DNA of 64,000 bases from Thermaerobacter marianensis DSM 12885 (GTDB lineage Bacteria > Bacillota > Sulfobacillia > Thermaerobacterales > Thermaerobacteraceae): positions 1,798,001 through 1,862,000 of the forward strand of contig NC_014831.1 in assembly GCF_000184705.1 (NCBI RefSeq), read 5' to 3'. Positions 1-64,000 of the stretch are shown here, in pieces. The stretch's first letter is position 1. Each line of letters starts with the position of its first letter. Under the pieces are notes generated by a model. It made no database searches. It was given only the letters and a program-made list of their open reading frames with translations, and was not told where the DNA came from. The position numbers were made by a program, and so were the translations under genes.

Positions 1-2
1 AC

Positions 3-629
3 CTTCTGCTGTTCGGCTGGCTATCGGGACTCGGCCTGACCCAGCTCTACAAGATCGTGCCCTTCCTGACCTGGCTGGAGAAGTTCGGGCCGCGCCTGGG
101 GCGGGGACCGGCGGTGCGGGTGCAGGATCTGGTCGACGAACCGCGGGCACAACCCTGGTTCTGGCTCTACTTCGGCGCCGTGGCCGTGGGAACGGCCGCG
201 GCCCTGGGCGGCTGGCAGGGCCCATGGCGAGTGGCCACCACTTTGACCCTGGCCGCCACCTGGGGCGTGAGCGTCGAACTCTGGCGCGCGCGTCACGCTG
301 AACCGAAGCCCTGGGCCGGTCCGGTGACCCCGCCCTGGTTGGGCGGGGCGGCGCGGGCGGGAACCACAAGGAGGGCGACCGGCATGGCCCAGAGCGGGCC
401 CGTCGGGAACGCGACCGGCGTGACCCTGCGGGCCGCGAGTGGGACGCCTCCCGCCCTGGCTCGACCCGTCCCGCCGGTTCGTCCGGCCAACGAACCGGAA
501 GCACCTTCGGCGCAGTCCGCACGCCGAGCCGCTGCGCCCGAGGCTGGCCATACGGACCCGCAGGGGGAACGGGACGCGGCGGCGATGGCGAAGGCCGGCA
601 CGACCCACGCCGGCCCTGCGGGGAGGTGA
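3..629 (+). CDS. C-terminal part of a polytopic COX1/NnrS-like membrane protein (partial)
   Basis: The reading frame is open from the window edge (first full codon at 3), so the real start lies to the left. The first visible residues include the stretch YKIVPFLTWLEKFGP, which resembles the end of haem-copper-oxidase subunit I-like proteins of Bacillota. A transmembrane helix follows around FWLYFGAVAVGTAAAL and another around VATTLTLAATWGVSV. The last ~90 residues are Ala/Pro/Arg-rich, look disordered and show no domain. The stop overlaps the GTG start of the next gene (GTGA), which suggests co-transcription. The family assignment rests on resemblance only; an NnrS-like role in nitric oxide handling is possible given the NnrS-like gene at 19 kb. 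Confidence 0.55.
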   Translation, partial: LLLFGWLSGLGLTQLYKIVPFLTWLEKFGPRLGRGPAVRVQDLVDEPRAQPWFWLYFGAVAVGTAAALGGWQGPWRVATTLTLAATWGVSVELWRARHAEPKPWAGPVTPPWLGGAARAGTTRRATGMAQSGPVGNATGVTLRAASGTPPALARPVPPVRPANEPEAPSAQSARRAAAPEAGHTDPQGERDAAAMAKAGTTHAGPAGR

Positions 630-952
630 GGACGGTGGCGGAGCCCCTCGTCACGGAAGAGGACATCCGCGAAGCGCTGATGGACGTGATCGACCCCGAG
701 CTGGGGTTCAACATCGTCGACCTCGGGCTGGTCTACGGCATCACCGTCGAGGACGGCAGGGTCGAAATCGTGATGACGACGACCACCCCGGGCTGCCCCG
801 CGACCCACTACCTCCAGGAGGGGACGCGGGAGCGGGCCCGGGCGGTGCCGGGCGTCAAGGACGTCGACGTCACCGTGGTCTGGTCGCCGCCGTGGACGCC
901 CGACATGATGAGCGACCGTGCGAAGCGGTTCTTCGGGCTGCTGGAGGGATGA
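626..952 (+). CDS. MIP18/DUF59 family metal-sulfur cluster assembly protein (PaaD/SufT-like)
   Basis: This 108-residue protein has the standard length for a stand-alone MIP18 (DUF59) domain. It begins ALMDVIDPELGFNIVDLGL, the usual start of the family, and contains the conserved T-x-P-G-C-P cysteine motif (TTPGCPATHY). Family members such as PaaD, SufT and the N-terminal domain of Mrp help assemble or deliver Fe-S clusters. The GTG start overlaps the upstream stop by four bases. A larger protein with a DUF59-like N-terminus and an Mrp ATPase domain lies at 10.2 kb, so this genome has both a free and a fused version. The client Fe-S protein cannot be told from the sequence. Confidence 0.9.
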   Translation: MRTVAEPLVTEEDIREALMDVIDPELGFNIVDLGLVYGITVEDGRVEIVMTTTTPGCPATHYLQEGTRERARAVPGVKDVDVTVVWSPPWTPDMMSDRAKRFFGLLEG

Positions 953-1056
953 GGGGCGACGCCGGCGCCGCAACGGCACTCCTTCTCTCCCCGACGGTCC
1001 CCTCCGATGGTGCGGTCAGCCGGCGGGTGGCCGCCGGTGCAAGGCCTACTCGTGCC

Positions 1057-1698
1057 TTAGGCGCGTTGAAGGGCGTACAGGCTATCCGCCGCCCGTGCCA
1101 TCGCCTCGTCGTGGGTTGCCACCACCACGGTCCGTCCCTGGCGCGCCAGGGACACCAGCAACTCGATGACCCGGGCCCGGTTCCGCTCGTCGAGGGAGGC
1201 TGTCGGCTCGTCGGCGAAGATCACGCGAGCGTCCTTGTAGAGGGCCCGGGCGACGCCGAGGCGCCGTTTCTCGCCGCCGCTCAACCGAACGGCCGGCTCC
1301 CGTTCCCTTCCCTCAAGCCCCGTCGCCGCCAGAACGGCTCGCAACCTCTCGGGATCGCCCGCCACCCGCCCCCTCAGGAGGCTCGCCCGCATGGTCACGT
1401 TGAAGGCGACCGACTCCTCTTCGATCACTCCGTAATCCTGCAGGATGAACGCGGCGTGGTCGCGCCAAAAGCGTCGCCGTTGCCGGGATCCCCATCCCGT
1501 GGCGTCGGTGCCGCCAACCCGCACCCGGCCGGCGGTGGGCCGGAGGAGAAGCCCCATCACGTTGAGCAGCGTGGTCTTCCCGGCCCCGCTGGGTCCCACC
1601 AGGGCCGTCACCGTCCCGGGCCGGCACGCCAGGCTGACCCGGTTGAGGATGGTCCGGCCGTCGATGACCACCGTCAATTGCTCCACCCCGATTTCCAA
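1057..1698 (-). CDS. ABC transporter ATP-binding protein, lactococcin 972 exporter type
   Basis: This is a single ABC ATPase domain of 213 residues. It has Walker A (GPSGAGKTTL), a Q-loop in FILQDYGVIEEESV, signature LSGGEKRRLGVARAL, Walker B VIFADEP and the switch histidine in VVVATHDEA. The 'QDYGVIEEESVAFN' Q-loop context is typical of the small ATPases paired with DUF1430 membrane proteins that export or give immunity to lactococcin-972-like bacteriocins. The likely start is TTG at 1698, about 10 bases after GGGAGGAG. It lies 18 bases downstream of the permease stop, so the two form an operon. It appears intact, but its partner carries a frameshift, so the complete transporter may not work. 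Confidence 0.87.
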   Translation of the reverse strand: MEIGVEQLTVVIDGRTILNRVSLACRPGTVTALVGPSGAGKTTLLNVMGLLLRPTAGRVRVGGTDATGWGSRQRRRFWRDHAAFILQDYGVIEEESVAFNVTMRASLLRGRVAGDPERLRAVLAATGLEGREREPAVRLSGGEKRRLGVARALYKDARVIFADEPTASLDERNRARVIELLVSLARQGRTVVVATHDEAMARAADSLYALQRA

Positions 1699-1716
1699 AC
1701 TGAATCCACTCCTCCC

Positions 1717-3734
1717 TCACAACCGCCGGAGGCCCACCCGGATGAACACCCAGCGCGCGGCGGCTCGGTGGAACCAGGGGAGCGCCAGAATGGCCGTCGC
1801 CGCGGCAGCGGCGGCATAGCCGGCGTCGGAGAAACTCGAGCCGAGGTCGGGGTTCCGGGCGGCCTGCACGAGCATCACCAGCACGGACAGGACCACCCCG
1901 GCCAGCCCCTCCCGCACCACCCGCGGGCGAACGACGGTCCACCATGACTGCCCCGCCAGGCGCAAGACGAAGTCCCGCCGCGCGTTGAGCACCGCCGTGA
2001 TGAAGGCTCCAATACCGGTGGACACGGCCAGGGCGACGGCCAGCGCCACCAGCGACCCCGCCCGCAGCGCGGCGAAGTACGCGGTGAACTGGGCCCTCAA
2101 GATTCCTTCCTCGGCGCTGTAACGGACCTGGATCCGGTCCTCCAGACCGTACTGGGCCACCAGGTCGCGGGTCGGTTCGAGGCCCGTGAAGAGGAGGTTC
2201 CTGGATGAAGCCAGCGAGGTGAGGAAGCTGTCGTTGAACAGGCGGTGGACTTCCGGTACCAGGACGATCAGTGCCTCGCCGGCGGCAGGGAAGACCAGCT
2301 CCCCGCCGATCCGGACGAAGGGCAACCTGCGGGTGCCCTCGTAGCGATAGAACGTCATCCCATCGGTGAAAGGATCCCAGCCGGCGGGGTGGCGCATCCA
2401 CACCGGCAGGCCGGCCTCAAGAAAGGCGCGGGCATCTGCGGGCACCTGTCCCGGTGACAGCCGAACCAGGCCTTCCGTCGTACCGGCACCTTCACCCTCG
2501 ACGCCGGTCCCAGACCTGTGCGACCACATCAAGTCCAACCAGCGCCGGTTGACCAGGACCAGATAGCGGTAGGGAGCGATGTCCTGCCCGTCCAGTCCCA
2601 GCGCATCGCGGGTCAGGACATACGACAGCGCCAGCGCGCCACGCCGTTCCGCATCCTGGACGATGCGGCCGACACCGGGCATGACGTCTTCGAACGCCCC
2701 GCCCGCGACGGCCGGGAACGTCAGAACCACCTGATCGGCCAGCGCATTCCACATCGCCTGCTCGGCCGCCGCGTCCCGGGCCGCCCTAAGGGCGGTAACC
2801 GCCGGACCGACGGCTCCCAGGACCAGCGCGAAGGTAGCGACCCGCAGCACCGTGGCGCCCGTTTGCAAGTTCTTGACCGCCGGCTCCCGCGCAGCCAGCA
2901 TGGCGGGGCTCGGCCACGAGGCGGAGGCCAGGACCAGGGCAAGTGTCATGGTCATCAGCATGACGGCCGTCTCGATGACGAGAAGGACCGTGGCGTAGTA
3001 CGGCACGAAGATCCAGCCGTGGGCCCCCCTACGTACGGGATGGCCACCACGTCGCATAGCACGGCCGCAGCAGCTAGGGGGAGCAGGAACCCGCCCAGGT
3101 CCTCGTACTGGGTGCGCCAGGTCGAGACCCCACCCAGCACCCGTAGAGCGCGCCCCCGTGCCTTCACCGCCAACCAATACAGGGCCAGCGACGCCATCAG
3201 GGCGACGCCGGACGTCACGGCCGTGCCGAACTCTCTCTGCCGGACCAGCCACTCCAGGATCGTGCGCACATTGTCGTCATTCCAGTGCTGGTCGACCCCG
3301 TGTTCATCCAACCAGGCCCGGAACGCGGCGAGGCCTGCCGTGTCGCCCGTCACGTAGTAAGTGCCGGTCGCCAGAGACGCGGCCAGGGCCTCAGGGCCCC
3401 GGACCCTGCCGTCCGGCTGGTTTCCGAAGCGCTGGATGGTTTCGGGCAAGGACGCCGCGCTCCCGACCGCGACGAAGACCTGTCCGGACCGGTCACCGTC
3501 CAGTTCGGGGACCAGCTTGACCAGCCCCAACCCGAGTCCGTCACTCAGTCGCCCCAACTGCCGGAAGGCTTCTTCATCCGATAGACCGGATCGGCTGCAG
3601 TCCAGACGGACCGATGCCCTGGCACCCAGCGCCTCGGGGAAGAAGCGGTCGTGAAGGTCGGTGATGATGACCGCCATCACGGCCAGCAAGGAGAACAACA
3701 GCGCGGCAACGAGAAAGACGATCCGCTTGTGCAC
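1717..3734 (-). pseudogene. DUF1430-type bacteriocin-associated ABC permease, frameshifted
   Basis: Two reading frames together give one DUF1430-like permease of about 670 residues, the usual length. The N-terminal part starts at GTG 3734 (HKRIVFLVAALLFSLL), eight bases after AAGGAGG, with one helix, a long extracytoplasmic domain and two helices up to CDVVAIPYVGG. The rest continues in another frame from HGWIFVPYYATVLLVIE, has a second extracytoplasmic domain and ends with three or four helices (for example SLVALAVALAVSTGIGAFI). The frame changes near a run of six C at about 3025-3032. A sequencing error at this homopolymer is possible; otherwise the gene is a pseudogene. The ATPase at 1057 follows directly. 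No bacteriocin precursor was found nearby. Confidence 0.8.
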
Positions 3735-3960
3735 CGTGGGGTCCTCCTTCGCCGGCCGCAGCAACGGCAGAGCAGGTTTCACCACAATGTGGTCCAACCC
3801 GTAGGTCTCGAACCAGCCGCCGCGTGCCGACACGCACCCACCGGCGGCGGCGAGGCGCTGTGCCTGCCCGCGCCGGGCCGTCCTGCCGTCCTATTTAGAA
3901 AACGAGGGAGGAGACGATGGGTTCCCGATCCGGCAGAGAGGGGCGCATCTGCGCAACGGG

Positions 3961-3988
3961 ACGCCCTCCCCGGGGCCGGGGAGGGCGT
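3961..3988. terminator. Perfect GC hairpin between divergent blocks
   Basis: The two arms are 13-base perfect inverted repeats (ACGCCCTCCCCGG and its complement) separated by two G. The hairpin sits downstream of the DUF2249 gene (ends 4089, minus strand) and upstream of the ABC permease gene. It lacks a T-run on the minus side, so termination is inferred from stem strength and position. No gene was found in 3735-4088; the short frames there have no recognisable protein. Confidence 0.6.
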
Positions 3989-4088
3989 ATTCCTGCTGTT
4001 CGAACACGGAGCCGAGTTCAAGGATCGCTTTTGAACGGGTATCGAGGTTGGCACTCGGACCGGCGCAAGATCTCTCTGTCCGCTCCGC

Positions 4089-4769
4089 TTACCGCTCCGA
4101 CCGCCAGAAGGTGACCCGCCACGCACCATCCGCCTGGCGCTCCGCCCGGTGCGCGAACCCCTTGCGCTTCATGACCCAATACAGGGGCACCGGCTCAAAG
4201 CCGACGATCAGCACGAAGGGCTGGCCCGGCTGGAGCCGCGCCACGTTGGCCATGATGTCCCGGAAGGGCTCCCGGCGTCGGGCGAAGTAGGGTCGGACGT
4301 CCATGACCAGCGGTTCGACCCCGGCCGGCCTCGCCTCCGCACCACCCGCCGTCTCGGCGACCTCCGACGCCGACCCGGGTTCCGGCGACCCCTCGCCCGC
4401 CGTTGCGCCCGGGACGGCGCCACCCCGGTGCCAGATGCGGATGACCACCGAGCCGTCGTCCTGGTCGGCCATGGCGTACTCGAAGCCCCGCTTCTCCAGG
4501 TGGGGCAGGAGGAACATGGGCCGGCGGTCGTTGCGGGCTTCCAGCACTTGTCCGGGCCGGAGCTGGTCCAGGGCCGATAGGATGCGCACCATGGGCTCGG
4601 GCGGCTGCAACCCGCGGTTGTCCAGGGTCAGGACCGGTTCCGCCGGAGCGGGCGGCAGCCACAAGCCCGTTTCGGCCCTCCCACCGGCCGCCGGCGAGCC
4701 ACCCGTGGCCGGTCCTGCGGCTTCGCCGGCGGGCCCCCGGCCGGCACCCTTTCCCTTGCGGAAGAACAT
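4089..4769 (-). CDS. DUF2249 protein with TusA-like plus DUF2249 domains
   Basis: This is a 227-residue soluble protein with two tandem SirA/TusA-fold units. The first (about residues 45-120) contains LTLDNRGLQPPEPMVRIL and GQVLEARNDRRPMFLLPHLE. The second, at the C-terminus, is a DUF2249 unit starting VMDVRPYFARRREPF and ending GAWRVTFWRSER. A Gly/Ala-rich linker joins them. The start chosen is ATG 4769 (FFRKGKGAG) with GAGGAGGTG upstream; a longer frame to 4841 exists but would overlap the regulatory palindrome at 4827-4842. DUF2249 proteins often occur in denitrification and NO-stress loci; their biochemistry is unclear. The palindrome upstream suggests control by the Crp-type protein at 18 kb. 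Confidence 0.85.
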   Translation of the reverse strand: MFFRKGKGAGRGPAGEAAGPATGGSPAAGGRAETGLWLPPAPAEPVLTLDNRGLQPPEPMVRILSALDQLRPGQVLEARNDRRPMFLLPHLEKRGFEYAMADQDDGSVVIRIWHRGGAVPGATAGEGSPEPGSASEVAETAGGAEARPAGVEPLVMDVRPYFARRREPFRDIMANVARLQPGQPFVLIVGFEPVPLYWVMKRKGFAHRAERQADGAWRVTFWRSER

Positions 4770-4826
4770 GCCCGCCACCTCCTCGTCTCCTCGCTGCCAT
4801 GGTGCCCAACCGGACGGCCCGCGGGC

Positions 4827-4842
4827 TGTGACGGTCATCACC
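4827..4842. promoter_or_regulatory. Crp/Fnr-type palindrome, site A
   Basis: TGTGA-CGGTCA-TCACC lies between the divergently read DUF2249 gene (start 4769) and the CopD-like pseudogene (start 4948). It has the same layout as sites at 10102 and 16655. It lies 58 bases upstream of the DUF2249 start. Confidence 0.65.
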
Positions 4843-4947
4843 TCCCAGCCCCTCCCGTCACCTGCCGCGCACGGTGACGCCCGGCACAGCCCGGCCAGCT
4901 CCCGTTGGGGCAGCGTAAAGGCGAAGGGAACCCGGAGGTGACGAGCG

Positions 4948-6122
4948 ATGCCGGTTCCCCCGCAGGCTGCTGATCCCCCGGTCCTGGCCGGCGATGCCGC
5001 TCTCGCGCCTGCAGGTGCCCCGGCTCCCGCTCCCGCCGGTAACGATGGTCTGCGGCCCCGGAGCAGGACGGCAAATCCTCCAACACACCCGTTCCCTGTG
5101 GATACGGAGACTGCCGATTCCCTGCTGGGGCGCTACGTGAACCGCTATCTCTTGCCGCGGGTGGCGCTGACGGTCATCAGCCTCGCCTCACTGATCGGTG
5201 TCTGCCTGGCCCTGCGGATGCAGGGCGTGCCGCCTTGGCTGGTCCTACCCCGCTGGTCGGGTTTGGCGGGCCTCGGCATTCTGGCCGGTGGGACCAGGTG
5301 GTGGTCCCGTTTCGTCGTGCCCCGCGACACCCAGCCTGCGCCGTCGCCCGGCTGGCCGCTGCCCAGGCCCGGCACTACCGGCCCCTGGCAGCTAATGGCC
5401 TGGTCGCGGCCCTGGTCGGCGGGGGCGCCTGGGCGGCCCGGATGGGTCCCGTGGCTGCCGCCCCCGGCTGGCTCGGGTTGCGGCTGCTGGTGATTGCCCT
5501 GCACGGCGCCGTGGTCGCCGCCACCCTGGCCCTGCTCAGCCGCCCTGACGAGGAAGCTCTGGAGGCCCGGCGCCAGGCCCTGGGGGTACTGGCCGCCGCC
5601 ACCGCCCTGCTTACCACCATGGCCCTGCTGGACGCCGCCCTAGCCTTTGGGGCCTACTGGCCGGCCTGGACCTTGCGCGTGCTTCACCTTGGAGCCTTCG
5701 GCCTCTGGCTGGGTGGGGCTGTGTGGAACATCTTCGTCGCCGTGCCCGCCGCCCGCGACGAGCTGGCCTTCGCCACCGTGGCCGCCTCGGCCAGCCAGCT
5801 GGAACGCTTCCGCAAGCGGGTCCGGGTCTTCCTGCCCCTGCTGTTCACCGGGATCGCCCAGGCGGCCGCCTAGGGGGGGTGGAACCCGCTGGCCTGGACG
5901 GCGAATGGGGTGGGACAGCTGGCGCTGGTCAAACTGGGGCTGGTGGCGACCCCGTTCGTCATCTTCATCACCTGCCCGCTCTGGCGCGCCTGCTCGCCCA
6001 TCAAGGGGATGTGCGATCTCGAGGAACTGGCCGGCCCGGCGGCCGGGGAGGAGGCGGGCCGCTCATCGCGTCGGCGTGACAACGCGAACCCCTGTCCAGG
6101 ACCGCAACGGCGGGGCCGGTAG
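4948..6122 (+). pseudogene. CopD-like polytopic membrane protein, broken by frameshift and amber stop
   Basis: A gene for a membrane protein of about eight helices can be followed across two frames. It starts at ATG 4948 after GGAGGTGACG, with helices RVALTVISLASLIGVCLAL and one more. The frame is lost at about 5330-5345 and resumes as CAVARLAAAQARHYRPLAAN, with five more helices, including the CopD-like LHLGAFGLWLGGAVWNIF. An in-frame TAG at 5871-5873 follows IAQAAA, after which the same frame continues WNPLAWTANGVGQLALVKLG through the last helix to 6122. CopD-like proteins are linked to copper uptake or redox functions. An intact shorter CopD-like gene lies at 16.1 kb. Two separate lesions make a pseudogene more likely than a sequencing error. 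Confidence 0.75.
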
Positions 6123-6159
6123 CCGCTGCGCCGGTCCGGCGGCTCGACCGGCGCGGCAC

Positions 6160-6364
6160 CGGGTGTGCCGGGTTCGTCCATGTGGAAGAAGCCCTGGCGA
6201 CTATGGCGCCCGGCGAGGTGCTTGAGCTCTTGAGCTCCGACCCCATCTCGTGGTGGTAACCTCCGGCCTGGCTGGAGGTCCACGCGTACCGGCTGCTGTT
6301 CCGGGAGCGGTTCCGCATCTGGCCTTGCCCGTATTTCCGGTTCCTCATCCAGCGCGGTGCGTAA
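6160..6364 (+). pseudogene. TusA/SirA-like sulfurtransferase remnant
   Basis: One frame reads HVEEALATMAPGEVLELLSS then DPISWW, an in-frame TAA, and WLEVHAYRLLFRERFRIW ending FRFLIQRGA. The pattern (helix of 'vEALAtmapGEVLEvlssDP', then a strand ending FxIQRG) is that of a TusA-fold protein. The CPxP start and its catalytic cysteine are not visible. The piece lies in a decayed stretch between the broken CopD-like gene and a Fur remnant. The left boundary is approximate. Confidence 0.5.
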
Positions 6365-6404
6365 GCACGAGCAGAGGCCGGGGGTCCGGGAAGATCTGAA
6401 CCGC

Positions 6405-6700
6405 CGGCGGTGCAGTGGGCCCGTTGAAGGCCAGGCGCGGGGTCCATCCCACGGCCGAGGAGGTGTACGCAACCCTGAAGCCATCATTGCCTACCCTGAG
6501 CCCGGCCACCACCCGCCGGGCGCTGTCGGTGCTGGTGTGACCTGCGCTGCCACCGCCTGCAGGACCTGACCCTGCCGGAACTGGATGAGGTCCTCCGCCA
6601 GGTTCGGGAGCAACCAGGCTTTTCTGATCACCGGCCATACCCTGATCCTGGAAGGTCTGTGCCGCCACTGCCGCGAAGGCGCGCCCCGGGCCCAGAAAGC
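6405..6700 (+). pseudogene. Fur/PerR-family regulator remnant
   Basis: Pieces of a ferric-uptake-type regulator occur in successive frames. LKARRGVHPTAEEVYATLKP followed by SLPTLSPATTRRALSVLV matches the winged-helix domain and ends at a TGA. CHRLQDLTLPELDEVLRQV resembles the dimerisation domain, and LITGHTLILEGLCRHCREG matches its end including the CxxC motif. At least two frame changes and missing sequence around the metal-binding histidines make it non-functional. From its end to 7054 nothing else is recognisable. No intact Fur gene was seen in the window. Confidence 0.6.
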
Positions 6701-7054
6701 CTCCGATCCCGGCAAACACCCCGCCGCAGGCCCGGACCACGAACCCCCTTGGCAGGGCGGCCGCCGGCGCGGGTCGCCATGTTTGGGGTGCGCCAGGTTG
6801 CCGGCCACCGCGTGCTGCTTTCCCGTTGCCTTCCTGTCGCCTGTGCCGCATAATGGCGCCGTGGAACACCTTTCCACCGGCACCACCCCGGGCACGGACG
6901 GCTTCCGCGGCCCGGTGCAGTGCGCGGTCGTCCGCGCCCCGGACGCACGCCAACCCCCTTCCGGGAGCGCGACACAAAACGGATCGGGCAGGAGTACCGT
7001 CAGGGGCTGACGCGCACCGTAATGCTGGGGGACTTCAGCGACAGGAGGGCTACG

Positions 7055-7609
7055 ATGGCACGCGACGTTTTCCCCGAAATTCACGAGCCTGCGCCCATAC
7101 GCTGGCTCCTGGCCCATCCCCGCGCGGGCTGGGTGTGGCTACTGCCCCGGCTCTGGCTGGGATGGCAGTGGTTGCAGGCCGCCCTTGGCAAGCTGGGTGA
7201 TCCGGCCTGGACAGGTCCCCAGGCCGGCGCGGCCCTCCAGGGTTTCATCCAGGGTGCCCTTCAGCGCGCTGAGGGCCCCCATCCCGAGGTGACGGGCTGG
7301 TACGCCCGCTTTCTCCGCGACGTGGTCTTGCCCAGCGCCGCCTCGTGGGCCAAGCTGGTCGCCTACGGGGAGCTACTGGTGGGCATCGCCCTGCTCGTCG
7401 GCATGCTCACCGGGATTGCGGCCTTTTTTGGGAGCTTCATGAACTTCAGCTTCATGCTGGCCGGAACGTCCAGCAGCAACCCGGTGATGTTCGCCGTCGC
7501 CACCGCCCTGGTGCTGGCCTGGCGGGTGGCGGGATGGATCGGCCTGGATCGCTGGCTGCTCCCCCTGCTCGGCACGCCGTGGGAGCCGGGGCGCGCCTTC
7601 CGGCGGTAG
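7055..7609 (+). CDS. DoxX-family membrane protein (DoxD/TQO small-subunit type)
   Basis: The 184-residue protein has an N-terminal amphipathic stretch, a helix at about 25-45 (WVWLLPRLWLGWQWLQAALG) and three more helices in the second half (for example LVAYGELLVGIALLVGML and FAVATALVLAWRVAGWI). The 'RLWLGWQWLQAALGKLGDP' opening and 'FMNFSFMLAGTSSSNPVMF' segment are typical of DoxX proteins of Bacillota and archaea. Relatives include the thiosulfate:quinone oxidoreductase subunit DoxD; many others have unknown roles. The start is ATG 7055 after ACAGGAGGG; a longer frame upstream lacks a ribosome site. It stands alone after the decayed region. Confidence 0.82.
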   Translation: MARDVFPEIHEPAPIRWLLAHPRAGWVWLLPRLWLGWQWLQAALGKLGDPAWTGPQAGAALQGFIQGALQRAEGPHPEVTGWYARFLRDVVLPSAASWAKLVAYGELLVGIALLVGMLTGIAAFFGSFMNFSFMLAGTSSSNPVMFAVATALVLAWRVAGWIGLDRWLLPLLGTPWEPGRAFRR

Positions 7610-7694
7610 TACCGACCACGACCGCGGTGTCCATGGACCGACGCGGACCCTTACCCTGCACGGTTACCGGGCATTAAACCGGAGGCTGGGCAGG

Positions 7695-8848
7695 TTGCTG
7701 TTCGTCGCGCTCCTCCTTGTTGCGTGCACATTGAGCGGGGCGCTCGGCATCGAAGCCTTGGGCGCTCGCCTCAGAATCAGGCGATCAGGCGCCTCGCCTA
7801 CGAACCGATCGGCCATCGCCCGCACTGGCCAAGGGTGTCCATCGTCGTGCCGGCCCACAACGAAGAAGCATCTCTGGAACCGGCCGTTCGCTCCCTCATG
7901 GCGCAGGACTACCCCGACCTCGAGATCGTGCTCGTGGACGACCGGTCCGAGGACCGCACGGGGGCGATCATGGACCGACTCGCCCGGCGGGATCCTCGGC
8001 TCCGGGTGATCCACGTCCGGGACCTCCCGCCTGGGTGGATGGGGAAGAACCACGCCATGTGGGTTGGTGCCCAAGCGGCCACGGGCGAGTGGTTCCTCTT
8101 CACCGACGCCGACGTCCACATGCACCCCGACACGGTCCGCCGCGCCGTGGAGTACGCCCTTCGCCACGGACTCGACCACCTCACCGTGGCGCCGCTTCTC
8201 ACGGTCCGAGGTCTGGTCCTCTCGGCCTGGGTCGGTCTCTTCACCCTGCTGTTCATCGCGTCGGAACGACCCCATCGCGTCCGGGACCCAAGATCCCGAC
8301 ACGGGGTCGGCATCGGTGCGTTCAACCTCATCCGACGGGAGGTGTACGACGCCATCGGCACCCATCGTGCCATCGCACTTCGTCCTGACGACGATCGGCA
8401 GCTGGGCCGGCGAGTGAAACGCCACGGTTACGCGCAGGAAATGCTGGTCGGCGGGGAATTGATTCGGGTCGCCTGGTACCGAACGGTGGGAGAGGCGCTC
8501 CGGGGCATGGAGAAACATGCGCTCGCAGGCATGGACTATCGGTGGACCAAGGCCGTCGCCGGGGTGGCTCTCGTAGCGCTGGCGACCTTGTTCCCCTGGG
8601 CGGCACTGTTCCTGGGCGACGCATGGATCGCGTGCTCTTCGGCCGGGGCGATCGTCGCCATCGCCGCGGGATACCTTCTCTCGAACCCCCCGCACTTGTG
8701 GCGTGGTCTCCTCGTCCTCCCCGTGGGGGCAGCGATGCTGGTCTACGGTCTGGCCCGCGCCCTCTTGCTGACGGCCATCCGGGGCGGCGTGCATTGGGGT
8801 AGCCGGTTCTTCTCCCTCGACCAATTGAAGCAGAACCGGTCCATGTGA
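7695..8848 (+). CDS. Family 2 glycosyltransferase (HpnB/CrtQ-like), probable frameshift near start
   Basis: The main frame encodes a GT2 domain beginning PRVSIVVPAHNEEASLEPAV, with the nucleotide-binding VLVDDRSEDRTG, the metal-binding DxD in FTDADVH and an acceptor-site RPDDDRQLGRRVKRHG. Three helices follow at the C-terminus, ending near 374 residues. This membrane-anchored layout matches transferases of the hopene-associated HpnB or carotenoid CrtQ type. The N-terminal anchor (LLFVALLLVACTLSGALGI) lies in a different frame starting at TTG 7695, ten bases after GGAGG, so a one-base shift at about 7770-7790 is needed to join them. Without it the protein would start at GTG 7724 and lack the anchor. 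The acceptor is unknown. Confidence 0.78.
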
Positions 8849-8939
8849 CGAACCGGGCCCCGGGCACTGGCTCCCGGGCCATCCCTGGGCCGTTGTGCGT
8901 GCCCGCGACCCGGTTCCCGACTTTGGAGAAGTCAATGGC

Positions 8940-9881
8940 TCAGGTCTGTGGGGAGGGGCCGCAGACGCGATCCCCCGTGTTGAAGAAACGGCCATCGGCA
9001 AACATCACCGGCAGGCCCGCCCCCAAGAAGAAGCTCTCATGGTCCTGGACGTGAAAGTGAAGATGGGGTTCGGTCGAGTGGCCCGAGTTGCCGCAGCGGC
9101 CAATAACCTGCCCCCGGCGCACGAGATCGCCTGCTCGCACACGAAGGCTGCCGCGCTGCAGGTGCGCCAGCAAGCTGTACTCCCGTGGCCCGTGGCGGAT
9201 GAGCACGTAGTTGCCCCGGGCGTCGCGCGCCAGGGGGTCCAGCATGCCCGTGCCGGGATGGGGGAAGTCCCGTTCACCGTCGCGTATGCTCACCACCTCC
9301 CCGTCTTTCGGTGCCAGGACCTCGCGCCCGAAACAGTAATAGTCTTCGAGACGCTTGCCGTCACCACGACAACTTCGACCCCGGTCGTCCGTGATGATGA
9401 AATCGTACGCGTACCGCTGGTTCGGCACATCCCAGGAGTGGGACGTCTCCGGGGTGAGACCGCCGCGGGCAACCGTCCATGTGCCGGTGAAGGGTGGCGT
9501 GTAGCCCGCCACGGCGGATCGCTCGGGCGAAGCGGCCCACCGGGCCATGCGCGATCCAGCCAGCACCTGCCCCGCCGTCATGAGCAGCGCCTGGACGAGG
9601 ATCCAGGGATTGAGGAGTACCAACAGGCTTGACGCGTAGTAGGTCAGCACACGGCGCAGGGTGATCCGAGGCAAGGTCCGCGGTCGATCGCGGTTCCATC
9701 GGAGCAACCGGACGATGCCCGTCACGACCTGCATGCCGAGCTCCACGGCTTTGATGAGAAACGCGAAGTAGAAGAGGGCAAACCATCGGAAGGCTGGGAT
9801 CCAGTGGTCCAACAGGGACAGCAGGCCCAGCCAGCCCAGTCCGGTGAGCCGCGATCGTGCGCGACGGCGACGCGTGGCCAA
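8940..9881 (-). CDS. M23-family (LytM-type) metallopeptidase with N-terminal membrane anchors
   Basis: The N-terminal half holds hydrophobic helices (RWFALFYFAFLIKAVELGM and SLLVLLNPWILVQALLMTAG). The C-terminal half is a peptidase M23 domain with QRYAYDFIITD carrying the zinc-binding Asp, GNYVLIRHGPREYSLLAHLQ and the final HLHFHVQDH motif carrying the HxH ligand and active-site His. Such enzymes cut peptidoglycan cross-bridges or serve as envelope-associated factors. The start chosen is TTG 9881 with AAGGGGGG seven bases upstream; ATG 9950 and a frame reaching 10046 are alternatives. It converges with the glycosyltransferase gene; the 91-base gap has a GC-rich inverted repeat. Confidence 0.83.
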   Translation of the reverse strand: MATRRRRARSRLTGLGWLGLLSLLDHWIPAFRWFALFYFAFLIKAVELGMQVVTGIVRLLRWNRDRPRTLPRITLRRVLTYYASSLLVLLNPWILVQALLMTAGQVLAGSRMARWAASPERSAVAGYTPPFTGTWTVARGGLTPETSHSWDVPNQRYAYDFIITDDRGRSCRGDGKRLEDYYCFGREVLAPKDGEVVSIRDGERDFPHPGTGMLDPLARDARGNYVLIRHGPREYSLLAHLQRGSLRVRAGDLVRRGQVIGRCGNSGHSTEPHLHFHVQDHESFFLGAGLPVMFADGRFFNTGDRVCGPSPQT

Positions 9882-10101
9882 CGTAGTGCCCCCCTTGCTC
9901 CATGGGGCGTTGGTTTCGTGGCCGCTGCATGCGACGTTTTCGGATGTCATACCCGCCCCACGCCGACTTTCCTTCCGAACCTCCTCCTCGCGGTAGAAGC
10001 TTCCTCCTCGCGGTCGAACCCGAGAGGGCGTCGATGTGGCCTCCATGGTCGGCAGGCGCGTAGCCGGCCATCGCGCAGGATGTCAGGGCTCGCCCCCGCC
10101 T

Positions 10102-10117
10102 TGTGACCCCTGTCACC
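10102..10117. promoter_or_regulatory. Crp/Fnr-type palindrome, site B
   Basis: TGTGA-CCCCTG-TCACC lies 76 bases upstream of the Mrp/ApbC start at 10193, in the spacer between it and the divergent peptidase gene. It has the same half-sites as the site at 4827. Confidence 0.65.
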
Positions 10118-10192
10118 GACAACCGCCACCCGCCGGGGTTACCGTGCAAGTAGGAGTGCCACCGTCTGCTCACAACGGGAGGAACCCGGCCG

Positions 10193-11314
10193 ATGAACAA
10201 GCGCGACGTGCTGCAGCAAGTGGCCCGGGTGCGCCTGGACGACGGCAGCCACCCCCTGGCGGACGGCCGCGTCCAGGACGTGCTGGTGGAGATGCACGGC
10301 AACCGCGCCCACGTGGCCATCCTGGTCGACGAGACGTGGGACGGTGGCTCGCCGCCGCCGGAGGTCCAGGATCGTCTCCGCGAGGCCGTCCTGGCCATGC
10401 CAGGCGTGGCCTCCGTGCGCGTCGTGCCCCGGCCGCGGCCCAAGGGCCGGGGCGTCACGGTCCCCGGGGCCGCGCCGCCGGGGCCCGCCGCGGGCGCGCG
10501 GGGCGGGCCGGCGGCCCGGTTGCCGGAAGGTCTCGAGGGAGCCCGCTTCGTCGCCGTGGCCAGCGGCAAAGGCGGCGTCGGCAAGTCCAGCGTCAGCGTC
10601 AACCTGGCCGTCGCGCTGGCACGGCGCGGGCTCCGGGTGGCAATCCTGGACTGCGACATCTACGGCTTCAGCGTGCCGGCGCTGATCGGCCTCGAGCGGC
10701 CACCGGCCCTGGACGCCGACGGCAAGGTCATCCCCGGCCACGGCCACGGCGTCGACGTGATGTCCATGGACTTCTTCGTCCAGAACAACAGCCCCGTGGC
10801 GTGGCGCGGCCCCATGCTGGGCAAGGCCCTGCGCCAGTTTCTCTACGACACCGCCTGGAACCATCCGGACGTGGTGGTGCTGGACCTGCCGCCGGGGACG
10901 GGCGACGTGGCCCTGGACGTCCAGCAGCAGTTCCCGCCTATGGACGTGCTGATCGTGACCACGCCCGATCCCTTCGCCGCCCGGGTGGCGGAGCGGGCCG
11001 GCTCCATGGCCAAGAAGATGGGGCACCGGGTGATGGGCGTGGTGGAGAACATGGCGTACCGCGAGTGCAGCGGGTGCGGCCGGCAGGAGTACCTGCTGGG
11101 GCGGGGCGGCGGCGACGCCGTGGCGGCGGCCCTGGGCACGCAGGTCCTGGCGCGCATCCCCATGGAACCCCCGCCGCCGGGCCTGCGCACCGACGGGCTG
11201 TTCCCGCCTGCGTCGGGCGCCGGCCGCGCCTACGAGGAACTGGCCGACGCGGTAACGACCCGGATGGGGTTGAACCGGCCAGCCGCGGCGCATCCCGCCG
11301 GGCGTCCCCGTTGA
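10193..11314 (+). CDS. apbC: Mrp/NBP35-type Fe-S carrier ATPase (ApbC) with DUF59-like N-terminus
   Basis: The 373-residue protein begins with a MIP18-like domain (about 1-80), then a Pro/Ala-rich linker and a P-loop ATPase domain. The Walker A is the deviant form GKGGVGKSS (about 124-132) and the switch region contains DCDIYGFSVP. A CxxC pair, C292 and C295 in ECSGCGRQEY, would bind the bridging Fe-S cluster. Mrp proteins act as cytosolic Fe-S scaffolds or carriers. The start is ATG 10193 after GGGAGGAACC. A Crp-type palindrome upstream suggests the gene is induced with the nitrite-reduction island, perhaps to supply clusters for redox enzymes or repair after NO damage; that is inference. 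Confidence 0.93.
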   Translation: MNKRDVLQQVARVRLDDGSHPLADGRVQDVLVEMHGNRAHVAILVDETWDGGSPPPEVQDRLREAVLAMPGVASVRVVPRPRPKGRGVTVPGAAPPGPAAGARGGPAARLPEGLEGARFVAVASGKGGVGKSSVSVNLAVALARRGLRVAILDCDIYGFSVPALIGLERPPALDADGKVIPGHGHGVDVMSMDFFVQNNSPVAWRGPMLGKALRQFLYDTAWNHPDVVVLDLPPGTGDVALDVQQQFPPMDVLIVTTPDPFAARVAERAGSMAKKMGHRVMGVVENMAYRECSGCGRQEYLLGRGGGDAVAAALGTQVLARIPMEPPPPGLRTDGLFPPASGAGRAYEELADAVTTRMGLNRPAAAHPAGRPR

Positions 11315-11762
11315 CGGCCCGTCTACGGCTCGGGCCGCGCCCCGTCCCGTCCACGGCTGGGGTCGGGCAGAGGACAGCCGGCCGGTCCACGGGGCGCGTG
11401 GCGCATCCCCGCTGACCAGTTCCCGGTGAGGCCGAAACTCATCGCCCGGTTCGTGGAACGTACGCGGGCGATCGTGGCGAGAGCTGGCGGGAGCATCGAT
11501 GCTGTATTGCAGGAGTTCGTCCCCGTGGCAGTCATCCAAGAGCTTGGCCGTCAACGACGGCGATAGGCCTACGAGGTGGTCGGAAGTTGGCTCGTCTACG
11601 ATCTCGCCCCTCTGCTTGCACATGCCCGGCCCATTGCGTTGCGAAACGCACTTCTGGACATCCTGCGCAACCCTCATGTCACAAAATTTCTTTGCGGTAG
11701 AAACGCCCACACAGTTGCTCCGTCGGTTTGTGAATTGACTTGGCCCCCCGTGGAACTGCGAC

Positions 11763-11787
11763 GGCGCCGGCCTGGATGGCCGGCGCC
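11763..11787. terminator. GC hairpin downstream of multicopper oxidase
   Basis: Perfect 10-base arms GGCGCCGGCC / GGCCGGCGCC with a five-base loop lie about 80 bases beyond the stop of the minus-strand oxidase gene. The space 11315-11762 holds no convincing gene; one short open stretch (about 11429-11566, RPKLIARFVERTRAIVARAG) looks protein-like but matches no family I recognise. Confidence 0.5.
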
Positions 11788-11868
11788 GCGGTTCATCAAA
11801 AGGCGACAAGGCAAGTTTCAGAATCCGGTCCTCGGAATCCGGTCTGCACCACCCTGGTCCGGATCACC

Positions 11869-12927
11869 CTACGGCTCCACCTGCAGCACCTGGATCAGGC
11901 CCATCATGTTGCCCTGGGCGTCCTCCACGTGGGAGATCACGTGGCAGTGCCATACCCACGTGCCCGGACGGTCGAAGCTCACCAGCACGTCGTAGGTGTC
12001 ACCCGGCATCAGATCCAGCGTGTTGGCCTTCATGGGCCGGGGCAGTGGCTGCCCGTCCTTGGCGATGATGGTGAATTCTGCCCCGTGCAGGTGCATCGGG
12101 TGCACCTGGTCGCCGACGTTCATCAGGCGGAAGCGCGCCGTCTCGCCGGCCTTGAGCTTGATGGGCACCGTATGCGGGAACGACTTGCCGTTGATGACGA
12201 AGCCCAACCGGCCGTCGGCGATCATCAGGCTGTAGTCTTTGTCGTACTTCCAGGGCTCGGGGTCCTTGGGCTCCACGATGAACGTGCCGTAGAGGCCGAG
12301 CCCCTTCTGCTTCATCGTGTTGAAGTGGGTGTGGTACATGTGCGTCCCCGCCGGTTCGGCCACAAACTCGTAGACGAACTCACCACCGGGCGGGATGGGG
12401 TCCTGGGTCACCATGGGCACGCCGTCCATCTTGTTGGGGACGGCGAGGCCGTGCCAGTGGACCGCCGTGGGTTCGGGGAGCCGGTTCTTCACGATGATCC
12501 GCACCCGGTCGCCTTCCTTCACCCGGATCTGCGGCCCGGGCACGGTCCCGTTGAAGGTCCAGGCTTCGTACTCCTTTTCCCCCACCGACCACTTGACGGG
12601 AAGGGCCGTCAGCTCGAAGACCTTCACGCCGTCCTCCACCCGGTATTCGGCCAGCTGCTGGCCTTCGGGGAGGGTCTGCTGCCCCTCCGCGCCCGTCCCC
12701 GCCGGGTAGATCGTGTACTCCGCGGCCGCCTCCGTTCCGCTGCGACCGCCGGCGCTTCCCGCGTCGGACGAACCGGCCCCCGCGGCGGGCGCCGCGTCCG
12801 TACCGCCCGACCCTGATGCGCCAGCCATCGGATAGAATGCCCACAGCAGGAGTCCCAAGGCCACCGCGCCGGCCAGCACCCACCAGCCCTTGCCCCTGCG
12901 CTTGGCTTCCGTGTTGCCCACCGTCAT
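11869..12927 (-). CDS. Two-domain multicopper oxidase (laccase-like), membrane-anchored
   Basis: The 352-residue protein has an N-terminal anchor helix (WWVLAGAVALGLLLWAFYP), a Gly/Ala-rich linker and two cupredoxin domains. All four copper motifs are visible: HWHG (H157, H159), MYHTHF (H199, H201), HPMHLHG (H276, H279, H281) and HCHVISH (H327, C328, H329, H333), with M341 as possible axial ligand. The full type 1 and trinuclear set argues for an O2-reducing oxidase rather than a nitrite reductase. ATG 12927 follows AGGAGG. The gene lies two genes downstream of NirK on the same strand, so it may share periplasmic-side copper supply; its substrate is unknown. Confidence 0.9.
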   Translation of the reverse strand: MTVGNTEAKRRGKGWWVLAGAVALGLLLWAFYPMAGASGSGGTDAAPAAGAGSSDAGSAGGRSGTEAAAEYTIYPAGTGAEGQQTLPEGQQLAEYRVEDGVKVFELTALPVKWSVGEKEYEAWTFNGTVPGPQIRVKEGDRVRIIVKNRLPEPTAVHWHGLAVPNKMDGVPMVTQDPIPPGGEFVYEFVAEPAGTHMYHTHFNTMKQKGLGLYGTFIVEPKDPEPWKYDKDYSLMIADGRLGFVINGKSFPHTVPIKLKAGETARFRLMNVGDQVHPMHLHGAEFTIIAKDGQPLPRPMKANTLDLMPGDTYDVLVSFDRPGTWVWHCHVISHVEDAQGNMMGLIQVLQVEP

Positions 12928-13193
12928 GGTGCAGCGCACCTCCTGTTGCCGTCTGAAGCCATGGTGGCAGGGCAACCTGAAGGGTGCTTTAGGAACCGCT
13001 GAGCGCCGGCTGAAAAATCGGGACCCCGGTGCAACAACGACACCGCGGCAACGGCGCAATCCTCCCCAGACGCCCGCGGCGCTCCAGTGGACCGCGTCCC
13101 CGGCCCTCCTGCCCACCCCGTGCGCGGCAGCGGCTGGCCCCGGGCGCGGCCGGGCGGCCGGAGCCAGGAAGGAGGGGGCCGGCGGACGGCCGG

Positions 13194-14360
13194 CTACGTG
13201 GCCACTCCCGGGCCGGCATCCCCCCACCGGGCGGAACGGGCTGCGCGCCCCGACCCGTCAGGTTCGTAGGCGCAAGTCGGCTCTTCGGCCAGGGGGTCTC
13301 CGGTCATGGCGTAGGCCCGGGCCCGTGATCCGCCACACAGTGCTTTGAACGGGCAGCGGCCACACTTCCCCTTGAGCTGGGCCGGGTCGCGCAGTGCACG
13401 GAAGAGCGGGCTCTCCCGGTAGGTCCGGGCCAGCGGCGCCATCCGGACGTTGCCCGCCGCCAGGGGCAGGAACCCGCTGGGGTATACGGCCCCGGTGTGA
13501 GAGACAAAACAGAAGCTCTTGCCGTCGCCGATGGCGGGCCGCAGCGGCCGGCCGTGCTGGACCAGCACCCGCCGGTAGGCCGGTGCTTCCGTGGTCTTGA
13601 TGGCGAAGGGGACCCGGCCCTCCAAGTCCGCCAGCCAGTGGTAGACCGCCTCGTGCTCGGCGGCGGTAAGGGGCTTCAGGGCCGCCCCCCGGCCCGTGGG
13701 AACCAGGAAGAACACGCTCCACCTCCCCGCGCCCAGATCCGCCACCAGGCGCGCGATGCGATCGAGACGACGCCAGTTGAGCCGCGTCACCGTAGTGTTG
13801 ATCTGCAGCCGCAGGCCGGCTTGCCGCACCGCGCGGGCCGCGGCCAGGGTGCGCGCGAAGGAGCCGGTCCAGCCGCGGAAGGCGTCGTGGAGGGCGGGTT
13901 CGTCCCCGTCGAGACTCAGGGCCACCGCCTCGGCGCCGGCGGCCGCCATGGCGCGGATGCGGTCGGCCGTCAGCAGCGGCGTGGCACTGGGGGTCACCGA
14001 GGGGTGCAGGCCCCGGTCCGCTGCGTGCCGGATCAGGTCCATCAGGTCGGGGCGTTTCAGCGGATCGCCGCCGGTGAAGACGAACAGGCGCGTGCCCATG
14101 TCCGCCGCCTCGTCGATCAGCCGGTGCGCTTCCTCAGTGCGCAGTTCCAGGGGGTGGCGGTCCGGCTGGGCCGAGGCCCGGCAGTGGGCACACACCAGGT
14201 CGCAGGCGCGGGTCGTCTCCCAGATCAGGATGACCGGCGCGCGGTCGAAGTCGCTCAAGGGCCGGTGGCGCGGTGCGGAGCGGGGCGAGGAATCGTCATG
14301 GGCCGGTCCCGGGTCATGGGCCGGTGCCGGCGCGGGGGCCGATACGGCTCCGTCCGTCAT
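13194..14360 (-). CDS. Radical SAM/SPASM protein (NirJ/AhbD-related)
   Basis: The 388-residue protein has the radical SAM cluster motif CDLVCAHC, the glycine-rich FTGGDPLKRPDLM, and a SPASM-like C-terminal domain with CFVSHTGAVYPSG, CGRCPFKALCGGSRARA and a final Cys in EEPTCAY, enough to bind extra Fe-S clusters. Proteins of this type are related to the haem-modifying enzymes NirJ and AhbC/AhbD and to peptide-modifying enzymes. The start is ATG 14360 with GGAGGTGCC upstream; the frame extends to 14375. It lies between the multicopper oxidase and nirK on the same strand. A role in haem or d1-like cofactor synthesis is possible, but the nitrite reductase here is the copper type, so the substrate is open. 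Confidence 0.88.
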   Translation of the reverse strand: MTDGAVSAPAPAPAHDPGPAHDDSSPRSAPRHRPLSDFDRAPVILIWETTRACDLVCAHCRASAQPDRHPLELRTEEAHRLIDEAADMGTRLFVFTGGDPLKRPDLMDLIRHAADRGLHPSVTPSATPLLTADRIRAMAAAGAEAVALSLDGDEPALHDAFRGWTGSFARTLAAARAVRQAGLRLQINTTVTRLNWRRLDRIARLVADLGAGRWSVFFLVPTGRGAALKPLTAAEHEAVYHWLADLEGRVPFAIKTTEAPAYRRVLVQHGRPLRPAIGDGKSFCFVSHTGAVYPSGFLPLAAGNVRMAPLARTYRESPLFRALRDPAQLKGKCGRCPFKALCGGSRARAYAMTGDPLAEEPTCAYEPDGSGRAARSARWGDAGPGVAT

Positions 14361-14593
14361 GCGGGGCACCTCCATTCACCGTCGACACAACGTCCCAGCG
14401 GGAACGAGGGGAAAGGTCCGGCGGGCCCGGCCCGGGGGGCCGGCCGCAACCCAGAACGCCGGCGGACGCCCGCAAGCGAGCCGCCGGGCAAAGGGCGATC
14501 CGGCGGCTTCCCGCCGCCGGATCGCCTCCACTGAAACCACCGGGTTCCCGCTGCGTCTCGACTGCGTCAGACTGCTTCGGCCCGTAGGGGCGC

Positions 14594-15730
14594 TCAGTGT
14601 GCGCCAGCGTCCACCTGCGGAGCGTCGAAGACTTCCGGGTTCGGCTCGCCCTCGACCACGATCTGGGCGATGGCCCCCTTGTCGATGGACCGGCTGATGG
14701 AGTGGTCCACCAGGGTGTAGGTGCCCGGCACGTCCACCGTGAACTCCACCCACGCCGCCCCGCCCGCGGGGATCAGCGCGGTCTGCACGTTGTGGACCGC
14801 TTCCGTGGCGCCCTGGTCGTGGACCGCGTCGAACACCTCGCCGATCACGTGGAAGCTGGAGACCAGGTTGGGGCCGCCGTTGCCGACGAAGATCCGGATC
14901 CGGTCGCCGACCTTGGCCTTCATCGCCCGCTCGCCGGTCCAGTAGGCGGCGGCGCCGTTGAAGACCACGAAGTTGGGCCGCTCATCCAGCAGGGCGTCAT
15001 AGTCGTAACCCGCGTGCCCCTTCTCGCCCCTCTTCAGGTTCGTGTAGAACTCGCCCTGGACGATGTAGAACTCCTTGTCCACCGGCGGCAAGCCGCCTTC
15101 AGGCTCCACCAAGATCAGGCCGTACATCCCGTTGGCGATGTGGCTCGGGATGTGGGGCGACGCGCAGTGGTAGATGTACAGGCCGGGGTTCAACGCCTTC
15201 CAGGTGAAGACCTTCTCCTCGCCCGGCTTGACCTGGGTCGCCACGGCGCCGCCACCGGGGCCGTTGACCGCGTGCAGGTCGATGGAGTGGATCTGGCCGC
15301 TCTTGGGCGAGTTCTTCAGGTGGAGTTCCACCGTGTCGCCGACGCGCACCCGGAGCATGGGCCCCGGCACCTGGCCGTTGAAGGTCCAGTAGGTGTAGGT
15401 GGTGCCGTCGTCCAGCTTGCCGTCCAGCTCCACGGTCTCCAGGTCGATGCGGACCGTCTGGGGCGGCCGCTGGCCCACCGGCTCCGGCACCGCCGTCGGG
15501 TCGGCCGCCACCACCTTGGCGCCGGCCCGGGCCGGTTCGACCTGCTGGGCCTGCTCCGTGCCCGATCCGGACGAACCCGGCTGGGCAGCGTCGCCCTGGC
15601 CCGCGGCGGTGCTGCCGCAGGCGGTCACCGCCACCATGCTCAGCCCCAGCAGCAGCGCCACCCGTCCGCGGGTGCGCCGCCCTCGGCTCATTCCGCGGCC
15701 CTTCTTCAGGCCGCGCATCGGACCCATCAT
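14594..15730 (-). CDS. nirK: Copper-containing nitrite reductase NirK, AniA type, lipoprotein
   Basis: NirK reduces nitrite to nitric oxide outside the membrane. The 378-residue protein has a lipoprotein signal with lipobox VTAC (Cys38), then two cupredoxin domains. Type 1 copper ligands are H148, C189, H197 and M202; type 2 ligands are H153, H188 and H343; catalytic residues are D151 and H294. As I recall the numbering of Neisseria AniA, each residue is shifted by exactly 14, which supports a complete active site. Motifs such as NGMYGLILVEP and SSFHVIGEVF are of the AniA class. Start ATG 15730 follows GGGAGGAACC. Lipid anchoring suits a Gram-positive cell surface. No nitric oxide reductase is visible in the window. 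The 362 bases upstream to 16092 hold no clear operator. Confidence 0.95.
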   Translation of the reverse strand: MMGPMRGLKKGRGMSRGRRTRGRVALLLGLSMVAVTACGSTAAGQGDAAQPGSSGSGTEQAQQVEPARAGAKVVAADPTAVPEPVGQRPPQTVRIDLETVELDGKLDDGTTYTYWTFNGQVPGPMLRVRVGDTVELHLKNSPKSGQIHSIDLHAVNGPGGGAVATQVKPGEEKVFTWKALNPGLYIYHCASPHIPSHIANGMYGLILVEPEGGLPPVDKEFYIVQGEFYTNLKRGEKGHAGYDYDALLDERPNFVVFNGAAAYWTGERAMKAKVGDRIRIFVGNGGPNLVSSFHVIGEVFDAVHDQGATEAVHNVQTALIPAGGAAWVEFTVDVPGTYTLVDHSISRSIDKGAIAQIVVEGEPNPEVFDAPQVDAGAH

Positions 15731-16092
15731 TGGCGGTTCCTCCCTTGTCGGAAGTTGCACACCGCGCTGCCCGCACCGGCATCCCCGCCGCGGCCGGGCT
15801 CCGTTCGTTGGTGCGTTCCGTTCTTCGTTGAGCCCGGAACGCTGCGGTGCTCACTTCCGATGCTGGGGAAGGAACTTGAGTCTCGCCTGAGGCCGTCTTG
15901 AAGGGCTGCTGAGGATCGGGGCGGAAGCGGTCCAGTGGCACCCCATGGACGGGGTGATGGACGGGGCGCCGGTCAACCCCGCTGCATACTACCACCGTTC
16001 CGGACGGGATTTCAGCGGCTGCTACGGGCGGAGCCAGCGCGCCGCCGCGTGCACTGCCGATGGGGACGGGCAACAGGACCACCGGCCCGCCG

Positions 16093-16575
16093 CTACCGAA
16101 CGAGCTGCACCGCCAAGAACACCACGATCAGGGCGAGAAGGGCCGTCACCCGGGCCAGGCGGCCCGCGCTGCGCCGCATCCGCTCCGCATCGCCGCCGGC
16201 GCGCGCCGCTCGATCCGCCCCCGGTCCGGCTATGAAGTCGTGGATCAGGGTGAGCAGCATCATGACGAACACGGCGAGGAGCTTGGCGCCCATGACGCGA
16301 CCCCACGGCGTCTGAAAGAAGCTGCCGTCCAGCACGTTGCCCAGGGTGGCCCCGCGGGCCGCCATTTGCACGGCGCCGGTGACGACCAGGACGGCCAGGG
16401 CCGTCCACCCCACGACGCGGAACTGGCGCCCCACGTCGGTGAAGAGCCGGGCCCGCAAGTCCCGCGGATACCGCCGCGACGCCGGCACCAGCACCAGGCT
16501 GAGAAACAGGATGCCGCCGACCCACAGCATGGCGGCGACGATGTGGACGAAGACCACGATCTCGTACCCGGTCAT
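16093..16575 (-). CDS. CopD-like four-helix membrane protein
   Basis: The 160-residue protein has four helices, starting YEIVVFVHIVAAMLWVGGIL, then VVGWTALAVLVVTGAVQM, VMGAKLLAVFVMMLLTLIH and a final VTALLALIVVFLAVQLV. The first helix and the 'HIVAAMLWVGG' histidine motif are typical of the CopD / DUF4149-like family, with His residues that could bind haem or copper. ATG 16575 follows GGGAGGAACG. It is divergent from the hemerythrin gene with a perfect Crp-type palindrome between them, and upstream of nirK on the same strand. A role in copper delivery to NirK or in electron transfer is plausible but not shown. Confidence 0.82.
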   Translation of the reverse strand: MTGYEIVVFVHIVAAMLWVGGILFLSLVLVPASRRYPRDLRARLFTDVGRQFRVVGWTALAVLVVTGAVQMAARGATLGNVLDGSFFQTPWGRVMGAKLLAVFVMMLLTLIHDFIAGPGADRAARAGGDAERMRRSAGRLARVTALLALIVVFLAVQLVR

Positions 16576-16654
16576 GCCCGTTCCTCCCCGTCCCCCCGCG
16601 ACCGCCGCGGGCCGCACCTGCCGATGTCACCGTACCACGCCGGCCCAGCCGGGC

Positions 16655-16670
16655 TGTGACAGCTATCACA
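16655..16670. promoter_or_regulatory. Crp/Fnr-type palindrome, site C
   Basis: TGTGA-CAGCTA-TCACA is extended by flanking bases into nine-base perfect arms (GGGCTGTGA and TCACAGCCC). It lies between the divergent CopD-like gene (start 16575) and hemerythrin/DUF2249 gene (start 16738), so it could control both. Confidence 0.75.
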
Positions 16671-16737
16671 GCCCGGGCCGCCGGCGCACGGTATGCTGGC
16701 CTCGACCCTCGGGTCGAACGACGAAGGAGGGGTCAAA

Positions 16738-17505
16738 GTGACCGCACGGAACCGGGAGGTGGCCACGCGCATCCGTGCCCACCACGAAGTCATGGCCCAG
16801 GAGATGGACCGTCGCCTCGACGCGCTGGTGGCGGCCGTGCGCCGGGGCCATCCTTTCCGCCCGGCACTGGAGGACCTGGCCCGCTACGCCCGCGACGAGA
16901 TCCTGCCCCACGCCGCCGCCGAGGAGGAGACCCTGTACGCCGCCGCAGCCCAGCGGCCGGCGGGCCGCGCCCTGGTGGACGCCCTGACCGCCGAGCACGG
17001 CACGATCCGTAGCGCCCTCGAACGGCTCGGGCAGGCGGGCGACGCCCCGGAGGCCGTGGCCGCCGGCGCCGCGCTGACCGCTCTGTTCAAGAGCCACGCC
17101 GCCCAGGAGAACGACGCGCTCCTGCCCGTTCTTCTGGAGGAACCGGCTGCCGACCTGGCCGCGCTCCTGGAAGGCATCCACGAGCACCTCATGGGCGCCC
17201 CAGGGGAGACCCATGGCACGGCCGCGAACGGCGCCGGCGCGGAGGGCGCCGGGACTGCGCAGGGCCAGGGCACAGCGGAGCAAGCCCCGGAGCTGGACGT
17301 CCGCACCGTGCCGCCCTTCCAGCGCCACCAGCTGATCTTCGCCACCTTCCACGCCTTGGAGCCCGGCCAGGCCTTCATCCTGGTCAACGATCACGATCCC
17401 AAGCCGCTGTACTACCAGTTCGCCGCCGAGCACCCCGGTCAGTTCGAATGGGAATATCTCGAACAAGGTCCGGTGGCCTGGCGGGTGCGCATCGGCAAGG
17501 TTTGA
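16738..17505 (+). CDS. Hemerythrin-like domain fused to DUF2249
   Basis: The 255-residue protein has an N-terminal four-helix hemerythrin HHE domain with candidate di-iron ligands in [39 protein letters not shown] and [17 protein letters not shown] Gly/Ala linker leads to a DUF2249 domain starting [19 protein letters not shown] and ending [11 protein letters not shown]. Hemerythrin/DUF2249 fusions are common in denitrifiers and are proposed to sense or handle NO or O2. The start is GTG 16738 after AAGGAGG. It is followed after 16 bases by a ferredoxin, so the two probably form a unit driven from the Crp-type site at 16655. Confidence 0.9.
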
Positions 17506-17521
17506 GGTGGAGGTGACCGTC

Positions 17522-17758
17522 GTGATCTATGTGATCTGCGAGCCCTGCATCGGGGTCAAGGACAAGTCCTGCCAGGAGGTCTGCCCCGTGGACTGCATCT
17601 ACGAGGGGGAGGACCAGCTCTACATCAACCCCGACGAGTGCATCGGCTGCAGCGCGTGCGCCGCGGTCTGTCCGGTGGAGGCCATCTACGACGAGGACGA
17701 GGTCCCCGAGCAGTGGAAGCACTACATCGAGAAGAATCGCAAGTTCTTTGAGCAGTAA
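17522..17758 (+). CDS. fdxA: 7Fe ferredoxin ([3Fe-4S][4Fe-4S])
   Basis: The 78-residue protein has the ligand pattern of Thermus/Bacillus-type seven-iron ferredoxins: [19 protein letters not shown] carries the first set, [17 protein letters not shown] the second, and the C-terminal extension [18 protein letters not shown] is characteristic of this class. The extra CxxC near the N-terminus is also usual for them. It would carry electrons at low potential. The start is GTG 17522 preceded by GGAGGTGACC. It is co-oriented with the hemerythrin/DUF2249 gene 16 bases upstream, and a strong hairpin follows about 50 bases after the stop. Confidence 0.94.
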
Positions 17759-17806
17759 GTAAGGCAAGGGCTTCGCGGGGTTTGAGTGGATGACTCTGCC
17801 GAAGAA

Positions 17807-17831
17807 GGGGGCTCCCTGCCCGGGAGCCCCC
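17807..17831. terminator. Terminator between convergent fdxA and crp-type gene
   Basis: Perfect 10-base arms GGGGGCTCCC / GGGAGCCCCC with loop TGCCC lie between two convergent genes and could stop transcription from both sides. The T-run is poor, so strength rests on the stem. Confidence 0.75.
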
Positions 17832-17960
17832 CGCCTTGTCCACCGTTCGATCCGACGATCCGCCAGGTCCCGCGGACCAGCATCGCCCCATGATGCCAGC
17901 AGCCGGAGGCGACCACCGCTCCATCAAAATGGCCGCCCGTCGCCGGACACCGCCCCCGCG

Positions 17961-18665
17961 TCACCGCCCGTCGTGGGCCCCGGCTCCCCCGAGGCCGTCG
18001 GGGGTCCGCACGCGCCAGCGCCCCGACGGGTCCCTGGTGACCAGCCCCTGGCGCTTGAACTCGCTGATTACCCGGCTCACGCTCTCCCGGGCCGCCCCGA
18101 CGAGGGCGGCGATCTCCTGGTGGGTGAGCTGGTCGCCCATGTGCTTGACCAGCACCTCCAGCACGCGGGTGCGCAGGTCGCGCCAGACGAGGCTCCGGAT
18201 ACGCTCTTGCAGGTAGCGGATGCGCTCCTCCTGGGCCATCAGCAGGGCCATGGCCAGGTCGCCGTGCTCGCGCACCAGGTTCAGGATGACCTCCCGCGTC
18301 ACCACGCCGACCGCGCCGTCCTGGATGACCTCGGCCGTGGCGGGATACCCCCCGCCGGTGAACAGGCCCACGGCCGGGAAGAGATCGCCGGGGCCGAGCA
18401 GGTGCATGATGTACTCGCGACCCTCGTCGTCCACGGTGACGATCTTGACGCGGCCGGCCCGCAGGAGGAACACGGCCCGCACCGGCTCGCCCTCGCGGAA
18501 GAGCACGTCGCCCGCCCGGCACGGTCGCCAGTGCACCTGGGTCGCCACCTTGGCGACCAGGCCGGGCGGAACCTGATCGAAGGGGTGGATGCGGCGCAAC
18601 GCGACGACAACGGCGTCGCGGGTGGGGAAGGCGCCGCTGCCTGCTGGCGTGTCGGCACGGTCCAT
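17961..18665 (-). CDS. Crp/Fnr-family transcription regulator (CRP-like recognition helix)
   Basis: The 234-residue protein has a cyclic-nucleotide-binding-like beta barrel (GDVLFREGEPVRAVFLLRAG, LLGPGDLFPAVGLF), a long dimerisation helix and a winged helix-turn-helix (LTHQEIAALVGAARESVSRV). It lacks the N-terminal cysteine cluster of Fnr; only one Cys is seen near position 49. The recognition helix has R-E-x-x-S-R: the Arg at the position of CRP R180 predicts TGTGA half-sites, exactly those found at 4827, 10102 and 16655. This makes it a candidate NO- or redox-responsive activator of the island. ATG 18665 follows GGGGAGG. Its effector (haem, NO, nucleotide) cannot be deduced. Confidence 0.9.
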   Translation of the reverse strand: MDRADTPAGSGAFPTRDAVVVALRRIHPFDQVPPGLVAKVATQVHWRPCRAGDVLFREGEPVRAVFLLRAGRVKIVTVDDEGREYIMHLLGPGDLFPAVGLFTGGGYPATAEVIQDGAVGVVTREVILNLVREHGDLAMALLMAQEERIRYLQERIRSLVWRDLRTRVLEVLVKHMGDQLTHQEIAALVGAARESVSRVISEFKRQGLVTRDPSGRWRVRTPDGLGGAGAHDGR

Positions 18666-18743
18666 GGCGATCCTCCCCGGGGGCGTCCCATCCCGTGAGT
18701 TTGCTCGCGGCCGGCCCGTTCCTTTTGTGCACCTTCCGTTCCT

Positions 18744-18771
18744 TTGGTTCACCTTTCTTGGTTCACCTTTC
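18744..18771. repeat. Tandem 14-base repeat upstream of the Crp-type gene
   Basis: TTGGTTCACCTTTC occurs twice in perfect tandem, with a degenerate third copy just before (TTGTGCACCTTCC). It lies 79-106 bases upstream of the regulator's start, in the 439-base divergent spacer to the NnrS-like gene. It could be a regulator-binding site or a slippage product. The rest of the spacer shows no gene; a half-conserved TGTGA occurs near 19011. Confidence 0.55.
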
Positions 18772-19104
18772 TGTGCGTCGTGTCCGGACCGTTGCCCGCT
18801 GCTGCGGCAAAGGCACCCCGGCAGGGAGGTGGACGGGGCCGGCTTTCGGAGACCCGCAGGCGAGGGCGATGGCAACCGAACAGGCAGGGCGGACCGCCTC
18901 AGCCGGGGACGCGCGCCGGTCCGTCGCGGCCGAGGACGCCGGGCGGGGCCGGGGGCCGCCGGCCGCCGCCGCGGGTGCCGGCCCTTTCCTCCGACGGGAT
19001 GGCACCCTGTGATCGCCGACACTGCCGGGGCCGGGGCGCGTGGTGCATAATGGCGCCGGTACGAAGCCTTGGGAGAGATTGGGCAGAGGCAGGCGGAAGA
19101 GGTG

Positions 19105-20715
19105 ATGACCGTGTCGCGGGAGGTCGAGATGCGGGCAGCGGAACGCCGGCGTGCCGCCGGCCCGCCCGGGGGGAACCCCGCAACGGCTGCCGGCCGGGTT
19201 TCAAGCCGCCGGTCTCCCTTCTCGCCTGCAGCCCGCGGCGCCCGCTCGAAGGCGAACCGGCACTGGCCGTGGCTCCCCTTTTTCGACCTGGCCGTCGCCG
19301 CGGCGCTGGTGCCCGGATTTTTGCTCGGCGGGCTGTTGGCCGCGGCCGCCTGGCGCGGGTGGCCGTGGGTCGACACCTACCCGGCCCTGGCCCAGGCCCA
19401 CGGGCACGCGCAGCTCATGGGATGGGGCGGCGCCCTGATCCTGGGCGTGGCCCTCCAGTTCCTGCCGCGGTTGCGCGGCAGCGCCCTGGTTCAGCCGGAA
19501 CGCGTACCCTTCTTGTTCGCCGGGCTGGCCGGCGGCCTGGGGCTCCGGCTGGCCGGCCAGGCGGTAGCCGCGCTGGTGCCGGGTGCGGCGCCCGCAGGCC
19601 TGTGGATCCTGGCGTCCGGGGCGGTCCTTGAACTGCTGGCGGCGGCCGGCTTGCTCGCCCTGCTGGCCCGGACCTTGCGGTCCGGCCCGTCCCTGGGTCA
19701 GAAGAGAGCCTTCGGCCAGGTGGCCCCCCTGTTCGCCGTCTCCGCGGCCGGCCTGCTGGCATCCCTTGCCCTCTGGGCGGCCGCGGCGGTGGTCACCGCG
19801 GCCCGGGCGGGCTTTGGCCCGGTAACCGCCGTCGGTACCGCGGCAGGCGCCGTCGCGGATCCCACCGTCGCGACCGCGGCGGCCACCATCCAGGATCCCG
19901 CCGGCCGCGGCACGCTGGCCGCCACCCTTCCCGGCCCCGTGGATGCCGCGGCCCTGCGCCTCGCGCTGTTCGGCTTCGTCGGGGCGACCTCGGTGGCCAT
20001 GTCGGCCCGCGTCTTCAGCCTGTTCTTCCGCACCCGGCCGGCCCGCGGGCCGCTCCTGGGCGCGGCGGCGGGTGCCTTCAGCGCCGGGCTGGTGCTGGAG
20101 TCCATTGCGGGTGTGGTGGCGCTGGCCGGCGGCCGGGCGGCGCCGGCCCCGGTGGGGGCCCTGGCCGACCTGGCCTGGGGAGCGGCCCTGCTCCTGGGTA
20201 CGGGAGCGGTGCGGGTCTTTGAGCGGCGGCTGTCCTTCCCCGGCGACAAGGGCCGGTACCGGCTGTGGCGGGATCCGACGGCGGTGGCGGCTCTGCTGGC
20301 CTACGCCTGGGCGCTGGTGGCGGCGCTTGTCCTGGTCCTACGCGGGCTCCACGGTCTCGGCCTCACCCTGACCCCCGCGACCCCGCCCGCCGACGCCGCC
20401 CTGCACGCCGTGGGGGCCGGGTTCATGACCCTGCTCATCATGGCGGTGGCCCCCACCATGCTGCCCGGCTTTGGCGGCGGGCGGCTGCAGGGCCCCGGCT
20501 GGGTGGTGGCGGCGGTGGTCCTGGCCGCCCTGGCGGCCGTGCTGCGGGTGACCCCGGGCCTGGTGCAGACGATCGCCGGCCGGTCGCCGGCCTGGAGCAC
20601 CGCCGCCATGGCCCTGGCCGGCGCGGCCGGCGCCGCCGCCATCGTGCTGCTGGTGGTGACGTTGCGGAGGAGTTGGCGGACCCCCGCCGGCCACCGCCCG
20701 GCCGGTCACGCTTGA
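19105..20715 (+). CDS. NnrS-like haem-copper membrane protein
   Basis: The 536-residue protein is almost entirely hydrophobic, with about 12 predicted helices. The segment AHGHAQLMGWGGALILGVAL, followed by QFLPRLRGS, is the signature of NnrS, with the HGH histidines proposed to bind haem. Near the C-terminus LHAVGAGFMTLLIMAVAPTM, followed by LPGFGGG, is also typical. NnrS proteins protect cells from nitrosative stress, though their activity is not settled. The likely start is ATG 19105, with AAGAGGTG just before it; an earlier in-frame codon at 19069 lacks a clear ribosome site. It is divergent from the Crp-type gene and fits the NO theme of the island. Confidence 0.82.
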   Translation: MTVSREVEMRAAERRRAAGPPGGNPATAAGRVSSRRSPFSPAARGARSKANRHWPWLPFFDLAVAAALVPGFLLGGLLAAAAWRGWPWVDTYPALAQAHGHAQLMGWGGALILGVALQFLPRLRGSALVQPERVPFLFAGLAGGLGLRLAGQAVAALVPGAAPAGLWILASGAVLELLAAAGLLALLARTLRSGPSLGQKRAFGQVAPLFAVSAAGLLASLALWAAAAVVTAARAGFGPVTAVGTAAGAVADPTVATAAATIQDPAGRGTLAATLPGPVDAAALRLALFGFVGATSVAMSARVFSLFFRTRPARGPLLGAAAGAFSAGLVLESIAGVVALAGGRAAPAPVGALADLAWGAALLLGTGAVRVFERRLSFPGDKGRYRLWRDPTAVAALLAYAWALVAALVLVLRGLHGLGLTLTPATPPADAALHAVGAGFMTLLIMAVAPTMLPGFGGGRLQGPGWVVAAVVLAALAAVLRVTPGLVQTIAGRSPAWSTAAMALAGAAGAAAIVLLVVTLRRSWRTPAGHRPAGHA

Positions 20716-20808
20716 GCAAACCGGAGACCTGCAACGCCCATCGGCGGGATGTGGAGCCAACCGGAGCGTGCATCGCCCGTGGACGGCGCGGTGGAGCGGG
20801 CATCGTCC

Positions 20809-20835
20809 ATGCAGGGGATGCAGGGGATGCAGGGG
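20809..20835. repeat. Three tandem copies of ATGCAGGGG
   Basis: Three perfect nine-base units lie in the 250-base spacer between the convergent NnrS-like and YhfC-like genes. The frame over them reads MQG repeatedly but has no ribosome site. Probably a slippage repeat; nothing else is evident in the spacer. Confidence 0.6.
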
Positions 20836-20967
20836 ATCGACGGGCTGCTGGGCAGGCCATCCCGGAGGACGGGGGGAGCCGGCACCGGGCGCGCCGCCGG
20901 GCGCGACCGGCACCGCCGACCCGAAGGATCGGCGGCCTGAAACCGATGACGATCCTTCCGGAAACGG

Positions 20968-21816
20968 TTATAAGCCTCCCCCATCCCCGGCCGGTCCGTG
21001 CGGGCCCGGCACCTCGACCGCCGCGTCCAGCACCGGTCCCCAGCGCAGGGCGCGCCACAAGAACGCGGCCGACAGGACCAGCACCACGGCCTCGGCCAGC
21101 ACGGCGTGACCTGCCTGGGCCAGGGTCACGGCCACCGCATTGACGGCGAAGTGGACGCCCACCGCCGCCAGCCACAGGACCGACCGGCGCCGCACCCACG
21201 CCACGGCCACCAGCACGCTGAGGCCCACGTGCAGGCTCAGGGCCGCCACCCGTTCCAGAAAGGCCAGGGCGGGGGCTGCGAGCCCACCGGCCAGGACGGC
21301 CTCCCGGGCCTGGCGGAGGCCGGCGGCGGCCTCCGGGGGCAGGATGAGGCTGGCGGCCCGTGCACCTTCGGCGCTTGGGCTACCGGTGCCCTCGACCAGC
21401 GGCAAGACCAGCAGGGCGACGGCCGTCGCCACCAGGCTCAGGCCCACCAGGGCCGCGGACTCGAACCCGCCGTGGCCGATCCCCAGGGCCACGGCGTCGG
21501 CGGCCCGGGGCCGCCGAACCGCCACCCTGTAGGTCACGTACCGTCCCGTCTCCTCCCACAGGGCGGCCGTCAGCGAAGCGAGCAGTGCCGCCGCCGCCAC
21601 GCCCCATCGCGCCGTGGCCCAGGCGTTGAAAGCGGGCAGCCAGGGCAACCGCAGGATGCCTTGAAAGACCAGGAAGGTGGTCGCTCCCGTCAGGGCCACC
21701 CGGCCCCGCCAGCCCCAGCGCCGGTAGCCGAAGAGAAAGACGGCGACGGGAAGCAGGATGGCTCCCACCCCTGCCGCCAGGTAGGCCATGGCGATGGACC
21801 GCAGGTTCTCTTCCAC
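20968..21816 (-). CDS. YhfC-family intramembrane protease-like protein
   Basis: The 282-residue protein has about seven or eight helices. Conserved family residues are visible: ALWEETGRYVTYRVAV with the Glu pair, ALGIGHGGFESAALVGLS with the GxGHGxxE motif, and later histidines in LSLHVGLSVLVAVAW and VGVHFAVNAVAV. YhfC proteins belong to the CPBP/PrsW-like glutamic-type intramembrane protease group by fold; substrates are unknown. The start is uncertain: GTG 21816 after GGGGGAG is preferred over the upstream frame to 21900. It is the last gene of the R2lox operon direction, about 195 bases after the aldehyde dehydrogenase, so it may or may not be part of that unit. Confidence 0.72.
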   Translation of the reverse strand: MEENLRSIAMAYLAAGVGAILLPVAVFLFGYRRWGWRGRVALTGATTFLVFQGILRLPWLPAFNAWATARWGVAAAALLASLTAALWEETGRYVTYRVAVRRPRAADAVALGIGHGGFESAALVGLSLVATAVALLVLPLVEGTGSPSAEGARAASLILPPEAAAGLRQAREAVLAGGLAAPALAFLERVAALSLHVGLSVLVAVAWVRRRSVLWLAAVGVHFAVNAVAVTLAQAGHAVLAEAVVLVLSAAFLWRALRWGPVLDAAVEVPGPHGPAGDGGGL

Positions 21817-22011
21817 CCCCGACTCCCCCCGTCGCGTCCGGGCGGCGGCTGACCCGTGCCGAGGGCCGGCCGCCGCATCGCCGCCCGTCGCCCGGGTCAT
21901 CCCCCGTGGGCCGAGCCCTCAAGCCAGGCCCGGCGGCGCCCCCCGAGCTTCCCCACGTTGCGGAGGCGCGCCGGTCGCGGCGGCCTCCCCGCCACGCTTC
22001 ACCGGCCCCGC

Positions 22012-23670
22012 TCATCCCAGATTGACCCAGACGCTCTTGACCTCCGTGTAGTGTTCCAGCGCGTACCGCCCCATCTCCCGCCCGATGCCGCTCTGCTTGA
22101 ACCCGCCCCACGGGCTGGTGGCGTCCAGCAGGTTGTAGCCGTTGATCCACACCGTCCCGGCCTTCAGGCGGTGGGCCACCTTGATGGCCTTAGCCACGTC
22201 CCGCGTCCAGATCCCCGCCGCCAGGCCGTACGGGGTGTCGTTGGCCCGCCGCACCACCTCGTCCAGGCTCTCGAAGGGCAGCACCGTCAGCACCGGACCG
22301 AAGATCTCCTCCCGGGCGATGGTCATGTCGTCCCGGCCGACGAAGACGGTGGGCTTGACGAAGTAGCCCGGCCCCGCCTCGGAGTTGGGCTCGCCCCCCA
22401 CCAGGAGCTCGGCCCCTTCCTCCCGACCACGCTCGATGTAACTCAGCACCCGCTCCAAGTGGCTGCGGCTGATCAGCGGTCCCATCTGCGTCATGGGGTG
22501 GATGCCGGGCCCCTGGCGCAGCCGGCTTGCCCGGTCGGCGATGTCCTGGACTATCCGGTCGAAGTGCTCCTTGTGGACGAACAGGCGGGATCCGGCACAG
22601 CAGACCTCGCCCTGGTTGAAGAAGATCCCCATCATCGCCCCCGCCACGGCGTTGTCGAGGTCGGCGTCGGGGAAGACGATGTTGGGCGACTTGCCCCCCA
22701 GCTCCAGGGTCACCCGCTTGAAGTCCCGGGCCGCCGCCGTCATGATCTTGCGGCCGACCCCCGGCGAACCGGTGAAGGAGATCTTGTCTACGCCGGGATG
22801 GTCGACCAGGGCGCGGCCCGCCGGCTCACCGTAGCCGGGCACCACGTTCACCGTGCCCGGCGGGAAGCCCGCCTGCCGCACCAGCTCGGCCAGCCGCAGG
22901 GCCGTCAGGGGAGTGAGCTCGCTGGGCTTGAGCACCACCGTGTTCCCCGTGGCCAGGGCCGGCGCCAGCTTCCAGGAGGCGATCATCAGGGGGAAGTTCC
23001 AGGGGACGATGGCCCCCACCACCCCCACCGGCTCCCGCCGGGTGTAGGCCAGGTACTCGCCGGGGAAGGACGCGGGCAGGGTCTCGCCCGTCCACTTGGT
23101 CGCCCAGCCGGCGAAGTAGCGGAAGTGCTCGACGGCTAGGGGCACGTCGGCCATGGTGGTCTCCGTGACCGGCTTGCCGGTGTTGAGGGACTCCAACTGG
23201 GCGAACTCCTGGGCGTTCTCTTCCAGGAGGTCGGCCAGCTTCCAGAGCAGCCGACCCCGCTCCGCCGGGGGTAGCTTGCCCCAGGTGCCCTCCAGGGCCC
23301 GCCGGGCCGCCTTGACGGCTAGGTCGACGTCCTCCTCCCCGGCCTCGGCCACCTCCGCCAGGGGCTCCCCGGTGGCCGGGTCCGTCACCACCAGGTAGCG
23401 ACCCGACCGCGGCTCCTGCCAGCGCCCACCGATGAAGAGCAGCTTGCGGGACCCGAGCCACTGGCGCACGACCGGCGCCACGAAAGGAAGCTTCAGGGTG
23501 CGGGTGCGGGTGAGGGGGGAACCCGGGCCCCCGGTCCCCGGTCCAGCCGCAGCTTCCACCGCCTTCCCCGCCGCGGCGGCCCCTGCCGCCGTCGGCTCCG
23601 CCGCGGGCGCTGCCTCGGCGGCGGTGCCGCCGCCAGGCGGCACTGCCCCCCCTTCATCCCACACCGTCAT
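22012..23670 (-). CDS. NAD(P)-dependent aldehyde dehydrogenase
   Basis: The enzyme oxidises aldehydes to carboxylic acids. The 552-residue protein exceeds the usual ~490 because of an Ala/Gly-rich N-terminal extension of about 60 residues. The ALDH core has the cofactor motif IVPWNFPLMIASWKLAPAL, SFTGSPGVGRKI, the general-base Glu in TLELGGKSPNIVF and catalytic cysteines in NQGEVCCAGSR. The end matches the betaine/phenylacetaldehyde-type branch (PWGGFKQSGIGREMG). The ATG overlaps the stop of the R2lox gene (ATGA), a strong sign of co-translation. In context it would oxidise the aldehyde made by the neighbouring alcohol dehydrogenase. Confidence 0.95.
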   Translation of the reverse strand: MTVWDEGGAVPPGGGTAAEAAPAAEPTAAGAAAAGKAVEAAAGPGTGGPGSPLTRTRTLKLPFVAPVVRQWLGSRKLLFIGGRWQEPRSGRYLVVTDPATGEPLAEVAEAGEEDVDLAVKAARRALEGTWGKLPPAERGRLLWKLADLLEENAQEFAQLESLNTGKPVTETTMADVPLAVEHFRYFAGWATKWTGETLPASFPGEYLAYTRREPVGVVGAIVPWNFPLMIASWKLAPALATGNTVVLKPSELTPLTALRLAELVRQAGFPPGTVNVVPGYGEPAGRALVDHPGVDKISFTGSPGVGRKIMTAAARDFKRVTLELGGKSPNIVFPDADLDNAVAGAMMGIFFNQGEVCCAGSRLFVHKEHFDRIVQDIADRASRLRQGPGIHPMTQMGPLISRSHLERVLSYIERGREEGAELLVGGEPNSEAGPGYFVKPTVFVGRDDMTIAREEIFGPVLTVLPFESLDEVVRRANDTPYGLAAGIWTRDVAKAIKVAHRLKAGTVWINGYNLLDATSPWGGFKQSGIGREMGRYALEHYTEVKSVWVNLG

Positions 23671-24746
23671 GCCGCCGCCCCTCCCCCGCCGGTGGAGGAC
23701 GGCCCCGTGCCCTCGGCAGGCCGCGGCTCGACGGGCGGCACCGCCTCCCCGGGCTGCCCGGCCGCACCGGCCGGTTCGTCCCCGTCCGGCGCCGCCTCCT
23801 CGACCTGGTCGGCCGCCAGCCGGTAGACCTCGGCCAGGGACTTGCCCCGGGCCTGCTCGATGCGCTGGGCCCGCAGGCTGAACTGCTTGATGGCGTAGTC
23901 GATAAACTCCTGCTGATCGACTTCAAACGGGTGCTCGCCGCCGTATGACGCATAGATCTCGTGGGTCACGCCCAGGGCATAAGGCAACAGGTGGTTGAGC
24001 CGCCGGTCGATGACGTTCCAGATGGAATCGTCGGCCGCCACCAGGCGCTGCAGCAGGAAGACCCCGTAGGCCAGGTGCCGGGATTCGTCCCGCTGGAAGT
24101 TGCGGATGCCCTGGACGAACCCGGGCATGACGCCCTGCCGCTGCAAGGTCCGGTAGAAGGCGTAATACCCTGTCTCGGCCAGGACCCCTTCCACGATTAG
24201 GTTGTACGTCACCGACGCTTCGGCCTGGGCCGCCGGGGAGGGGTCGTCCAGCAGACGGTTCATCGCCTGGGGCAGCTCCTCGTAGAAGATCTTCTTGTAG
24301 CTGGGCGTGTGATAGTGGTGCAGATCCTCGCCCGAGACCCCTGCCACCTCGTCCAGGAAGCGGCGCATGAACTCGGTGTGCTTCGCCTCTTCCCAGAGGA
24401 AGGTGGTGAGGAACATCTCCTCCTCCAGCCGGCCCTCCCGGGCGATGACCATGATCAGGGGCAACAGGTCCAGCGTGACCGATTCCTCGCCGGCGGCAAA
24501 CAGGGAGACCAGTCGTAACAGCGCATCCTTCTGGGCGTCGTTGAGCAGCTTCCAGTCTTCCTTGTCCTGGCGGAGGTCGATGGCCCGCGGATCCCAGGTG
24601 CCGAACTTCTTCGCCTTGTGGTAGAGCCGCATAGGCGGCAGATCGTGGTTGAGCCCCCGGCGGCTGGTGGTGACAAAGGCGTCGTGGCGCGCTTCCGCCG
24701 CCACCGGGCGCCCGTCCGCCGCACCGGAAACGCCCGTACCGGACAT
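23667..24746 (-). CDS. R2-like ligand-binding oxidase (R2lox)
   Basis: R2lox proteins have a ribonucleotide-reductase R2 fold with a Mn/Fe site and a bound fatty acid; they activate O2 for an unknown oxidation. Metal ligands are visible as E87 (GEESVT), E120 and H123 (WEEAKHTEF), E186 (NLIVEGVLAET), E221 and H224 (RDESRHLAYG). The pair that forms the unusual ether cross-link in this class, Val (V90) and Tyr (Y181), is present. The core ends near residue 305 and a Pro/Glu-rich tail follows. ATG 24746 is preceded by AAGGAAGGGGG. The gene lies in one operon with SCP2, alcohol and aldehyde dehydrogenases, suggesting hydroxylation of a lipid or hydrocarbon. Confidence 0.92.
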   Translation of the reverse strand: MSGTGVSGAADGRPVAAEARHDAFVTTSRRGLNHDLPPMRLYHKAKKFGTWDPRAIDLRQDKEDWKLLNDAQKDALLRLVSLFAAGEESVTLDLLPLIMVIAREGRLEEEMFLTTFLWEEAKHTEFMRRFLDEVAGVSGEDLHHYHTPSYKKIFYEELPQAMNRLLDDPSPAAQAEASVTYNLIVEGVLAETGYYAFYRTLQRQGVMPGFVQGIRNFQRDESRHLAYGVFLLQRLVAADDSIWNVIDRRLNHLLPYALGVTHEIYASYGGEHPFEVDQQEFIDYAIKQFSLRAQRIEQARGKSLAEVYRLAADQVEEAAPDGDEPAGAAGQPGEAVPPVEPRPAEGTGPSSTGGGGAAA

Positions 24747-24795
24747 TGCGCATCCCCCTTCCTTTCATGCCGGCCCTATGACCGGCCGAGCCCCG

Positions 24796-25842
24796 TCACG
24801 CGCCGGGAATCAGCACCACCTTGGTCGCCTCCCGGCTGTCGAACATGCGGTACCCTTCCACCGCTTCCGCCAAGGGCAGCCGGTGGCTGATGATGACCTC
24901 GGGGTCGATCCGGCCCCCCGCCACCAGGGCCAGGGTGGCGTCGATGTCCCGGTGGATGTTGGCCAGGCCGATCCGGAAGGTGATGTCCCGGGTCAGGCTG
25001 GTGGCGAGGGGGAAGGAAAAGCTCTCGACCGTGGTGACCCCTACTGCCGAGATCCGCCCGCCGCCCCCGACCAGCTCGAAGGCTAGGGCCACGGTCTTGG
25101 GCCCGCCCACCGCCTCGATCACCACGTCGGCCCCCACGCCGCCGGTCAGTTTGTTGACCTGCGCCACGGGGTTCGTCTCGCTGGCGATGATGGGCACCGC
25201 CCCCAGCCGCTCGGCCAGTTCCGCCCGATCGCGCAGGAGGTCGATGGCCAGCACCTTGGCCGCCCCCAGGGCGAAGGCGCTCTGGATGGCCATGAGGCCG
25301 ACGGGCCCGCACCCGATCACCGCCACCGTCTCGCCGGGCTGCAGCTGCGCGTTGCGGACCGCGCCGTAGGCAGTGGTCAGGATGTCGCCGCAGAACAAAG
25401 CCTGTTCGTCGCTGAGTTCCTTGGGGATCACCCGCAGGTTGACGTCGGCGTGGGGCACCCGGACGAACTCGGCCTGGGAGCCGGCCAGGTTGCCGAAGGC
25501 CACGCCGTAGCCGAAGACGCCGTACTCCTGGCACTGGTTGTAGGCGCCCTTGCGGCACATGGCGCAGTGGCCGCAGGCGGTGTGGAAGGTTCCCACCACC
25601 CGGTCGCCGGCACGAACGGCCCGGACGGCCGGGCCGGCTTCCACCACCACGCCGGTGAACTCGTGGCCGCAGACGAACCCGGGCACCATGCCGGGGATGT
25701 GCCCGTGATAGATGTGGAGGTCCGAGCCGCAGATGGCGCAGCGGGTGACCTTGACGATGGCGTCGTCGGGGTGCCGGATCTGGGGCTCGGGCACGTCCTC
25801 GAGGGCCACCTGGCCCACGCCGCGGTAGGTGACCGCCTTCAT
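24796..25842 (-). CDS. Zinc-dependent medium-chain alcohol dehydrogenase
   Basis: The 348-residue protein has the catalytic zinc site (CAICGSDLHIYHGHIP, GFVCGHEFTG), the structural zinc loop CGHCAMCRKGAYNQC and the NAD-binding Rossmann motif AVIGCGPVGLMAIQ. It would oxidise a secondary or primary alcohol or reduce a ketone/aldehyde. The ending LPLAEAVEGYRMFDSREA is typical of the MDR family. ATG 25842 follows GAGGAAGGGG. The gene sits between the SCP2 protein (115 bases upstream) and R2lox (49 bases downstream), consistent with a stepwise alcohol-to-aldehyde-to-acid route. Confidence 0.95.
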   Translation of the reverse strand: MKAVTYRGVGQVALEDVPEPQIRHPDDAIVKVTRCAICGSDLHIYHGHIPGMVPGFVCGHEFTGVVVEAGPAVRAVRAGDRVVGTFHTACGHCAMCRKGAYNQCQEYGVFGYGVAFGNLAGSQAEFVRVPHADVNLRVIPKELSDEQALFCGDILTTAYGAVRNAQLQPGETVAVIGCGPVGLMAIQSAFALGAAKVLAIDLLRDRAELAERLGAVPIIASETNPVAQVNKLTGGVGADVVIEAVGGPKTVALAFELVGGGGRISAVGVTTVESFSFPLATSLTRDITFRIGLANIHRDIDATLALVAGGRIDPEVIISHRLPLAEAVEGYRMFDSREATKVVLIPGA

Positions 25843-25957
25843 GTCAGGCTACCCCTTCCTCGTTCCGGCCGCACCGCCGGACCTGGTCCCAACGGCGCTG
25901 CTCCGCCGGTTCCGACCGCAGTGCCGCACCTCCGCCAAGGGCTTCCGCCGCCCCGCT

Positions 25958-26386
25958 TCAGGCCAGCCCGTCGGGGAACTCCGTCTCCACCTGCTGAGCG
26001 GAGTTGACCAGCTCCTTGGCGGCGATGACGTACCCCGAGAGCACCCCCATGTCGCCTTTGAGGATCTTGAGCTTGCCGCGCATCATCGCCGCCAGCGGGT
26101 CGAGCTGGCCCTCCATCACCTGCTTCCAGGTGTAGGCGTCGGCGCTGATGACGTAGGGAACGCTCTCCAGGTCTTCCTTGGTGCCGACCCGAGCATCGCG
26201 GCACTCGCCGCGGTAGAGGTCGAGGATGACCGCCCGCTCCTCCTCGATGCCCAGGGACGGATCGGCCTCGAGGACGAAGGCCAGCGGCCACTCCCAGGTG
26301 CGGGCGGCCTCGCGGTAGTTGGCGTTGGTGTTGATCCGGTCCTTGTACGCCTTGGCCCATTCCTCGGTGAAGGCCTGGTACGCCAT
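25958..26386 (-). CDS. SCP2 sterol-carrier-domain protein
   Basis: The 142-residue protein has the SCP2 fold pattern: early helix EEWAKAYKDRINTNANYREA, core strand AVILDLYRGECRDAR, YVISADAYTWKQVMEGQLD and the closing LKGDMGVLSGYVIAAKELV. SCP2 domains hold hydrophobic ligands such as fatty acyl chains and present them to enzymes. ATG 26386 follows GGAGGGG. It is the first gene of the R2lox operon, so it may carry the lipid substrate or product. The 154-base gap to the TetR gene holds an AT-rich dyad. Confidence 0.88.
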   Translation of the reverse strand: MAYQAFTEEWAKAYKDRINTNANYREAARTWEWPLAFVLEADPSLGIEEERAVILDLYRGECRDARVGTKEDLESVPYVISADAYTWKQVMEGQLDPLAAMMRGKLKILKGDMGVLSGYVIAAKELVNSAQQVETEFPDGLA

Positions 26387-26490
26387 TGGCTTGATCCCCT
26401 CCGGTCGTCATAGATGTGGACGCGTGTTTCCATCCCCCACGACTTGTTGCGCCTTGGCGCGGCCGGTTCCCCCCAATCAGTGGCTCGGCG

Positions 26491-26502
26491 TTAATTTATT
26501 AA
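26491..26502. promoter_or_regulatory. AT-rich dyad in the promoter region of the R2lox operon
   Basis: TTAAT-TT-ATTAA is a perfect dyad in an otherwise GC-rich sequence, 105-116 bases upstream of the SCP2 start; CGTTAACG lies closer to the TetR stop. Either a -10 region or a weak operator; it only partly resembles the TetR palindrome at 27278. Confidence 0.4.
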
Positions 26503-26540
26503 TTGGCTCGGAGGCGTTCAGCAATTGATCGTGTGCTCCG

Positions 26541-27230
26541 TTAACGTGATTCCCCTTTTCGCCTTTCGCCTGAGGAGCCTTTCCACGCAGCACAACCAGC
26601 CTTTGCCGCGACGTGGCTCACCAGGATGTGAGCGACCTCCGGTTTTAACACCCCCTTCGCCATGTACAGCAAGAAAGCGTCTGCAATGGCCTCGGGTGAC
26701 AACGGACCCCCTGGACGGTACCAGACGGTCACCCAATTCATGGCACCGAAGCCGAAGAGCCGCAAAAGCCGCAAGTCCACCCCGGGCTGGAACAACCCGG
26801 CGGCGGCTCCCTCTTCCAAGGTACGAGCCCAGAGCCTCTCGTAGTCTTCCTGTGCCTCCGCAACCCGGGCTGCCGCCTCGGGACTCAAGTAGCGGCTTTC
26901 CTGGAGGATCACGGAAACGAAGTCCTGATTCTCTAGACACGCAAGCAGGTGGGCGCGTAACCCCAGCCAGATGCGTTCCGCCAAGCCCGGGCCGCCCTCT
27001 GCCATGGCTAGCTGGACCCGCCGGTGTACCATCTGGATGCCGTGCAACATGACTTCCAGCAGGAGCTGGTCTTTGTTGTTAAAGTGGTAGTAAAGGGCCG
27101 CAGGGGTGACTCCCAAAGCGGCGGCGAGATCCCGCATGGTTGTGGCGGGATAACCCTGCCGTGCGAACAAGCTTGCCGCATGCTGAAGGATGGTCTCCCG
27201 CTGCGGGGACAGAATCTTGCTGTGGGCCAA
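26541..27230 (-). CDS. TetR/AcrR-family transcription repressor
   Basis: The 229-residue protein starts with a TetR DNA-binding domain (ETILQHAASLFARQGYPATT then MRDLAAALGVTPAALYYHFNNKDQLL) and has a helical ligand-binding domain of the FadR/PaaR-like kind. TTG 27230, six bases after GGGGGG, is the best start; GTG 27248 is an alternative. A perfect 16-base palindrome lies 48-63 bases upstream and is its likely operator. It is read in the same direction as the SCP2-ADH-R2lox-ALDH genes, so it is the natural regulator of lipid-related genes there and perhaps of the divergent MocA-like gene. Confidence 0.9.
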   Translation of the reverse strand: MAHSKILSPQRETILQHAASLFARQGYPATTMRDLAAALGVTPAALYYHFNNKDQLLLEVMLHGIQMVHRRVQLAMAEGGPGLAERIWLGLRAHLLACLENQDFVSVILQESRYLSPEAAARVAEAQEDYERLWARTLEEGAAAGLFQPGVDLRLLRLFGFGAMNWVTVWYRPGGPLSPEAIADAFLLYMAKGVLKPEVAHILVSHVAAKAGCAAWKGSSGERRKGESR

Positions 27231-27277
27231 CGTCGTCCCCCCAGTCACTGGGGTTAAAGACCCCGGCTCGGCGCTTT

Positions 27278-27293
27278 TACTAAACGTTTAGTA
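27278..27293. promoter_or_regulatory. Perfect 16-base palindrome, likely TetR operator
   Basis: TACTAAACGTTTAGTA lies between the divergent TetR and MocA-like genes. Its core TAAACGTTTA occurs again at 28847-28856. TetR proteins of fatty-acid-type regulons commonly bind AT-rich palindromes of this size. Confidence 0.75.
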
Positions 27294-27355
27294 GGTTGCT
27301 TTTTGCATTCTTCGCCACGAGACGACGACTTCCTTTCGGTCACCAGCGAAAAGTT

Positions 27356-28081
27356 ATGCAACAAGAGGTGAAGATTACTGTGGGAGCTGCGCCAGTCGGG
27401 ATCATCGTCTTGGCGGCCGGACAGGCTACACGCATGGGCCGGCTCAAACAATTGTTACCCCTTTGCAATCGCCCTCTGGTTGAGTGGAGCATCCAGTCCG
27501 CCCGGGAGGCACGGTTGGGGCCGATTGTGGTCGTCCTGCACCCAGCGGTGGCTGCGGCAGGGATCCCTCTTCACCCTGCCCCGGAAGTGCATCCTGTGGT
27601 GAATCCCTGGCCCGAGCGTGGGCAGGCCACTTCCCTGCGACTTGGGCTGAGGGCGCTTTTGCAGACCGAACCCTCCGTCGAGGCCGCCCTGGTTGTCCTC
27701 GGCGACCAGCCCCTGGTCTCAGCCGACCTGATGAGGGGCCTTGTACGGGTTTTTCGGGAGGTCAGGGCACGTCACACCCTCCCGCGCCGTCCGGCCGGAG
27801 AGAACTCGGCTCCGCTGGTGCCGGTGGGCGCCCGACCCGTATGGAACGGCGAGCCAGGCCACCCAGTGCTTCTCGGCCGGCGCCTGTTGTCCGAAGCCTT
27901 GGCATTCCCGGCCAGCGACAGCATGAGACCCCTGCTGGATCGTCATCGCGAGCGAATGCTGTTCTGGCCGGCCCCGGGTCCCGAGGTGGTTACGGACGTT
28001 GACACGTGGGAAGATTACTACATAATTGTAAGGCGGCTGCAACGGCAGGAACAGTACCAAGGCGAGGGGGAGCGCCGGTGA
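27356..28081 (+). CDS. mocA: MobA-like nucleotidyltransferase (MocA, molybdenum cofactor cytidylyltransferase type)
   Basis: The 241-residue protein has the NTP transferase signature IVLAAGQATRMGRLKQLLPL, LVVLGDQPLVSADLM with the metal-binding Asp, the substrate-site GEPGHPVLLGRRL and the closing VVTDVDTWEDYY. MocA attaches CMP to molybdopterin for xanthine-dehydrogenase-type enzymes. ATG 27356 is chosen; a frame to 27296 and a GTG at 27380 after AGAGGTG are alternatives. It is divergent from the TetR gene and overlaps the next gene by four bases (GTGA). XdhC, CoxD and CoxE homologues elsewhere in the window fit a role in molybdenum hydroxylase maturation, but the hydroxylase itself is not here. 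Confidence 0.85.
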   Translation: MQQEVKITVGAAPVGIIVLAAGQATRMGRLKQLLPLCNRPLVEWSIQSAREARLGPIVVVLHPAVAAAGIPLHPAPEVHPVVNPWPERGQATSLRLGLRALLQTEPSVEAALVVLGDQPLVSADLMRGLVRVFREVRARHTLPRRPAGENSAPLVPVGARPVWNGEPGHPVLLGRRLLSEALAFPASDSMRPLLDRHRERMLFWPAPGPEVVTDVDTWEDYYIIVRRLQRQEQYQGEGERR

Positions 28082-28641
28082 CGCCACCTCCCTCCCATTC
28101 GCCAGGCTACGCAGCCGGCTCCGGCTGGACGCCCCTGACCCCAGCCCCAGCCCGGGACGAAGGCCTTTGGACGGCGATGGTCTTTGCTGTCTTCGCCATT
28201 GCCGCTTTGGGAACCGACATCCCCTGGCTCTTCGCCGGTGGGCCCATCCTCGTGTTCGTCAACTACCTGGCCCGGGCGCGGTTGGTGTACCTGGCCGGTC
28301 CGGACCGCCTCGTCGTTCAGACCTTGATCGGTCGGCGTACACTTCCCTACGTTGCTGTTCGGCGAGCCGAGTACTTGGAACTGGGCGGTGGGCTCCGGCT
28401 AATGGCAACTTTCATGCCAGGGTACGTGGTCGGTTGGGTCTACCTAGGCGGACTTGGACGCCAGTTGCTCCTGGGCAGTACGGATCGCGGACCTGCCATC
28501 CGCCTCCATACCGAGCGAGGGACCATGATCATCACCCCGCACGACCCGGTGGCTGCTCTCGCCGTGTTGGAAGACCACGGCATCTCTCTAGACGCGCCGC
28601 GTCGGGTCCTGAGGGAGGTCCGGCGCTACCGGCGGAGGTAG
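28078..28641 (+). CDS. Small membrane protein with PH-like domain
   Basis: The 187-residue protein has two close helices (TAMVFAVFAIAALGTDI and LFAGGPILVFVNYLARARL) followed by a beta-rich soluble part (YLAGPDRLVVQTLIGRRTLP, GTMIITPHDPVAALAVLEDH). This layout resembles bacterial PH-domain proteins (PH_10 type). GTG 28078 overlaps the MocA-like stop. No enzymatic motif is seen and its link to MocA is unknown. Confidence 0.65.
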   Translation: MTPPPSHSPGYAAGSGWTPLTPAPARDEGLWTAMVFAVFAIAALGTDIPWLFAGGPILVFVNYLARARLVYLAGPDRLVVQTLIGRRTLPYVAVRRAEYLELGGGLRLMATFMPGYVVGWVYLGGLGRQLLLGSTDRGPAIRLHTERGTMIITPHDPVAALAVLEDHGISLDAPRRVLREVRRYRRR

Positions 28642-28722
28642 CGATCCCGGATCAGCGTTGACCCCTGCCTGGTGTCAGCTTCGTACGAAACCCCCCGCAC
28701 ATGCGCCCGCCAGCCCGACTTT

Positions 28723-28738
28723 AACCACCCATGGTTAG
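28723..28738. promoter_or_regulatory. Inverted repeat TAACCA-N4-TGGTTA
   Basis: A perfect six-base dyad lies in the 611-base spacer 28642-29252. A ten-base palindrome TTCGTACGAA is at 28681-28690. No gene is evident in the spacer; a strong ribosome-site-like AAGGAGGTG at 29113 has no suitable start codon after it. Confidence 0.4.
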
Positions 28739-28844
28739 TCCTCCGCCGCAAGTCGCGTCGCCCGGGCCGAGGCGCTCGAATATTTTTTTCGAGGTGCTGG
28801 AAGGATGAACTGGGAAGGCGTCGAATGTAACGCGCAGCCGAATA

Positions 28845-28858
28845 AATAAACGTTTATT
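28845..28858. promoter_or_regulatory. Palindrome AATAAACGTTTATT
   Basis: A perfect 14-base palindrome lies about 395 bases upstream of the first DUF6230-like gene. It shares the ten-base core TAAACGTTTA with the TetR site at 27278, so the same repressor may bind both. Confidence 0.6.
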
Positions 28859-29252
28859 AAGTTACGAACCACAGCCACCCTCGGTGGTCATTGCAGTGCT
28901 CCTCCCGTCTTGCACCGCGGTACCCTATCCCCCCAGTTCCAGGGTGGTCGGCTGGTCATGGTAATCGCCTTCAATCGGCAGGCGCCGTGGGGTCAGCCGG
29001 CTTCTATCGGTTGCCACTATACCCTGAGTTCAATCCTTGTACGCGGTTCATTCCACTTTTAGACCGGACTCCCTGGACGCCGCGAAAGGGGGTGCATTCA
29101 CTGGCGTCCACAAGGAGGTGAAAGCGGGAGCAAAAGGGTCACGCGCAGAGAACCCTTGGCCGCAGGAGCCCGCTGCAGCGTTCACGAATCCTCGGCCGAC
29201 TTAAGGACTTGGGGCAACCTGGGGGTGCCCCGGAATGAGGGGGGAGTGTCCC

Positions 29253-29843
29253 ATGACTGCCACTGTGGCGTGGATGAACAGCAAGCGGTTCTTGGGGGTC
29301 GCGGCCGCCGGCTATCTCGCCCTGACGGTTGTGCTTGCCACCCTGTTCGCCACGGGAACGATCTTTGCAGCGTTCCCGCTCGCGGGCATCGGTGGCTTCG
29401 TCGTCGCTGCCGAACGCATCGAGGGCGACGTGTTTAAGTTGACGCCGGCCCTCGGCGACACGTCCGAGCAGCAATATTGGCCCCAGGGCGCCGTCCAGCT
29501 TGATGAGGTTCGAATTGAGGGCCTCAATCTTTCCAAAGACCTTAGTTTCGGTAGCTTGCGGGCGAAGGTCGAAATCGTAGCCACTGGCACAGTGGTAGGG
29601 CATGGTGTGACGATGAATATTTCAGGGATGCAGGCTGCTCAGGCCGAATTCGACAACATGAAAATCGACGAGACGTTCACCAGCGACGTGTTCAAGAAGA
29701 TCGGCCTGTCCGCCGACTCCATGACCTTGGTCCAGCCATCCATTAACACCCACCTGCTCACCACTAACTCTATTACGTTGCCTGGGATGAAGCTAAAGAT
29801 CAGGTTCTTCAACGGCGACCAGGAACTGGGGGGCGACTTCTGA
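29253..29843 (+). CDS. DUF6230-like exported or membrane-anchored protein
   Basis: The 196-residue protein has one N-terminal helix (YLALTVVLATLFATGTIFAA) followed by an extracytoplasmic beta-rich domain. GIGGFVVAAERIEGDVFKL and QLDEVRIEGLNLSKDL resemble the DUF6230 family known from Actinobacteria, whose function is unknown. ATG 29253 follows GGGGGGAG. The gene at 30955 encodes a similar domain, with a multi-helix protein between. A very strong hairpin separates this gene from the next, which may set different expression levels. Confidence 0.7.
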   Translation: MTATVAWMNSKRFLGVAAAGYLALTVVLATLFATGTIFAAFPLAGIGGFVVAAERIEGDVFKLTPALGDTSEQQYWPQGAVQLDEVRIEGLNLSKDLSFGSLRAKVEIVATGTVVGHGVTMNISGMQAAQAEFDNMKIDETFTSDVFKKIGLSADSMTLVQPSINTHLLTTNSITLPGMKLKIRFFNGDQELGGDF

Positions 29844-29868
29844 CCACCCGCGTCCAACCGTCGGCAAG

Positions 29869-29907
29869 GTTGGTCATGGCGGCCACCAGCCGGCCGCCAT
29901 GACCAAC
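29869..29907. terminator. Strong 16-base stem hairpin inside the DUF6230/DUF6114 cassette
   Basis: Perfect 16-base arms (GTTGGTCATGGCGGCC and its complement) with a seven-base loop lie 26 bases after the first gene and 36 before the second. It could be a partial terminator or an mRNA-stabilising end. The tail ACCTTCCTTC is only moderately T-rich. Confidence 0.75.
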
Positions 29908-29942
29908 ACCTTCCTTCGGCTTGGCGGGTAGGGGGGAGCGTC

Positions 29943-30929
29943 ATGGGACGGAGGATCTTGACGGCCATGGAATGCGCCATTTGTGGCGCCGTTCTGGGCG
30001 TGTGTTTAAGTCTCTTCCTCCTTCGACACCCGGTGGAGGAATTCGGCTGGGGCGTGGCCGCCGGGGGCTTGGCTGGCGGTGCCCTCCTCTACTACGTGTT
30101 GACCCATGGGGAAGCGACGCGTCGGCGCCGGGACACGGCCATCCTGGCGGTGGCCTGCTTGATCCCGGGCCTATTTCTCGCTGACCATCTTCGCACCGGC
30201 CTCTCCCCGGCCCTGGCCGCCACTCTCGGGTTGCTGTGGAGCGGCCTCTGGTGCGGACTCGCCGTCTGGTTTCAGGGCCGGCTAGCAGAGGCAGCGTGGT
30301 ATGTCCGTTACCACGGGGAATTGGCGGTCGTCCTCGCTTGCAGTATGACCGGTTCCGTCGCTGGCCATTTTCTGGCACAGTGGGCAGGCGGCACCTCGCC
30401 ATGGAGCGAGGCCCTCTACTGGGTCCTACCAACACTTCTGGCGGTGACGGCCAGCCTCATCCCCGGCGCCGCGCTGAGCCGCCAGCCGTACCGACCCGTT
30501 CTAGGCACCCTACTCGGCTTTCTTAGCGGCGGCCTAGTCCTGTGGTTCGGAATCCAAGTCGCACCCATGCTGTTTCTTCCAGGAAGTGGCCTGCTCTGGG
30601 CCGGGACGGTGATCGGCATCGCCATCCTGGTTGCCGCCATCGTGCCGGTGTTCTACCCCAAATCGGCCCTGGTCACTGGCCTCATCATGATCGGGCTATC
30701 CATTCTGTCGTTCATTGGTGCCACGGGTGGACTGATCGCCGGTGGCCTAGTCGGAATCCTTGCCGGTGCAATGTTCGCTTCCTGGGAGGGACAGCCCCAT
30801 GGCCTGGGTGTCGCACGGCCAACCCCCGATGCACAGGAGACTACCGGCGTGGTCATGGCTCTCGGCAACGACGAGGAACCGGCCGGGTCCAGTGTCGTCG
30901 AAGAACAGTCCCACGAGGCCAGCGGATAA
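29943..30929 (+). CDS. DUF6114-like multi-helix membrane protein
   Basis: The 328-residue protein has about nine or ten helices and a hydrophilic Glu/Ser-rich C-terminal tail. The last third (ALVTGLIMIGLSILSFIGAT, GGLIAGGLVGILAGAMFASW) matches the pattern of DUF6114 proteins, which are gene partners of DUF6230 in Actinobacteria. No catalytic motif is visible. ATG 29943 follows GGGGGGAGC. It lies between two DUF6230-like genes, so the three products probably form one envelope complex. Confidence 0.68.
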   Translation: MGRRILTAMECAICGAVLGVCLSLFLLRHPVEEFGWGVAAGGLAGGALLYYVLTHGEATRRRRDTAILAVACLIPGLFLADHLRTGLSPALAATLGLLWSGLWCGLAVWFQGRLAEAAWYVRYHGELAVVLACSMTGSVAGHFLAQWAGGTSPWSEALYWVLPTLLAVTASLIPGAALSRQPYRPVLGTLLGFLSGGLVLWFGIQVAPMLFLPGSGLLWAGTVIGIAILVAAIVPVFYPKSALVTGLIMIGLSILSFIGATGGLIAGGLVGILAGAMFASWEGQPHGLGVARPTPDAQETTGVVMALGNDEEPAGSSVVEEQSHEASG

Positions 30930-30954
30930 ACCCGCCGATAAGGGGTGAAGACCT

Positions 30955-32043
30955 TTGGTTCGTCGCCCTCCTCGGCTATCATCGGGCCGACGCACGCTCC
31001 TCCGGCGAATGCTTCGCAGGTGGCTGGCGGCCTCTCTGATCGCGATTGGCTTGTTGGCTGTGTTGTCCAGGATGAGCCTCCACGCAGGGAGTTCGCAACC
31101 TGTAGGGAGTTTACAACCTGGAGGTTCCGACCCTCCGGCACCTCCCGCCGTAACGCAGCCTGGAGGAGAGGGGCCTGGTTCCACCGATGGCGGCACCATG
31201 CCGGACGCACCCGCCGACGACGAAGGCGCAACGGATGAGGGCCCCAGCGGCCAGCCCGCTCCACCGGCGACTGGCGACTCCCCTCCCCCCGGCACCGGAG
31301 AATCCAGCAGGGGGGCTTACGATTATCCGAGCACCGAGCCTGGTAGTGAGCCAGATGATCCGGCCGATCCGGAATCGGAACCGCCTCCACCTTCGCGCGA
31401 ACCCGGCAGTGACCCCGGAACACCGGATCGTCCCGAAGAGAGGCCACGCGATATCGATGAAGCAAGTGGCGCGGAGGAGCAGGTCCAAGGAAGGGGAATC
31501 GTGCGGAGGGCGTCCGGACCGTTCCCGTCCGAACCAGAAGTGGGGGGATTCGTCATCGAGGTGAGTCACCTTTCCGGCTCGAACCTCTTCGTTGATAAAG
31601 AGTTCGATGATACCTCGGAGATGGGGCGGGCACCCCAGGCCCGCATTCGGCTGCGCGACGTCGAATTGCAGGGTCTAGACCTGTTTAAGAACCTCACCAC
31701 CGACGATGGCATGGCGTTTCACCTTCGTATCGATACCGCCAAGGGCGCCGAGGATACGGTACGCGTCGAGGGCTGGATGGAGGTGCGCGTTTCCGAACTC
31801 TATGCCAAGCGCCTGGAAGCGAAGGCACTTGGCATCGTCCCCATCACCCTCACCGATTATTGGACGACCGAACCCGAGAATGATCTGTTGATTCGTCTCG
31901 CTGGCCTGCTCGGGCTCGTCAACCTCGAAGCCGATACCATGAAAGTCAACGCCCATAAGATGCGAGTCCGCTTCGACAAGATCATCATTCCCAACCTGGT
32001 TCTCACCGTGGGGGAGGGGCACCTCGCATCAGAAGTCGAGTAG
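30955..32043 (+). CDS. Second DUF6230-like protein with Pro/Glu/Ser-rich spacer
   Basis: The 362-residue protein has an anchor helix (LAASLIAIGLLAVLSRMSL), a disordered Pro/Gly/Glu-rich spacer of about 140 residues, and a C-terminal domain resembling the product of 29253 (GGFVIEVSHLSGSNLFVDKE, RIRLRDVELQGLDLFKNL, then DTMKVNAHKMRVRFDKI). The spacer looks like a wall-spanning stalk that would place the domain at the cell surface. The start is TTG 30955 with AGGGGTGA upstream; an in-frame ATG at 31006 is possible. Function unknown. Confidence 0.68.
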   Translation: MVRRPPRLSSGRRTLLRRMLRRWLAASLIAIGLLAVLSRMSLHAGSSQPVGSLQPGGSDPPAPPAVTQPGGEGPGSTDGGTMPDAPADDEGATDEGPSGQPAPPATGDSPPPGTGESSRGAYDYPSTEPGSEPDDPADPESEPPPPSREPGSDPGTPDRPEERPRDIDEASGAEEQVQGRGIVRRASGPFPSEPEVGGFVIEVSHLSGSNLFVDKEFDDTSEMGRAPQARIRLRDVELQGLDLFKNLTTDDGMAFHLRIDTAKGAEDTVRVEGWMEVRVSELYAKRLEAKALGIVPITLTDYWTTEPENDLLIRLAGLLGLVNLEADTMKVNAHKMRVRFDKIIIPNLVLTVGEGHLASEVE

Positions 32044-32068
32044 GGACCCGCGGCAGAACCGTCGGAGC

Positions 32069-32088
32069 CCCGGGCGGTACCACCCGGG
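32069..32088. terminator. Near-perfect 20-base palindrome after the cassette
   Basis: CCCGGGCGGTACCACCCGGG (one mismatched pair) lies 26 bases after the stop of the third cassette gene and before the UbiB-type kinase gene. Terminator or protein site; no T-run. Confidence 0.5.
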
Positions 32089-32196
32089 ACGCGGTGTCGT
32101 AAACGCCGCCGCTAGCACGAACATCTTCTGCCAATAACACCCTTCGGGCGGGAGCCGTGTTGGCGGCCCGGCCGTCCGGACAGCGAGGGGGATTCC

Positions 32197-34002
32197 ATGG
32201 CCATGGCGACTCTACCCCCGTGGGAGGCGCCCTCCCAGGCGACCCGGAGGGCCGACTGGTCGGAAGCCTGGTGGTCGTCGCCGCGGTGGACAGAACAGAA
32301 GCAGCGCATCCAAGCGGAACTCGCGGCCCTGGAGGCCTGCATCACGCCCCGCCGGCGCTTGCGTGCGGTGATCCGGACCCTGGCGCGCCACGGTCTCTTG
32401 CACCTCTTCCAGGATCGGCGAACTATCAAGTCGTTGGCCCAGGATGCCTCGCATCGGCGGCATCCCGGCCGCGACGAGCGCCTGCGCCAGATCGGGCGCC
32501 GGATTCGCCTGGCGCTCCAGGAGCTGGGCCCGACCTTCATCAAACTTGGGCAGGTGCTGGTGACCCGTCAGGAACTGCTGCCCGACCCCATCACCGCCGA
32601 ACTGGCTCAGTTGCTCGACCGGGTGCCGCCCATGCCCTTCCCGTACATCGCCGTCGTCCTCGACGAGGAGCTGCCCGAGGGATTGCAGACCTTCGCCTGG
32701 ATCGACCCAGACCCCATCGGGTCGGCCTCGCTGGCCCAGGTCTACCGGGCGCAGCTTCGCGACGGCCGCCACTGCGCCGTCAAGGTCGTCCGGCCGCTGG
32801 CCGACAAGCTGTTCCAGACGGACATCGCCAACATCGCCAACCTGGCGCGACGCTTGCAGCGGCTGCTGCCGCCGCCCATCGCCGCCTCGTCGGACCTACC
32901 CGGGCTCATCCGCGACTACTACAGTAGCGTGCAGAGCGAGCTAGACATGCGCATCGAAGCCCGGAACACCCTGGAAGGCCGGGACCTGGTGGAAGAGTTC
33001 GCCACCCTGTCGGTGCCAGAGGTCTACCTAGCCACACGCCGGGTGCTCATCACCGAGTACGTGGACGGCTGGAACATCAAGGACTTCCCGGTGGACTTCT
33101 TCACCTTCGAAGAGCGTTTCGAGCGCATGGTCGACCTGGCCCACCTGTACATCAAGGAGTTCCTGAACGGCCGCTACCACGCCGATCCCCACGGGTCGAA
33201 CCTCATGGTGTGCCGCCATACCAAGAACATCTACGTCATCGATTGGGGGATGGTCGGGCGCATGGACGCCCTCCACACCGAGGCGATTTTCCGGCACCTC
33301 CTGCACATTCGACTGAACCAAGCGGAAGACGCCGCGGAGGTCATGCTGGACGTCTTCGAACCGACCCCCTACACCGACGTGGGCCGGCTCAAGGACCAGC
33401 TGCGCTCCCTGTACATCCGCTACGTCGACACCGACCAGTCCGGGCCCCACAACTGGGGCCGTCTCCTGGTGGAAGAGATCCGCATCGCCATGGACAATCA
33501 CTGCCGCATCCCCACTGGCCTGTCCCTCTGGGCCAAGGGTTGGTCCGCGGCGGAGGGGACGGCACGGTGGCTCTGCCCGGAGATCACCTACCACACGGTG
33601 GTCGAGACGGCCGACGTCCAGATCCTCCGGCGCCTTCTCGCCCGCCGCTTCAACTACCGGGCCAACGCCGCCTGGATCGCCGAGGCTTCGGAACTGCTGG
33701 CCACGCTGCCTCGGCGGCTGAACAAGATCCTGGAGCGCGCGGCGTGGAACGACTTCAAGTTGCCGGTGGAGGCACGGTTGAGCGAGCCCGCCCAGAAGAC
33801 CCTCAACCGCATGGTCAATCGCGCCACCCTCGGCCTGCTATCCGGTACCTTCTTTCTCGGCGCCGCCCTCTTGGCCGCACTGGGAGGCGGCGCCTGGGAC
33901 CGCATCCCCGGTCTCGCGGCGGTCACGACCGTGGCGCTGTGGGGCTCGATGGGGGTGGGCGTGTACACCGTCTGGCGGGTGTTGCGGTCGCACAAGGCGT
34001 GA
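32197..34002 (+). CDS. AarF/ABC1/UbiB-family atypical kinase
   Basis: The 601-residue protein has the family's KxGQ region (LGPTFIKLGQ), the variant nucleotide loop GSASLAQVYRA, AVKVVRPLA with the invariant Lys, HADPHGSNLM and IDWGMVGRM in place of the usual HADPHPGN and DFG, and two C-terminal helices (LLSGTFFLGAALLAALGGG; TVALWGSMGVGVYTVWRVL). UbiB relatives support quinone synthesis or lipid transport through ATPase activity. ATG 32197 follows GCGAGGGGG. It is read with the upstream cassette but separated by about 150 bases and a palindrome. Confidence 0.88.
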   Translation: MAMATLPPWEAPSQATRRADWSEAWWSSPRWTEQKQRIQAELAALEACITPRRRLRAVIRTLARHGLLHLFQDRRTIKSLAQDASHRRHPGRDERLRQIGRRIRLALQELGPTFIKLGQVLVTRQELLPDPITAELAQLLDRVPPMPFPYIAVVLDEELPEGLQTFAWIDPDPIGSASLAQVYRAQLRDGRHCAVKVVRPLADKLFQTDIANIANLARRLQRLLPPPIAASSDLPGLIRDYYSSVQSELDMRIEARNTLEGRDLVEEFATLSVPEVYLATRRVLITEYVDGWNIKDFPVDFFTFEERFERMVDLAHLYIKEFLNGRYHADPHGSNLMVCRHTKNIYVIDWGMVGRMDALHTEAIFRHLLHIRLNQAEDAAEVMLDVFEPTPYTDVGRLKDQLRSLYIRYVDTDQSGPHNWGRLLVEEIRIAMDNHCRIPTGLSLWAKGWSAAEGTARWLCPEITYHTVVETADVQILRRLLARRFNYRANAAWIAEASELLATLPRRLNKILERAAWNDFKLPVEARLSEPAQKTLNRMVNRATLGLLSGTFFLGAALLAALGGGAWDRIPGLAAVTTVALWGSMGVGVYTVWRVLRSHKA

Positions 34003-34159
34003 GCCGGCGGGCGGCGCTACCGGGCTCGGCGGGCCGTGGAGTCGGCACCCCAGGACCCTGCGGCCCGATGGCTTAGCAGCTCCAGCGTGCCACGGTCCGC
34101 AACCGGTCGCCCGGTGCGGTCACAAGACTCGAAACCCGGCGGACGAACCGGCCGGACCG

Positions 34160-34300
34160 TAGGGACCGGGAGCCCTGTCCGGCCGGGCGACCGGGTCGCC
34201 CTGATGATGCCCGACTGCGCGCAATTCCTCAAGTTCCCGGGCTGTGCCGCCGATGCGCAAGGCGGCGACGTCGCGTATGGCACCGACGGCCCCACGGCAG
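34160..34300 (+). pseudogene. Fragment of an AMP-dependent acyl-CoA ligase
   Basis: The segment VRPGDRVALMMPDCAQFLKF followed by GDVAYGTDG resembles the N-terminal motif 'gvrpGDrVaLmlpNcpqf' of acyl-CoA synthetases. No other part of the enzyme is visible on either side. It lies in the 460-base spacer between the UbiB-type gene and the coiled-coil gene; the rest of the spacer shows nothing recognisable. Confidence 0.4.
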
Positions 34301-34462
34301 GCGCCGTCGAGCGGGGGAGGGGGGCGACGGCCTCACCGTCGGAGCCACCCCTCGGCCGGTGACGCCCCGGAACCTGTGGGAAACCCCGAGCCGCGCCGAC
34401 GACGAGGCTGACTGGCGCCGGTGTTTCGATGAAGGCGCCGCAAGCGTGGAGGAGGTAACCGC

Positions 34463-35014
34463 ATGTCGATCTTCCGACGCAGGGGGCGGCCCGACGCCGG
34501 GCCAGCCAGTGCAGCCGATGGCCCTAGGGGGGCTGCCGACCGCCCCGTCGATCCGGGGGAAGGAGCGGCCCCGGGGACCGAGTCGTACGGCTCCCCTGGG
34601 CCGAGCGAGCCGCCCAACGACCCTTCCATGAACTACCCTTCCACGAACAACGGCCGCCCCATGACCATGGAGGAGCGGATCCAAGCCTTCTTTCGCCAGA
34701 GCGGCGGTCCGAACAACCCCGAGATCCCCAAACTGGTGGAGAAGCACCTGCTCTACGGCAAGGACCACGGCATCCCCGGTTACCGCGAGACCTTCGCCGA
34801 CGCCTTCATCGATGCCGTGGTCGGCGACCCCTCCCTGCTGCTCCTCTACGAGCGGGTGCAGCGTTGGCGGGCCGAGCGGCAACGGGAACGCCGGGATACG
34901 GCAACGGCGGTCGCCATCGCCACCGACTCCCAGCTACTGAAGCGGCTAGAGCGCCTGGAGCAGGAGGTAACCCGGCTGCGCCAGGCGGTGGAGCGCCTGG
35001 GCGCCACCCCATGA
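34463..35014 (+). CDS. Hypothetical protein with C-terminal coiled coil
   Basis: The 183-residue protein is not a family I recognise. Residues 1-65 are Pro/Gly-rich and disordered. A central helical part (MTMEERIQAFFRQSGGPNNP, HLLYGKDHGIPGYRETFADA) is followed by a Leu-heptad coiled coil at the end (LLKRLERLEQEVTRLRQAVE). It has no signal or membrane helix. ATG 34463 is preceded by GGAGGAGGTAACC, an excellent ribosome site, so the gene is likely real. It converges with psuG. Confidence 0.75.
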   Translation: MSIFRRRGRPDAGPASAADGPRGAADRPVDPGEGAAPGTESYGSPGPSEPPNDPSMNYPSTNNGRPMTMEERIQAFFRQSGGPNNPEIPKLVEKHLLYGKDHGIPGYRETFADAFIDAVVGDPSLLLLYERVQRWRAERQRERRDTATAVAIATDSQLLKRLERLEQEVTRLRQAVERLGATP

Positions 35015-35079
35015 GGAGACGGCGCCGGCGCTCCCACCGTCGGTTGCGGGCCCCCTGGCGTCCGTCCGCTTCTCGGTGT

Positions 35080-36312
35080 TCATCGGCCTCGACCCCCCGG
35101 TGAACCCCCGGGAGCCGCCGGCGCGCCCATCGCCGAGCGTCCGCCATCGTGCCCCAACGCCCACCACCGGCGGAAGAGCGCGGCCACCGTGCCCCCGCCG
35201 GCCAACGCCTCGGCTGGAGGTCTCGACGGCCCCTCAGCGGGCACGGCCGCGCCCCCCGCCGTCAAGCCGGGAGCCGGTTCGTCCGGGAAAACTTGGTCCG
35301 GGGACCCCGGTTGCCCCGCCGATGCATTCCCCCGAGCAGGGGGCTTTCCGGCCAGACCACCACCGCCGCCATCCGGCCCCTCACCTTCCGGTTCCGCTGA
35401 GAGACCCACCAGGCAGCGGGCGATGGCGGCGCCCAGCCGGGCGTTGTTCATCACCAGGGCGCGGTTGGCGGCCACGGTCCGGCCGCCGCTGAGAGCGTGC
35501 AGCCGCGCCAGGAGGAAGGGCGTCACCGCCTTGCCCTTGACCCCTTCGGCCGCCAGGTCCGCCTCGGCCTGGGCCAGCCAGCCGTTGAACTCCCCTTCGT
35601 CCAGGGCATCGTCCGGGGGGATCGGGTTGGCCACCAGTACGGCCCCCGGCAGGCCCAAGGCCCGCCGGGCCCGCAGCACTGCCGCCGCCTCGGCCGGCGA
35701 GTCGATGCGGGCATCCACGGGCAGCCCCGTCGACCGCAGGTAAAACCCGGGGAACACCTCGGTCCCGTACCCCAGCACCGTCACCCCGTGGGTCTCCAGA
35801 TACTCCAGGGTGGCGGCCATGTCGAGCACCGTCTTGGCGCCCGCGGAGACCACCACCAGCGACAGGCGGGCCAGGGCCGGCAGGTCGGCGGAGATGTCCA
35901 GGGTCTGCTCCCAGCCCCGGTGCACGCCGCCGATGCCGCCCGTCACGAACACGTCGATTCCCGCCCACGCCGCCACCTGGGCGGTCGACGCCACGGTGGT
36001 CGCCGCGCTCCGCCCCAGGGCGCACAGCACCGGCAGGTCGCGGATGGACGCCTTGGGCAGGTCCGGGCTGCGCGCCACCCGCTCCAGCTCCGCCCGGCTC
36101 AGGCCGACCCGCAGGCAGCCGTCGAGGACGGCCACCGTGGCCGGCACCGCGCCCGCCCGCCGTACCTCCTCCTCCACCGCCAGCGCCATCTCCAGGTTGT
36201 CGGGATACGGAAAGCCGTGGGCGATGATGGTGGACTCCAGGGCCACCACCGGCCGGCCCCGGCTGAGGGCGTCCCGCACCTCGTCGCCCAGGTGGAAATG
36301 GGGCGTCGTCAT
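35080..36312 (-). CDS. psuG: Pseudouridine-5'-phosphate glycosidase
   Basis: PsuG splits pseudouridine 5'-phosphate to uracil and ribose 5-phosphate. The first ~305 residues are a complete PsuG: ALESTIIAHGFPYPDN, VFVTGGIGGVHRG, VVVSAGAKTVLDMAATLEYL, VLGYGTEVFPGFYLRSTG and ANRALVMNNARLGAAIA. About 100 Gly/Pro/Ala-rich residues follow, unusual for the family. The ATG overlaps the stop of the upstream XdhC gene (ATGA), so both are translated together. No pseudouridine kinase PsuK gene lies in the window. Confidence 0.94.
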   Translation of the reverse strand: MTTPHFHLGDEVRDALSRGRPVVALESTIIAHGFPYPDNLEMALAVEEEVRRAGAVPATVAVLDGCLRVGLSRAELERVARSPDLPKASIRDLPVLCALGRSAATTVASTAQVAAWAGIDVFVTGGIGGVHRGWEQTLDISADLPALARLSLVVVSAGAKTVLDMAATLEYLETHGVTVLGYGTEVFPGFYLRSTGLPVDARIDSPAEAAAVLRARRALGLPGAVLVANPIPPDDALDEGEFNGWLAQAEADLAAEGVKGKAVTPFLLARLHALSGGRTVAANRALVMNNARLGAAIARCLVGLSAEPEGEGPDGGGGGLAGKPPARGNASAGQPGSPDQVFPDEPAPGLTAGGAAVPAEGPSRPPAEALAGGGTVAALFRRWWALGHDGGRSAMGAPAAPGGSPGGRGR

Positions 36313-37625
36313 CCTCGCGCTCGCTCCTCCTCGGCTCGGGGATGGATGGGGCCCGGCCGGTCACGGAGGAACCCGGCCGGCCGGCCGTACCGCACCGCCT
36401 GCACCTCCGCCAGCAGGCTGCAGGCGATCTCCTCGGGCGTCTCGCCGCCGATGTCCAGGCCCACGGGGGCGTGGATGCGGGCGAGCTGGTCGGGGGTGGG
36501 CTCCACCCCGCGCTGGCGGAGCTCGTCCAGCAGGCGCTCCGCCCGCCGCCGCGGGCCCAGAAGACCAATGTACCGCACCGGGCTCCCCAATACCGCCTGC
36601 AAAAAGCCTGCGTCCTGCAGGAAATTGTGGGTCATGATGACCACGAAGGTCCGGTCGTCCAGGGTGACATGCCGGCGCAGGTCTTCGGGGTGGGTGCGCA
36701 CCACCCGCCGCGCCCGGGGGAAGCGTTCCGGCCGGGCGAAGGCGGGCCGGCTGTCGGCGACCACCACGTCGAAGCCCAGGGGTGCCGCCGCCTCCACCAC
36801 CGGCACCGCGTCGTGGCCCGCCCCGCAGACCAGCAGCACCGGCGGCGGCAACACCGATTCGATGAAGAACTCCCCTGCCCCGCCGACCGCCAGGGTGCCC
36901 GTCCGGCCCTGCTCCAGCCACTGGCGGGCGGTGCGGGCGAGGAGGTCGTCCAGGTCCGGCGAGCCCAGGGAACCGTCGGCGCCGCCGCCGGGCCGGACGA
37001 TGAGATGCCGGCGCGGGGCCGCGTTCCGATCACCGGCGACTTCGCCCCCTGCCCCATCGCCCGCGCGGCCCTCCGCGGCGGCGCCACCCGTTCCGCCCCC
37101 CGCGGCGGGCCACCCGGTGCCACAGCCGGCCGGAAGGCTCCCGCGGCCGGGTGCGGCCCCCTCCCCAGGGCCGGGTTCGTCCGCCAGCCCGTCGCCCGCC
37201 TCCGCCGGCGCCGCCGCCGCCGGATCCCGAGGTTCCAGGGGCGGCAGGGGGACCACCACCGCCAGGCGCCGGCCGGCCTCCCGCCACGCCACGAGCTGCC
37301 CGTGCCAGGGTTGCAACGGCTCGATCAGCACCTCCACCGCCCCGTTGCAGCCCAGGCCCAGGCCCCAGAGGGCGTCGTCGTCGGCCGTCATGTCGTACCC
37401 CACCCGGCGGGGGCGCCCGGTGGCCATGACCTCCGCCGCCACGGCGGCCACGTCGCCTTCCAGGCAGCCGCCGCTCAAGCTCCCCACCGGATCGCCGGCG
37501 GCGGGGATGAACATGCGGGCCCCCTCGCGCCGGTAGGTTGAACCCCGCGTCCGCGTGATGGTGGCCACCACCCCCTGCCCGCCCGCCGCCAGGGCGGCGC
37601 CGATGGCGGCCGTCACCGCATCCAC
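36309..37625 (-). CDS. XdhC/CoxI-family molybdenum hydroxylase maturation protein
   Basis: XdhC-type proteins bind sulfurated molybdenum cofactor and insert it into xanthine dehydrogenase/CO dehydrogenase-type enzymes. The N-terminal domain has TRTRGSTYRREGARMFI and GSLSGGCLEGDVAA with the conserved Cys. The C-terminal Rossmann-like domain has LLVCGAGHDAVPVVEAAAPL, RTHPEDLR, YIGLLGPRRRAERLL and HAPVGLDIGGETPEEIA. A low-complexity linker of about 80 residues separates them. GTG 37625 after GGGGGAGG is the start. The CoxD-like ATPase gene lies 75 bases upstream, as in cox/xdh maturation clusters. Confidence 0.92.
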   Translation of the reverse strand: MDAVTAAIGAALAAGGQGVVATITRTRGSTYRREGARMFIPAAGDPVGSLSGGCLEGDVAAVAAEVMATGRPRRVGYDMTADDDALWGLGLGCNGAVEVLIEPLQPWHGQLVAWREAGRRLAVVVPLPPLEPRDPAAAAPAEAGDGLADEPGPGEGAAPGRGSLPAGCGTGWPAAGGGTGGAAAEGRAGDGAGGEVAGDRNAAPRRHLIVRPGGGADGSLGSPDLDDLLARTARQWLEQGRTGTLAVGGAGEFFIESVLPPPVLLVCGAGHDAVPVVEAAAPLGFDVVVADSRPAFARPERFPRARRVVRTHPEDLRRHVTLDDRTFVVIMTHNFLQDAGFLQAVLGSPVRYIGLLGPRRRAERLLDELRQRGVEPTPDQLARIHAPVGLDIGGETPEEIACSLLAEVQAVRYGRPAGFLRDRPGPIHPRAEEERARG

Positions 37626-37700
37626 GGTCCTCCCCCCTCCCACGGCACGTCGCCTTGGTGCTCCGCGCGCCGGGCCCCGCCGCCGGCTGACCGCCCTGGC

Positions 37701-38588
37701 TCACCGCCCCCCGCGGACGGTGGCCAGGATCCGCTGCAGCTCGCCGCGGCCCAGGCGCTCGACGTCTTCCACGTGCTTGAGGACGCATCCCAGCGTGGCT
37801 TCCACCGTCTCCTCGTCGAGCTCGTCGCGGTGCAGGGCGACCAGCGCCCGCGCCCAGTCCAGGGTCTCCGCCACGCCGGGCGGCTTGTTCAGCCCCAGGG
37901 TCCGCAGTTGCTGGATGAACCGGACCACCTGCTCGGCCAGGCGCCGGTTGATCCCCGGCAGGCGGGCCTCGACGATGCGGGTCTCCTTGGCGAAGTCGGG
38001 GTAGCCGATCCACAGGTAGAGGCACCGCCGGCGCAGGGCCTCGGACAGCTCCCGCACCCGGTTGGAGGTGAGCACCACGAAGGGCCGGTGCCGGGCGCGG
38101 ATCGTGCCAAGTTCGGGGATGGTGACCTGGAAGTCGGAAAGCACCTCGAGGAGGAAGGCCTCGAACTCCTCGTCGGCCCGGTCCACCTCGTCGATCAAGA
38201 GCACCGGCGCCCGGTCTTCCCGGGTGATGGCGTCCAGCAGCGGCCGCTTGAGCAGGAACTCGGGGGAGAAGATCTCCGCCTCCCGCTCCGCGGCGTCCCG
38301 CCGGTCGCCCTCCTGCATGCGGATCCGCAGCAGCTGGCGCGGGTAGTTCCACTCGTAGAGCGCCGCCGCCGCGTCCAGCCCCTCGTAGCATTGCAAGCGG
38401 ATGAGGTCCGTGCCGAGGACGTCGGCCATCACCCGGGCGATCTCCGTCTTGCCGACCCCGGCGTGGCCTTCGATGAGAAGGGGCTTTTCAAGCCGGATGG
38501 CCAGGTGGATCGCCGTGGCGATCGACCGGTCGCCGATGTAGCCGCGTTCTTCCAGCTTGGTGAGGATCTCCTGGACGGCCTCATGCAC
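37701..38588 (-). CDS. MoxR-family AAA ATPase, CoxD-like
   Basis: The 295-residue protein has a AAA core with Walker A GHAGVGKTE, Walker B PVLLIDEVDRADEEFEAFLL, sensor motif VLTSNRVRELSEAL and arginine-finger region RRCLYLWIGYPDF. CoxD is needed for active-site assembly in CO dehydrogenase and works with a VWA protein (CoxE). The start chosen is GTG 38588 (VHEAVQEILTKLEERG) after GGGAGGG, which matches the family length; the frame stays open to 38948 but with low-complexity sequence. Its probable VWA partner lies 12 kb away at 50.5 kb. Confidence 0.9.
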   Translation of the reverse strand: MHEAVQEILTKLEERGYIGDRSIATAIHLAIRLEKPLLIEGHAGVGKTEIARVMADVLGTDLIRLQCYEGLDAAAALYEWNYPRQLLRIRMQEGDRRDAAEREAEIFSPEFLLKRPLLDAITREDRAPVLLIDEVDRADEEFEAFLLEVLSDFQVTIPELGTIRARHRPFVVLTSNRVRELSEALRRRCLYLWIGYPDFAKETRIVEARLPGINRRLAEQVVRFIQQLRTLGLNKPPGVAETLDWARALVALHRDELDEETVEATLGCVLKHVEDVERLGRGELQRILATVRGGR

Positions 38589-38948
38589 CCCCGCGTCCCT
38601 CCCGCAGGCGTCGGTGACGATGGTCTCCAGAAGGCCATTCGCCGCGGGGAGGCGGATTCCCCCTCGCCGCGCTACCCCTTGCCTTGCTCCCCCTGCCGTG
38701 CTCCCCTTCCCGTGGCCCCCCTGGCCGCAGCCCCTTCCCTGGCGGCGACCGGGCCTCCCCCACCGGGACCGGGGAACCGGTACCCCGCCGGCCCGCCGCC
38801 CCGGCGCCGCCACCCGTCCGGTCGCTTGGACCGCCGGCGCGACCCCGCCGGGGAAGGTGAATCTGCGCGGTGGTGCCGTCATCCTCCGGCGGGCAGCTTG
38901 GACTGCCAGCGCGACCTCGCCGGGCAGGAGTCGCCGGCAGCCCGTCAA

Positions 38949-38969
38949 ACTTATTAACTGTAACTAAGT
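38949..38969. promoter_or_regulatory. Imperfect AT-rich palindrome before the ROK gene
   Basis: ACTTA-N11-TAAGT with further partial symmetry inside (TTAACTGTAAC) is centred 36 bases upstream of the ROK start, in very GC-rich surroundings. It is likely the operator for autoregulation. The rest of the spacer 38589-38948 has an imperfect 30-base direct repeat (about 38827 and 38902) and no gene. Confidence 0.65.
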
Positions 38970-38994
38970 ATCTCGGGAGGTTCACCGCGGGACC

Positions 38995-40284
38995 ATGGGG
39001 CGCCGCCCGCCGCAACGGGAGCCCGGCGTGCCGGCCCCCTCGGGCCGGCCCCAGCTGCTCCGGCTCCACAACCGGACGCTGATCTTGTCCCTGCTGCGGC
39101 AAAGGCCCATGTCCCGGGCCGAGCTGTCGCGGCAGGCAGGTCTGGCCCTGCCCACCGTGTCGCGCCTGGTGGATCAGCTCATCCGCGACGGGCTGGTGGC
39201 GGAGGGCCAGAAGCAGGCCACCGGCGGGCGCCATGCCACGGAGCTCCGCCTGCGGGCGGAGGCCGGGTTCGTCCTGGGGGCCGAGCTGGGCCGGGAGCGG
39301 ATCCGGGTGATCCTCAGCGACCTGCAGGGCGACGTGCGGGCCCAGGCGGAGAAGCCCCGCGGCGAAACGGCCGAGCAGGACATCGCCTACCTGGCGGCCA
39401 TGGCAGGTGCCCTGCTGGGCGATGCAGGGGTCGAGCCGCGGCGCCTGATGGGCATCGGCGTGGGCGTGCCGGGCCCCCTGGACCCGGCGGCGGGCACGGT
39501 CATCGCACCGCCCAACTTCCGCGGCTGGTCCTACGTCCCGCTGCGGCAGCTCCTGCAGCAGCGGTTCCGGGTGCCGGTGTGGATCGAGAACGACGCCAAC
39601 GCCGGCGCCCTGGCCGAGTTCCTCCTGAGCCACCCCCAGGCCCGGAATCTGGTCTACGTCATGGCCGATGCCGGCGTGGGGGCGGGCCTGGTGATCGAGC
39701 GACAGCTTTACCGGGGTGAGGGGGGCGCCGGCGAGCTGGGCCACTGCCCGATCCAGCTGGGCGGCCCGCCCTGCCCCTGCGGGCGCCGCGGCTGCGTGGA
39801 GGCCATCGCCTCCACCGACGCCATGGTCGCGCGGTACCACGAGCTTCACGGCCAAGGGGCCTCCGGATCCGGCGGGCCCGCGGATTTTGCCGCCCTGCTG
39901 GCGGCGGAAGCCGGCGGCGATCGCCGGGCTCGCGCCGTGCTGGCCCGGGGCGGGAGGGCTCTCGGAGCCGGGCTCGCCATCCTGGCCAACCTGCTCAGCC
40001 CGGAGGTGGTGGTGCTGGGCGGGCGGTCGGTGCGGAGCCCGTCGTTCCTGGAGGCGGCCCGGCGGGAGCTGGAGCGGCGCCGCTTCGGCACGGGGGAGGT
40101 GATGGTGACCACCACCCGCCTGAACGGTACCAGCGTGGCCCGGGGCGCCGCGCTGCTGGCCCTGCAAGGGCTGTTCCAGTCGCCCTTCGCACCGGGCTTC
40201 GCACCGGGGGCCGATGCCGTCACCGGCGGCGGAAGGACCCCGGTCCGGGGCCCTGAGGTCCGCGCCGGAACGCCGGAAGGGTAG
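38995..40284 (+). CDS. ROK-family transcription regulator (XylR/NagC type)
   Basis: The 429-residue protein starts with a MarR-like helix-turn-helix (LLRQRPMSRAELSRQAGLAL, PTVSRLVDQLIRDGLV) and continues as a ROK domain with GIGVGVPGPLDPAAGTV, VWIENDANAGALAE and the zinc motif CPCGRRGCVE. It would repress the sugar locus downstream until a sugar binds. ATG 38995 is preceded at 14 bases by GGGAGG, a little far. The tail of ~35 residues is low complexity. The 305-base gap to the binding-protein gene holds nothing definite. Confidence 0.9.
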   Translation: MGRRPPQREPGVPAPSGRPQLLRLHNRTLILSLLRQRPMSRAELSRQAGLALPTVSRLVDQLIRDGLVAEGQKQATGGRHATELRLRAEAGFVLGAELGRERIRVILSDLQGDVRAQAEKPRGETAEQDIAYLAAMAGALLGDAGVEPRRLMGIGVGVPGPLDPAAGTVIAPPNFRGWSYVPLRQLLQQRFRVPVWIENDANAGALAEFLLSHPQARNLVYVMADAGVGAGLVIERQLYRGEGGAGELGHCPIQLGGPPCPCGRRGCVEAIASTDAMVARYHELHGQGASGSGGPADFAALLAAEAGGDRRARAVLARGGRALGAGLAILANLLSPEVVVLGGRSVRSPSFLEAARRELERRRFGTGEVMVTTTRLNGTSVARGAALLALQGLFQSPFAPGFAPGADAVTGGGRTPVRGPEVRAGTPEG

Positions 40285-40589
40285 CTGGGACCCCGGCGCC
40301 GCTGTCCTGCCGGGGCCGCCGGGCGGCGACTCCGTCGCCCCGCCGATCCGGTCGCGGAGGGGGGCGGTCGCAGGGGTGCCGGCGGTGCCGGCGGGTCGAG
40401 TCCGCCGGGCTCGACCGGGCCGGGCGGAACGTGGTGGACCGGAGCGCGACACGGCAACCGGCCGCAAGGCGGAGCGGATCCGCCGCCGCGATGCACGGCG
40501 GCGCCGAATTCGCGGTTCCATTCGGATGCACGGTTCCAAGAAGAAGATGCAAGCGGACCTCACCCGAGGAGACGGAAGGAGGAACCACG

Positions 40590-41948
40590 GTGGGTGTCCA
40601 GATTCGGTTGGGCCGGCGGGTTCTGGCCCGTGCGGCCCGCATAACCGCCCTGTTGCTGGCCGTGGCCGTGCTGGCCACGGGCTGCAGCCTGCCGTCGGCA
40701 GGCGGCGGGCAGCCGGCCACGGGCAGCGGCGGCAGTTCGGGCTCAGGAGACGGCGCCAGCTCAGGCGGCGAGAAGGTGACCATCCGCCTGGCCACCTGGG
40801 CCCACGCGGAGGAGGCCAAGGAGCTGCAGGCCATCCTCGACCGCATCAACGCCGAGAGCGACAGGTGGCAGATCGTCCACGAGCCCATCCCCAGCGACTA
40901 CGCCACCAAGATCCAGACCATGCTGGCGGGCAACACCGCCCCCGACCTGTTCTGGCTGGCCCAGGAGGACGTGATCCCCTTCGCCGCCTCCGGGGTGCTG
41001 CTGAAGCTGGACGAGCACCTGCAGAATGATTCCCGCCCGGCGGCCAACCTCAGCGACTACTTCGAGCCCATCCTGGGCGCCTTCACCTACGAGGGCGGCG
41101 TCTACGGCCTGCCCTGGATCGCCCAGCCCGTCGTGCTCTACTACAACAAGAAGCTCTTCGACGAGGCGGGCGTGCCGTACCCGGATGAAACCTGGACCTG
41201 GGAGACCTTCAAGGAGGCCGCGGCCAAGCTCACCCGGGACACCAACGGGGACGGCAAGCCCGACGTCTACGGCTTCACCATGAACGGCTGGCCGCCCTTC
41301 GCCATGTTCGTCTGGCAGGCCGGCGGCGACCTGATCGGCGAAGACGGCCGCACGGCCCCCATCGACTCCCCCGAGGCGCTGGAGGCCGCCCGGTTCTACC
41401 AGGAACTGGTCTACAACCCCAAGTACGCGGTGCCCGAGGACGTCATCGCCGAGCAGGGTTTCGCCGACATGTTCAAGGCCGGCAAGGTGGCCATGTTCAT
41501 GGGCGGCGCCTCCGACGACCTGGACCGCGTGCCCAACCTGGACGTGGGCGTGGCGCCGGTGCCCAGCGGCCCCAAGGGCCGGGTGACCTTCGCCTGGACG
41601 GCGGCCACGGTGGTCAACGCCAAGTCGCCCCACGTGCAAGAGGCCATCGACGCCCTGATCGAGCTGACCGAAGGCATCCACCACTGGAAGATCGTCGCGC
41701 CGCGGAAGTCCCTGGCGACCCGCGAGCAACTGCTGGCGTCGGAGCCGCGCAAGGAGAAGGCCGCCGACGTGATCCTCCAGTCCCTCGAGTTCATGCGGCC
41801 GCTGCGCATCGTGCCGCAGTACAAGGCTTTCGATCAGGCGCTGTGGGAGCAGTACCTGGATCCGCTGTTCCGCAAGCAGGGGACGCCGGAGGAACTGGCC
41901 CCCAAGGTGCGGCCTGAGCTGGAGAAGATCCTGCAGCAGGAGTCGTGA
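40590..41948 (+). CDS. Sugar ABC transporter substrate-binding lipoprotein (family 1)
   Basis: The 452-residue protein has a lipoprotein signal (ALLLAVAVLATGC lipobox) and a Gly/Ser linker, then a solute-binding protein family 1 domain: IRLATWAHAEEAKELQAIL, MLAGNTAPDLFWLAQEDVIP, GGVYGLPWIAQPVVLYYNKK and FKAGKVAMFMGGASDDLDR. It would capture an oligosaccharide. GTG 40590 follows GGAAGGAGG. Two permeases follow on the same strand but an IS110 element now lies between, and a strong hairpin follows the stop. No ATPase gene is present; such carbohydrate importers often use a shared MsmK-like ATPase. Confidence 0.93.
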   Translation: MGVQIRLGRRVLARAARITALLLAVAVLATGCSLPSAGGGQPATGSGGSSGSGDGASSGGEKVTIRLATWAHAEEAKELQAILDRINAESDRWQIVHEPIPSDYATKIQTMLAGNTAPDLFWLAQEDVIPFAASGVLLKLDEHLQNDSRPAANLSDYFEPILGAFTYEGGVYGLPWIAQPVVLYYNKKLFDEAGVPYPDETWTWETFKEAAAKLTRDTNGDGKPDVYGFTMNGWPPFAMFVWQAGGDLIGEDGRTAPIDSPEALEAARFYQELVYNPKYAVPEDVIAEQGFADMFKAGKVAMFMGGASDDLDRVPNLDVGVAPVPSGPKGRVTFAWTAATVVNAKSPHVQEAIDALIELTEGIHHWKIVAPRKSLATREQLLASEPRKEKAADVILQSLEFMRPLRIVPQYKAFDQALWEQYLDPLFRKQGTPEELAPKVRPELEKILQQES

Positions 41949-42007
41949 CCGCAGAACCCGGCGGCGGCGGCGCCGCCCGGCAGGGGCCGGGCAAGGGGCC
42001 TGCGGTC

Positions 42008-42037
42008 GCGGGGGCCGGTCGGAGGGCCGGCCCCCGC
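42008..42037. terminator. Hairpin after the binding-protein gene
   Basis: Perfect 11-base arms GCGGGGGCCGG / CCGGCCCCCGC with an eight-base loop lie 60 bases after the stop. Such stems between binding protein and permeases commonly raise the share of binding protein; it may also be a terminator. Confidence 0.65.
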
Positions 42038-42242
42038 GGCCCCGGCAATGACGTGGCGCGCGATGGGCGAGCTGGCCCATCGGGGGCGAACCGTGTCCCG
42101 GGGGCCGGCGTCCGGGGACGACCGCGGGATCGGCCGGAGGCCGGGCGGCGCCGCCGGTCTGCCGGAAAGACGCCCTAGGGTCAAGTACCCGTCCGGGGCT
42201 GTGATCCTTGACAACGGTTGCTGGGGATCGTGCTAGTGAGTG

Positions 42243-43463
42243 CTACGCGGCTTTCGGCTCCTGGCGCTGGCGACGAGCCGCCTCGAACCGGGTGGGGTCG
42301 TAGGGCTGACGATCCCGCCACATCGCAAACAGAACCCGAAGGGCGTGGTGGGCCACGATGCGTAAGGCTTCATGGTAGTGACGCCCTCGGTCGCGGTGGG
42401 CCTGGTAAATCTCTCGGGCCCAGGCATGGTGCAGGACGAGCTGCTGCGCCAGTAGCTGCAGCGTATTCCGGGCTTGTTTGTTGCAAGCACGGCGGAAACG
42501 CACCCGGACGGTCTTACCGCTGCGGACCGTGACCGGGGCCGTTCCCGAGCGGCATTGGACGGGGCGGACGCTGGGGACCGCCTGGCGGTCCTCCCCGAAG
42601 ACGGTGATCACACCGGCGGCCAGGACCGTGCCAATGCCTTTCACGGATCGAAACAAATCCCCGTCCGGATGCGCCTGCACCAAAGCCTCCAACTGCTGGT
42701 GACAGGCCTCGAGCTCGCGGCCGACGGCTTCGAGCTGATCCACCAGAAAGAGCATGCGGCGAGCCCAAAGAGCTACGGTGGCCGGATCGGCCGGGAGCTG
42801 GGGCTTGCGCGCGAGCTCGAGCAGTTCGGCAGTCTTGGCGGCCACGCCGGGGTACCGATGCTGGCGCAACAGCTTCTCGATCCGGGACCGGCGGGCGCGG
42901 GCGAAGTGAGCGGGGGTCGGAAAAGTGCGCAAAAAGGTCCAGGCCACGGGCCGGCCCAGGTCGGCAAACAGCTCCAGGGCCCGCGGGTAGTACGTGCGCA
43001 GGCAGGCGATGAGCTGATTGAGGAGCCGGGTGCGTTCCTCCACCAGGGTCTGGTGGTGGCTGTAGACCACCCGGAGCTGGCGCAGGGTGTCGCTCTCCAG
43101 GCGCAGGGGCTGAAGGCGATGGCGATCCGTGCGGAGGATCTCGGCCAGGACCAGGGCATCGCGGCGGTCGTCCTTGCTGCCGGCCGGCGAGAGGCGGTCC
43201 CGGTAGCGGTCCACCGCCTTGGGATTGACGGGATAGACCTGAAAGCCTGTGGCGAGGAGCGCCGCCACGAAGAGCCCCTGTCCCGAGCCTTCGATGGCGA
43301 CGTGCACCTGCGCCGGGTCCGGTTCCCGACGCCGGATCGCGGCGAGCAATTCCTCAAGCCCGTCCGCATCGTTGGGGACCCGGAGGTAGGAAGGTGCCTG
43401 CCCCGCGGACGCCAGGCAGACGTCGTGATGTTGGCTGGCCTGGTCGATTCCGACGCGCAACAT
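42243..43463 (-). CDS. IS110-family transposase, element 1
   Basis: The 406-residue protein has the RuvC-like DEDD domain ([17 protein letters not shown] with the first Asp, [18 protein letters not shown] with Glu, [16 protein letters not shown] with the Asp pair) and a Transposase_20 domain ([39 protein letters not shown]) with the conserved Ser. IS110 enzymes act as RNA-guided recombinases using a bridge RNA from the element's non-coding end. The gene is intact and reads against the sugar operon it interrupts. Element ends could not be fixed exactly. Confidence 0.93.
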
Positions 43464-43690
43464 GATGCCACCTCCCGTACGGGACGATCACCGCCACCCA
43501 CGGTGCCCTCGTGGAACCGGTGCTCGCGGCACAACGCCCTAGCGACCGTTTGGCAGCGGATTTCGCCAGGTGCCGGAGGGGTCGGTCTTTCGCAGGCCGT
43601 CACACGGCGGGGAGGGGGTTGGACCTCCTCCGGCCCTGACGAAACTTGGCGAAGTCTGGAGTCAAAACCTGCTCGGACTATAACCCACGA
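43464..43690 (-). ncRNA. Candidate bridge-RNA region of IS110 element 1
   Basis: About 225 non-coding bases lie upstream of the transposase start, on the side where IS110-group elements of the IS621 type encode their bridge RNA. Inverted segments are visible, for example GGAGGTCC-like pairs around 43575-43650. Assignment is by family and position, not by a recognised RNA motif; the right limit is bounded by the permease ribosome site. Confidence 0.4.
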
Positions 43691-43697
43691 GGAGGGG

Positions 43698-44807
43698 GTG
43701 GCGGTGTGGTCGTGGTACGTGGACGCTCTGCGGGATTATGCGGCGACGGTCATCCTGCTGGGCATCTTGATGCTGCTGGTCTACGCTGGCCTGCGGGCCC
43801 TGGGGCGTAGCCGGGAGACCGCCCTGGGGTTCACCTTCGTCCTCCCCTGGCTGGTGGGCTTCCTGGCCTTTCAGCTTTTCCCCTTTGTCGCGTCCCTGTA
43901 CCTGGCTTTCACCGACTACGACGTACTGTCCCCGCCCCGCTGGGTGGGCCTGGAGAACTTCGCCCGGCTGCTCGGCGATCCCAAGTTTCTCGCCTCCCTG
44001 AAGTTCACGGCTTTGTACGCCCTCTTCAGCGTGCCCTTGGGCATCGCCGGCTCCCTCGCCTGCGCCCTGCTCCTGAACCGCGACATCAAGGGCGTAGGGT
44101 TCTGGCGGACCCTGTACTACGTGCCGGCCGTGATCCCGGCCGTGGCCACGGCGGTGCTGTGGCGGTGGCTGCTCTCCACCGACGGGCTGGTCAACACGGT
44201 GCTCGCACCCGTCTACGCCCTGCTGGGCATGGAGAAGCCCCGCTGGTTCCTGGACCCCGAAACCATCTTGCCGGGGTTCGTCATCATGAGCCTGTGGGGC
44301 GTCTTCGGGGCCAACACGGTGATCCTGCTGGCAGGGCTGAAGAACATCCCCCGCGAGCTCTACGACGCCGCCGAGGTCGACGGCGCCTCGGGCTGGGCGC
44401 GGTTCCGCCACGTCACGGTGCCCATGCTGAGCCCCACGCTGTTCTACGTGCTGGTGACGGGGCTGATCGGTGCCCTGCAGATGTTCACCCAGGCGTTCTT
44501 CATCGAGACGCCGCGGTCGACCGTGACGTTCCTCCAGGTTTACATCTACCAGGAGGCCTTCGGGCTGCGGCACATGGGGTACGCCTCGGCCATGGCCTGG
44601 GTCTTCCTGCTGGTGATCCTGGCGCTGACCCTGCTGGTGTTCCGCTCGTCGCCCCTGTGGGTGTATTACGAGAGCGAGGTGCGAGGTGAGGACCGTGCCG
44701 CGCGAGGTCCACAGGCGCCTGGCCGACGCCTTGACCTATTTCGTCCTGGCCTTCGGCGGCGCCTTCGTGCTGGTGCCCCTGCTGTGGATGATCAGCACGT
44801 CGCTTAA
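43698..44807 (+). CDS. Sugar ABC transporter permease 1 (MalF/LacF type)
   Basis: The protein has an N-terminal anchor helix ([20 protein letters not shown]) and a MalF-type permease with six helices: [20 protein letters not shown], an EAA loop in [20 protein letters not shown], then TVPML, and final helix [19 protein letters not shown] 43698 follows GAGGAGGGGG. After VYYESEVRG the frame runs on for ~40 Arg/Pro-rich residues and overlaps the next permease by 122 bases; relatives normally end near this point, so a lost stop or a frameshift is possible. The binding-protein gene is 1.75 kb upstream beyond the IS element. Confidence 0.9.
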
Positions 44808-45549
44808 GGGGCGGGACCAGCTCTACGTGTACCCGCCGCAGTGGATCCCCTCGCCGGTGCGGTGGGAGAACTACGTGGAAGTCTGGACGACCCTGCCCTT
44901 TGCCCGGTTCTTCCTGAACAGCCTGTTCATCACCATCCTGGCCACGGTGGCCGAGGTGGCCAGCGTGGCCGTGGTCGCCTACGGCTTTGCGCGTTTCAAC
45001 TTCCGCGGGCGGCACTTCCTCTTCATGCTGATGCTCAGTACCATGATGCTGCCCAGCGTCATCGGGATGATCCCCACCTTCCTGATCTGGCGGGAACTGG
45101 GGCGGCTTGACACCTTTACGCCCCTGACGGCGCCCGCCTGGTTCGCCTGGGGACCGGCCAGCGTGTTCATGCTGCGGCAATTCCTCCTCAGCGTGCCGCG
45201 GGACTTCGAGGACGCGGCGGTGCTGGACGGCGCCGGCCCCCTGCAGATGCTGCGCCACGTGGTCCTGCCCATGGTGCGGCCGGCCTTGCTGGTGATCGCC
45301 CTGCTGGCCTTCCAGGGCAACTGGACCAACTTCATGGCGCCGTTGCTGTACCTGAACACGCCGGACAAGTTCCCGGTCACCCTGGGCCTCAAGTTCCTCG
45401 AGACGTCGCTGGGGCCGGGCAGCGAGGCGCCCATGTGGAACCTGATGATGGTCGTCTCGCTGCTGGTGGCGCTGCCGATCCTGGTGCTCTACGCCCTGGC
45501 CCAGCGGGCCTTCATCGAAGGGATCCGGCTGGGCGGCACCAAGGGCTAA
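44686..45549 (+). CDS. Sugar ABC transporter permease 2 (MalG/LacG type)
   Basis: The 287-residue protein has six helices and the EAA motif [20 protein letters not shown] followed by VLPMVRPAL. The start [20 protein letters not shown] and the [20 protein letters not shown] segment are typical of MalG-type subunits. GTG 44686 is used, inside the end of the permease 1 frame. Together with permease 1 it forms the channel. GH130 follows after 285 bases. Confidence 0.93.
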
Positions 45550-45834
45550 GCCCTGGATCGGGTGGGTCCTGGGCGGGCTCAATCCCCGGCTGCGGTGGCG
45601 AGCGTCGACGCGACGGCGCGCCACCGGCACCGGCGGTTGGAGGGGGGCCAACCCGCGCTAGGTGGTTCTGGGTCCGGCACCGGCGCAACCGGCCCCGTCA
45701 GGCCCGACGCCCCGTCCGGAACTCCACCGGATCCACCGTCGGACACACCGTCCGATGCGCCCGGCGGTCGCGCCGCCGCGATCCGTTTGTTCTAGAAGCA
45801 ACCGGGGGCAACCCGGAGAAAGGAGATTCGCCCG

Positions 45835-47067
45835 TTGCTCCGCCTGCCTGATCCGCAGCACGCCACGTCGTACCTGCTGGGGCCCTTCGTCAAGCACCCC
45901 GGCAACCCGATCCTCGCCCCGCAGGGTAGCACCTGGGAGGCGAAGGACGTGTTCAACCCCGCCGCGGTGGTCAAGGACGGGCGGGTGTACCTGCTCTACC
46001 GCGCCGAGGACCACACCGGCCCGGGGCAGTGGAACGGCACCTCCCGCATCGGCCTCGCCGTCAGCGACGACGGCATCCACTTCCAGCGCTACCCGGACCC
46101 GGTGCTGGAGCCCACCGAGCCCTACGAGTGGCCCGGCGGGTGCGAGGACCCGCGCCTGACCTGCATCGACGGGCGGTATTTCCTGACCTACACCGCCTAC
46201 GACGGCGCGTCGGCCCGGCTGTGCCTGGCGACCTCCACCGACCTGGTCCGCTGGGAGAAGCACGGCGTGCTGTTCCCCGACTGGGACGGCGGCACGGGCC
46301 GGGTCTGGTCCAAGTCGGGCGCCATCTGCCCGGAGAAGATCAACGGCCGCTACGTCATGTACTTCGGCGACACGTCCATCTGGGTCGCCACCTCGGAGGA
46401 CGGCATCCGCTGGGAGCCCGAGCCCGAACCGGTGCTGCAGGTTCGTCCCGAGGCCGACGCCTTCGACACCCTGCTGGTGGAACCCGGCCCGGCGCCACTG
46501 GTGACGGACCGCGGCATCCTGCTGGTCTACAACGCCGCCCACCGCCTGGCGGACGCCGAGCGGGTGCGCCGGCGCGCCCGCACCGGTGCCACGGGGACCG
46601 TGTCCGGGGCCGCGGTCGCAGCCGCGGTGACGCCCGCGGTTGCAGCCGGCCACGGTCCGGGAGCCTCCGCTTGGAACCACGGCACGGCGGGGGCGGCGGC
46701 AACCGGGGGACAAGCGGGGACGGCGCCCGGGACGGCACGCCGAGCGGACGCAGCGGGCGCGGCCGGGTCCTCGGCGGGCTCTCGCGGCCCGGAGGGCGAG
46801 GCCGCCGGCACCGTCTACGGCGGGCCCTCGAGCTCCGGTTACGTCCGTTACGCCGCCGGGCAGGCCCTGTTCGACCTGCGGGATCCGCGCAAGCTGATCT
46901 GGCGCTCGACCCACCCCTTTTTCGAGCCCGAGACCGACGACGAGATCCGCGGCCAAGTGGATCACGTGGTCTTCGTGGAGGGTCTGGTGGAGCACCGCGG
47001 GACGTGGTTCCTGTACTACGGCATGGCCGATTCCCGCATCGGCGTGGCGACGTACCGGCCGGCGTAA
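45835..47067 (+). CDS. GH130-family beta-mannoside phosphorylase/hydrolase
   Basis: GH130 enzymes split beta-mannosides, most by phosphorolysis. The protein is a five-bladed propeller with FNPAAVVKDGRVYLLYRAED, GLAVSDDGIHF, the catalytic-Asp region GGCEDPRLT (about 102-109), WSKSGAICPEKINGRYVMYF and a final VFVEGLVEHRGTWFLYYGMA. An Ala/Gly-rich insert of ~80 residues lies after LVYNAAHRLADAERVRRRA. Start is TTG 45835 after AAAGGAGA. It follows the permease genes, giving the sugar substrate its likely identity (beta-mannosyl oligosaccharide). Confidence 0.88.
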   Translation: MLRLPDPQHATSYLLGPFVKHPGNPILAPQGSTWEAKDVFNPAAVVKDGRVYLLYRAEDHTGPGQWNGTSRIGLAVSDDGIHFQRYPDPVLEPTEPYEWPGGCEDPRLTCIDGRYFLTYTAYDGASARLCLATSTDLVRWEKHGVLFPDWDGGTGRVWSKSGAICPEKINGRYVMYFGDTSIWVATSEDGIRWEPEPEPVLQVRPEADAFDTLLVEPGPAPLVTDRGILLVYNAAHRLADAERVRRRARTGATGTVSGAAVAAAVTPAVAAGHGPGASAWNHGTAGAAATGGQAGTAPGTARRADAAGAAGSSAGSRGPEGEAAGTVYGGPSSSGYVRYAAGQALFDLRDPRKLIWRSTHPFFEPETDDEIRGQVDHVVFVEGLVEHRGTWFLYYGMADSRIGVATYRPA

Positions 47068-47286
47068 CGGGGTCCGGGCCCGGGACCGCCCGGGCCCGGC
47101 GAGGCCGTCCACGTCGCCGGGGCCGGCGCGGCGGCCGGCATCGCCGGGCCCGGCCCGCCAAGGAAGCCGTCGAAGCCACCGGCCGCTCGACGCGGCCCCA
47201 CCGGGCCGCGCCCGTCGCTTGGATGCGCCCACGTCGTTGGATGGCCCACGTTGTTGAACGCACCCGCGCTGGATGAGGTGACGCCC

Positions 47287-50200
47287 TTGGAAAGCGCAAC
47301 CCCACCGTTCTCGAAGGCTGCTGCAGGCGCCGGTTCCACCGCCGTTCCGGCCCCCCTCTCCGGCCCCGTGCCGCCCGTCGCGCCCGCGGCCTCCCCCCTT
47401 TCCCCCGGGACCGGCAGGGCGTTCCGCACCCACCCGCCCTTCCTGCTGGGCGTCAACTACTGGCCCAGCCGCCACGGCGTGGAGATGTGGCGGGACTGGC
47501 AGCCCGAGGCCATTGCCGCCGAGCTCCAGGCCCTGGCCGCCACGGGGTGCCGGGTGGTCCGGTTCTTCCTGCGGTGGGTCCACTTCCAGCCCGAGGAGGA
47601 CCGGATCGATCCCACGGCCCTCCAGCGCCTGCGACAGTTCTGCGACCTGGCCTGGGACGCGGGCCTGGGCGTGATCCCCACCTTCTTCACGGGCCACATG
47701 AGCGGCGAGAACTGGGACGTCCCGTGGCGCCGGGCCCGCTGCCCGTACACCGACCCTGCCATGCTGCGCGCCCAGGTGCGCCTGGTGCGGGCGGTGGCGG
47801 AGACCATCGGCGACCACCCCGCCCTGCTGGCGTGGGATCTGGCCAACGAGCCGGACATCTTCGCCCGGCCGCCGTCGCCCGACGCGGGGTGGCTGTGGTG
47901 CCGGTTGCTCTACCGCGAGCTCAAGGCGGTGACGCCGGCGGTCCCCGTCACCCTGGGCATCCACGTGGCCTCCCTGGTGGACGACTGCGGCTTCCGCCCC
48001 GCCGACGTGGCCGAGGCGGCGGACTTCGTCTGCATGCACCTGTATCCCATCTACTCGTCCTGGTGCCCGGACCCGGCGGGCACCGTCCGGCCGAACCTTC
48101 TGGTCCCCTTCGGCGACCGGCTGGTGGCCGCCATGGGCCGGCGGCCGGCCCTGGCGGAGGAATTCGGCAGCACGACCCTGATGATGTCGCCCGAACTGCA
48201 CGGCCGCTACGTCAGCGCGGTGCTGGGGAGCCTCCTGCTCCACGGCAGTCTCGGCGCCGTGGCCTGGTGCGGCCTCGACTTCACCTGTGCGGAGGAACTG
48301 CCCTACGACAGCACGCCCTACGAGGTAGCCTTCGGCATCCTGGACGCCGAGGGCCGGCCCAAGCCGGCGGGAGCGGCCTTCGCCCGGTTCGCCCGGATGC
48401 TGCAGCGGCTGCCCACAGGCCTGCGCCCGGCCCTGCGGCCGGCGGCCATCCTGCTGCCCGAGCGGTATTACGACAACGCGGATCCCGACGTGACTCCGGA
48501 ACGCAACTTCGCCGTGCTGTTCAACGCCTTCGTGCTGGCGCGGCGGGCGGGACTGCCCGTCGACCTGGTCCGCCCCGACGACGACTGGTCGGGCTACCGG
48601 CTGCTGATCGTCCCCTGTGTCCCGCGGCGCAACAGCCTGTCGACCCGGACCTGGAACCGCCTGCGCCGGTGGGTGGAGGGCGGCGGCACCCTCTATCTCT
48701 CCTACGACGGGGTGGCCCTGCCGGGGATGGAGGAGGTCTTCGGGGTGGCGGTGCGCGACGCCTACCCCCGGGAAGCGGTGCACGGGCCGGGGCCGTGGGA
48801 GCTGGTGCTGGGATGGGCCGGTCTGGACCACCTCCCTGCGGACGAACCGGCGGGGTGGGGGCATGCGGCCGGCGGCGAGGCGGAAGCAGGTGGGGACGTG
48901 GCCGGCGGCCCGCCGGAAGGAAGCCCGAGTTGCGCGGCAAGCCGTCCGACCGGAGGTCCGGGTGTTGCCGAGGGCGATGGGGTGGGAAGGTCGGCGTGGG
49001 GCGGCGCCGATGCTGCGCCACGCCTGGCGTGTGGCGGCGACGATGTAGGCGGCACCGATGCGGCGGGCGCCGATGCGGGGAACGACGATGCCGAGGGTCC
49101 CGCCAACCCGGAGGGCTACACCGCCGCCGTGCCGGGCGGTGCAGCGGAGACGGCGGCCCGGTGGATCACCCGGTTGCGGCCGTCCCGGTTTGGACCCCGC
49201 AAGCGGCTGCTGGCCGAACCCCGCGGAGCCGCGGTGGCGGGGTGGATCCGCCCCGCCCGGCAGGATGCCGCCGCCTCCGGTACCGGGCAGCCTGGCGCGC
49301 CGGCCACGGCCGGGCCCGCCAGCGTGAGGGCGACTGGCGGCACGGCGGCAGCTGCCCACGCCGTCGCCGGCGAGCAGGCTACGGGGACGGCGAACGCTGG
49401 CACCCGGGGCGACCGCGGCAACGGCACCGCGAACGCCGGCACCCCTGGTGAACGGGCCATCGCTGAACCGGCCGAACCGGCCGTGTTCGTCCATCGGTAT
49501 GGCCAAGGGTGGGCCGTCCTGGTCACCGATCCCCTGGAGTGGCTCCTGGCCGGAACGCCGGGCGCCTACCGGGACGACCGGTCCCACGAGATCTACCGCC
49601 TGGCCGCCCGGCTCGCCAGGCTGGACCTCCCGTGGCAAGCCAGCCACCCGGACGTGGAAGTCGGCCTGCTCGTGGCCGCCGGCGAGCCCGGCGGCGGCGG
49701 AGGGCCAGGTGGCGCCGGTGAGACCGGCGGTCCAGCTGGGGCCGGTCGGCCCGTTGAGACAGGTACGCCCGGTGTGGCAGGTGGGCCAGCTGGGATCGGT
49801 GGACCAGGTGGGACCGGAGGGAGCAGAGGGAGCGGAGGAAACGGTGGGAGCGGTGACACCGGAAGCGCCAACCAAGACCTGGCCTACCTGGTCGTGGTGA
49901 ACCACCACCCCGAGCCCGTCACCGTGACCCTGCTGACGGGCGGCGAGCCGGCGGGTGGCGACCCGGTTCGCAACGACGGGGCGGGCCACGTGCCGGCCGG
50001 TGGCGACCCGGTTGGCGGCGACCGGGCGGGCCGAGTGCCGGCCGGTGGCGACCTGGTTGGCGGCGACCGGGCGGGCCGCGACCGGCCCAGGGTTGATCCG
50101 GCCCCCCAAGCCCACGCTCCAGCCGACGAGACGCCGCACGGTCCCCGTGGGCCGGTAACCCCGCACGGCCCCCGCGGGCCGGTTCTGACGGACGTGGAGT

Positions 50201-50316
50201 CGGGGGATCACCTACCGTGTGCCCCCGCCGGGGCCGGCCGCTGGTGCTCCCCGGCATTTCAACTGGAACCGGGCGCGTGGCGGGTCTTCCGGGTCACCCG
50301 GGCCATCGAGCTCTGA
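47287..50316 (+). CDS. Large GH5-like glycoside hydrolase with low-complexity inserts
   Basis: The ~1009-residue protein starts with a (beta/alpha)8 barrel: FLLGVNYWPSRHGVEMWRDW, DLANEPD with the acid/base Glu (about 189), MHLYPIYSSW, and AEEFGSTTL with the nucleophile Glu (about 292). A second domain (RNFAVLFNAFVLARRAGLPV, RLLIVPCVPRRNSLSTRTWN) resembles the class-I glutaminase-like fold of beta-galactosidase trimerisation domains. Ala/Gly-rich inserts and a tandem repeat fill much of the last 450 residues. No signal peptide is seen, so it acts in the cytoplasm on imported oligosaccharides. TTG 47287 after GAGGTGACG is chosen; 47251 is possible. A mannosidase role is inferred from GH130. Confidence 0.83.
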   Translation: MESATPPFSKAAAGAGSTAVPAPLSGPVPPVAPAASPLSPGTGRAFRTHPPFLLGVNYWPSRHGVEMWRDWQPEAIAAELQALAATGCRVVRFFLRWVHFQPEEDRIDPTALQRLRQFCDLAWDAGLGVIPTFFTGHMSGENWDVPWRRARCPYTDPAMLRAQVRLVRAVAETIGDHPALLAWDLANEPDIFARPPSPDAGWLWCRLLYRELKAVTPAVPVTLGIHVASLVDDCGFRPADVAEAADFVCMHLYPIYSSWCPDPAGTVRPNLLVPFGDRLVAAMGRRPALAEEFGSTTLMMSPELHGRYVSAVLGSLLLHGSLGAVAWCGLDFTCAEELPYDSTPYEVAFGILDAEGRPKPAGAAFARFARMLQRLPTGLRPALRPAAILLPERYYDNADPDVTPERNFAVLFNAFVLARRAGLPVDLVRPDDDWSGYRLLIVPCVPRRNSLSTRTWNRLRRWVEGGGTLYLSYDGVALPGMEEVFGVAVRDAYPREAVHGPGPWELVLGWAGLDHLPADEPAGWGHAAGGEAEAGGDVAGGPPEGSPSCAASRPTGGPGVAEGDGVGRSAWGGADAAPRLACGGDDVGGTDAAGADAGNDDAEGPANPEGYTAAVPGGAAETAARWITRLRPSRFGPRKRLLAEPRGAAVAGWIRPARQDAAASGTGQPGAPATAGPASVRATGGTAAAAHAVAGEQATGTANAGTRGDRGNGTANAGTPGERAIAEPAEPAVFVHRYGQGWAVLVTDPLEWLLAGTPGAYRDDRSHEIYRLAARLARLDLPWQASHPDVEVGLLVAAGEPGGGGGPGGAGETGGPAGAGRPVETGTPGVAGGPAGIGGPGGTGGSRGSGGNGGSGDTGSANQDLAYLVVVNHHPEPVTVTLLTGGEPAGGDPVRNDGAGHVPAGGDPVGGDRAGRVPAGGDLVGGDRAGRDRPRVDPAPQAHAPADETPHGPRGPVTPHGPRGPVLTDVESGDHLPCAPAGAGRWCSPAFQLEPGAWRVFRVTRAIEL
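49948..50082 (+). repeat. Three tandem 45-base units inside the GH5-like gene
   Basis: Each unit encodes a 15-residue motif of the form PAGGDPVGGDRAGRV; the first copy is diverged (RNDGAGH). In-frame length keeps the protein open. It follows a collagen-like Gly-rich stretch at about 49690-49860. Likely variable between strains. Confidence 0.8.
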
Positions 50317-50325
50317 AGGGACGAA

Positions 50326-50357
50326 GGGGACCGGTCGCCGTCGCCGGACCGGTCCCC
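50326..50357 (+). terminator. Terminator of the sugar operon
   Basis: Perfect 11-base arms GGGGACCGGTC / GACCGGTCCCC with a ten-base loop start 10 bases after the GH5-like stop. It separates the sugar locus from the convergent CoxE-like gene. Confidence 0.75.
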
Positions 50358-50504
50358 TCCCCCACATGCCGCGTTCATCCCCGGCGCCCGTCCCGTGGCA
50401 CGAAGCACCACGGCCCAACGAGCACCGGCGCCTCGGACAACTCGTGAGTCTCGGGGCGCCCCAAGGGCCCGGGTGACCTCTCCGGTGACCCATGAACGCG
50501 GACG

Positions 50505-52109
50505 TCAGCGATGGCCTTCTTGGACACCGTCATCCCGAGCACCCGCCGGCGCCAGACCGAGCCACCGGAACGGTCGCCGCCCGTGCCGCCCCACCACCCG
50601 CGGCTGCCGCGCCAGCAGATCGGCCAGGCGCACCAGGCTCTCCACGTTGTGGGCCGGGGCGAGCACGTCAATATATGGGAGGGCCACCTGCATCCCCTGG
50701 GCCCGCGGCTCGTACCGCGGGTCGCCGGCCAGCGGGTTCATCCAGACCAGGGCCCGCACCCGCCGCCGGCAGGCCCGCAGCGTCCGGTCAAGGAGGTCCA
50801 GGTCCCCCCGGTCCAGCCCGTCGCTGACCACCAGCATCACCGTCTCCCGGTCGAGGAGGCTACCGTACCGCTGCAGGAACACCCACAGGCATTCCCCCAG
50901 CCGCGTCCCTCCGGACCAGTCGACGGTGACGGCCGCCGCCCGGGCCATGGCCACCTCCGGCCGCGGGGTGAGCAGAACCGGCGTCAGCCGCGTCAGCCGC
51001 GTGCCGATGGCGAAGGTCTCGACCCGCCCGCCGGCGTGCTGCAGGCCATGCAGGAAGTGCAGGAAAAGCTGGCTGTACACATCCATGGACCCCGAGACGT
51101 CCAGCAGGCAGACCAGCCGCAGCCTCTCTCGCCGGCGCCGGCGGCGCGGCCAGCGGGTGAGGTCCCCCGCCCGCCGGGCTGCTTCCCGGAGAGCCCGCCG
51201 GCCGTCGATGGCGCCCTTCCTCGCCCGGACGAACCGGCGCGACGGCCGCGTGGCCAGCCACCGCCCGAGGAGCCGGGCCGCGGCCATCACTGCCTGGCGC
51301 TCACGGGCGTCGAGCAGTTGGACATCCCGCCGGGTGAGGACCGCCAGCGGGCTGTAGCCGCCGGGGCTGCCTCCGGCCCGGGCCGTCCAGGTGCCGGGTT
51401 CGTCCGCATCCGTCGGGCCGTCGTGTCCGAGCGGCCGATCCTGGCGGCTGAGACCCTGTGCTGCCCCCAGGATGATCTCCAAGGCGGTGTCGACCCCAGT
51501 CTGTTCGTCGCCGCCTTGTTGCCACGGGGGCTCAGCTCGCCCTTCCCCGCTCCCTTGCCCAGCCTCTTCACCATCCTCTTGACCGTGCCCTTGCCCGTGC
51601 CCTGCCCCTTCGCCGTCGCCTTGTCTCGGCCGTTCCCCTTCCTGTTGCCGTTCCTGCAGTTGTTGCCGTTCCTGCGGCGCCCGTTGCCCCTCCCGCTCCG
51701 CTGTGGCCATCCCTTGCCCGTTCCCCTGCCCTTGCCCGATCTCATCCCCGTCCACCAAGCCGTCGGGAACGACGGGGTTGGGCCAGGATCCCGGACCGAA
51801 TCCGGTACCGAGCGCTCCCGGCCTGCCGGTCGCATCGAACGGGATCGGGTCCCCCCAGAGGAAGGCATCCAGGGCCCGGTCCACCAGGGGCAGATCTTCC
51901 CGGCGGTGGGCCAGGACGGTGCGCAGCGCCGCCCGCACTTCCGCGACGTCGCCCAGGTCCACGTGTTCCAGAGCCGCGAGAGCGGTGATGGCGTCGCCGG
52001 GGCTGGATCGGACCCCTGCCGCCCGCAACCGCCGTACCAGAAGGACCAGCCGGTCGCGCAGGTTGGCGGGGAGCTGGTGACCGTTGGACGAATCTGCGGG
52101 CCCGGTCAT
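50505..52109 (-). CDS. VWA-domain protein, CoxE-like
   Basis: The 534-residue protein has an N-terminal CoxE-type domain (DRLVLLVRRLRAAGVRSSPG, DLPLVDRALDAFLWG), a Gln/Gly/Glu-rich low-complexity linker (about 130-215), and a C-terminal VWA domain with the metal site DVSGSM, TVDWSGGTRLGECL and VMLVVSDGLDRGD. CoxE acts with the CoxD MoxR ATPase to mature the Mo/Cu active site of CO dehydrogenase or related enzymes; the CoxD-like gene is at 37.7 kb. ATG 52109 follows GGAGG at 11 bases; the frame extends to 52529. The 661-base spacer to 52770 holds no recognisable gene, only a short repeated GTCGCCGG(G/C)GGCACC motif near 52180-52220. Confidence 0.87.
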   Translation of the reverse strand: MTGPADSSNGHQLPANLRDRLVLLVRRLRAAGVRSSPGDAITALAALEHVDLGDVAEVRAALRTVLAHRREDLPLVDRALDAFLWGDPIPFDATGRPGALGTGFGPGSWPNPVVPDGLVDGDEIGQGQGNGQGMATAEREGQRAPQERQQLQERQQEGERPRQGDGEGAGHGQGHGQEDGEEAGQGSGEGRAEPPWQQGGDEQTGVDTALEIILGAAQGLSRQDRPLGHDGPTDADEPGTWTARAGGSPGGYSPLAVLTRRDVQLLDARERQAVMAAARLLGRWLATRPSRRFVRARKGAIDGRRALREAARRAGDLTRWPRRRRRRERLRLVCLLDVSGSMDVYSQLFLHFLHGLQHAGGRVETFAIGTRLTRLTPVLLTPRPEVAMARAAAVTVDWSGGTRLGECLWVFLQRYGSLLDRETVMLVVSDGLDRGDLDLLDRTLRACRRRVRALVWMNPLAGDPRYEPRAQGMQVALPYIDVLAPAHNVESLVRLADLLARQPRVVGRHGRRPFRWLGLAPAGARDDGVQEGHR

Positions 52110-52748
52110 GGGGATGGCATCCTCCTCGTGTTGGTCGCCGCCGCACCGCCAACAGTATTTCGACGTTCGACGGGTCGCCGGGGGCACCTTGAACCAATGA
52201 CGTGTCGCCGGCGGCACCCAGAACGAGGCGAAGACCGATCCTTCAAGGTCCCACCGTGCCCCACCGTCGACGATCGGGCTGCTCACGGCACCCGGTCTCC
52301 GCCGGGTGGGTCCTGCGCTGCGTGGATCGTTGGATCCTTGGCTGGATGGATCGGGATGGATCGGCCGGCGCTGACGAGGACATTCTCCGCTGCCAGGACG
52401 AAACCTGCCCTCGACCGCGCTGGGTTCCGCCAACGCGGCCCCTGTTTGTCGCTCACGCAACAAAGCGGAAGGATATCCTGGGGGAAGGATATTCCGGAGG
52501 CCTTCGGATCGGTGCCCCGGTCGCAACACGATCCGTGAGCCTCGCCTACAATCCGGCGGGTCCCAGAACCCAATGGCCCCTTCAGCCCCGGGACCAACCC
52601 CGGCTCGCCATCAAGCCAGATTATCCCTGGGCGTCCCGGCCGCACCAGCGTCGCCAGGTCGACGCCCAACGATGAATTCGCCATGCATCTGGAGGGGCGG
52701 GAGACCGCGACCCGCGGGATCACGTCCCGTCCAGTCGTGTTACTCTCG

Positions 52749-54058
52749 CTTCCCTTCGGGTCGGTTGATGTCAGGAACCCTTCACCACCTCCTCCAGGTT
52801 GACCCTTTCACTGGGCGTGTCCCGCATTGGCTCGAGCTGGGCCATCGATTCAGGGCTGAAAGATTTGCGCGATGTGATCCATTCGTCGTGCTGCCCTTCG
52901 AGGACGGCACCCAGGAGTCGCAACGCAGCGGCCACGTTCGGGAAGATCCCTACGACGTCACACCGTCGCGCCAGTTCCCGGTTCAGCCGTTCAAGGACGT
53001 TGGTCGAATGGAATCCGTCGCCAGTGTTCGGCCAGGAAGACCATGTGGGCCAACCCGTCGTCCTCGGCATCCCGCAACGAGGTCGCCACCTGGGGGTACC
53101 GCGAGCCGAGCTCGTCGGCCACCTGCTGGAGCCGCTGCCGGGCCGTGGCCGCGTCGGGCTGGGCGAAGATGCTGCGGACCGGGGCGGCCACCGCCGGCTG
53201 GGCGTGCTTGGGGACCCGGGCCAGGAGGTTCCGCATGAAGTGGACCCGGCACCGCTGCCAGCTCGCCCCCGCCAACACGTCGGCGATGGCCCGCTTCAGG
53301 CCCTCGTGGGCGTCGGAGATGGCCCGCCGCACGCCCCGCAGCCCCCGCGCCACCAGGCTGCGCAGAAACGTTTGCCAGAACTCGTACGTCTCCGCCGCCC
53401 CCACGTCAAAGCCCAGCACCTCCCGCTCGCCGCTCGCCTTCACCCCAAGGGCCACCACGGCGGCCATCTTCACCACCCGGCCGTCCTGGCGGACCTTGAT
53501 TGCCTTGGCGTCGAGCCAGAAGTAGGGGTACGCGCCTTCCAACGGGCGGTTGCGAAAGCGCTCCATCCGCTCGTCCAACGCGGCACAGAGCCGGGAGACC
53601 TCGCTCTTGCTGACGCCATCCAGCCCCAGGGCCCGCACCAACTCGTCGACCTTCCGGGTGCTCACGCCGTGGACGTAGGCCTTATGGATGACGGCCACCA
53701 GGGCCTTCTCGGCTCGCCGGCGCCGCTCCAGCAGGCTGGGGAAGGAGGACCCCTTGCGGAGCTTGGGGATCTTCAGCTCGATGGAGCCCAGGCGGGTATC
53801 CCAGGGCCGAAGCCGATACCCATTGCGCTGGGTCGTCCGTTCCGCGGTGCGCTCGTAACGTCCGGCCCCGATTTGTGCGCGAACCTCGAGCTCAATGAGC
53901 TCCTGCACGAGTCAGCGCAAGCCTTCGCGCAAGGCGTCGTGCTCAGGCTCGCCTTGGTGTTTGCGCAAAAGTTCGAGAAGTGCCATCCTGAAGTCAGTGG
54001 TCACCGGTGCATGCCCTCCCTTCGATCGTCTTGTCCAACCACCCGAAGGGGAACCACC
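52749..54058. mobile_element. IS256-family insertion sequence (decayed)
   Basis: The element is delimited by imperfect terminal inverted repeats: TTCCCTTCGGGTCGGTT at about 52750-52766 on the left and the complement of GGTTCCCCTTCGGGTGGTT at about 54037-54055 on the right. The size of 1.3 kb is usual for IS256. Direct target repeats were not identified. Confidence 0.7.
52771..54004 (-). pseudogene. IS256/Mutator-type transposase with two lesions
   Basis: The gene starts at GTG 54004 (TTDFRMALLELLRKHQGEP), meets an in-frame TGA after DALREGLR where relatives have Trp, then continues LVQELIELEVRAQIGAGRYE through the DDE regions (YFWLDAKAIKVRQDG, SDAHEGLKRAIADV) to EHWRRI. There, near 53018, a one-base frameshift follows; the remainder (STNVLERLNRELARRCDVVG, ending VNLEEVVKGS) carries the catalytic Glu region. 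Repairing both lesions gives a full-length (~400 residue) transposase. Not functional as read. Confidence 0.85.
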
Positions 54059-54223
54059 GGTGACCTCTTTTGTCAAGGGTCACCAGGGCCGGCCGGTCCG
54101 GCCCCGAGCATTTATACCACCACGAGGGACTCTAACCTCCCCCCCACCCCCATAACGAAAGTAAGAGCACGTGGCACTTAGGATGGCCGGGGACAACTAC
54201 CAAAGAGAAAAAAGGCTGAGAAA

Positions 54224-54248
54224 AGAGGCCCGGACCAACCGAGCCTCT
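54224..54248 (-). terminator. Rho-independent terminator of the secreted-protein genes
   Basis: On the minus strand AGAGGC, a 13-base loop and GCCTCT are followed by TTTTCTC and a second T-rich stretch. It lies 35-59 bases after the stop of the gene at 54283. Confidence 0.75.
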
Positions 54249-54282
54249 CCATCGCCAAGCCGTCTTAGTCTTATCCGTAGTC

Positions 54283-54819
54283 TTATTCTTCGAAGGACAG
54301 TTTGCGAAGATCGAATGTCAAGGTCCTGCCACTAGAACTGCGAAGGGTAAACGCACCGTTGTTGGCAGCCACGATTTCAAGGCTCCCGACCTTCGCTGGA
54401 GCCAGGAACCTTTGGCCGCGGACAAAGCCCCAGTCTTTATCCAGCCAGTGAACAATGACCAATCCCTGGGACGGGTCATCGGCGGTGGCGCCCGCGAAGA
54501 TTTGAACGACGCCATTGCCGAAAGGACCTTGCCATCGGTTTTGAATGACGACACTACTGTCAGGGTATTCGCCTTCAGGAATGATGCCCACGGGCCGCTG
54601 GGGATCCTGCTGCGACCCCAGGGGCCCAGGCTGCTCCTGATCCTTCGGCGCTGGCGGGACGGAGTACCGCTCTGCTTCCTGCCGGGCAAACAGGTCCCTC
54701 TTCTCTCCTGGCGGCAAATCGGCCCACCACGGGCTAGATGCCCGAGAATTGGAGAGAATGATGAACAGGGCAGAACCGACTACCACCAACGCGGCCGCAA
54801 CGCCAATCCACCTTCGCAA
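54283..54819 (-). CDS. Hypothetical membrane-anchored protein
   Basis: The 178-residue protein has an N-terminal helix (GVAAALVVVGSALFIILSNS), a Pro/Gln-rich stalk (about 55-85) and a small beta-rich domain (SSVVIQNRWQGPFGNGVVQI; FTLRSSSGRTLTFDLRKLSF). I do not recognise the family. It lies 32 bases after the secreted protein gene on the same strand, so they probably form an operon. Base composition here is less GC-rich than in flanking regions, suggesting transfer together with the surrounding IS elements. Confidence 0.65.
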   Translation of the reverse strand: MRRWIGVAAALVVVGSALFIILSNSRASSPWWADLPPGEKRDLFARQEAERYSVPPAPKDQEQPGPLGSQQDPQRPVGIIPEGEYPDSSVVIQNRWQGPFGNGVVQIFAGATADDPSQGLVIVHWLDKDWGFVRGQRFLAPAKVGSLEIVAANNGAFTLRSSSGRTLTFDLRKLSFEE

Positions 54820-54851
54820 GGCATAGCCCCCCTTTGGGATGTCGTATCAAC

Positions 54852-55826
54852 CTACGGATACCACCGGATATCCGTGGCGTACGTTACCGTACTCGTTGTA
54901 CGGCTATCGTGGTTTAGCGCGTCCCACAGCTGTTTCCATCCCTGCTCAGGAGTATTGTCGATAGACGGATCGCAACCATTCTGTTGGCACGCTTGGTACT
55001 GAGTCAGCGATGCACGGAAGCGCATGGACCCACTCCCGTACTTGTAGCCATACAACGAGATAGACCACCACTGCCTTGCCTGGATGCCATCGTTACGGTA
55101 GATTTGTGGAGTCGGCACTGCGGGGGGTGCAGCCCACGAAATGTAGTAGACATCCGCTTGGTACCATCCGTTGGAACAATACGCGTTGCCGGAGGTCTCG
55201 GTGCTGGGGCACCCCGCTGCATCCCCAAAATTATAGAGAGGATGCAAATTTACTGAATCGTATCCGTTGACCCAATTTTTCGTGACGCTTGGGCTGTTCC
55301 ATCCAAGTTCCATATCGCTTGCGCCTACTGCATAAACCTGTGAGCTATATCCTCGGCTCTTGAACCAGTCGTTGATGGAGTTGACCATGTTGGCCCATGC
55401 CTGTCCATGCCCGTACGTTACGGACGAGCCGTAGTTGCTTGTGCCAACGGCGATTTGGAGCTGGGACGACGTGTCATAGCCTGTACAAACATAATAGCCG
55501 CGTCCTAGTTCCTGAACTGCGGCGGCAATTTGGCTGGTAGATACGAAGCCGTTGAAGGCGCTCGCCCCATATGCGCCGTTCTGGTACTTAGGCATGCCAT
55601 AAGCGAGAATCATGAGCCGGTACTGCGTTCCGTCGGTGTTTCGGTCCTTTGTCCCCCATTCACAACCGAGATCGTACATTGCCGTTTGGTTTATCGTGTT
55701 CATGTAATAGGCACTAGTCCACGGAGGGGGGGGTGGTGTATGACTGGCGTATACCGGTATCACGAGACACAACGCAATAGCGCCGATGGTCAGAAGGACC
55801 ATTAGCCGGAGAAATCGATGTGCCAC
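54852..55826 (-). CDS. Secreted protein of unknown function
   Basis: The 324-residue protein has a clear signal peptide (FLRLMVLLTIGAIALCLVIP, VYASH) and a Trp/Tyr/Gly-rich mature part. Segments such as SNYGSSVTYGHGQAWANMVN, GASDMELGWNSPSVTKNWVN and TPEQGWKQLWDALNHD recall secreted proteins I have seen in Actinobacteria and Chloroflexi, with a glycoside-hydrolase-like (barrel) look; no assigned activity is known to me. It has two possible disulfide pairs (GDAAGCPST, NAYCSNGW; ACQQNGCDPS). GC content is low relative to the window. Likely acquired. Confidence 0.7.
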   Translation of the reverse strand: MAHRFLRLMVLLTIGAIALCLVIPVYASHTPPPPPWTSAYYMNTINQTAMYDLGCEWGTKDRNTDGTQYRLMILAYGMPKYQNGAYGASAFNGFVSTSQIAAAVQELGRGYYVCTGYDTSSQLQIAVGTSNYGSSVTYGHGQAWANMVNSINDWFKSRGYSSQVYAVGASDMELGWNSPSVTKNWVNGYDSVNLHPLYNFGDAAGCPSTETSGNAYCSNGWYQADVYYISWAAPPAVPTPQIYRNDGIQARQWWSISLYGYKYGSGSMRFRASLTQYQACQQNGCDPSIDNTPEQGWKQLWDALNHDSRTTSTVTYATDIRWYP

Positions 55827-56023
55827 GGGAAGTCCCTCCCGAGTGAGAACAGGTGGCGCCCGTTACAATGTCACCACCGCGAGCTACAATGACCCGCCAA
55901 CCTGGGAAACGCCGGGCTAGGATACATAAGGTCTGGATGCGTGGTGCCCCACCCCCTTAACACGCGCCAACAGGTGCCAGCTACTCGCAGCTGCGTAAGA
56001 ATGAGAGCGAGCAGGTAGACCGG

Positions 56024-56242
56024 TCAGTGGGAATCGTAGTACTGCATGAGCTCACAGCTGAACGGGAACCCTTCTTCCGCCAAACCGTATCTGCCGCCAA
56101 AAGAGGAAAAGTTGGTGCCGTACCAGTGTCCGCTGGATCCCCCCTCGTGGTTGGCGTCTTTCTTACCCCATAATGGATATTCACCGCACAATTGGCGAAG
56201 CCTTCTATGTGAAGCAGATAACTTGTCGACACGCGTTCCCAT
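56024..56242 (-). pseudogene. Possible fragment of a secreted protein
   Basis: A 72-codon frame reads CGEYPLWGKKDANHEGGSSG and HWYGTNFSSFGGRYGLAEEG, ending CELMQYYDSH. The composition looks like the end of an exported protein, but there is no signal peptide and no ribosome site. It may be a remnant cut by the adjacent IS element. The rest of 55827-56330 shows nothing else. Confidence 0.25.
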
Positions 56243-56344
56243 GGTTCGACAGGAAGCGCTTCTTCCCGAGAGGTGTCATCGCCGATGTTAAACTGACCCG
56301 GGATCGCCGGGTAAGAACTGACCTGTATCAGCTTCCGTAGGGGT

Positions 56345-56581
56345 ACCCCTTCTCCCGTCGAGGGATGAAGCTAGTCTTAGCCGGAGGGTTCGCGGAACGA
56401 AACTGATTGGGCTTAGGCCCAGCGGGTGGGATGGCGAACCTCCGGGATGGCGAAGAGCCCTGGTTTGGGAAATGGGGTACCCCCGCTGCGTGTAGGGGGC
56501 CGACCCGCATGAACCGCAGGTGTAGGTTCGCCTCCTCGGAGTGCCCTCCGGCCACCACCCCACCGCCTTGGGGGGATCCGC
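56345..56581 (+). ncRNA. Candidate bridge-RNA region of IS110 element 2
   Basis: The region upstream of the transposase is non-coding and rich in pairable segments: CCGGAGGGTTCGC at 56380-56392 pairs with GCGAACCTCCGG at 56432-56443, and GGGGTACCCC-like palindromes occur near 56341 and 56475. Position and structure fit the bridge RNA of IS110-family elements. No RNA is proven. Confidence 0.5.
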
Positions 56582-57913
56582 ATGAAACTGTACGTCGGCA
56601 TCGACCTAGCCCTTCGGGGGCCACACCGGGCCGCCGTGGTCGATGACCGAGGCACCGTTGTCTTGCCCGAACGCCGCCTGCGCACGGACATGCGTAACCT
56701 GGATGCTCTGCTAGAACAGCTCTGGCAGCGCTTCCCTGAGGCCGAGGTGCAGGTGGTCGCCGAGCCCACCGGCACCGTGTGGATCCCCATCGCACGGCAC
56801 TGCCTGCGGCGCGGCTGCCGGTTCGCCCTGGTGGCGCCGCAGAAGGTGCACGATCTGCGGCGCTTCTACCGCCGCCACGCGAAGACCGACCCCCTCGACG
56901 CCCTGACGCTGGCCCGCATGCCCCTGGTCGATCCTGAGGCCTTGTTCACCTCCGAGGTCCTGGACGTTCGCTGGCTGGCCCTCCGCCGGGGTGTGAAGAA
57001 GGAGGCCAAGCTGGCGCGGCTGGTGGCCGAGATCAAGCAGTCCATCTGCGCCAAGGTGGACCTCGCGGTCCCTGGCCTCGCGGCCCTGGTCGGGGACCCC
57101 GCCTCCCGCCTGGCGCGGGCGCTCTACGGCCGCTCCCTCGACCCGCAGCAGGTCCTCGCCATGGGACCCGAGGCGTTCCGGGATCTCGTGGCCGGTGCCC
57201 GGCGCCGTCCCGTGTCGGAGGGATGGTTCCGCCGCCTCTGGGCATGCTACGAGGCCGCCGCTGCGTTCTGGGGACCCGGCGATCTGGAGGCCCAGGACCT
57301 CACGGAGGACGTGGCCGAGGATTACGCCATCCTGGACACGCTCATCGCCCAGTTGCGGCAGGTTCGACAGCGGAACCTCGCCCTTTATCGGGCGCTGGAC
57401 CCGGAGGGGCATGTCCAGTCGCTGCCCGGCGTGGGGAAGGTGCTGGCTCCCGCCTTGCTGGCCGGGTTGCCGGATCCCCACCGCTTCCCGGACAGCAAGG
57501 CCTTCCGGGCCTACACGGGCCCCATCCCCCGCGTCGACCAGTCGGGTATTCGGCGGGCCAAGGGGACCCGGAGCACCAAGGCCGGACCCGCCTGGTTGCG
57601 ACGGGCGCTGTATCTGGCCGCCGAGGTGGCACGTCGCCAGGACCCCCAGCTCGCCCAGATCTATCAGCGCTGTCTCCTCGAGAAGGGCCATCACCACTCG
57701 CACGCCGTGTGCGTCGTGGCGGTGCACCTTGCCGACCGGCTGTATGCCGTGCGAAGGGACGGAAGGCCGTACGTCCTGCGCGATGCACACGGCACGCCCC
57801 TAGACCGGCAAACAGCTCGGCGCCTGGCACAGGCGTACACCGTTCCCGACACCGTGCGACGCGCCCGCCGCAATCGTGAAGGGCAGCTGGGGGAGAACGT
57901 TCGGGTCGGCTGA
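56582..57913 (+). CDS. IS110-family transposase, element 2
   Basis: The 443-residue protein has the DEDD domain (KLYVGIDLALRGPHRAAVVD with first Asp, VVAEPTGTVWIPIAR with Glu, RRHAKTDPLDALTLARM with the Asp pair) and the Transposase_20 domain (SLPGVGKVLAPALLAGL, FRAYTGPIPRVDQSG). It is intact and differs clearly from element 1. ATG 56582 is read after a GGGGGGATCC stretch. Confidence 0.93.
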   Translation: MKLYVGIDLALRGPHRAAVVDDRGTVVLPERRLRTDMRNLDALLEQLWQRFPEAEVQVVAEPTGTVWIPIARHCLRRGCRFALVAPQKVHDLRRFYRRHAKTDPLDALTLARMPLVDPEALFTSEVLDVRWLALRRGVKKEAKLARLVAEIKQSICAKVDLAVPGLAALVGDPASRLARALYGRSLDPQQVLAMGPEAFRDLVAGARRRPVSEGWFRRLWACYEAAAAFWGPGDLEAQDLTEDVAEDYAILDTLIAQLRQVRQRNLALYRALDPEGHVQSLPGVGKVLAPALLAGLPDPHRFPDSKAFRAYTGPIPRVDQSGIRRAKGTRSTKAGPAWLRRALYLAAEVARRQDPQLAQIYQRCLLEKGHHHSHAVCVVAVHLADRLYAVRRDGRPYVLRDAHGTPLDRQTARRLAQAYTVPDTVRRARRNREGQLGENVRVG

Positions 57914-58189
57914 GCCACCCAGCTCCCCGTAGGGGTGCCCCCAACTTTAAAGCTACCACAGTCCGCACCGTCTGCACCTTGACAAGCGCTCAGGAAATCC
58001 CAGCCCTTCCGGTCACTTACTCCGCAGAGCCGTCCTGTGGCATCACCTCCCTTCGGGCTGGGGTCCCGCCGAACAGTCCCGCCCGCTTCTTCTCCCGAAG
58101 CCGGTCGCTCTCGCCCCGGATGGACTTGCCCCGGTTTCGTGGACACCCCGATCCTTGGGACATAAGGCCCGGAAAGGGGGATCCCCATG

Positions 58190-58560
58190 CCGGCCACCAA
58201 GCCGCCGTACCCACCGCACCGAAGAGGGCTGGCTGTACCTGGCTACGGTGGTGGACGGCTTCTCCCGCGCCGTGGTGGGCCGGGTCATGGGCGACCGGCC
58301 CGTGGCGGATCTCGTGGTCGACGCCGTCACCATGGCGGTGCGGCGGCGCCGGCCGGGCCCCGGCCTACTCCACCACTCCGACCAGGGGGCCCAGTCCACT
58401 TCTCAACCGGCGGCGCCGTCACTCGGCACTTGGCTACCTCTCGCCCGGCGAATACCCCGACGAATACCGAATACCCCGGCGAATACGAAGAGCGTTGGCA
58501 GCAGGAGCGAACGGTTCAGCCCCAGGAAGGGATGGTGGTATAAGCCTCAACCCGTCCAGG
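58190..58560 (+). pseudogene. IS3-family transposase (OrfB) remnant
   Basis: One frame reads TEEGWLYLATVVDGFSRAVV then DLVVDAVTMAVRRRRPGPGL and LHHSDQGAQS, matching the integrase core with the first Asp and the H-S-D-Q-G motif. After a jump, another frame gives NRRRRHSALGYLSPGEYPDE, the usual end of OrfB. The middle including the last Glu is deleted. Short GAATACC repeats lie near 58450-58490. The remaining 57938-58750 holds no other gene. Confidence 0.75.
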
Positions 58561-58750
58561 AAACCGGGTCCACTCCAGATCCCGTACGTCCGCATGCCAC
58601 GGCTTCAACGGTCGGCCATTGCTCGGGAGTGGCCCTGGGCGGTCCGGAGGCGAACGCTAGGAAGCCCGGCAACGGGACTCTCCGTTACCGGGCCCGGGGG
58701 AGGGAACCTCGCGATCCACGATTCTGCATAGGGGACGGCGTACACGCCCT

Positions 58751-60004
58751 TCAAGGGCGCGCCGCCCGCACCAGGCCCAACACCCGCCGCAGGGCGAAAG
58801 GCTGCTGGACCAGGAGGTTTTCCCGGTACACCCGGGCCGCCCAGCGGAGCAGCAGCCACAGGACCACCAAATTGACGGTCAGGCCCACGAGCGGCTGCCA
58901 CGGGGGCAGATCCAGGGTGACCACGCGGACGAACATGATCAGGGGGGTCAGGAAGGGCACGAAGGAGGCGATGGTGGCCACCTGCCCGTCCGGCGCGGCG
59001 ATGCTGGCGGCGGCCACGATGTAGGTCACCACCAGGACCAGGGTCGGCAACCCCGAGGCGTTCTGGACCTCTTCCGGCCGGCCGACCGCCGCCCCCATGG
59101 CGGCGTAGAGGGCCGAGTACATCAGGAAACCCAGCAGGAAGAAGACCAGCAGCCACGCCCAGATCCCCAGGGGAACACCGGACAGGTGCAGGTCCGGCAA
59201 GGACATGGCGCCCCCGGGCAGCCCCCGGAACAGGACCACGCCCACCCCTACCGCCGCCATGAGCAGGAACTGCAGGAGACCGGCGGCCCCCAGGCCCACC
59301 AGCTTGGACAGGAGAAGCGTTCCGGGTCGGGTGGCCACCAGCAGCACCTCGGCGATGCGCGACATCTTCTCGGTGGTGACGCCGTACAGGGCCATGCTGC
59401 CGTACATGGCCAGGGCGATGTAAAGCATGAACATGAGGAGGTATCCCAGGCCCTGGGTGACCGGGGACTCCTCGTGCTCCCCCGCCGGCTCCAGCGCCAC
59501 CTGCCGGACGGGCACCGGGTCCAGCACCACCTGGAAGGCGGCTGGGTCGATCCCCGCCCGCTGGAGGCGCAGGGGCAGCGCCGCCTGGCTCACGGCGGCG
59601 GAGAGGGCGGCCACGGTGTCCGGCTGGGGAACCCGGGAAACGTAGCGGGCCGAGACGATTTCCGGTCCCGCCGCCGGCCGGAGCCAGAGGACGCCGTCTA
59701 CCCGTTCGTGCCGCACCGCCTGCTCCACAGCGGCCTCGCCGACGGGACCCGGCCAAGGCTCCACGACCAGACGCACTCCCGGCGCCCCCTGGGCAAGGAC
59801 CTCCTGCACCGCGGCGGCCAGCCCCGTTCCCTCATCGATGACGGCCACCCGCTGCTGATCCAGGCTGCTCAGCCAATCGATGAGAAGCGGCAGAAAGGCC
59901 AGGCCCGCCACCAGCAACAGGGCCACGGCCGTCGTCACCTTGTACGCCGTGGAGCGGACCACCTCCATGAACTCGCGCCGCACCAGCACGCGGAACTGAC
60001 TCAC
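58751..60004 (-). CDS. ABC-2-type exporter permease (NatB-like)
   Basis: The 417-residue protein has an N-terminal helix after VSQFRVLVRREFMEVVRSTA, a large extracytoplasmic domain (RVAVIDEGTGLAAAVQEVLA), then five or six helices (LLMFMLYIALAMYGSMALYG, AAASIAAPDGQVATIASFVP). VTTEKMSRIAEVLLVATRPG is the conserved NatB-type loop. GTG 60004 overlaps the ATPase stop by four bases. NatAB-type exporters move sodium or other substrates; the substrate here is unknown. Confidence 0.9.
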   Translation of the reverse strand: MSQFRVLVRREFMEVVRSTAYKVTTAVALLLVAGLAFLPLLIDWLSSLDQQRVAVIDEGTGLAAAVQEVLAQGAPGVRLVVEPWPGPVGEAAVEQAVRHERVDGVLWLRPAAGPEIVSARYVSRVPQPDTVAALSAAVSQAALPLRLQRAGIDPAAFQVVLDPVPVRQVALEPAGEHEESPVTQGLGYLLMFMLYIALAMYGSMALYGVTTEKMSRIAEVLLVATRPGTLLLSKLVGLGAAGLLQFLLMAAVGVGVVLFRGLPGGAMSLPDLHLSGVPLGIWAWLLVFFLLGFLMYSALYAAMGAAVGRPEEVQNASGLPTLVLVVTYIVAAASIAAPDGQVATIASFVPFLTPLIMFVRVVTLDLPPWQPLVGLTVNLVVLWLLLRWAARVYRENLLVQQPFALRRVLGLVRAARP

Positions 60005-61023
60005 GCCCGCACCTCCTCGCCCGGGCGGGACCGCTCCCCGGCCTGCTGGTCCGGGGTCAGGGCTCCCACCCGGTCGATGTAGATCCGCTCCAGGCTGGGC
60101 AGGCCGATCTCGAAGCGGATGGGGATGCCGAAAGCCCGGACGCGGTCCAGGAGGGCGCCCGGCTCGACCGGGCGCCCGGGTTCGATCACATACTCCCAGT
60201 AGTCGACGCCGCGCCGGGCAACGGCCAACCCCAGCTCCCGGGCCACGGCCTCGTAGCGCTCCGTCGTTGCGGCAACCCCGGCGGCAACCGTCCCAGCGAA
60301 GGCCAGCCGGAGGGTGCGGCGCCCGTCGGCCCGCTTCACCTCGTCGAGGGTGCCGGCCAGCAGGGAGCGACCGCCGGCGATCAAGCAAACGCCCTGGCAG
60401 AGTTCTTCCACGTGGTCCATGCGATGGCTGGAGAAGAGGAGCGTGCGCCCGGAGCGCACCTGCTCGTGGATGATGGACTTCAGCAGATCGACGTTGACCG
60501 GGTCGAGACCGCTGAAGGGTTCATCCAGGATCACCAGGTCCGGCTCGTGCAGGAGCGCCGTGGCCAGCTGGGCCTTCTGGGCGTTCCCCTTGGATAGGGC
60601 CTGGGCCGGTTTGTCCGCCCACGGCCCGAGCCCCAGGCGTTCGATCCAGGCGTCCGCCCGCCGCCGGGCCTCGCCGCGGGGCAGGCCGGCCAGCTCGCCG
60701 AAGAAGGTCAACTGCTCCCGCACGCGCATGCGGGGATAGAGACCACGTTCTTCCGGAAGATACCCGAAGGCACCAGCCGGCAGGTCCGCCACGGGGCGGC
60801 CGCGGAAGCGGATGTGACCCGCGTCCGGTGTGAGGATGTTCACGATCATGCGCAAGGTCGTGGTCTTGCCGGCCCCGTTGGGGCCGACGACACCGAACGC
60901 GGTGCCCGCGGGCACCCGGAAGCTGACCTCCCGCACCGCGGCTACGGCGCCGAATGACTTGCGCAGCCCTACGACTTCCAGGCCCGGCGGCTCCAAAGGC
61001 GGCGGTGTGACCGTCTCCCTCAC
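60001..61023 (-). CDS. ABC exporter ATP-binding protein (NatA-like)
   Basis: The 340-residue protein has Walker A GPNGAGKTTT, signature LSKGNAQKAQLATALL, Walker B LVILDEPFSGLDP and the His loop LFSSHRMDHVEEL; the signature LSKGN is the form seen in NatA-like proteins. A C-terminal domain of ~115 residues follows (RRTLRLAFAGTVAAGVAATT). GTG 61023 after GGGAGG is preferred over the long frame to 61188. It lies directly upstream of and overlaps its permease gene. Confidence 0.92.
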   Translation of the reverse strand: MRETVTPPPLEPPGLEVVGLRKSFGAVAAVREVSFRVPAGTAFGVVGPNGAGKTTTLRMIVNILTPDAGHIRFRGRPVADLPAGAFGYLPEERGLYPRMRVREQLTFFGELAGLPRGEARRRADAWIERLGLGPWADKPAQALSKGNAQKAQLATALLHEPDLVILDEPFSGLDPVNVDLLKSIIHEQVRSGRTLLFSSHRMDHVEELCQGVCLIAGGRSLLAGTLDEVKRADGRRTLRLAFAGTVAAGVAATTERYEAVARELGLAVARRGVDYWEYVIEPGRPVEPGALLDRVRAFGIPIRFEIGLPSLERIYIDRVGALTPDQQAGERSRPGEEVRA

Positions 61024-61212
61024 CGGGCACCCCTCCCTTCCGCCGGCCGGCGTTCCCGTTCCCCGCCCCGCCGCGTGAAGGGAGGGCCCGGGTAGCTGCA
61101 CGGGCGGGAAACCGTGGTCTTCCCCGTACCCGCCCGTGCCGCAGACACGCTTTCGTTTTGAGGGACGCCCCGCCTCCCGCCGGCCCATGGCTCATGGGGC
61201 GTTTCCCGCAGG

Positions 61213-61232
61213 TAATGTACTCATAATGTACT
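61213..61232. promoter_or_regulatory. Direct repeat TAATGTACT with 11-base period upstream of the NatAB-type genes
   Basis: Two perfect nine-base copies separated by CA lie about 190 bases upstream of the ATPase start. One helical turn spacing suits cooperative regulator binding; the AT-rich content also gives a promoter-like region. The remaining 61024-61410 shows no gene. Confidence 0.5.
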
Positions 61233-61410
61233 AATCCCGGGCGATCTGCCGGGTATCAAGGAGGTGAACGCCACGTTAAGGTTATGTTACACCGTAGCCC
61301 GGAGGGCGGAACGAACCGCCATTGCCATCATCGCCACATCCAACAGTCGTGCACGGGCAGATGGCCGCCCTCCTGCCCCCCTCATCGCCCTTGGAGCTGC
61401 GATGGGCCCA

Positions 61411-63711
61411 TCATGCTGCCGGTTCACGTCCTGCTCCCGCGCTGTGCCTGCCAACCACGTTATGACGCAGAAACCATGGCCAGCGGCCCCGGACCACCGC
61501 GACCAGGAGGGCCACCACAAGGCACCCGGCCGCGATGCCCCCGAGAAGCACCAGCTCCCGCTGCGCCCGCGCCGGGTCCCCCGCCGAGACGGCCGCACGC
61601 AGAGCGGCCACGGCGTGGGTCATGGGCAGGTACCTGCTGACGGTGCGGAAGAACGCCGGTTGCAGCTCCACCGGGTACGTTCCGCCCGACGACGTCAGCT
61701 GCAGCATCAACAGGACAACACCCAGCAACCGGCCCGCGTCGCCCAGCGCGGTGACCAGGAGGAGCGCGATGGCCCCGAAGCAGAGCGCCGTGACCACGCC
61801 GGCGAGCATGAACATGCCCGGCAGGACCGGCTTCAGGCCCAGCCCGCGTACCAGGGCGGTACCGGCGACGAGAGCCTGGCCGGTGGTCACGGCGGCATAG
61901 AACCCGTAGTTGCGCGCCAGCCACCGGGCGGCGGTCCCTGGCGTGGCGGGTTGCGGCAGCCACGTCCTGTTCGGGTCGAAGACGAGGGAGAGAATCATGG
62001 CACCCACGAACAGGGACAAGGGCAGGAAGTACGGGGTGAACCCCGTACCCCAATTGGGCACGTCATGCAGCTTCCCGACCACCAGCTGGACCGGGCTGGC
62101 CACACGATCCGCCGTCTCTTGGACGGGGACCGCCGCGGCCCGGGCGGCACCGGCCCGGTCCTCCAGGGCCACGGTAAAGGCATGCTGGCTCTGCTCCAGC
62201 CGGTGCAGGCCTCGGGCCAGGGCATCGGCACCGCCGGCCAGCTGCCGCGTGCCCGAAGCCAGTTCCTCGGTGCCCGCCACCATCTGGTGCAGGCCGGCTT
62301 GCAGGTCCCGCGCCCCCGCTTGCAGCCTGGACTGCCCATCGGCCCACTGGTCGATGCCGGCGGCCAGTTCGTCGAGATGACCGGCCAGTTCTGCCGTTCC
62401 ACCCGCGAGCTGCTCTGCGCCTCGAGCCAGACTGGCGCTCCCGCCGGCCGCCTTGTCCAGCTGTGCGGCCAGTTGCCCGGTGCCGGCCACCACCTGCTGC
62501 TGCGCCACCTTCAACCGCCGCGTGCTGTCCTGGAGCCCTGCTGCACCACGGGCCACCTGCCCCGCGTTGCGGGCGGCTTCGTCCAACCCGCCGGCCAGCT
62601 CCGCCAGCTGGCCGCGGATGGCTGCCAGGGCCGGATCCCCCTCCAGCCCGCGGGCGCGAGCCCAGGCGTCCAGCGCTTCGGCGAGTCGCCGGGCACCGGT
62701 GGAAGCCATGGCAAGGCGGTTGCCCATGGCCTCGCCCGCGGCCTCCAGTTCCCCGGCTCCGCGGTCCAGCTGGTCGATCCCCCGTTCGACCTGGCCCGCC
62801 CCGCCGGCCAGCTCCGCGGCCCCTGCCGCCGCTTGCCGCAGGCCGGCGGCCAGGGAGCGGCTGTTGCCGGCCAGGACCGTGGCAGCGTCCCGCAGTGTCA
62901 CGCCGGCTGCGGCCAGCTCCGCGGCGCCTGCGCGCAGGCGGCCTGCCGACCCGGTGCTGCGCTCCAGGCCGCTGGCCAAGCGGTCGCTGCCGGACGCCAG
63001 GCGGACCGTGCCCGACCGTAGTTCCTCGACGCCCCGGCCGAGATCATAGGTGCCGGCCGTCAGGCGACCCGCGGCCTGACTGGCTTCGCGCGTGCCACCC
63101 TCCAGCTTCCGACCGGCTTCGGCAGCGGCTTCGAGCCCCGCGACCCCCTCCCGTACGGCCGCCAGCGTTTCCGACACGAAGCGCTCCGTCAACTCCTCGC
63201 TCAGCACCTGGTGGATCCGCCTTGCGGCCGACTCTCCCATCTGGGCGGCCAGGAAGTTGCTGGCCGGGTTGGTCTCCAGCCGGATGGTGGCCCGTAAGGC
63301 GCCGGCATCGCCGATGTGCACGGCTCGCTGGGAGAAGTCGCGAGGAATCACCATCACCATGTAGACCCGGCCTTCCTTGAGCGCTTTCTCCGCCTCGGCA
63401 CGGGACATGACGACCCAGTGCAGGCCCTGGTCGTTCCTCAGCCGGTTGACCAACTCGGCCCCGAGTTGGACCTGCTCGCCCTGGTACGGGGCACCGCGGT
63501 CTTCGTTGACGACGGCGACGGGGAGGTCAGAGAGGCGGGCATAGGGATCCCAGTAGGCCCACAGGTACAAGAAGCTGTATAGGAGGGGAATCAGTAAGAC
63601 GGCCACCAAGGGTCCCCAGAATGTGCGGAGGGTACGCGCGCGTCGCACCCGCCCGGAAGCCGATTGCCCGTCCCCGCCGGCGCCGGTGGCAGGCCACTTC
63701 GAAGGAGCCAT
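61411..63711 (-). CDS. YhgE/Pip-family membrane protein
   Basis: The 766-residue protein has an N-terminal helix (FWGPLVAVLLIPLLYSFLYL) followed by the YhgE N-terminal domain (LPVAVVNEDRGAPYQGEQVQ, GRVYMVMVIPRDFSQRAV), a long stalk of repeated Ala/Gly/Leu helical segments with AAGAAELAGGAGQV-type patterns (about 190-550), and a C-terminal block of six helices (FTPYFLPLSLFVGAMILSLV; TSSGGTYPVELQPAFFRTVS). Family members include phage-infection protein Pip and ESX/T7SS-linked or lipid-export proteins. A perfect 14-base palindrome lies 31 bases upstream and a TetR gene ends 105 bases upstream. Confidence 0.9.
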   Translation of the reverse strand: MAPSKWPATGAGGDGQSASGRVRRARTLRTFWGPLVAVLLIPLLYSFLYLWAYWDPYARLSDLPVAVVNEDRGAPYQGEQVQLGAELVNRLRNDQGLHWVVMSRAEAEKALKEGRVYMVMVIPRDFSQRAVHIGDAGALRATIRLETNPASNFLAAQMGESAARRIHQVLSEELTERFVSETLAAVREGVAGLEAAAEAGRKLEGGTREASQAAGRLTAGTYDLGRGVEELRSGTVRLASGSDRLASGLERSTGSAGRLRAGAAELAAAGVTLRDAATVLAGNSRSLAAGLRQAAAGAAELAGGAGQVERGIDQLDRGAGELEAAGEAMGNRLAMASTGARRLAEALDAWARARGLEGDPALAAIRGQLAELAGGLDEAARNAGQVARGAAGLQDSTRRLKVAQQQVVAGTGQLAAQLDKAAGGSASLARGAEQLAGGTAELAGHLDELAAGIDQWADGQSRLQAGARDLQAGLHQMVAGTEELASGTRQLAGGADALARGLHRLEQSQHAFTVALEDRAGAARAAAVPVQETADRVASPVQLVVGKLHDVPNWGTGFTPYFLPLSLFVGAMILSLVFDPNRTWLPQPATPGTAARWLARNYGFYAAVTTGQALVAGTALVRGLGLKPVLPGMFMLAGVVTALCFGAIALLLVTALGDAGRLLGVVLLMLQLTSSGGTYPVELQPAFFRTVSRYLPMTHAVAALRAAVSAGDPARAQRELVLLGGIAAGCLVVALLVAVVRGRWPWFLRHNVVGRHSAGAGREPAA

Positions 63712-63741
63712 CGCGATTCCGCCTCCCGTGGAATAGACTAG

Positions 63742-63755
63742 ACTGACCGGTCAGT
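63742..63755. promoter_or_regulatory. Perfect 14-base palindrome, likely TetR operator
   Basis: ACTGACCGGTCAGT lies between the TetR stop (63816) and the YhgE/Pip start (63711). TGACCGGTCA-type palindromes are typical TetR sites. Confidence 0.75.
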
Positions 63756-63815
63756 ATAGGCCAGGGACAACAGGGTCCCTGGTTCTCCCGTTCCTGCCGG
63801 TGCCGCCCCCGACCT

Positions 63816-64000
63816 TCAGCGGACCGGCAGGACTCCGCCGATCACTTGCTCGGCGATCTGCCGAGCGACCGTGTCGTCGTCGGGGGCCCGGTCGATCAGG
63901 GCGGTGTAAAGGGCCGTGACCGTGATGGATCCGAAGATCCCCGCCGCGGCCACTCCCGCATCCCAGGCCTTGAAGGCACCAACTTGTAGGCCCCGCTGGA
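63816..64000 (-). CDS. TetR-family regulator, C-terminal part (partial)
   Basis: The minus-strand frame is open from the right edge and ends at TGA 63816. The visible 60 residues (GAFKAWDAGVAAAGIFGSIT, TVARQIAEQVIGGVLPVR) look like the last helices of a TetR ligand domain. The DNA-binding domain lies outside the window. The position next to the palindrome and YhgE/Pip gene supports a local repressor. Confidence 0.6.
   Translation of the reverse strand, partial: QRGLQVGAFKAWDAGVAAAGIFGSITVTALYTALIDRAPDDDTVARQIAEQVIGGVLPVR

Follow-up and report, generated by a model that had tools for sequence, protein, structure and literature searches.

The window analysed here is a 64,000-nucleotide stretch of the genome of Thermaerobacter marianensis DSM 12885 (contig NC_014831.1, positions 1,798,001 to 1,862,000). 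T. marianensis 7p75a is Gram-positive, strictly aerobic and thermophilic and comes from the Mariana Trench (PMC3035304). Three open reading frames lie one behind the other on the plus strand of the window, at 29253-29843 (gene 1), 29943-30929 (gene 2) and 30955-32043 (gene 3). A first-pass annotation had read them from the letters alone as a cassette of the order DUF6230, DUF6114 and DUF6230, and this order was recovered with gene 3 as a DUF6230-like member. In Pfam, gene 1 passes the gathering score of DUF6230 (PF19741; 33.8 bits, cut-off 27.5) and gene 2 that of DUF6114 (PF19609; 42.5 bits, cut-off 27.9, residues 183-282), in agreement with the earlier calls for these two genes. Gene 3 gave no match to PF19741 at E<=1 and did not reach the DUF6230 gathering score. 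All three frames are real genes, since their differences from relatives in a metagenome-assembled genome (MAG) of the same family fall mostly on the third codon position (positions 1/2/3: 39/35/104 for gene 1, 112/90/173 for gene 2, and 9/5/24 for the domain and 20/14/28 for the stalk of gene 3). A relative of gene 3 in a same-family MAG is 83% identical. In the same-family MAG loci L015 and L016, genes 1 and 2 share about 67% and the stretch from gene 3 to the following ABC1 gene about 87% identity with the window, which may mean that the bin is mixed or that a second copy is present. In MAG G004 these two parts lie on separate contigs, one of which ends within gene 3, so that a split of the triple there is no more than possible.

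The product of gene 1 is laid out as a predicted cleavable signal helix and a mature beta domain, which begins near residue 40 and runs to residue 196. An AlphaFold2 model (pLDDT 72.7, pTM 0.65) likewise consists of an N-terminal helix and beta strands. Comparison of this model of moderate confidence with the PDB yielded no convincing solved fold (best Foldseek E 0.09, best VIA-align Z 2.5), and PagP and EPDR1, weak rows at Z of about 2.5, were dropped as fold matches. A sequence search of the PDB found no relative of gene 1, and PHROGs and NCBIfam returned nothing useful for genes 1-3.

As judged from peptide matches, gene 1 is homologous to P21 of Geobacillus. The P21 peptides are collinear with gene 1 (AFPLSGVGGFTISADLI at residues 40-56, PSLNTHYMSAGSITIPSMK at residues 162-180); for P21-N and P21-37 none of 2000 shuffled sequences matched gene 1 as well, for P21-20 this was the case in 12 of 2000, and P21-14 taken alone did not reach significance in the shuffle test. 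The N-terminus of mature P21 aligns at residue A40 of gene 1. Since mature P21 was found to begin with AFPLSGVGG, gene 1 most likely loses its N-terminal helix as a signal peptide. P21 and P16 are alkane-inducible proteins of Geobacillus thermoleovorans B23 (Kato et al. 2009, PMC2676291), a genus to which the record of such induction is confined. According to that paper, P21 mRNA is induced by alkanes, more strongly by those with longer chains, and is not induced by palmitate or trimyristin; the protein is secreted with removal of its signal peptide and fractionates with the membrane, and disruption of the P21 and P16 genes had not succeeded. The first-pass annotation had placed these families in Actinobacteria with unknown function, a statement which P21 and P16 contradict (PMC2676291, PMC10867098). 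The P21 orthologue GK2770 clusters with GK2771, which is R2loxI, a reported alkane hydroxylase whose alkane hydroxylation was seen in crude lysates (PMC10867098); P16 corresponds to GK3040, and both P21 and P16 belong to the family of gene 1.

An alternative reading takes the DUF6230 proteins for secreted esterases acting on lipid esters, like the 'cholesterol esterase' of Streptomyces lavendulae, whose N-terminus is reported to resemble that of P21 (PMC2676291). We regard this as highly improbable, because no serine is invariant in the DUF6230 alignment of 14-15 members, nor is any Ser/His/Asp set; moreover, the same paper puts the full-length similarity of P21 to the S. lavendulae enzyme as negligible (PMC2676291).

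The interval between genes 1 and 2 (29844-29942) contains a strong hairpin with a main stem from approximately 29866 to 29911 on the plus strand. Its minimum free energy is -57.5 kcal/mol (z -5.1), and 0 of 200 shuffled sequences were as stable. Stable hairpins with a different sequence occur at the same position in the related loci L039, L040, L042, L082 and L083, in L042 (Carboxydocella) with a run of T behind it, so that the hairpin noticed in the first pass can be taken as real. The P21 mRNA measures about 700 nt and its frame 603 nt (PMC2676291), a message size compatible with termination or processing of the transcript before the next gene, which is the position of the hairpin in the present loci.

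Gene 2 encodes a long-form DUF6114 membrane protein, in which a hydrophobic N-terminal extension precedes the DUF6114 domain. The ten helices ascribed to it earlier are about right, since a simple hydropathy count gives nine hydrophobic segments. A reading of the N-terminal half as a duplicated DUF6114 domain found no support (profile probability 0.8%).

Gene 3 starts with TTG, preceded, as seen by eye, by a AAGGGGTG-like ribosome site. A single hydrophobic segment (residues 24-42) is followed by a stalk and a C-terminal domain (residues 187-362). The stalk, previously described as a Pro/Glu-rich stretch of about 140 residues, measures 142 amino acids (residues 45-186), of which 75% are P, E, S, T, D or G, and is an acidic Pro/Gly/Glu sequence with a net charge of -21. 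Genes 1 and 3 share 32% identity over 56 residues (E 1.2e-4), and their profiles match with a probability of 98.5% (E 3e-15), which rose to 99.2% (E 3e-19, hhalign) with profiles enlarged to 15 and 6 members; a reversed-profile control gave 0.3%. By these comparisons the C-terminal domain of gene 3 is a distant DUF6230 relative outside Pfam membership. The relatedness of the two outer domains, as the first pass had proposed it, rests on sequence profiles because structure prediction for the gene 3 domain gave an unusable model (pLDDT 38); none of the comparisons showed the two domains to be unrelated.

Upstream of the cassette and on the opposite strand lies an oxidation operon. It comprises genes for an aldehyde dehydrogenase (ALDH; 22012-23670, PF00171, E 8e-188), an R2-like ligand-binding oxidase (R2lox; 23667-24746), a zinc-type alcohol dehydrogenase (ADH; 24796-25842, PF08240 and PF00107) and a protein with an SCP2 sterol/lipid carrier domain (25958-26386, PF02036, E 7e-8), all on the minus strand. 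A TetR-type regulator (26541-27248, minus strand, PF00440 and PF17932) is located between this operon and the cassette, and the R2lox gene ends 4.5 kb from gene 1. The nearest solved structures of the window R2lox are 3ee4 (E 6e-74) and 4hr0 (E 5e-68), both of them R2lox. The protein keeps the motifs for six metal ligands (E-E-H-E-E-H spacing) and the Val/Tyr pair, residues with assigned roles in GkR2loxI, the reported alkane hydroxylase of this family. Downstream of gene 3, an ABC1/UbiB-type atypical kinase (32197-34002, plus strand, PF03109, E 2.6e-43) and g5, a small conserved protein without Pfam family (34463-35014, plus strand), are recurrent neighbours: ABC1 kinases are also found near the cassette in L040, L082, L083, L085, L086, L093, L094, L099 and L101, and g5 homologues in L040, L086, L094, L099 and L101. 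The core of g5 recurs in R2lox/DUF6230 clusters of Bacilli with up to 72% identity. Farther away in the window, at 52771-53908, two overlapping frames resemble, by eye, a broken insertion-sequence transposase.

The GK2769-GK2782 alkane cluster of Geobacillus kaustophilus (PMC10867098) likewise holds R2lox, ALDH, ADH, an acyl-CoA ligase and DUF6230 together. In the window, by contrast, the cassette is encoded on the strand opposite to the operon, and the ligase gene of the locus has decayed. In three other Thermaerobacter genomes the gene directly after ABC1 encodes a fusion protein of 870 residues, with DUF6114 (E 2e-22) as its N-terminal part ahead of an AMP-binding acyl-CoA ligase (E 9e-108; L034 6210-8822, L035 6159-8780, L036 3743-6361). 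In the window this fusion gene is reduced to fragments at 34180-34231 and about 34285-34430; the first is a stretch of 52 bp on the plus strand with 87% identity, where VRPGDRVALMMPDCAQFL stands against fusion residues 279-296. These three genomes have no triple, but their R2lox-ADH-ALDH-SCP2-TetR block is in the corresponding position; this block is clearest in L105, with parts of it in L103, L104, L034 and L035. Two DUF6230-type genes, one with a long tail, stand together elsewhere in these genomes, whereas in the window the triple, which brings its own DUF6114, lies upstream of ABC1. Either Thermaerobacter layout thus has a pair of DUF6230-type proteins and a single DUF6114. At the position of the window's cassette, L035 (2813-3871) and L036 (8663-9679) carry a lipoprotein with repeats that, by eye, are sialidase/YCF48-like.

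In a scan of genome contigs, Candidatus Carbobacillus altaicus (L041) and a compost-type MAG (L040) proved to carry the full triple, which in the former is followed directly by an acyl-CoA ligase and after that by R2lox genes; a DUF6230-DUF6114 pair was found in a same-family MAG (L039) and in Carboxydocella (L042). In a Bacilli-level sample of 399 genomes, taken from the class of the L041 genome, DUF6230 was present in 33. We inspected 20 loci from 19 of these genomes, all of which contained DUF6230 together with DUF6114. A further DUF6230-like gene was present in 19 of the 20, the exception (L097) being the second locus of one genome. Profiles of the third proteins matched the DUF6230 profile with 98.8% probability (E 8e-17; reversed control 0.3%). 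In the first pass the triple had looked undescribed outside Actinobacteria; DUF6230-DUF6114-DUF6230-like is the usual form in this Bacilli-level sample. Most third proteins have a long charged or Pro-rich tail, and two layouts can be distinguished. In the window, L016, L040, L041, L082 and L084 the stalk precedes the domain, and DUF6114, where it is visible, is always of the long form. In L085, L087, L088 and others the domain precedes the stalk. L095, L096 and L101 show the order DUF6114, DUF6230 and two short DUF6230-like genes, near R2lox.

L085 and L086 carry the P21 peptides letter for letter, and hence the published P21 gene belongs to the three-gene form. At these loci the P21 gene is followed, as in the window, by genes for a long DUF6114 and for a third, DUF6230-like protein, and it lies next to R2lox; the third protein, however, has its domain first and a helical or charged tail behind it, in contrast to the window with the stalk first and the domain last. 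The passages on P21 that we consulted make no mention of DUF6114 or of a third gene.

An R2lox profile, applied at a threshold of E<=1e-40, detected the gene in 65 of the 399 Bacilli-level genomes. It was present in 27 of the 33 genomes with DUF6230 versus 38 of the 366 without (odds ratio 39; Fisher p 1e-18, uncorrected for kinship and too small because related species were not collapsed). The two genes lie <=10 kb apart in 19 of the 27 genomes that have both, in varying gene orders. R2lox occurred without detected DUF6230 in 38 genomes and DUF6230 without R2lox in 6.

The cassette might also be a general envelope module that has nothing to do with hydrocarbons and merely lies near R2lox in some Bacilli. 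Pairs on Rhodococcus plasmids are placed among glycosyltransferase or RNA-repair genes and the Carboxydocella pair beside purine and molybdate-type genes, and no R2lox or fatty-acid context was found for either within the stretches examined. The actinobacterial pair has its two genes adjacent, as in the window, but differs in a short DUF6114 (127 aa, L050), other neighbours and a third DUF6230-like gene not being seen. We consider such a general role unlikely in view of the strong association of DUF6230 with R2lox in Bacilli, the two Thermaerobacter arrangements, which keep DUF6114 beside the R2lox operon, and a haloarchaeal pair that adjoins genes for an acyl-CoA dehydrogenase-like protein and an AMP-ligase (L051). 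This last locus (7317-9807), on a plasmid of Natronococcus sp. AD-5, combines DUF6230 and DUF6114 with a third, secreted protein whose tail is long and acidic. Its stalked third gene, tried as DUF6230-like, reached a profile probability of 0.8% and was left out of the triple count.

The present data show the homologies, the order of the genes, their co-occurrence and co-localisation with R2lox and the fusion of DUF6114 to a ligase, and the link between the cassette and the R2lox pathway is strong. We hold a role of the cassette in R2lox-dependent hydrocarbon metabolism to be quite probable. We infer a transport mechanism, and see about even chances that the cassette is an envelope system capturing long-chain hydrocarbons for R2lox and the acyl-CoA ligase. 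The stalk of gene 3 would hold its beta domain out through the wall, at the outer face, and secreted gene 1 would carry a hydrophobic ligand across the wall space. This ligand of the DUF6230 domains may be the long-chain hydrocarbon itself or the products of its initial oxidation. Gene 1 might be made in excess if the hairpin ends or stabilises the message before gene 2. The gene 2 protein would take up the ligand at the membrane and hand it on to cytoplasmic R2lox, after which alcohol dehydrogenase, aldehyde dehydrogenase and then acyl-CoA ligase would act. The products of genes 1-3 may form one envelope complex.

The main rival assigns the secreted DUF6230 proteins to surface attachment or tolerance: they would coat the cell or membrane and stick to oil droplets or shield the membrane, with no inward transport. 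The same induction and genomic context data fit it, the stalked proteins look surface-exposed, and tolerance is an option named by Kato et al. (PMC2676291). It leaves unexplained the adjacency of DUF6114 in every locus inspected and the acyl-CoA ligase fusion in three genomes, and seems to us rather doubtful.

Uptake for R2lox, the reading we prefer, has a parallel. FadL-FadD is the vectorial acylation system of Gram-negative bacteria. The proposed coupling of uptake to an acyl-CoA ligase, mirrored by the DUF6114-ligase fusion, resembles it; unlike FadL-FadD, the present system belongs to a monoderm cell without outer membrane, and no FadL homology is claimed. Tentatively, DUF6230, DUF6114 and stalked DUF6230 could constitute a dedicated machine by which single-membrane bacteria, and perhaps haloarchaea, supply R2lox with long-chain alkanes across wall and membrane, as a counterpart of Gram-negative FadL/AlkL-type uptake.

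Already known are the occurrence of the family outside Actinobacteria (P21, P16) and, for one species, the P21-R2lox neighbourhood. In the open-access literature, within the limited scope of our search, the names DUF6230 and DUF6114 are almost absent, and we found no account of the three-gene cassette, the identity of P21 as DUF6230, its DUF6114 partner, the DUF6114-ligase fusion or a general R2lox link. The words 'alkane' and 'hydrocarbon' are absent from the T. marianensis genome paper (PMC3035304), and abstracts on Thermaerobacter and alkanes contained no growth data.

The delivery of water-insoluble alkanes to the enzymes of Gram-positive cells is, to our knowledge, an unsolved problem. 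These results turn two uncharacterised Pfam families into testable parts of one pathway. For P21 they supply a membrane protein as partner, a third subunit with a stalk, and a physical connection to acyl-CoA ligase. Thermophilic, compost and oil-field bacteria whose use of hydrocarbons depends on R2lox can be recognised in genome data by the cassette, which also suggests what the missing machinery for long-chain hydrocarbon capture in such cells may be.
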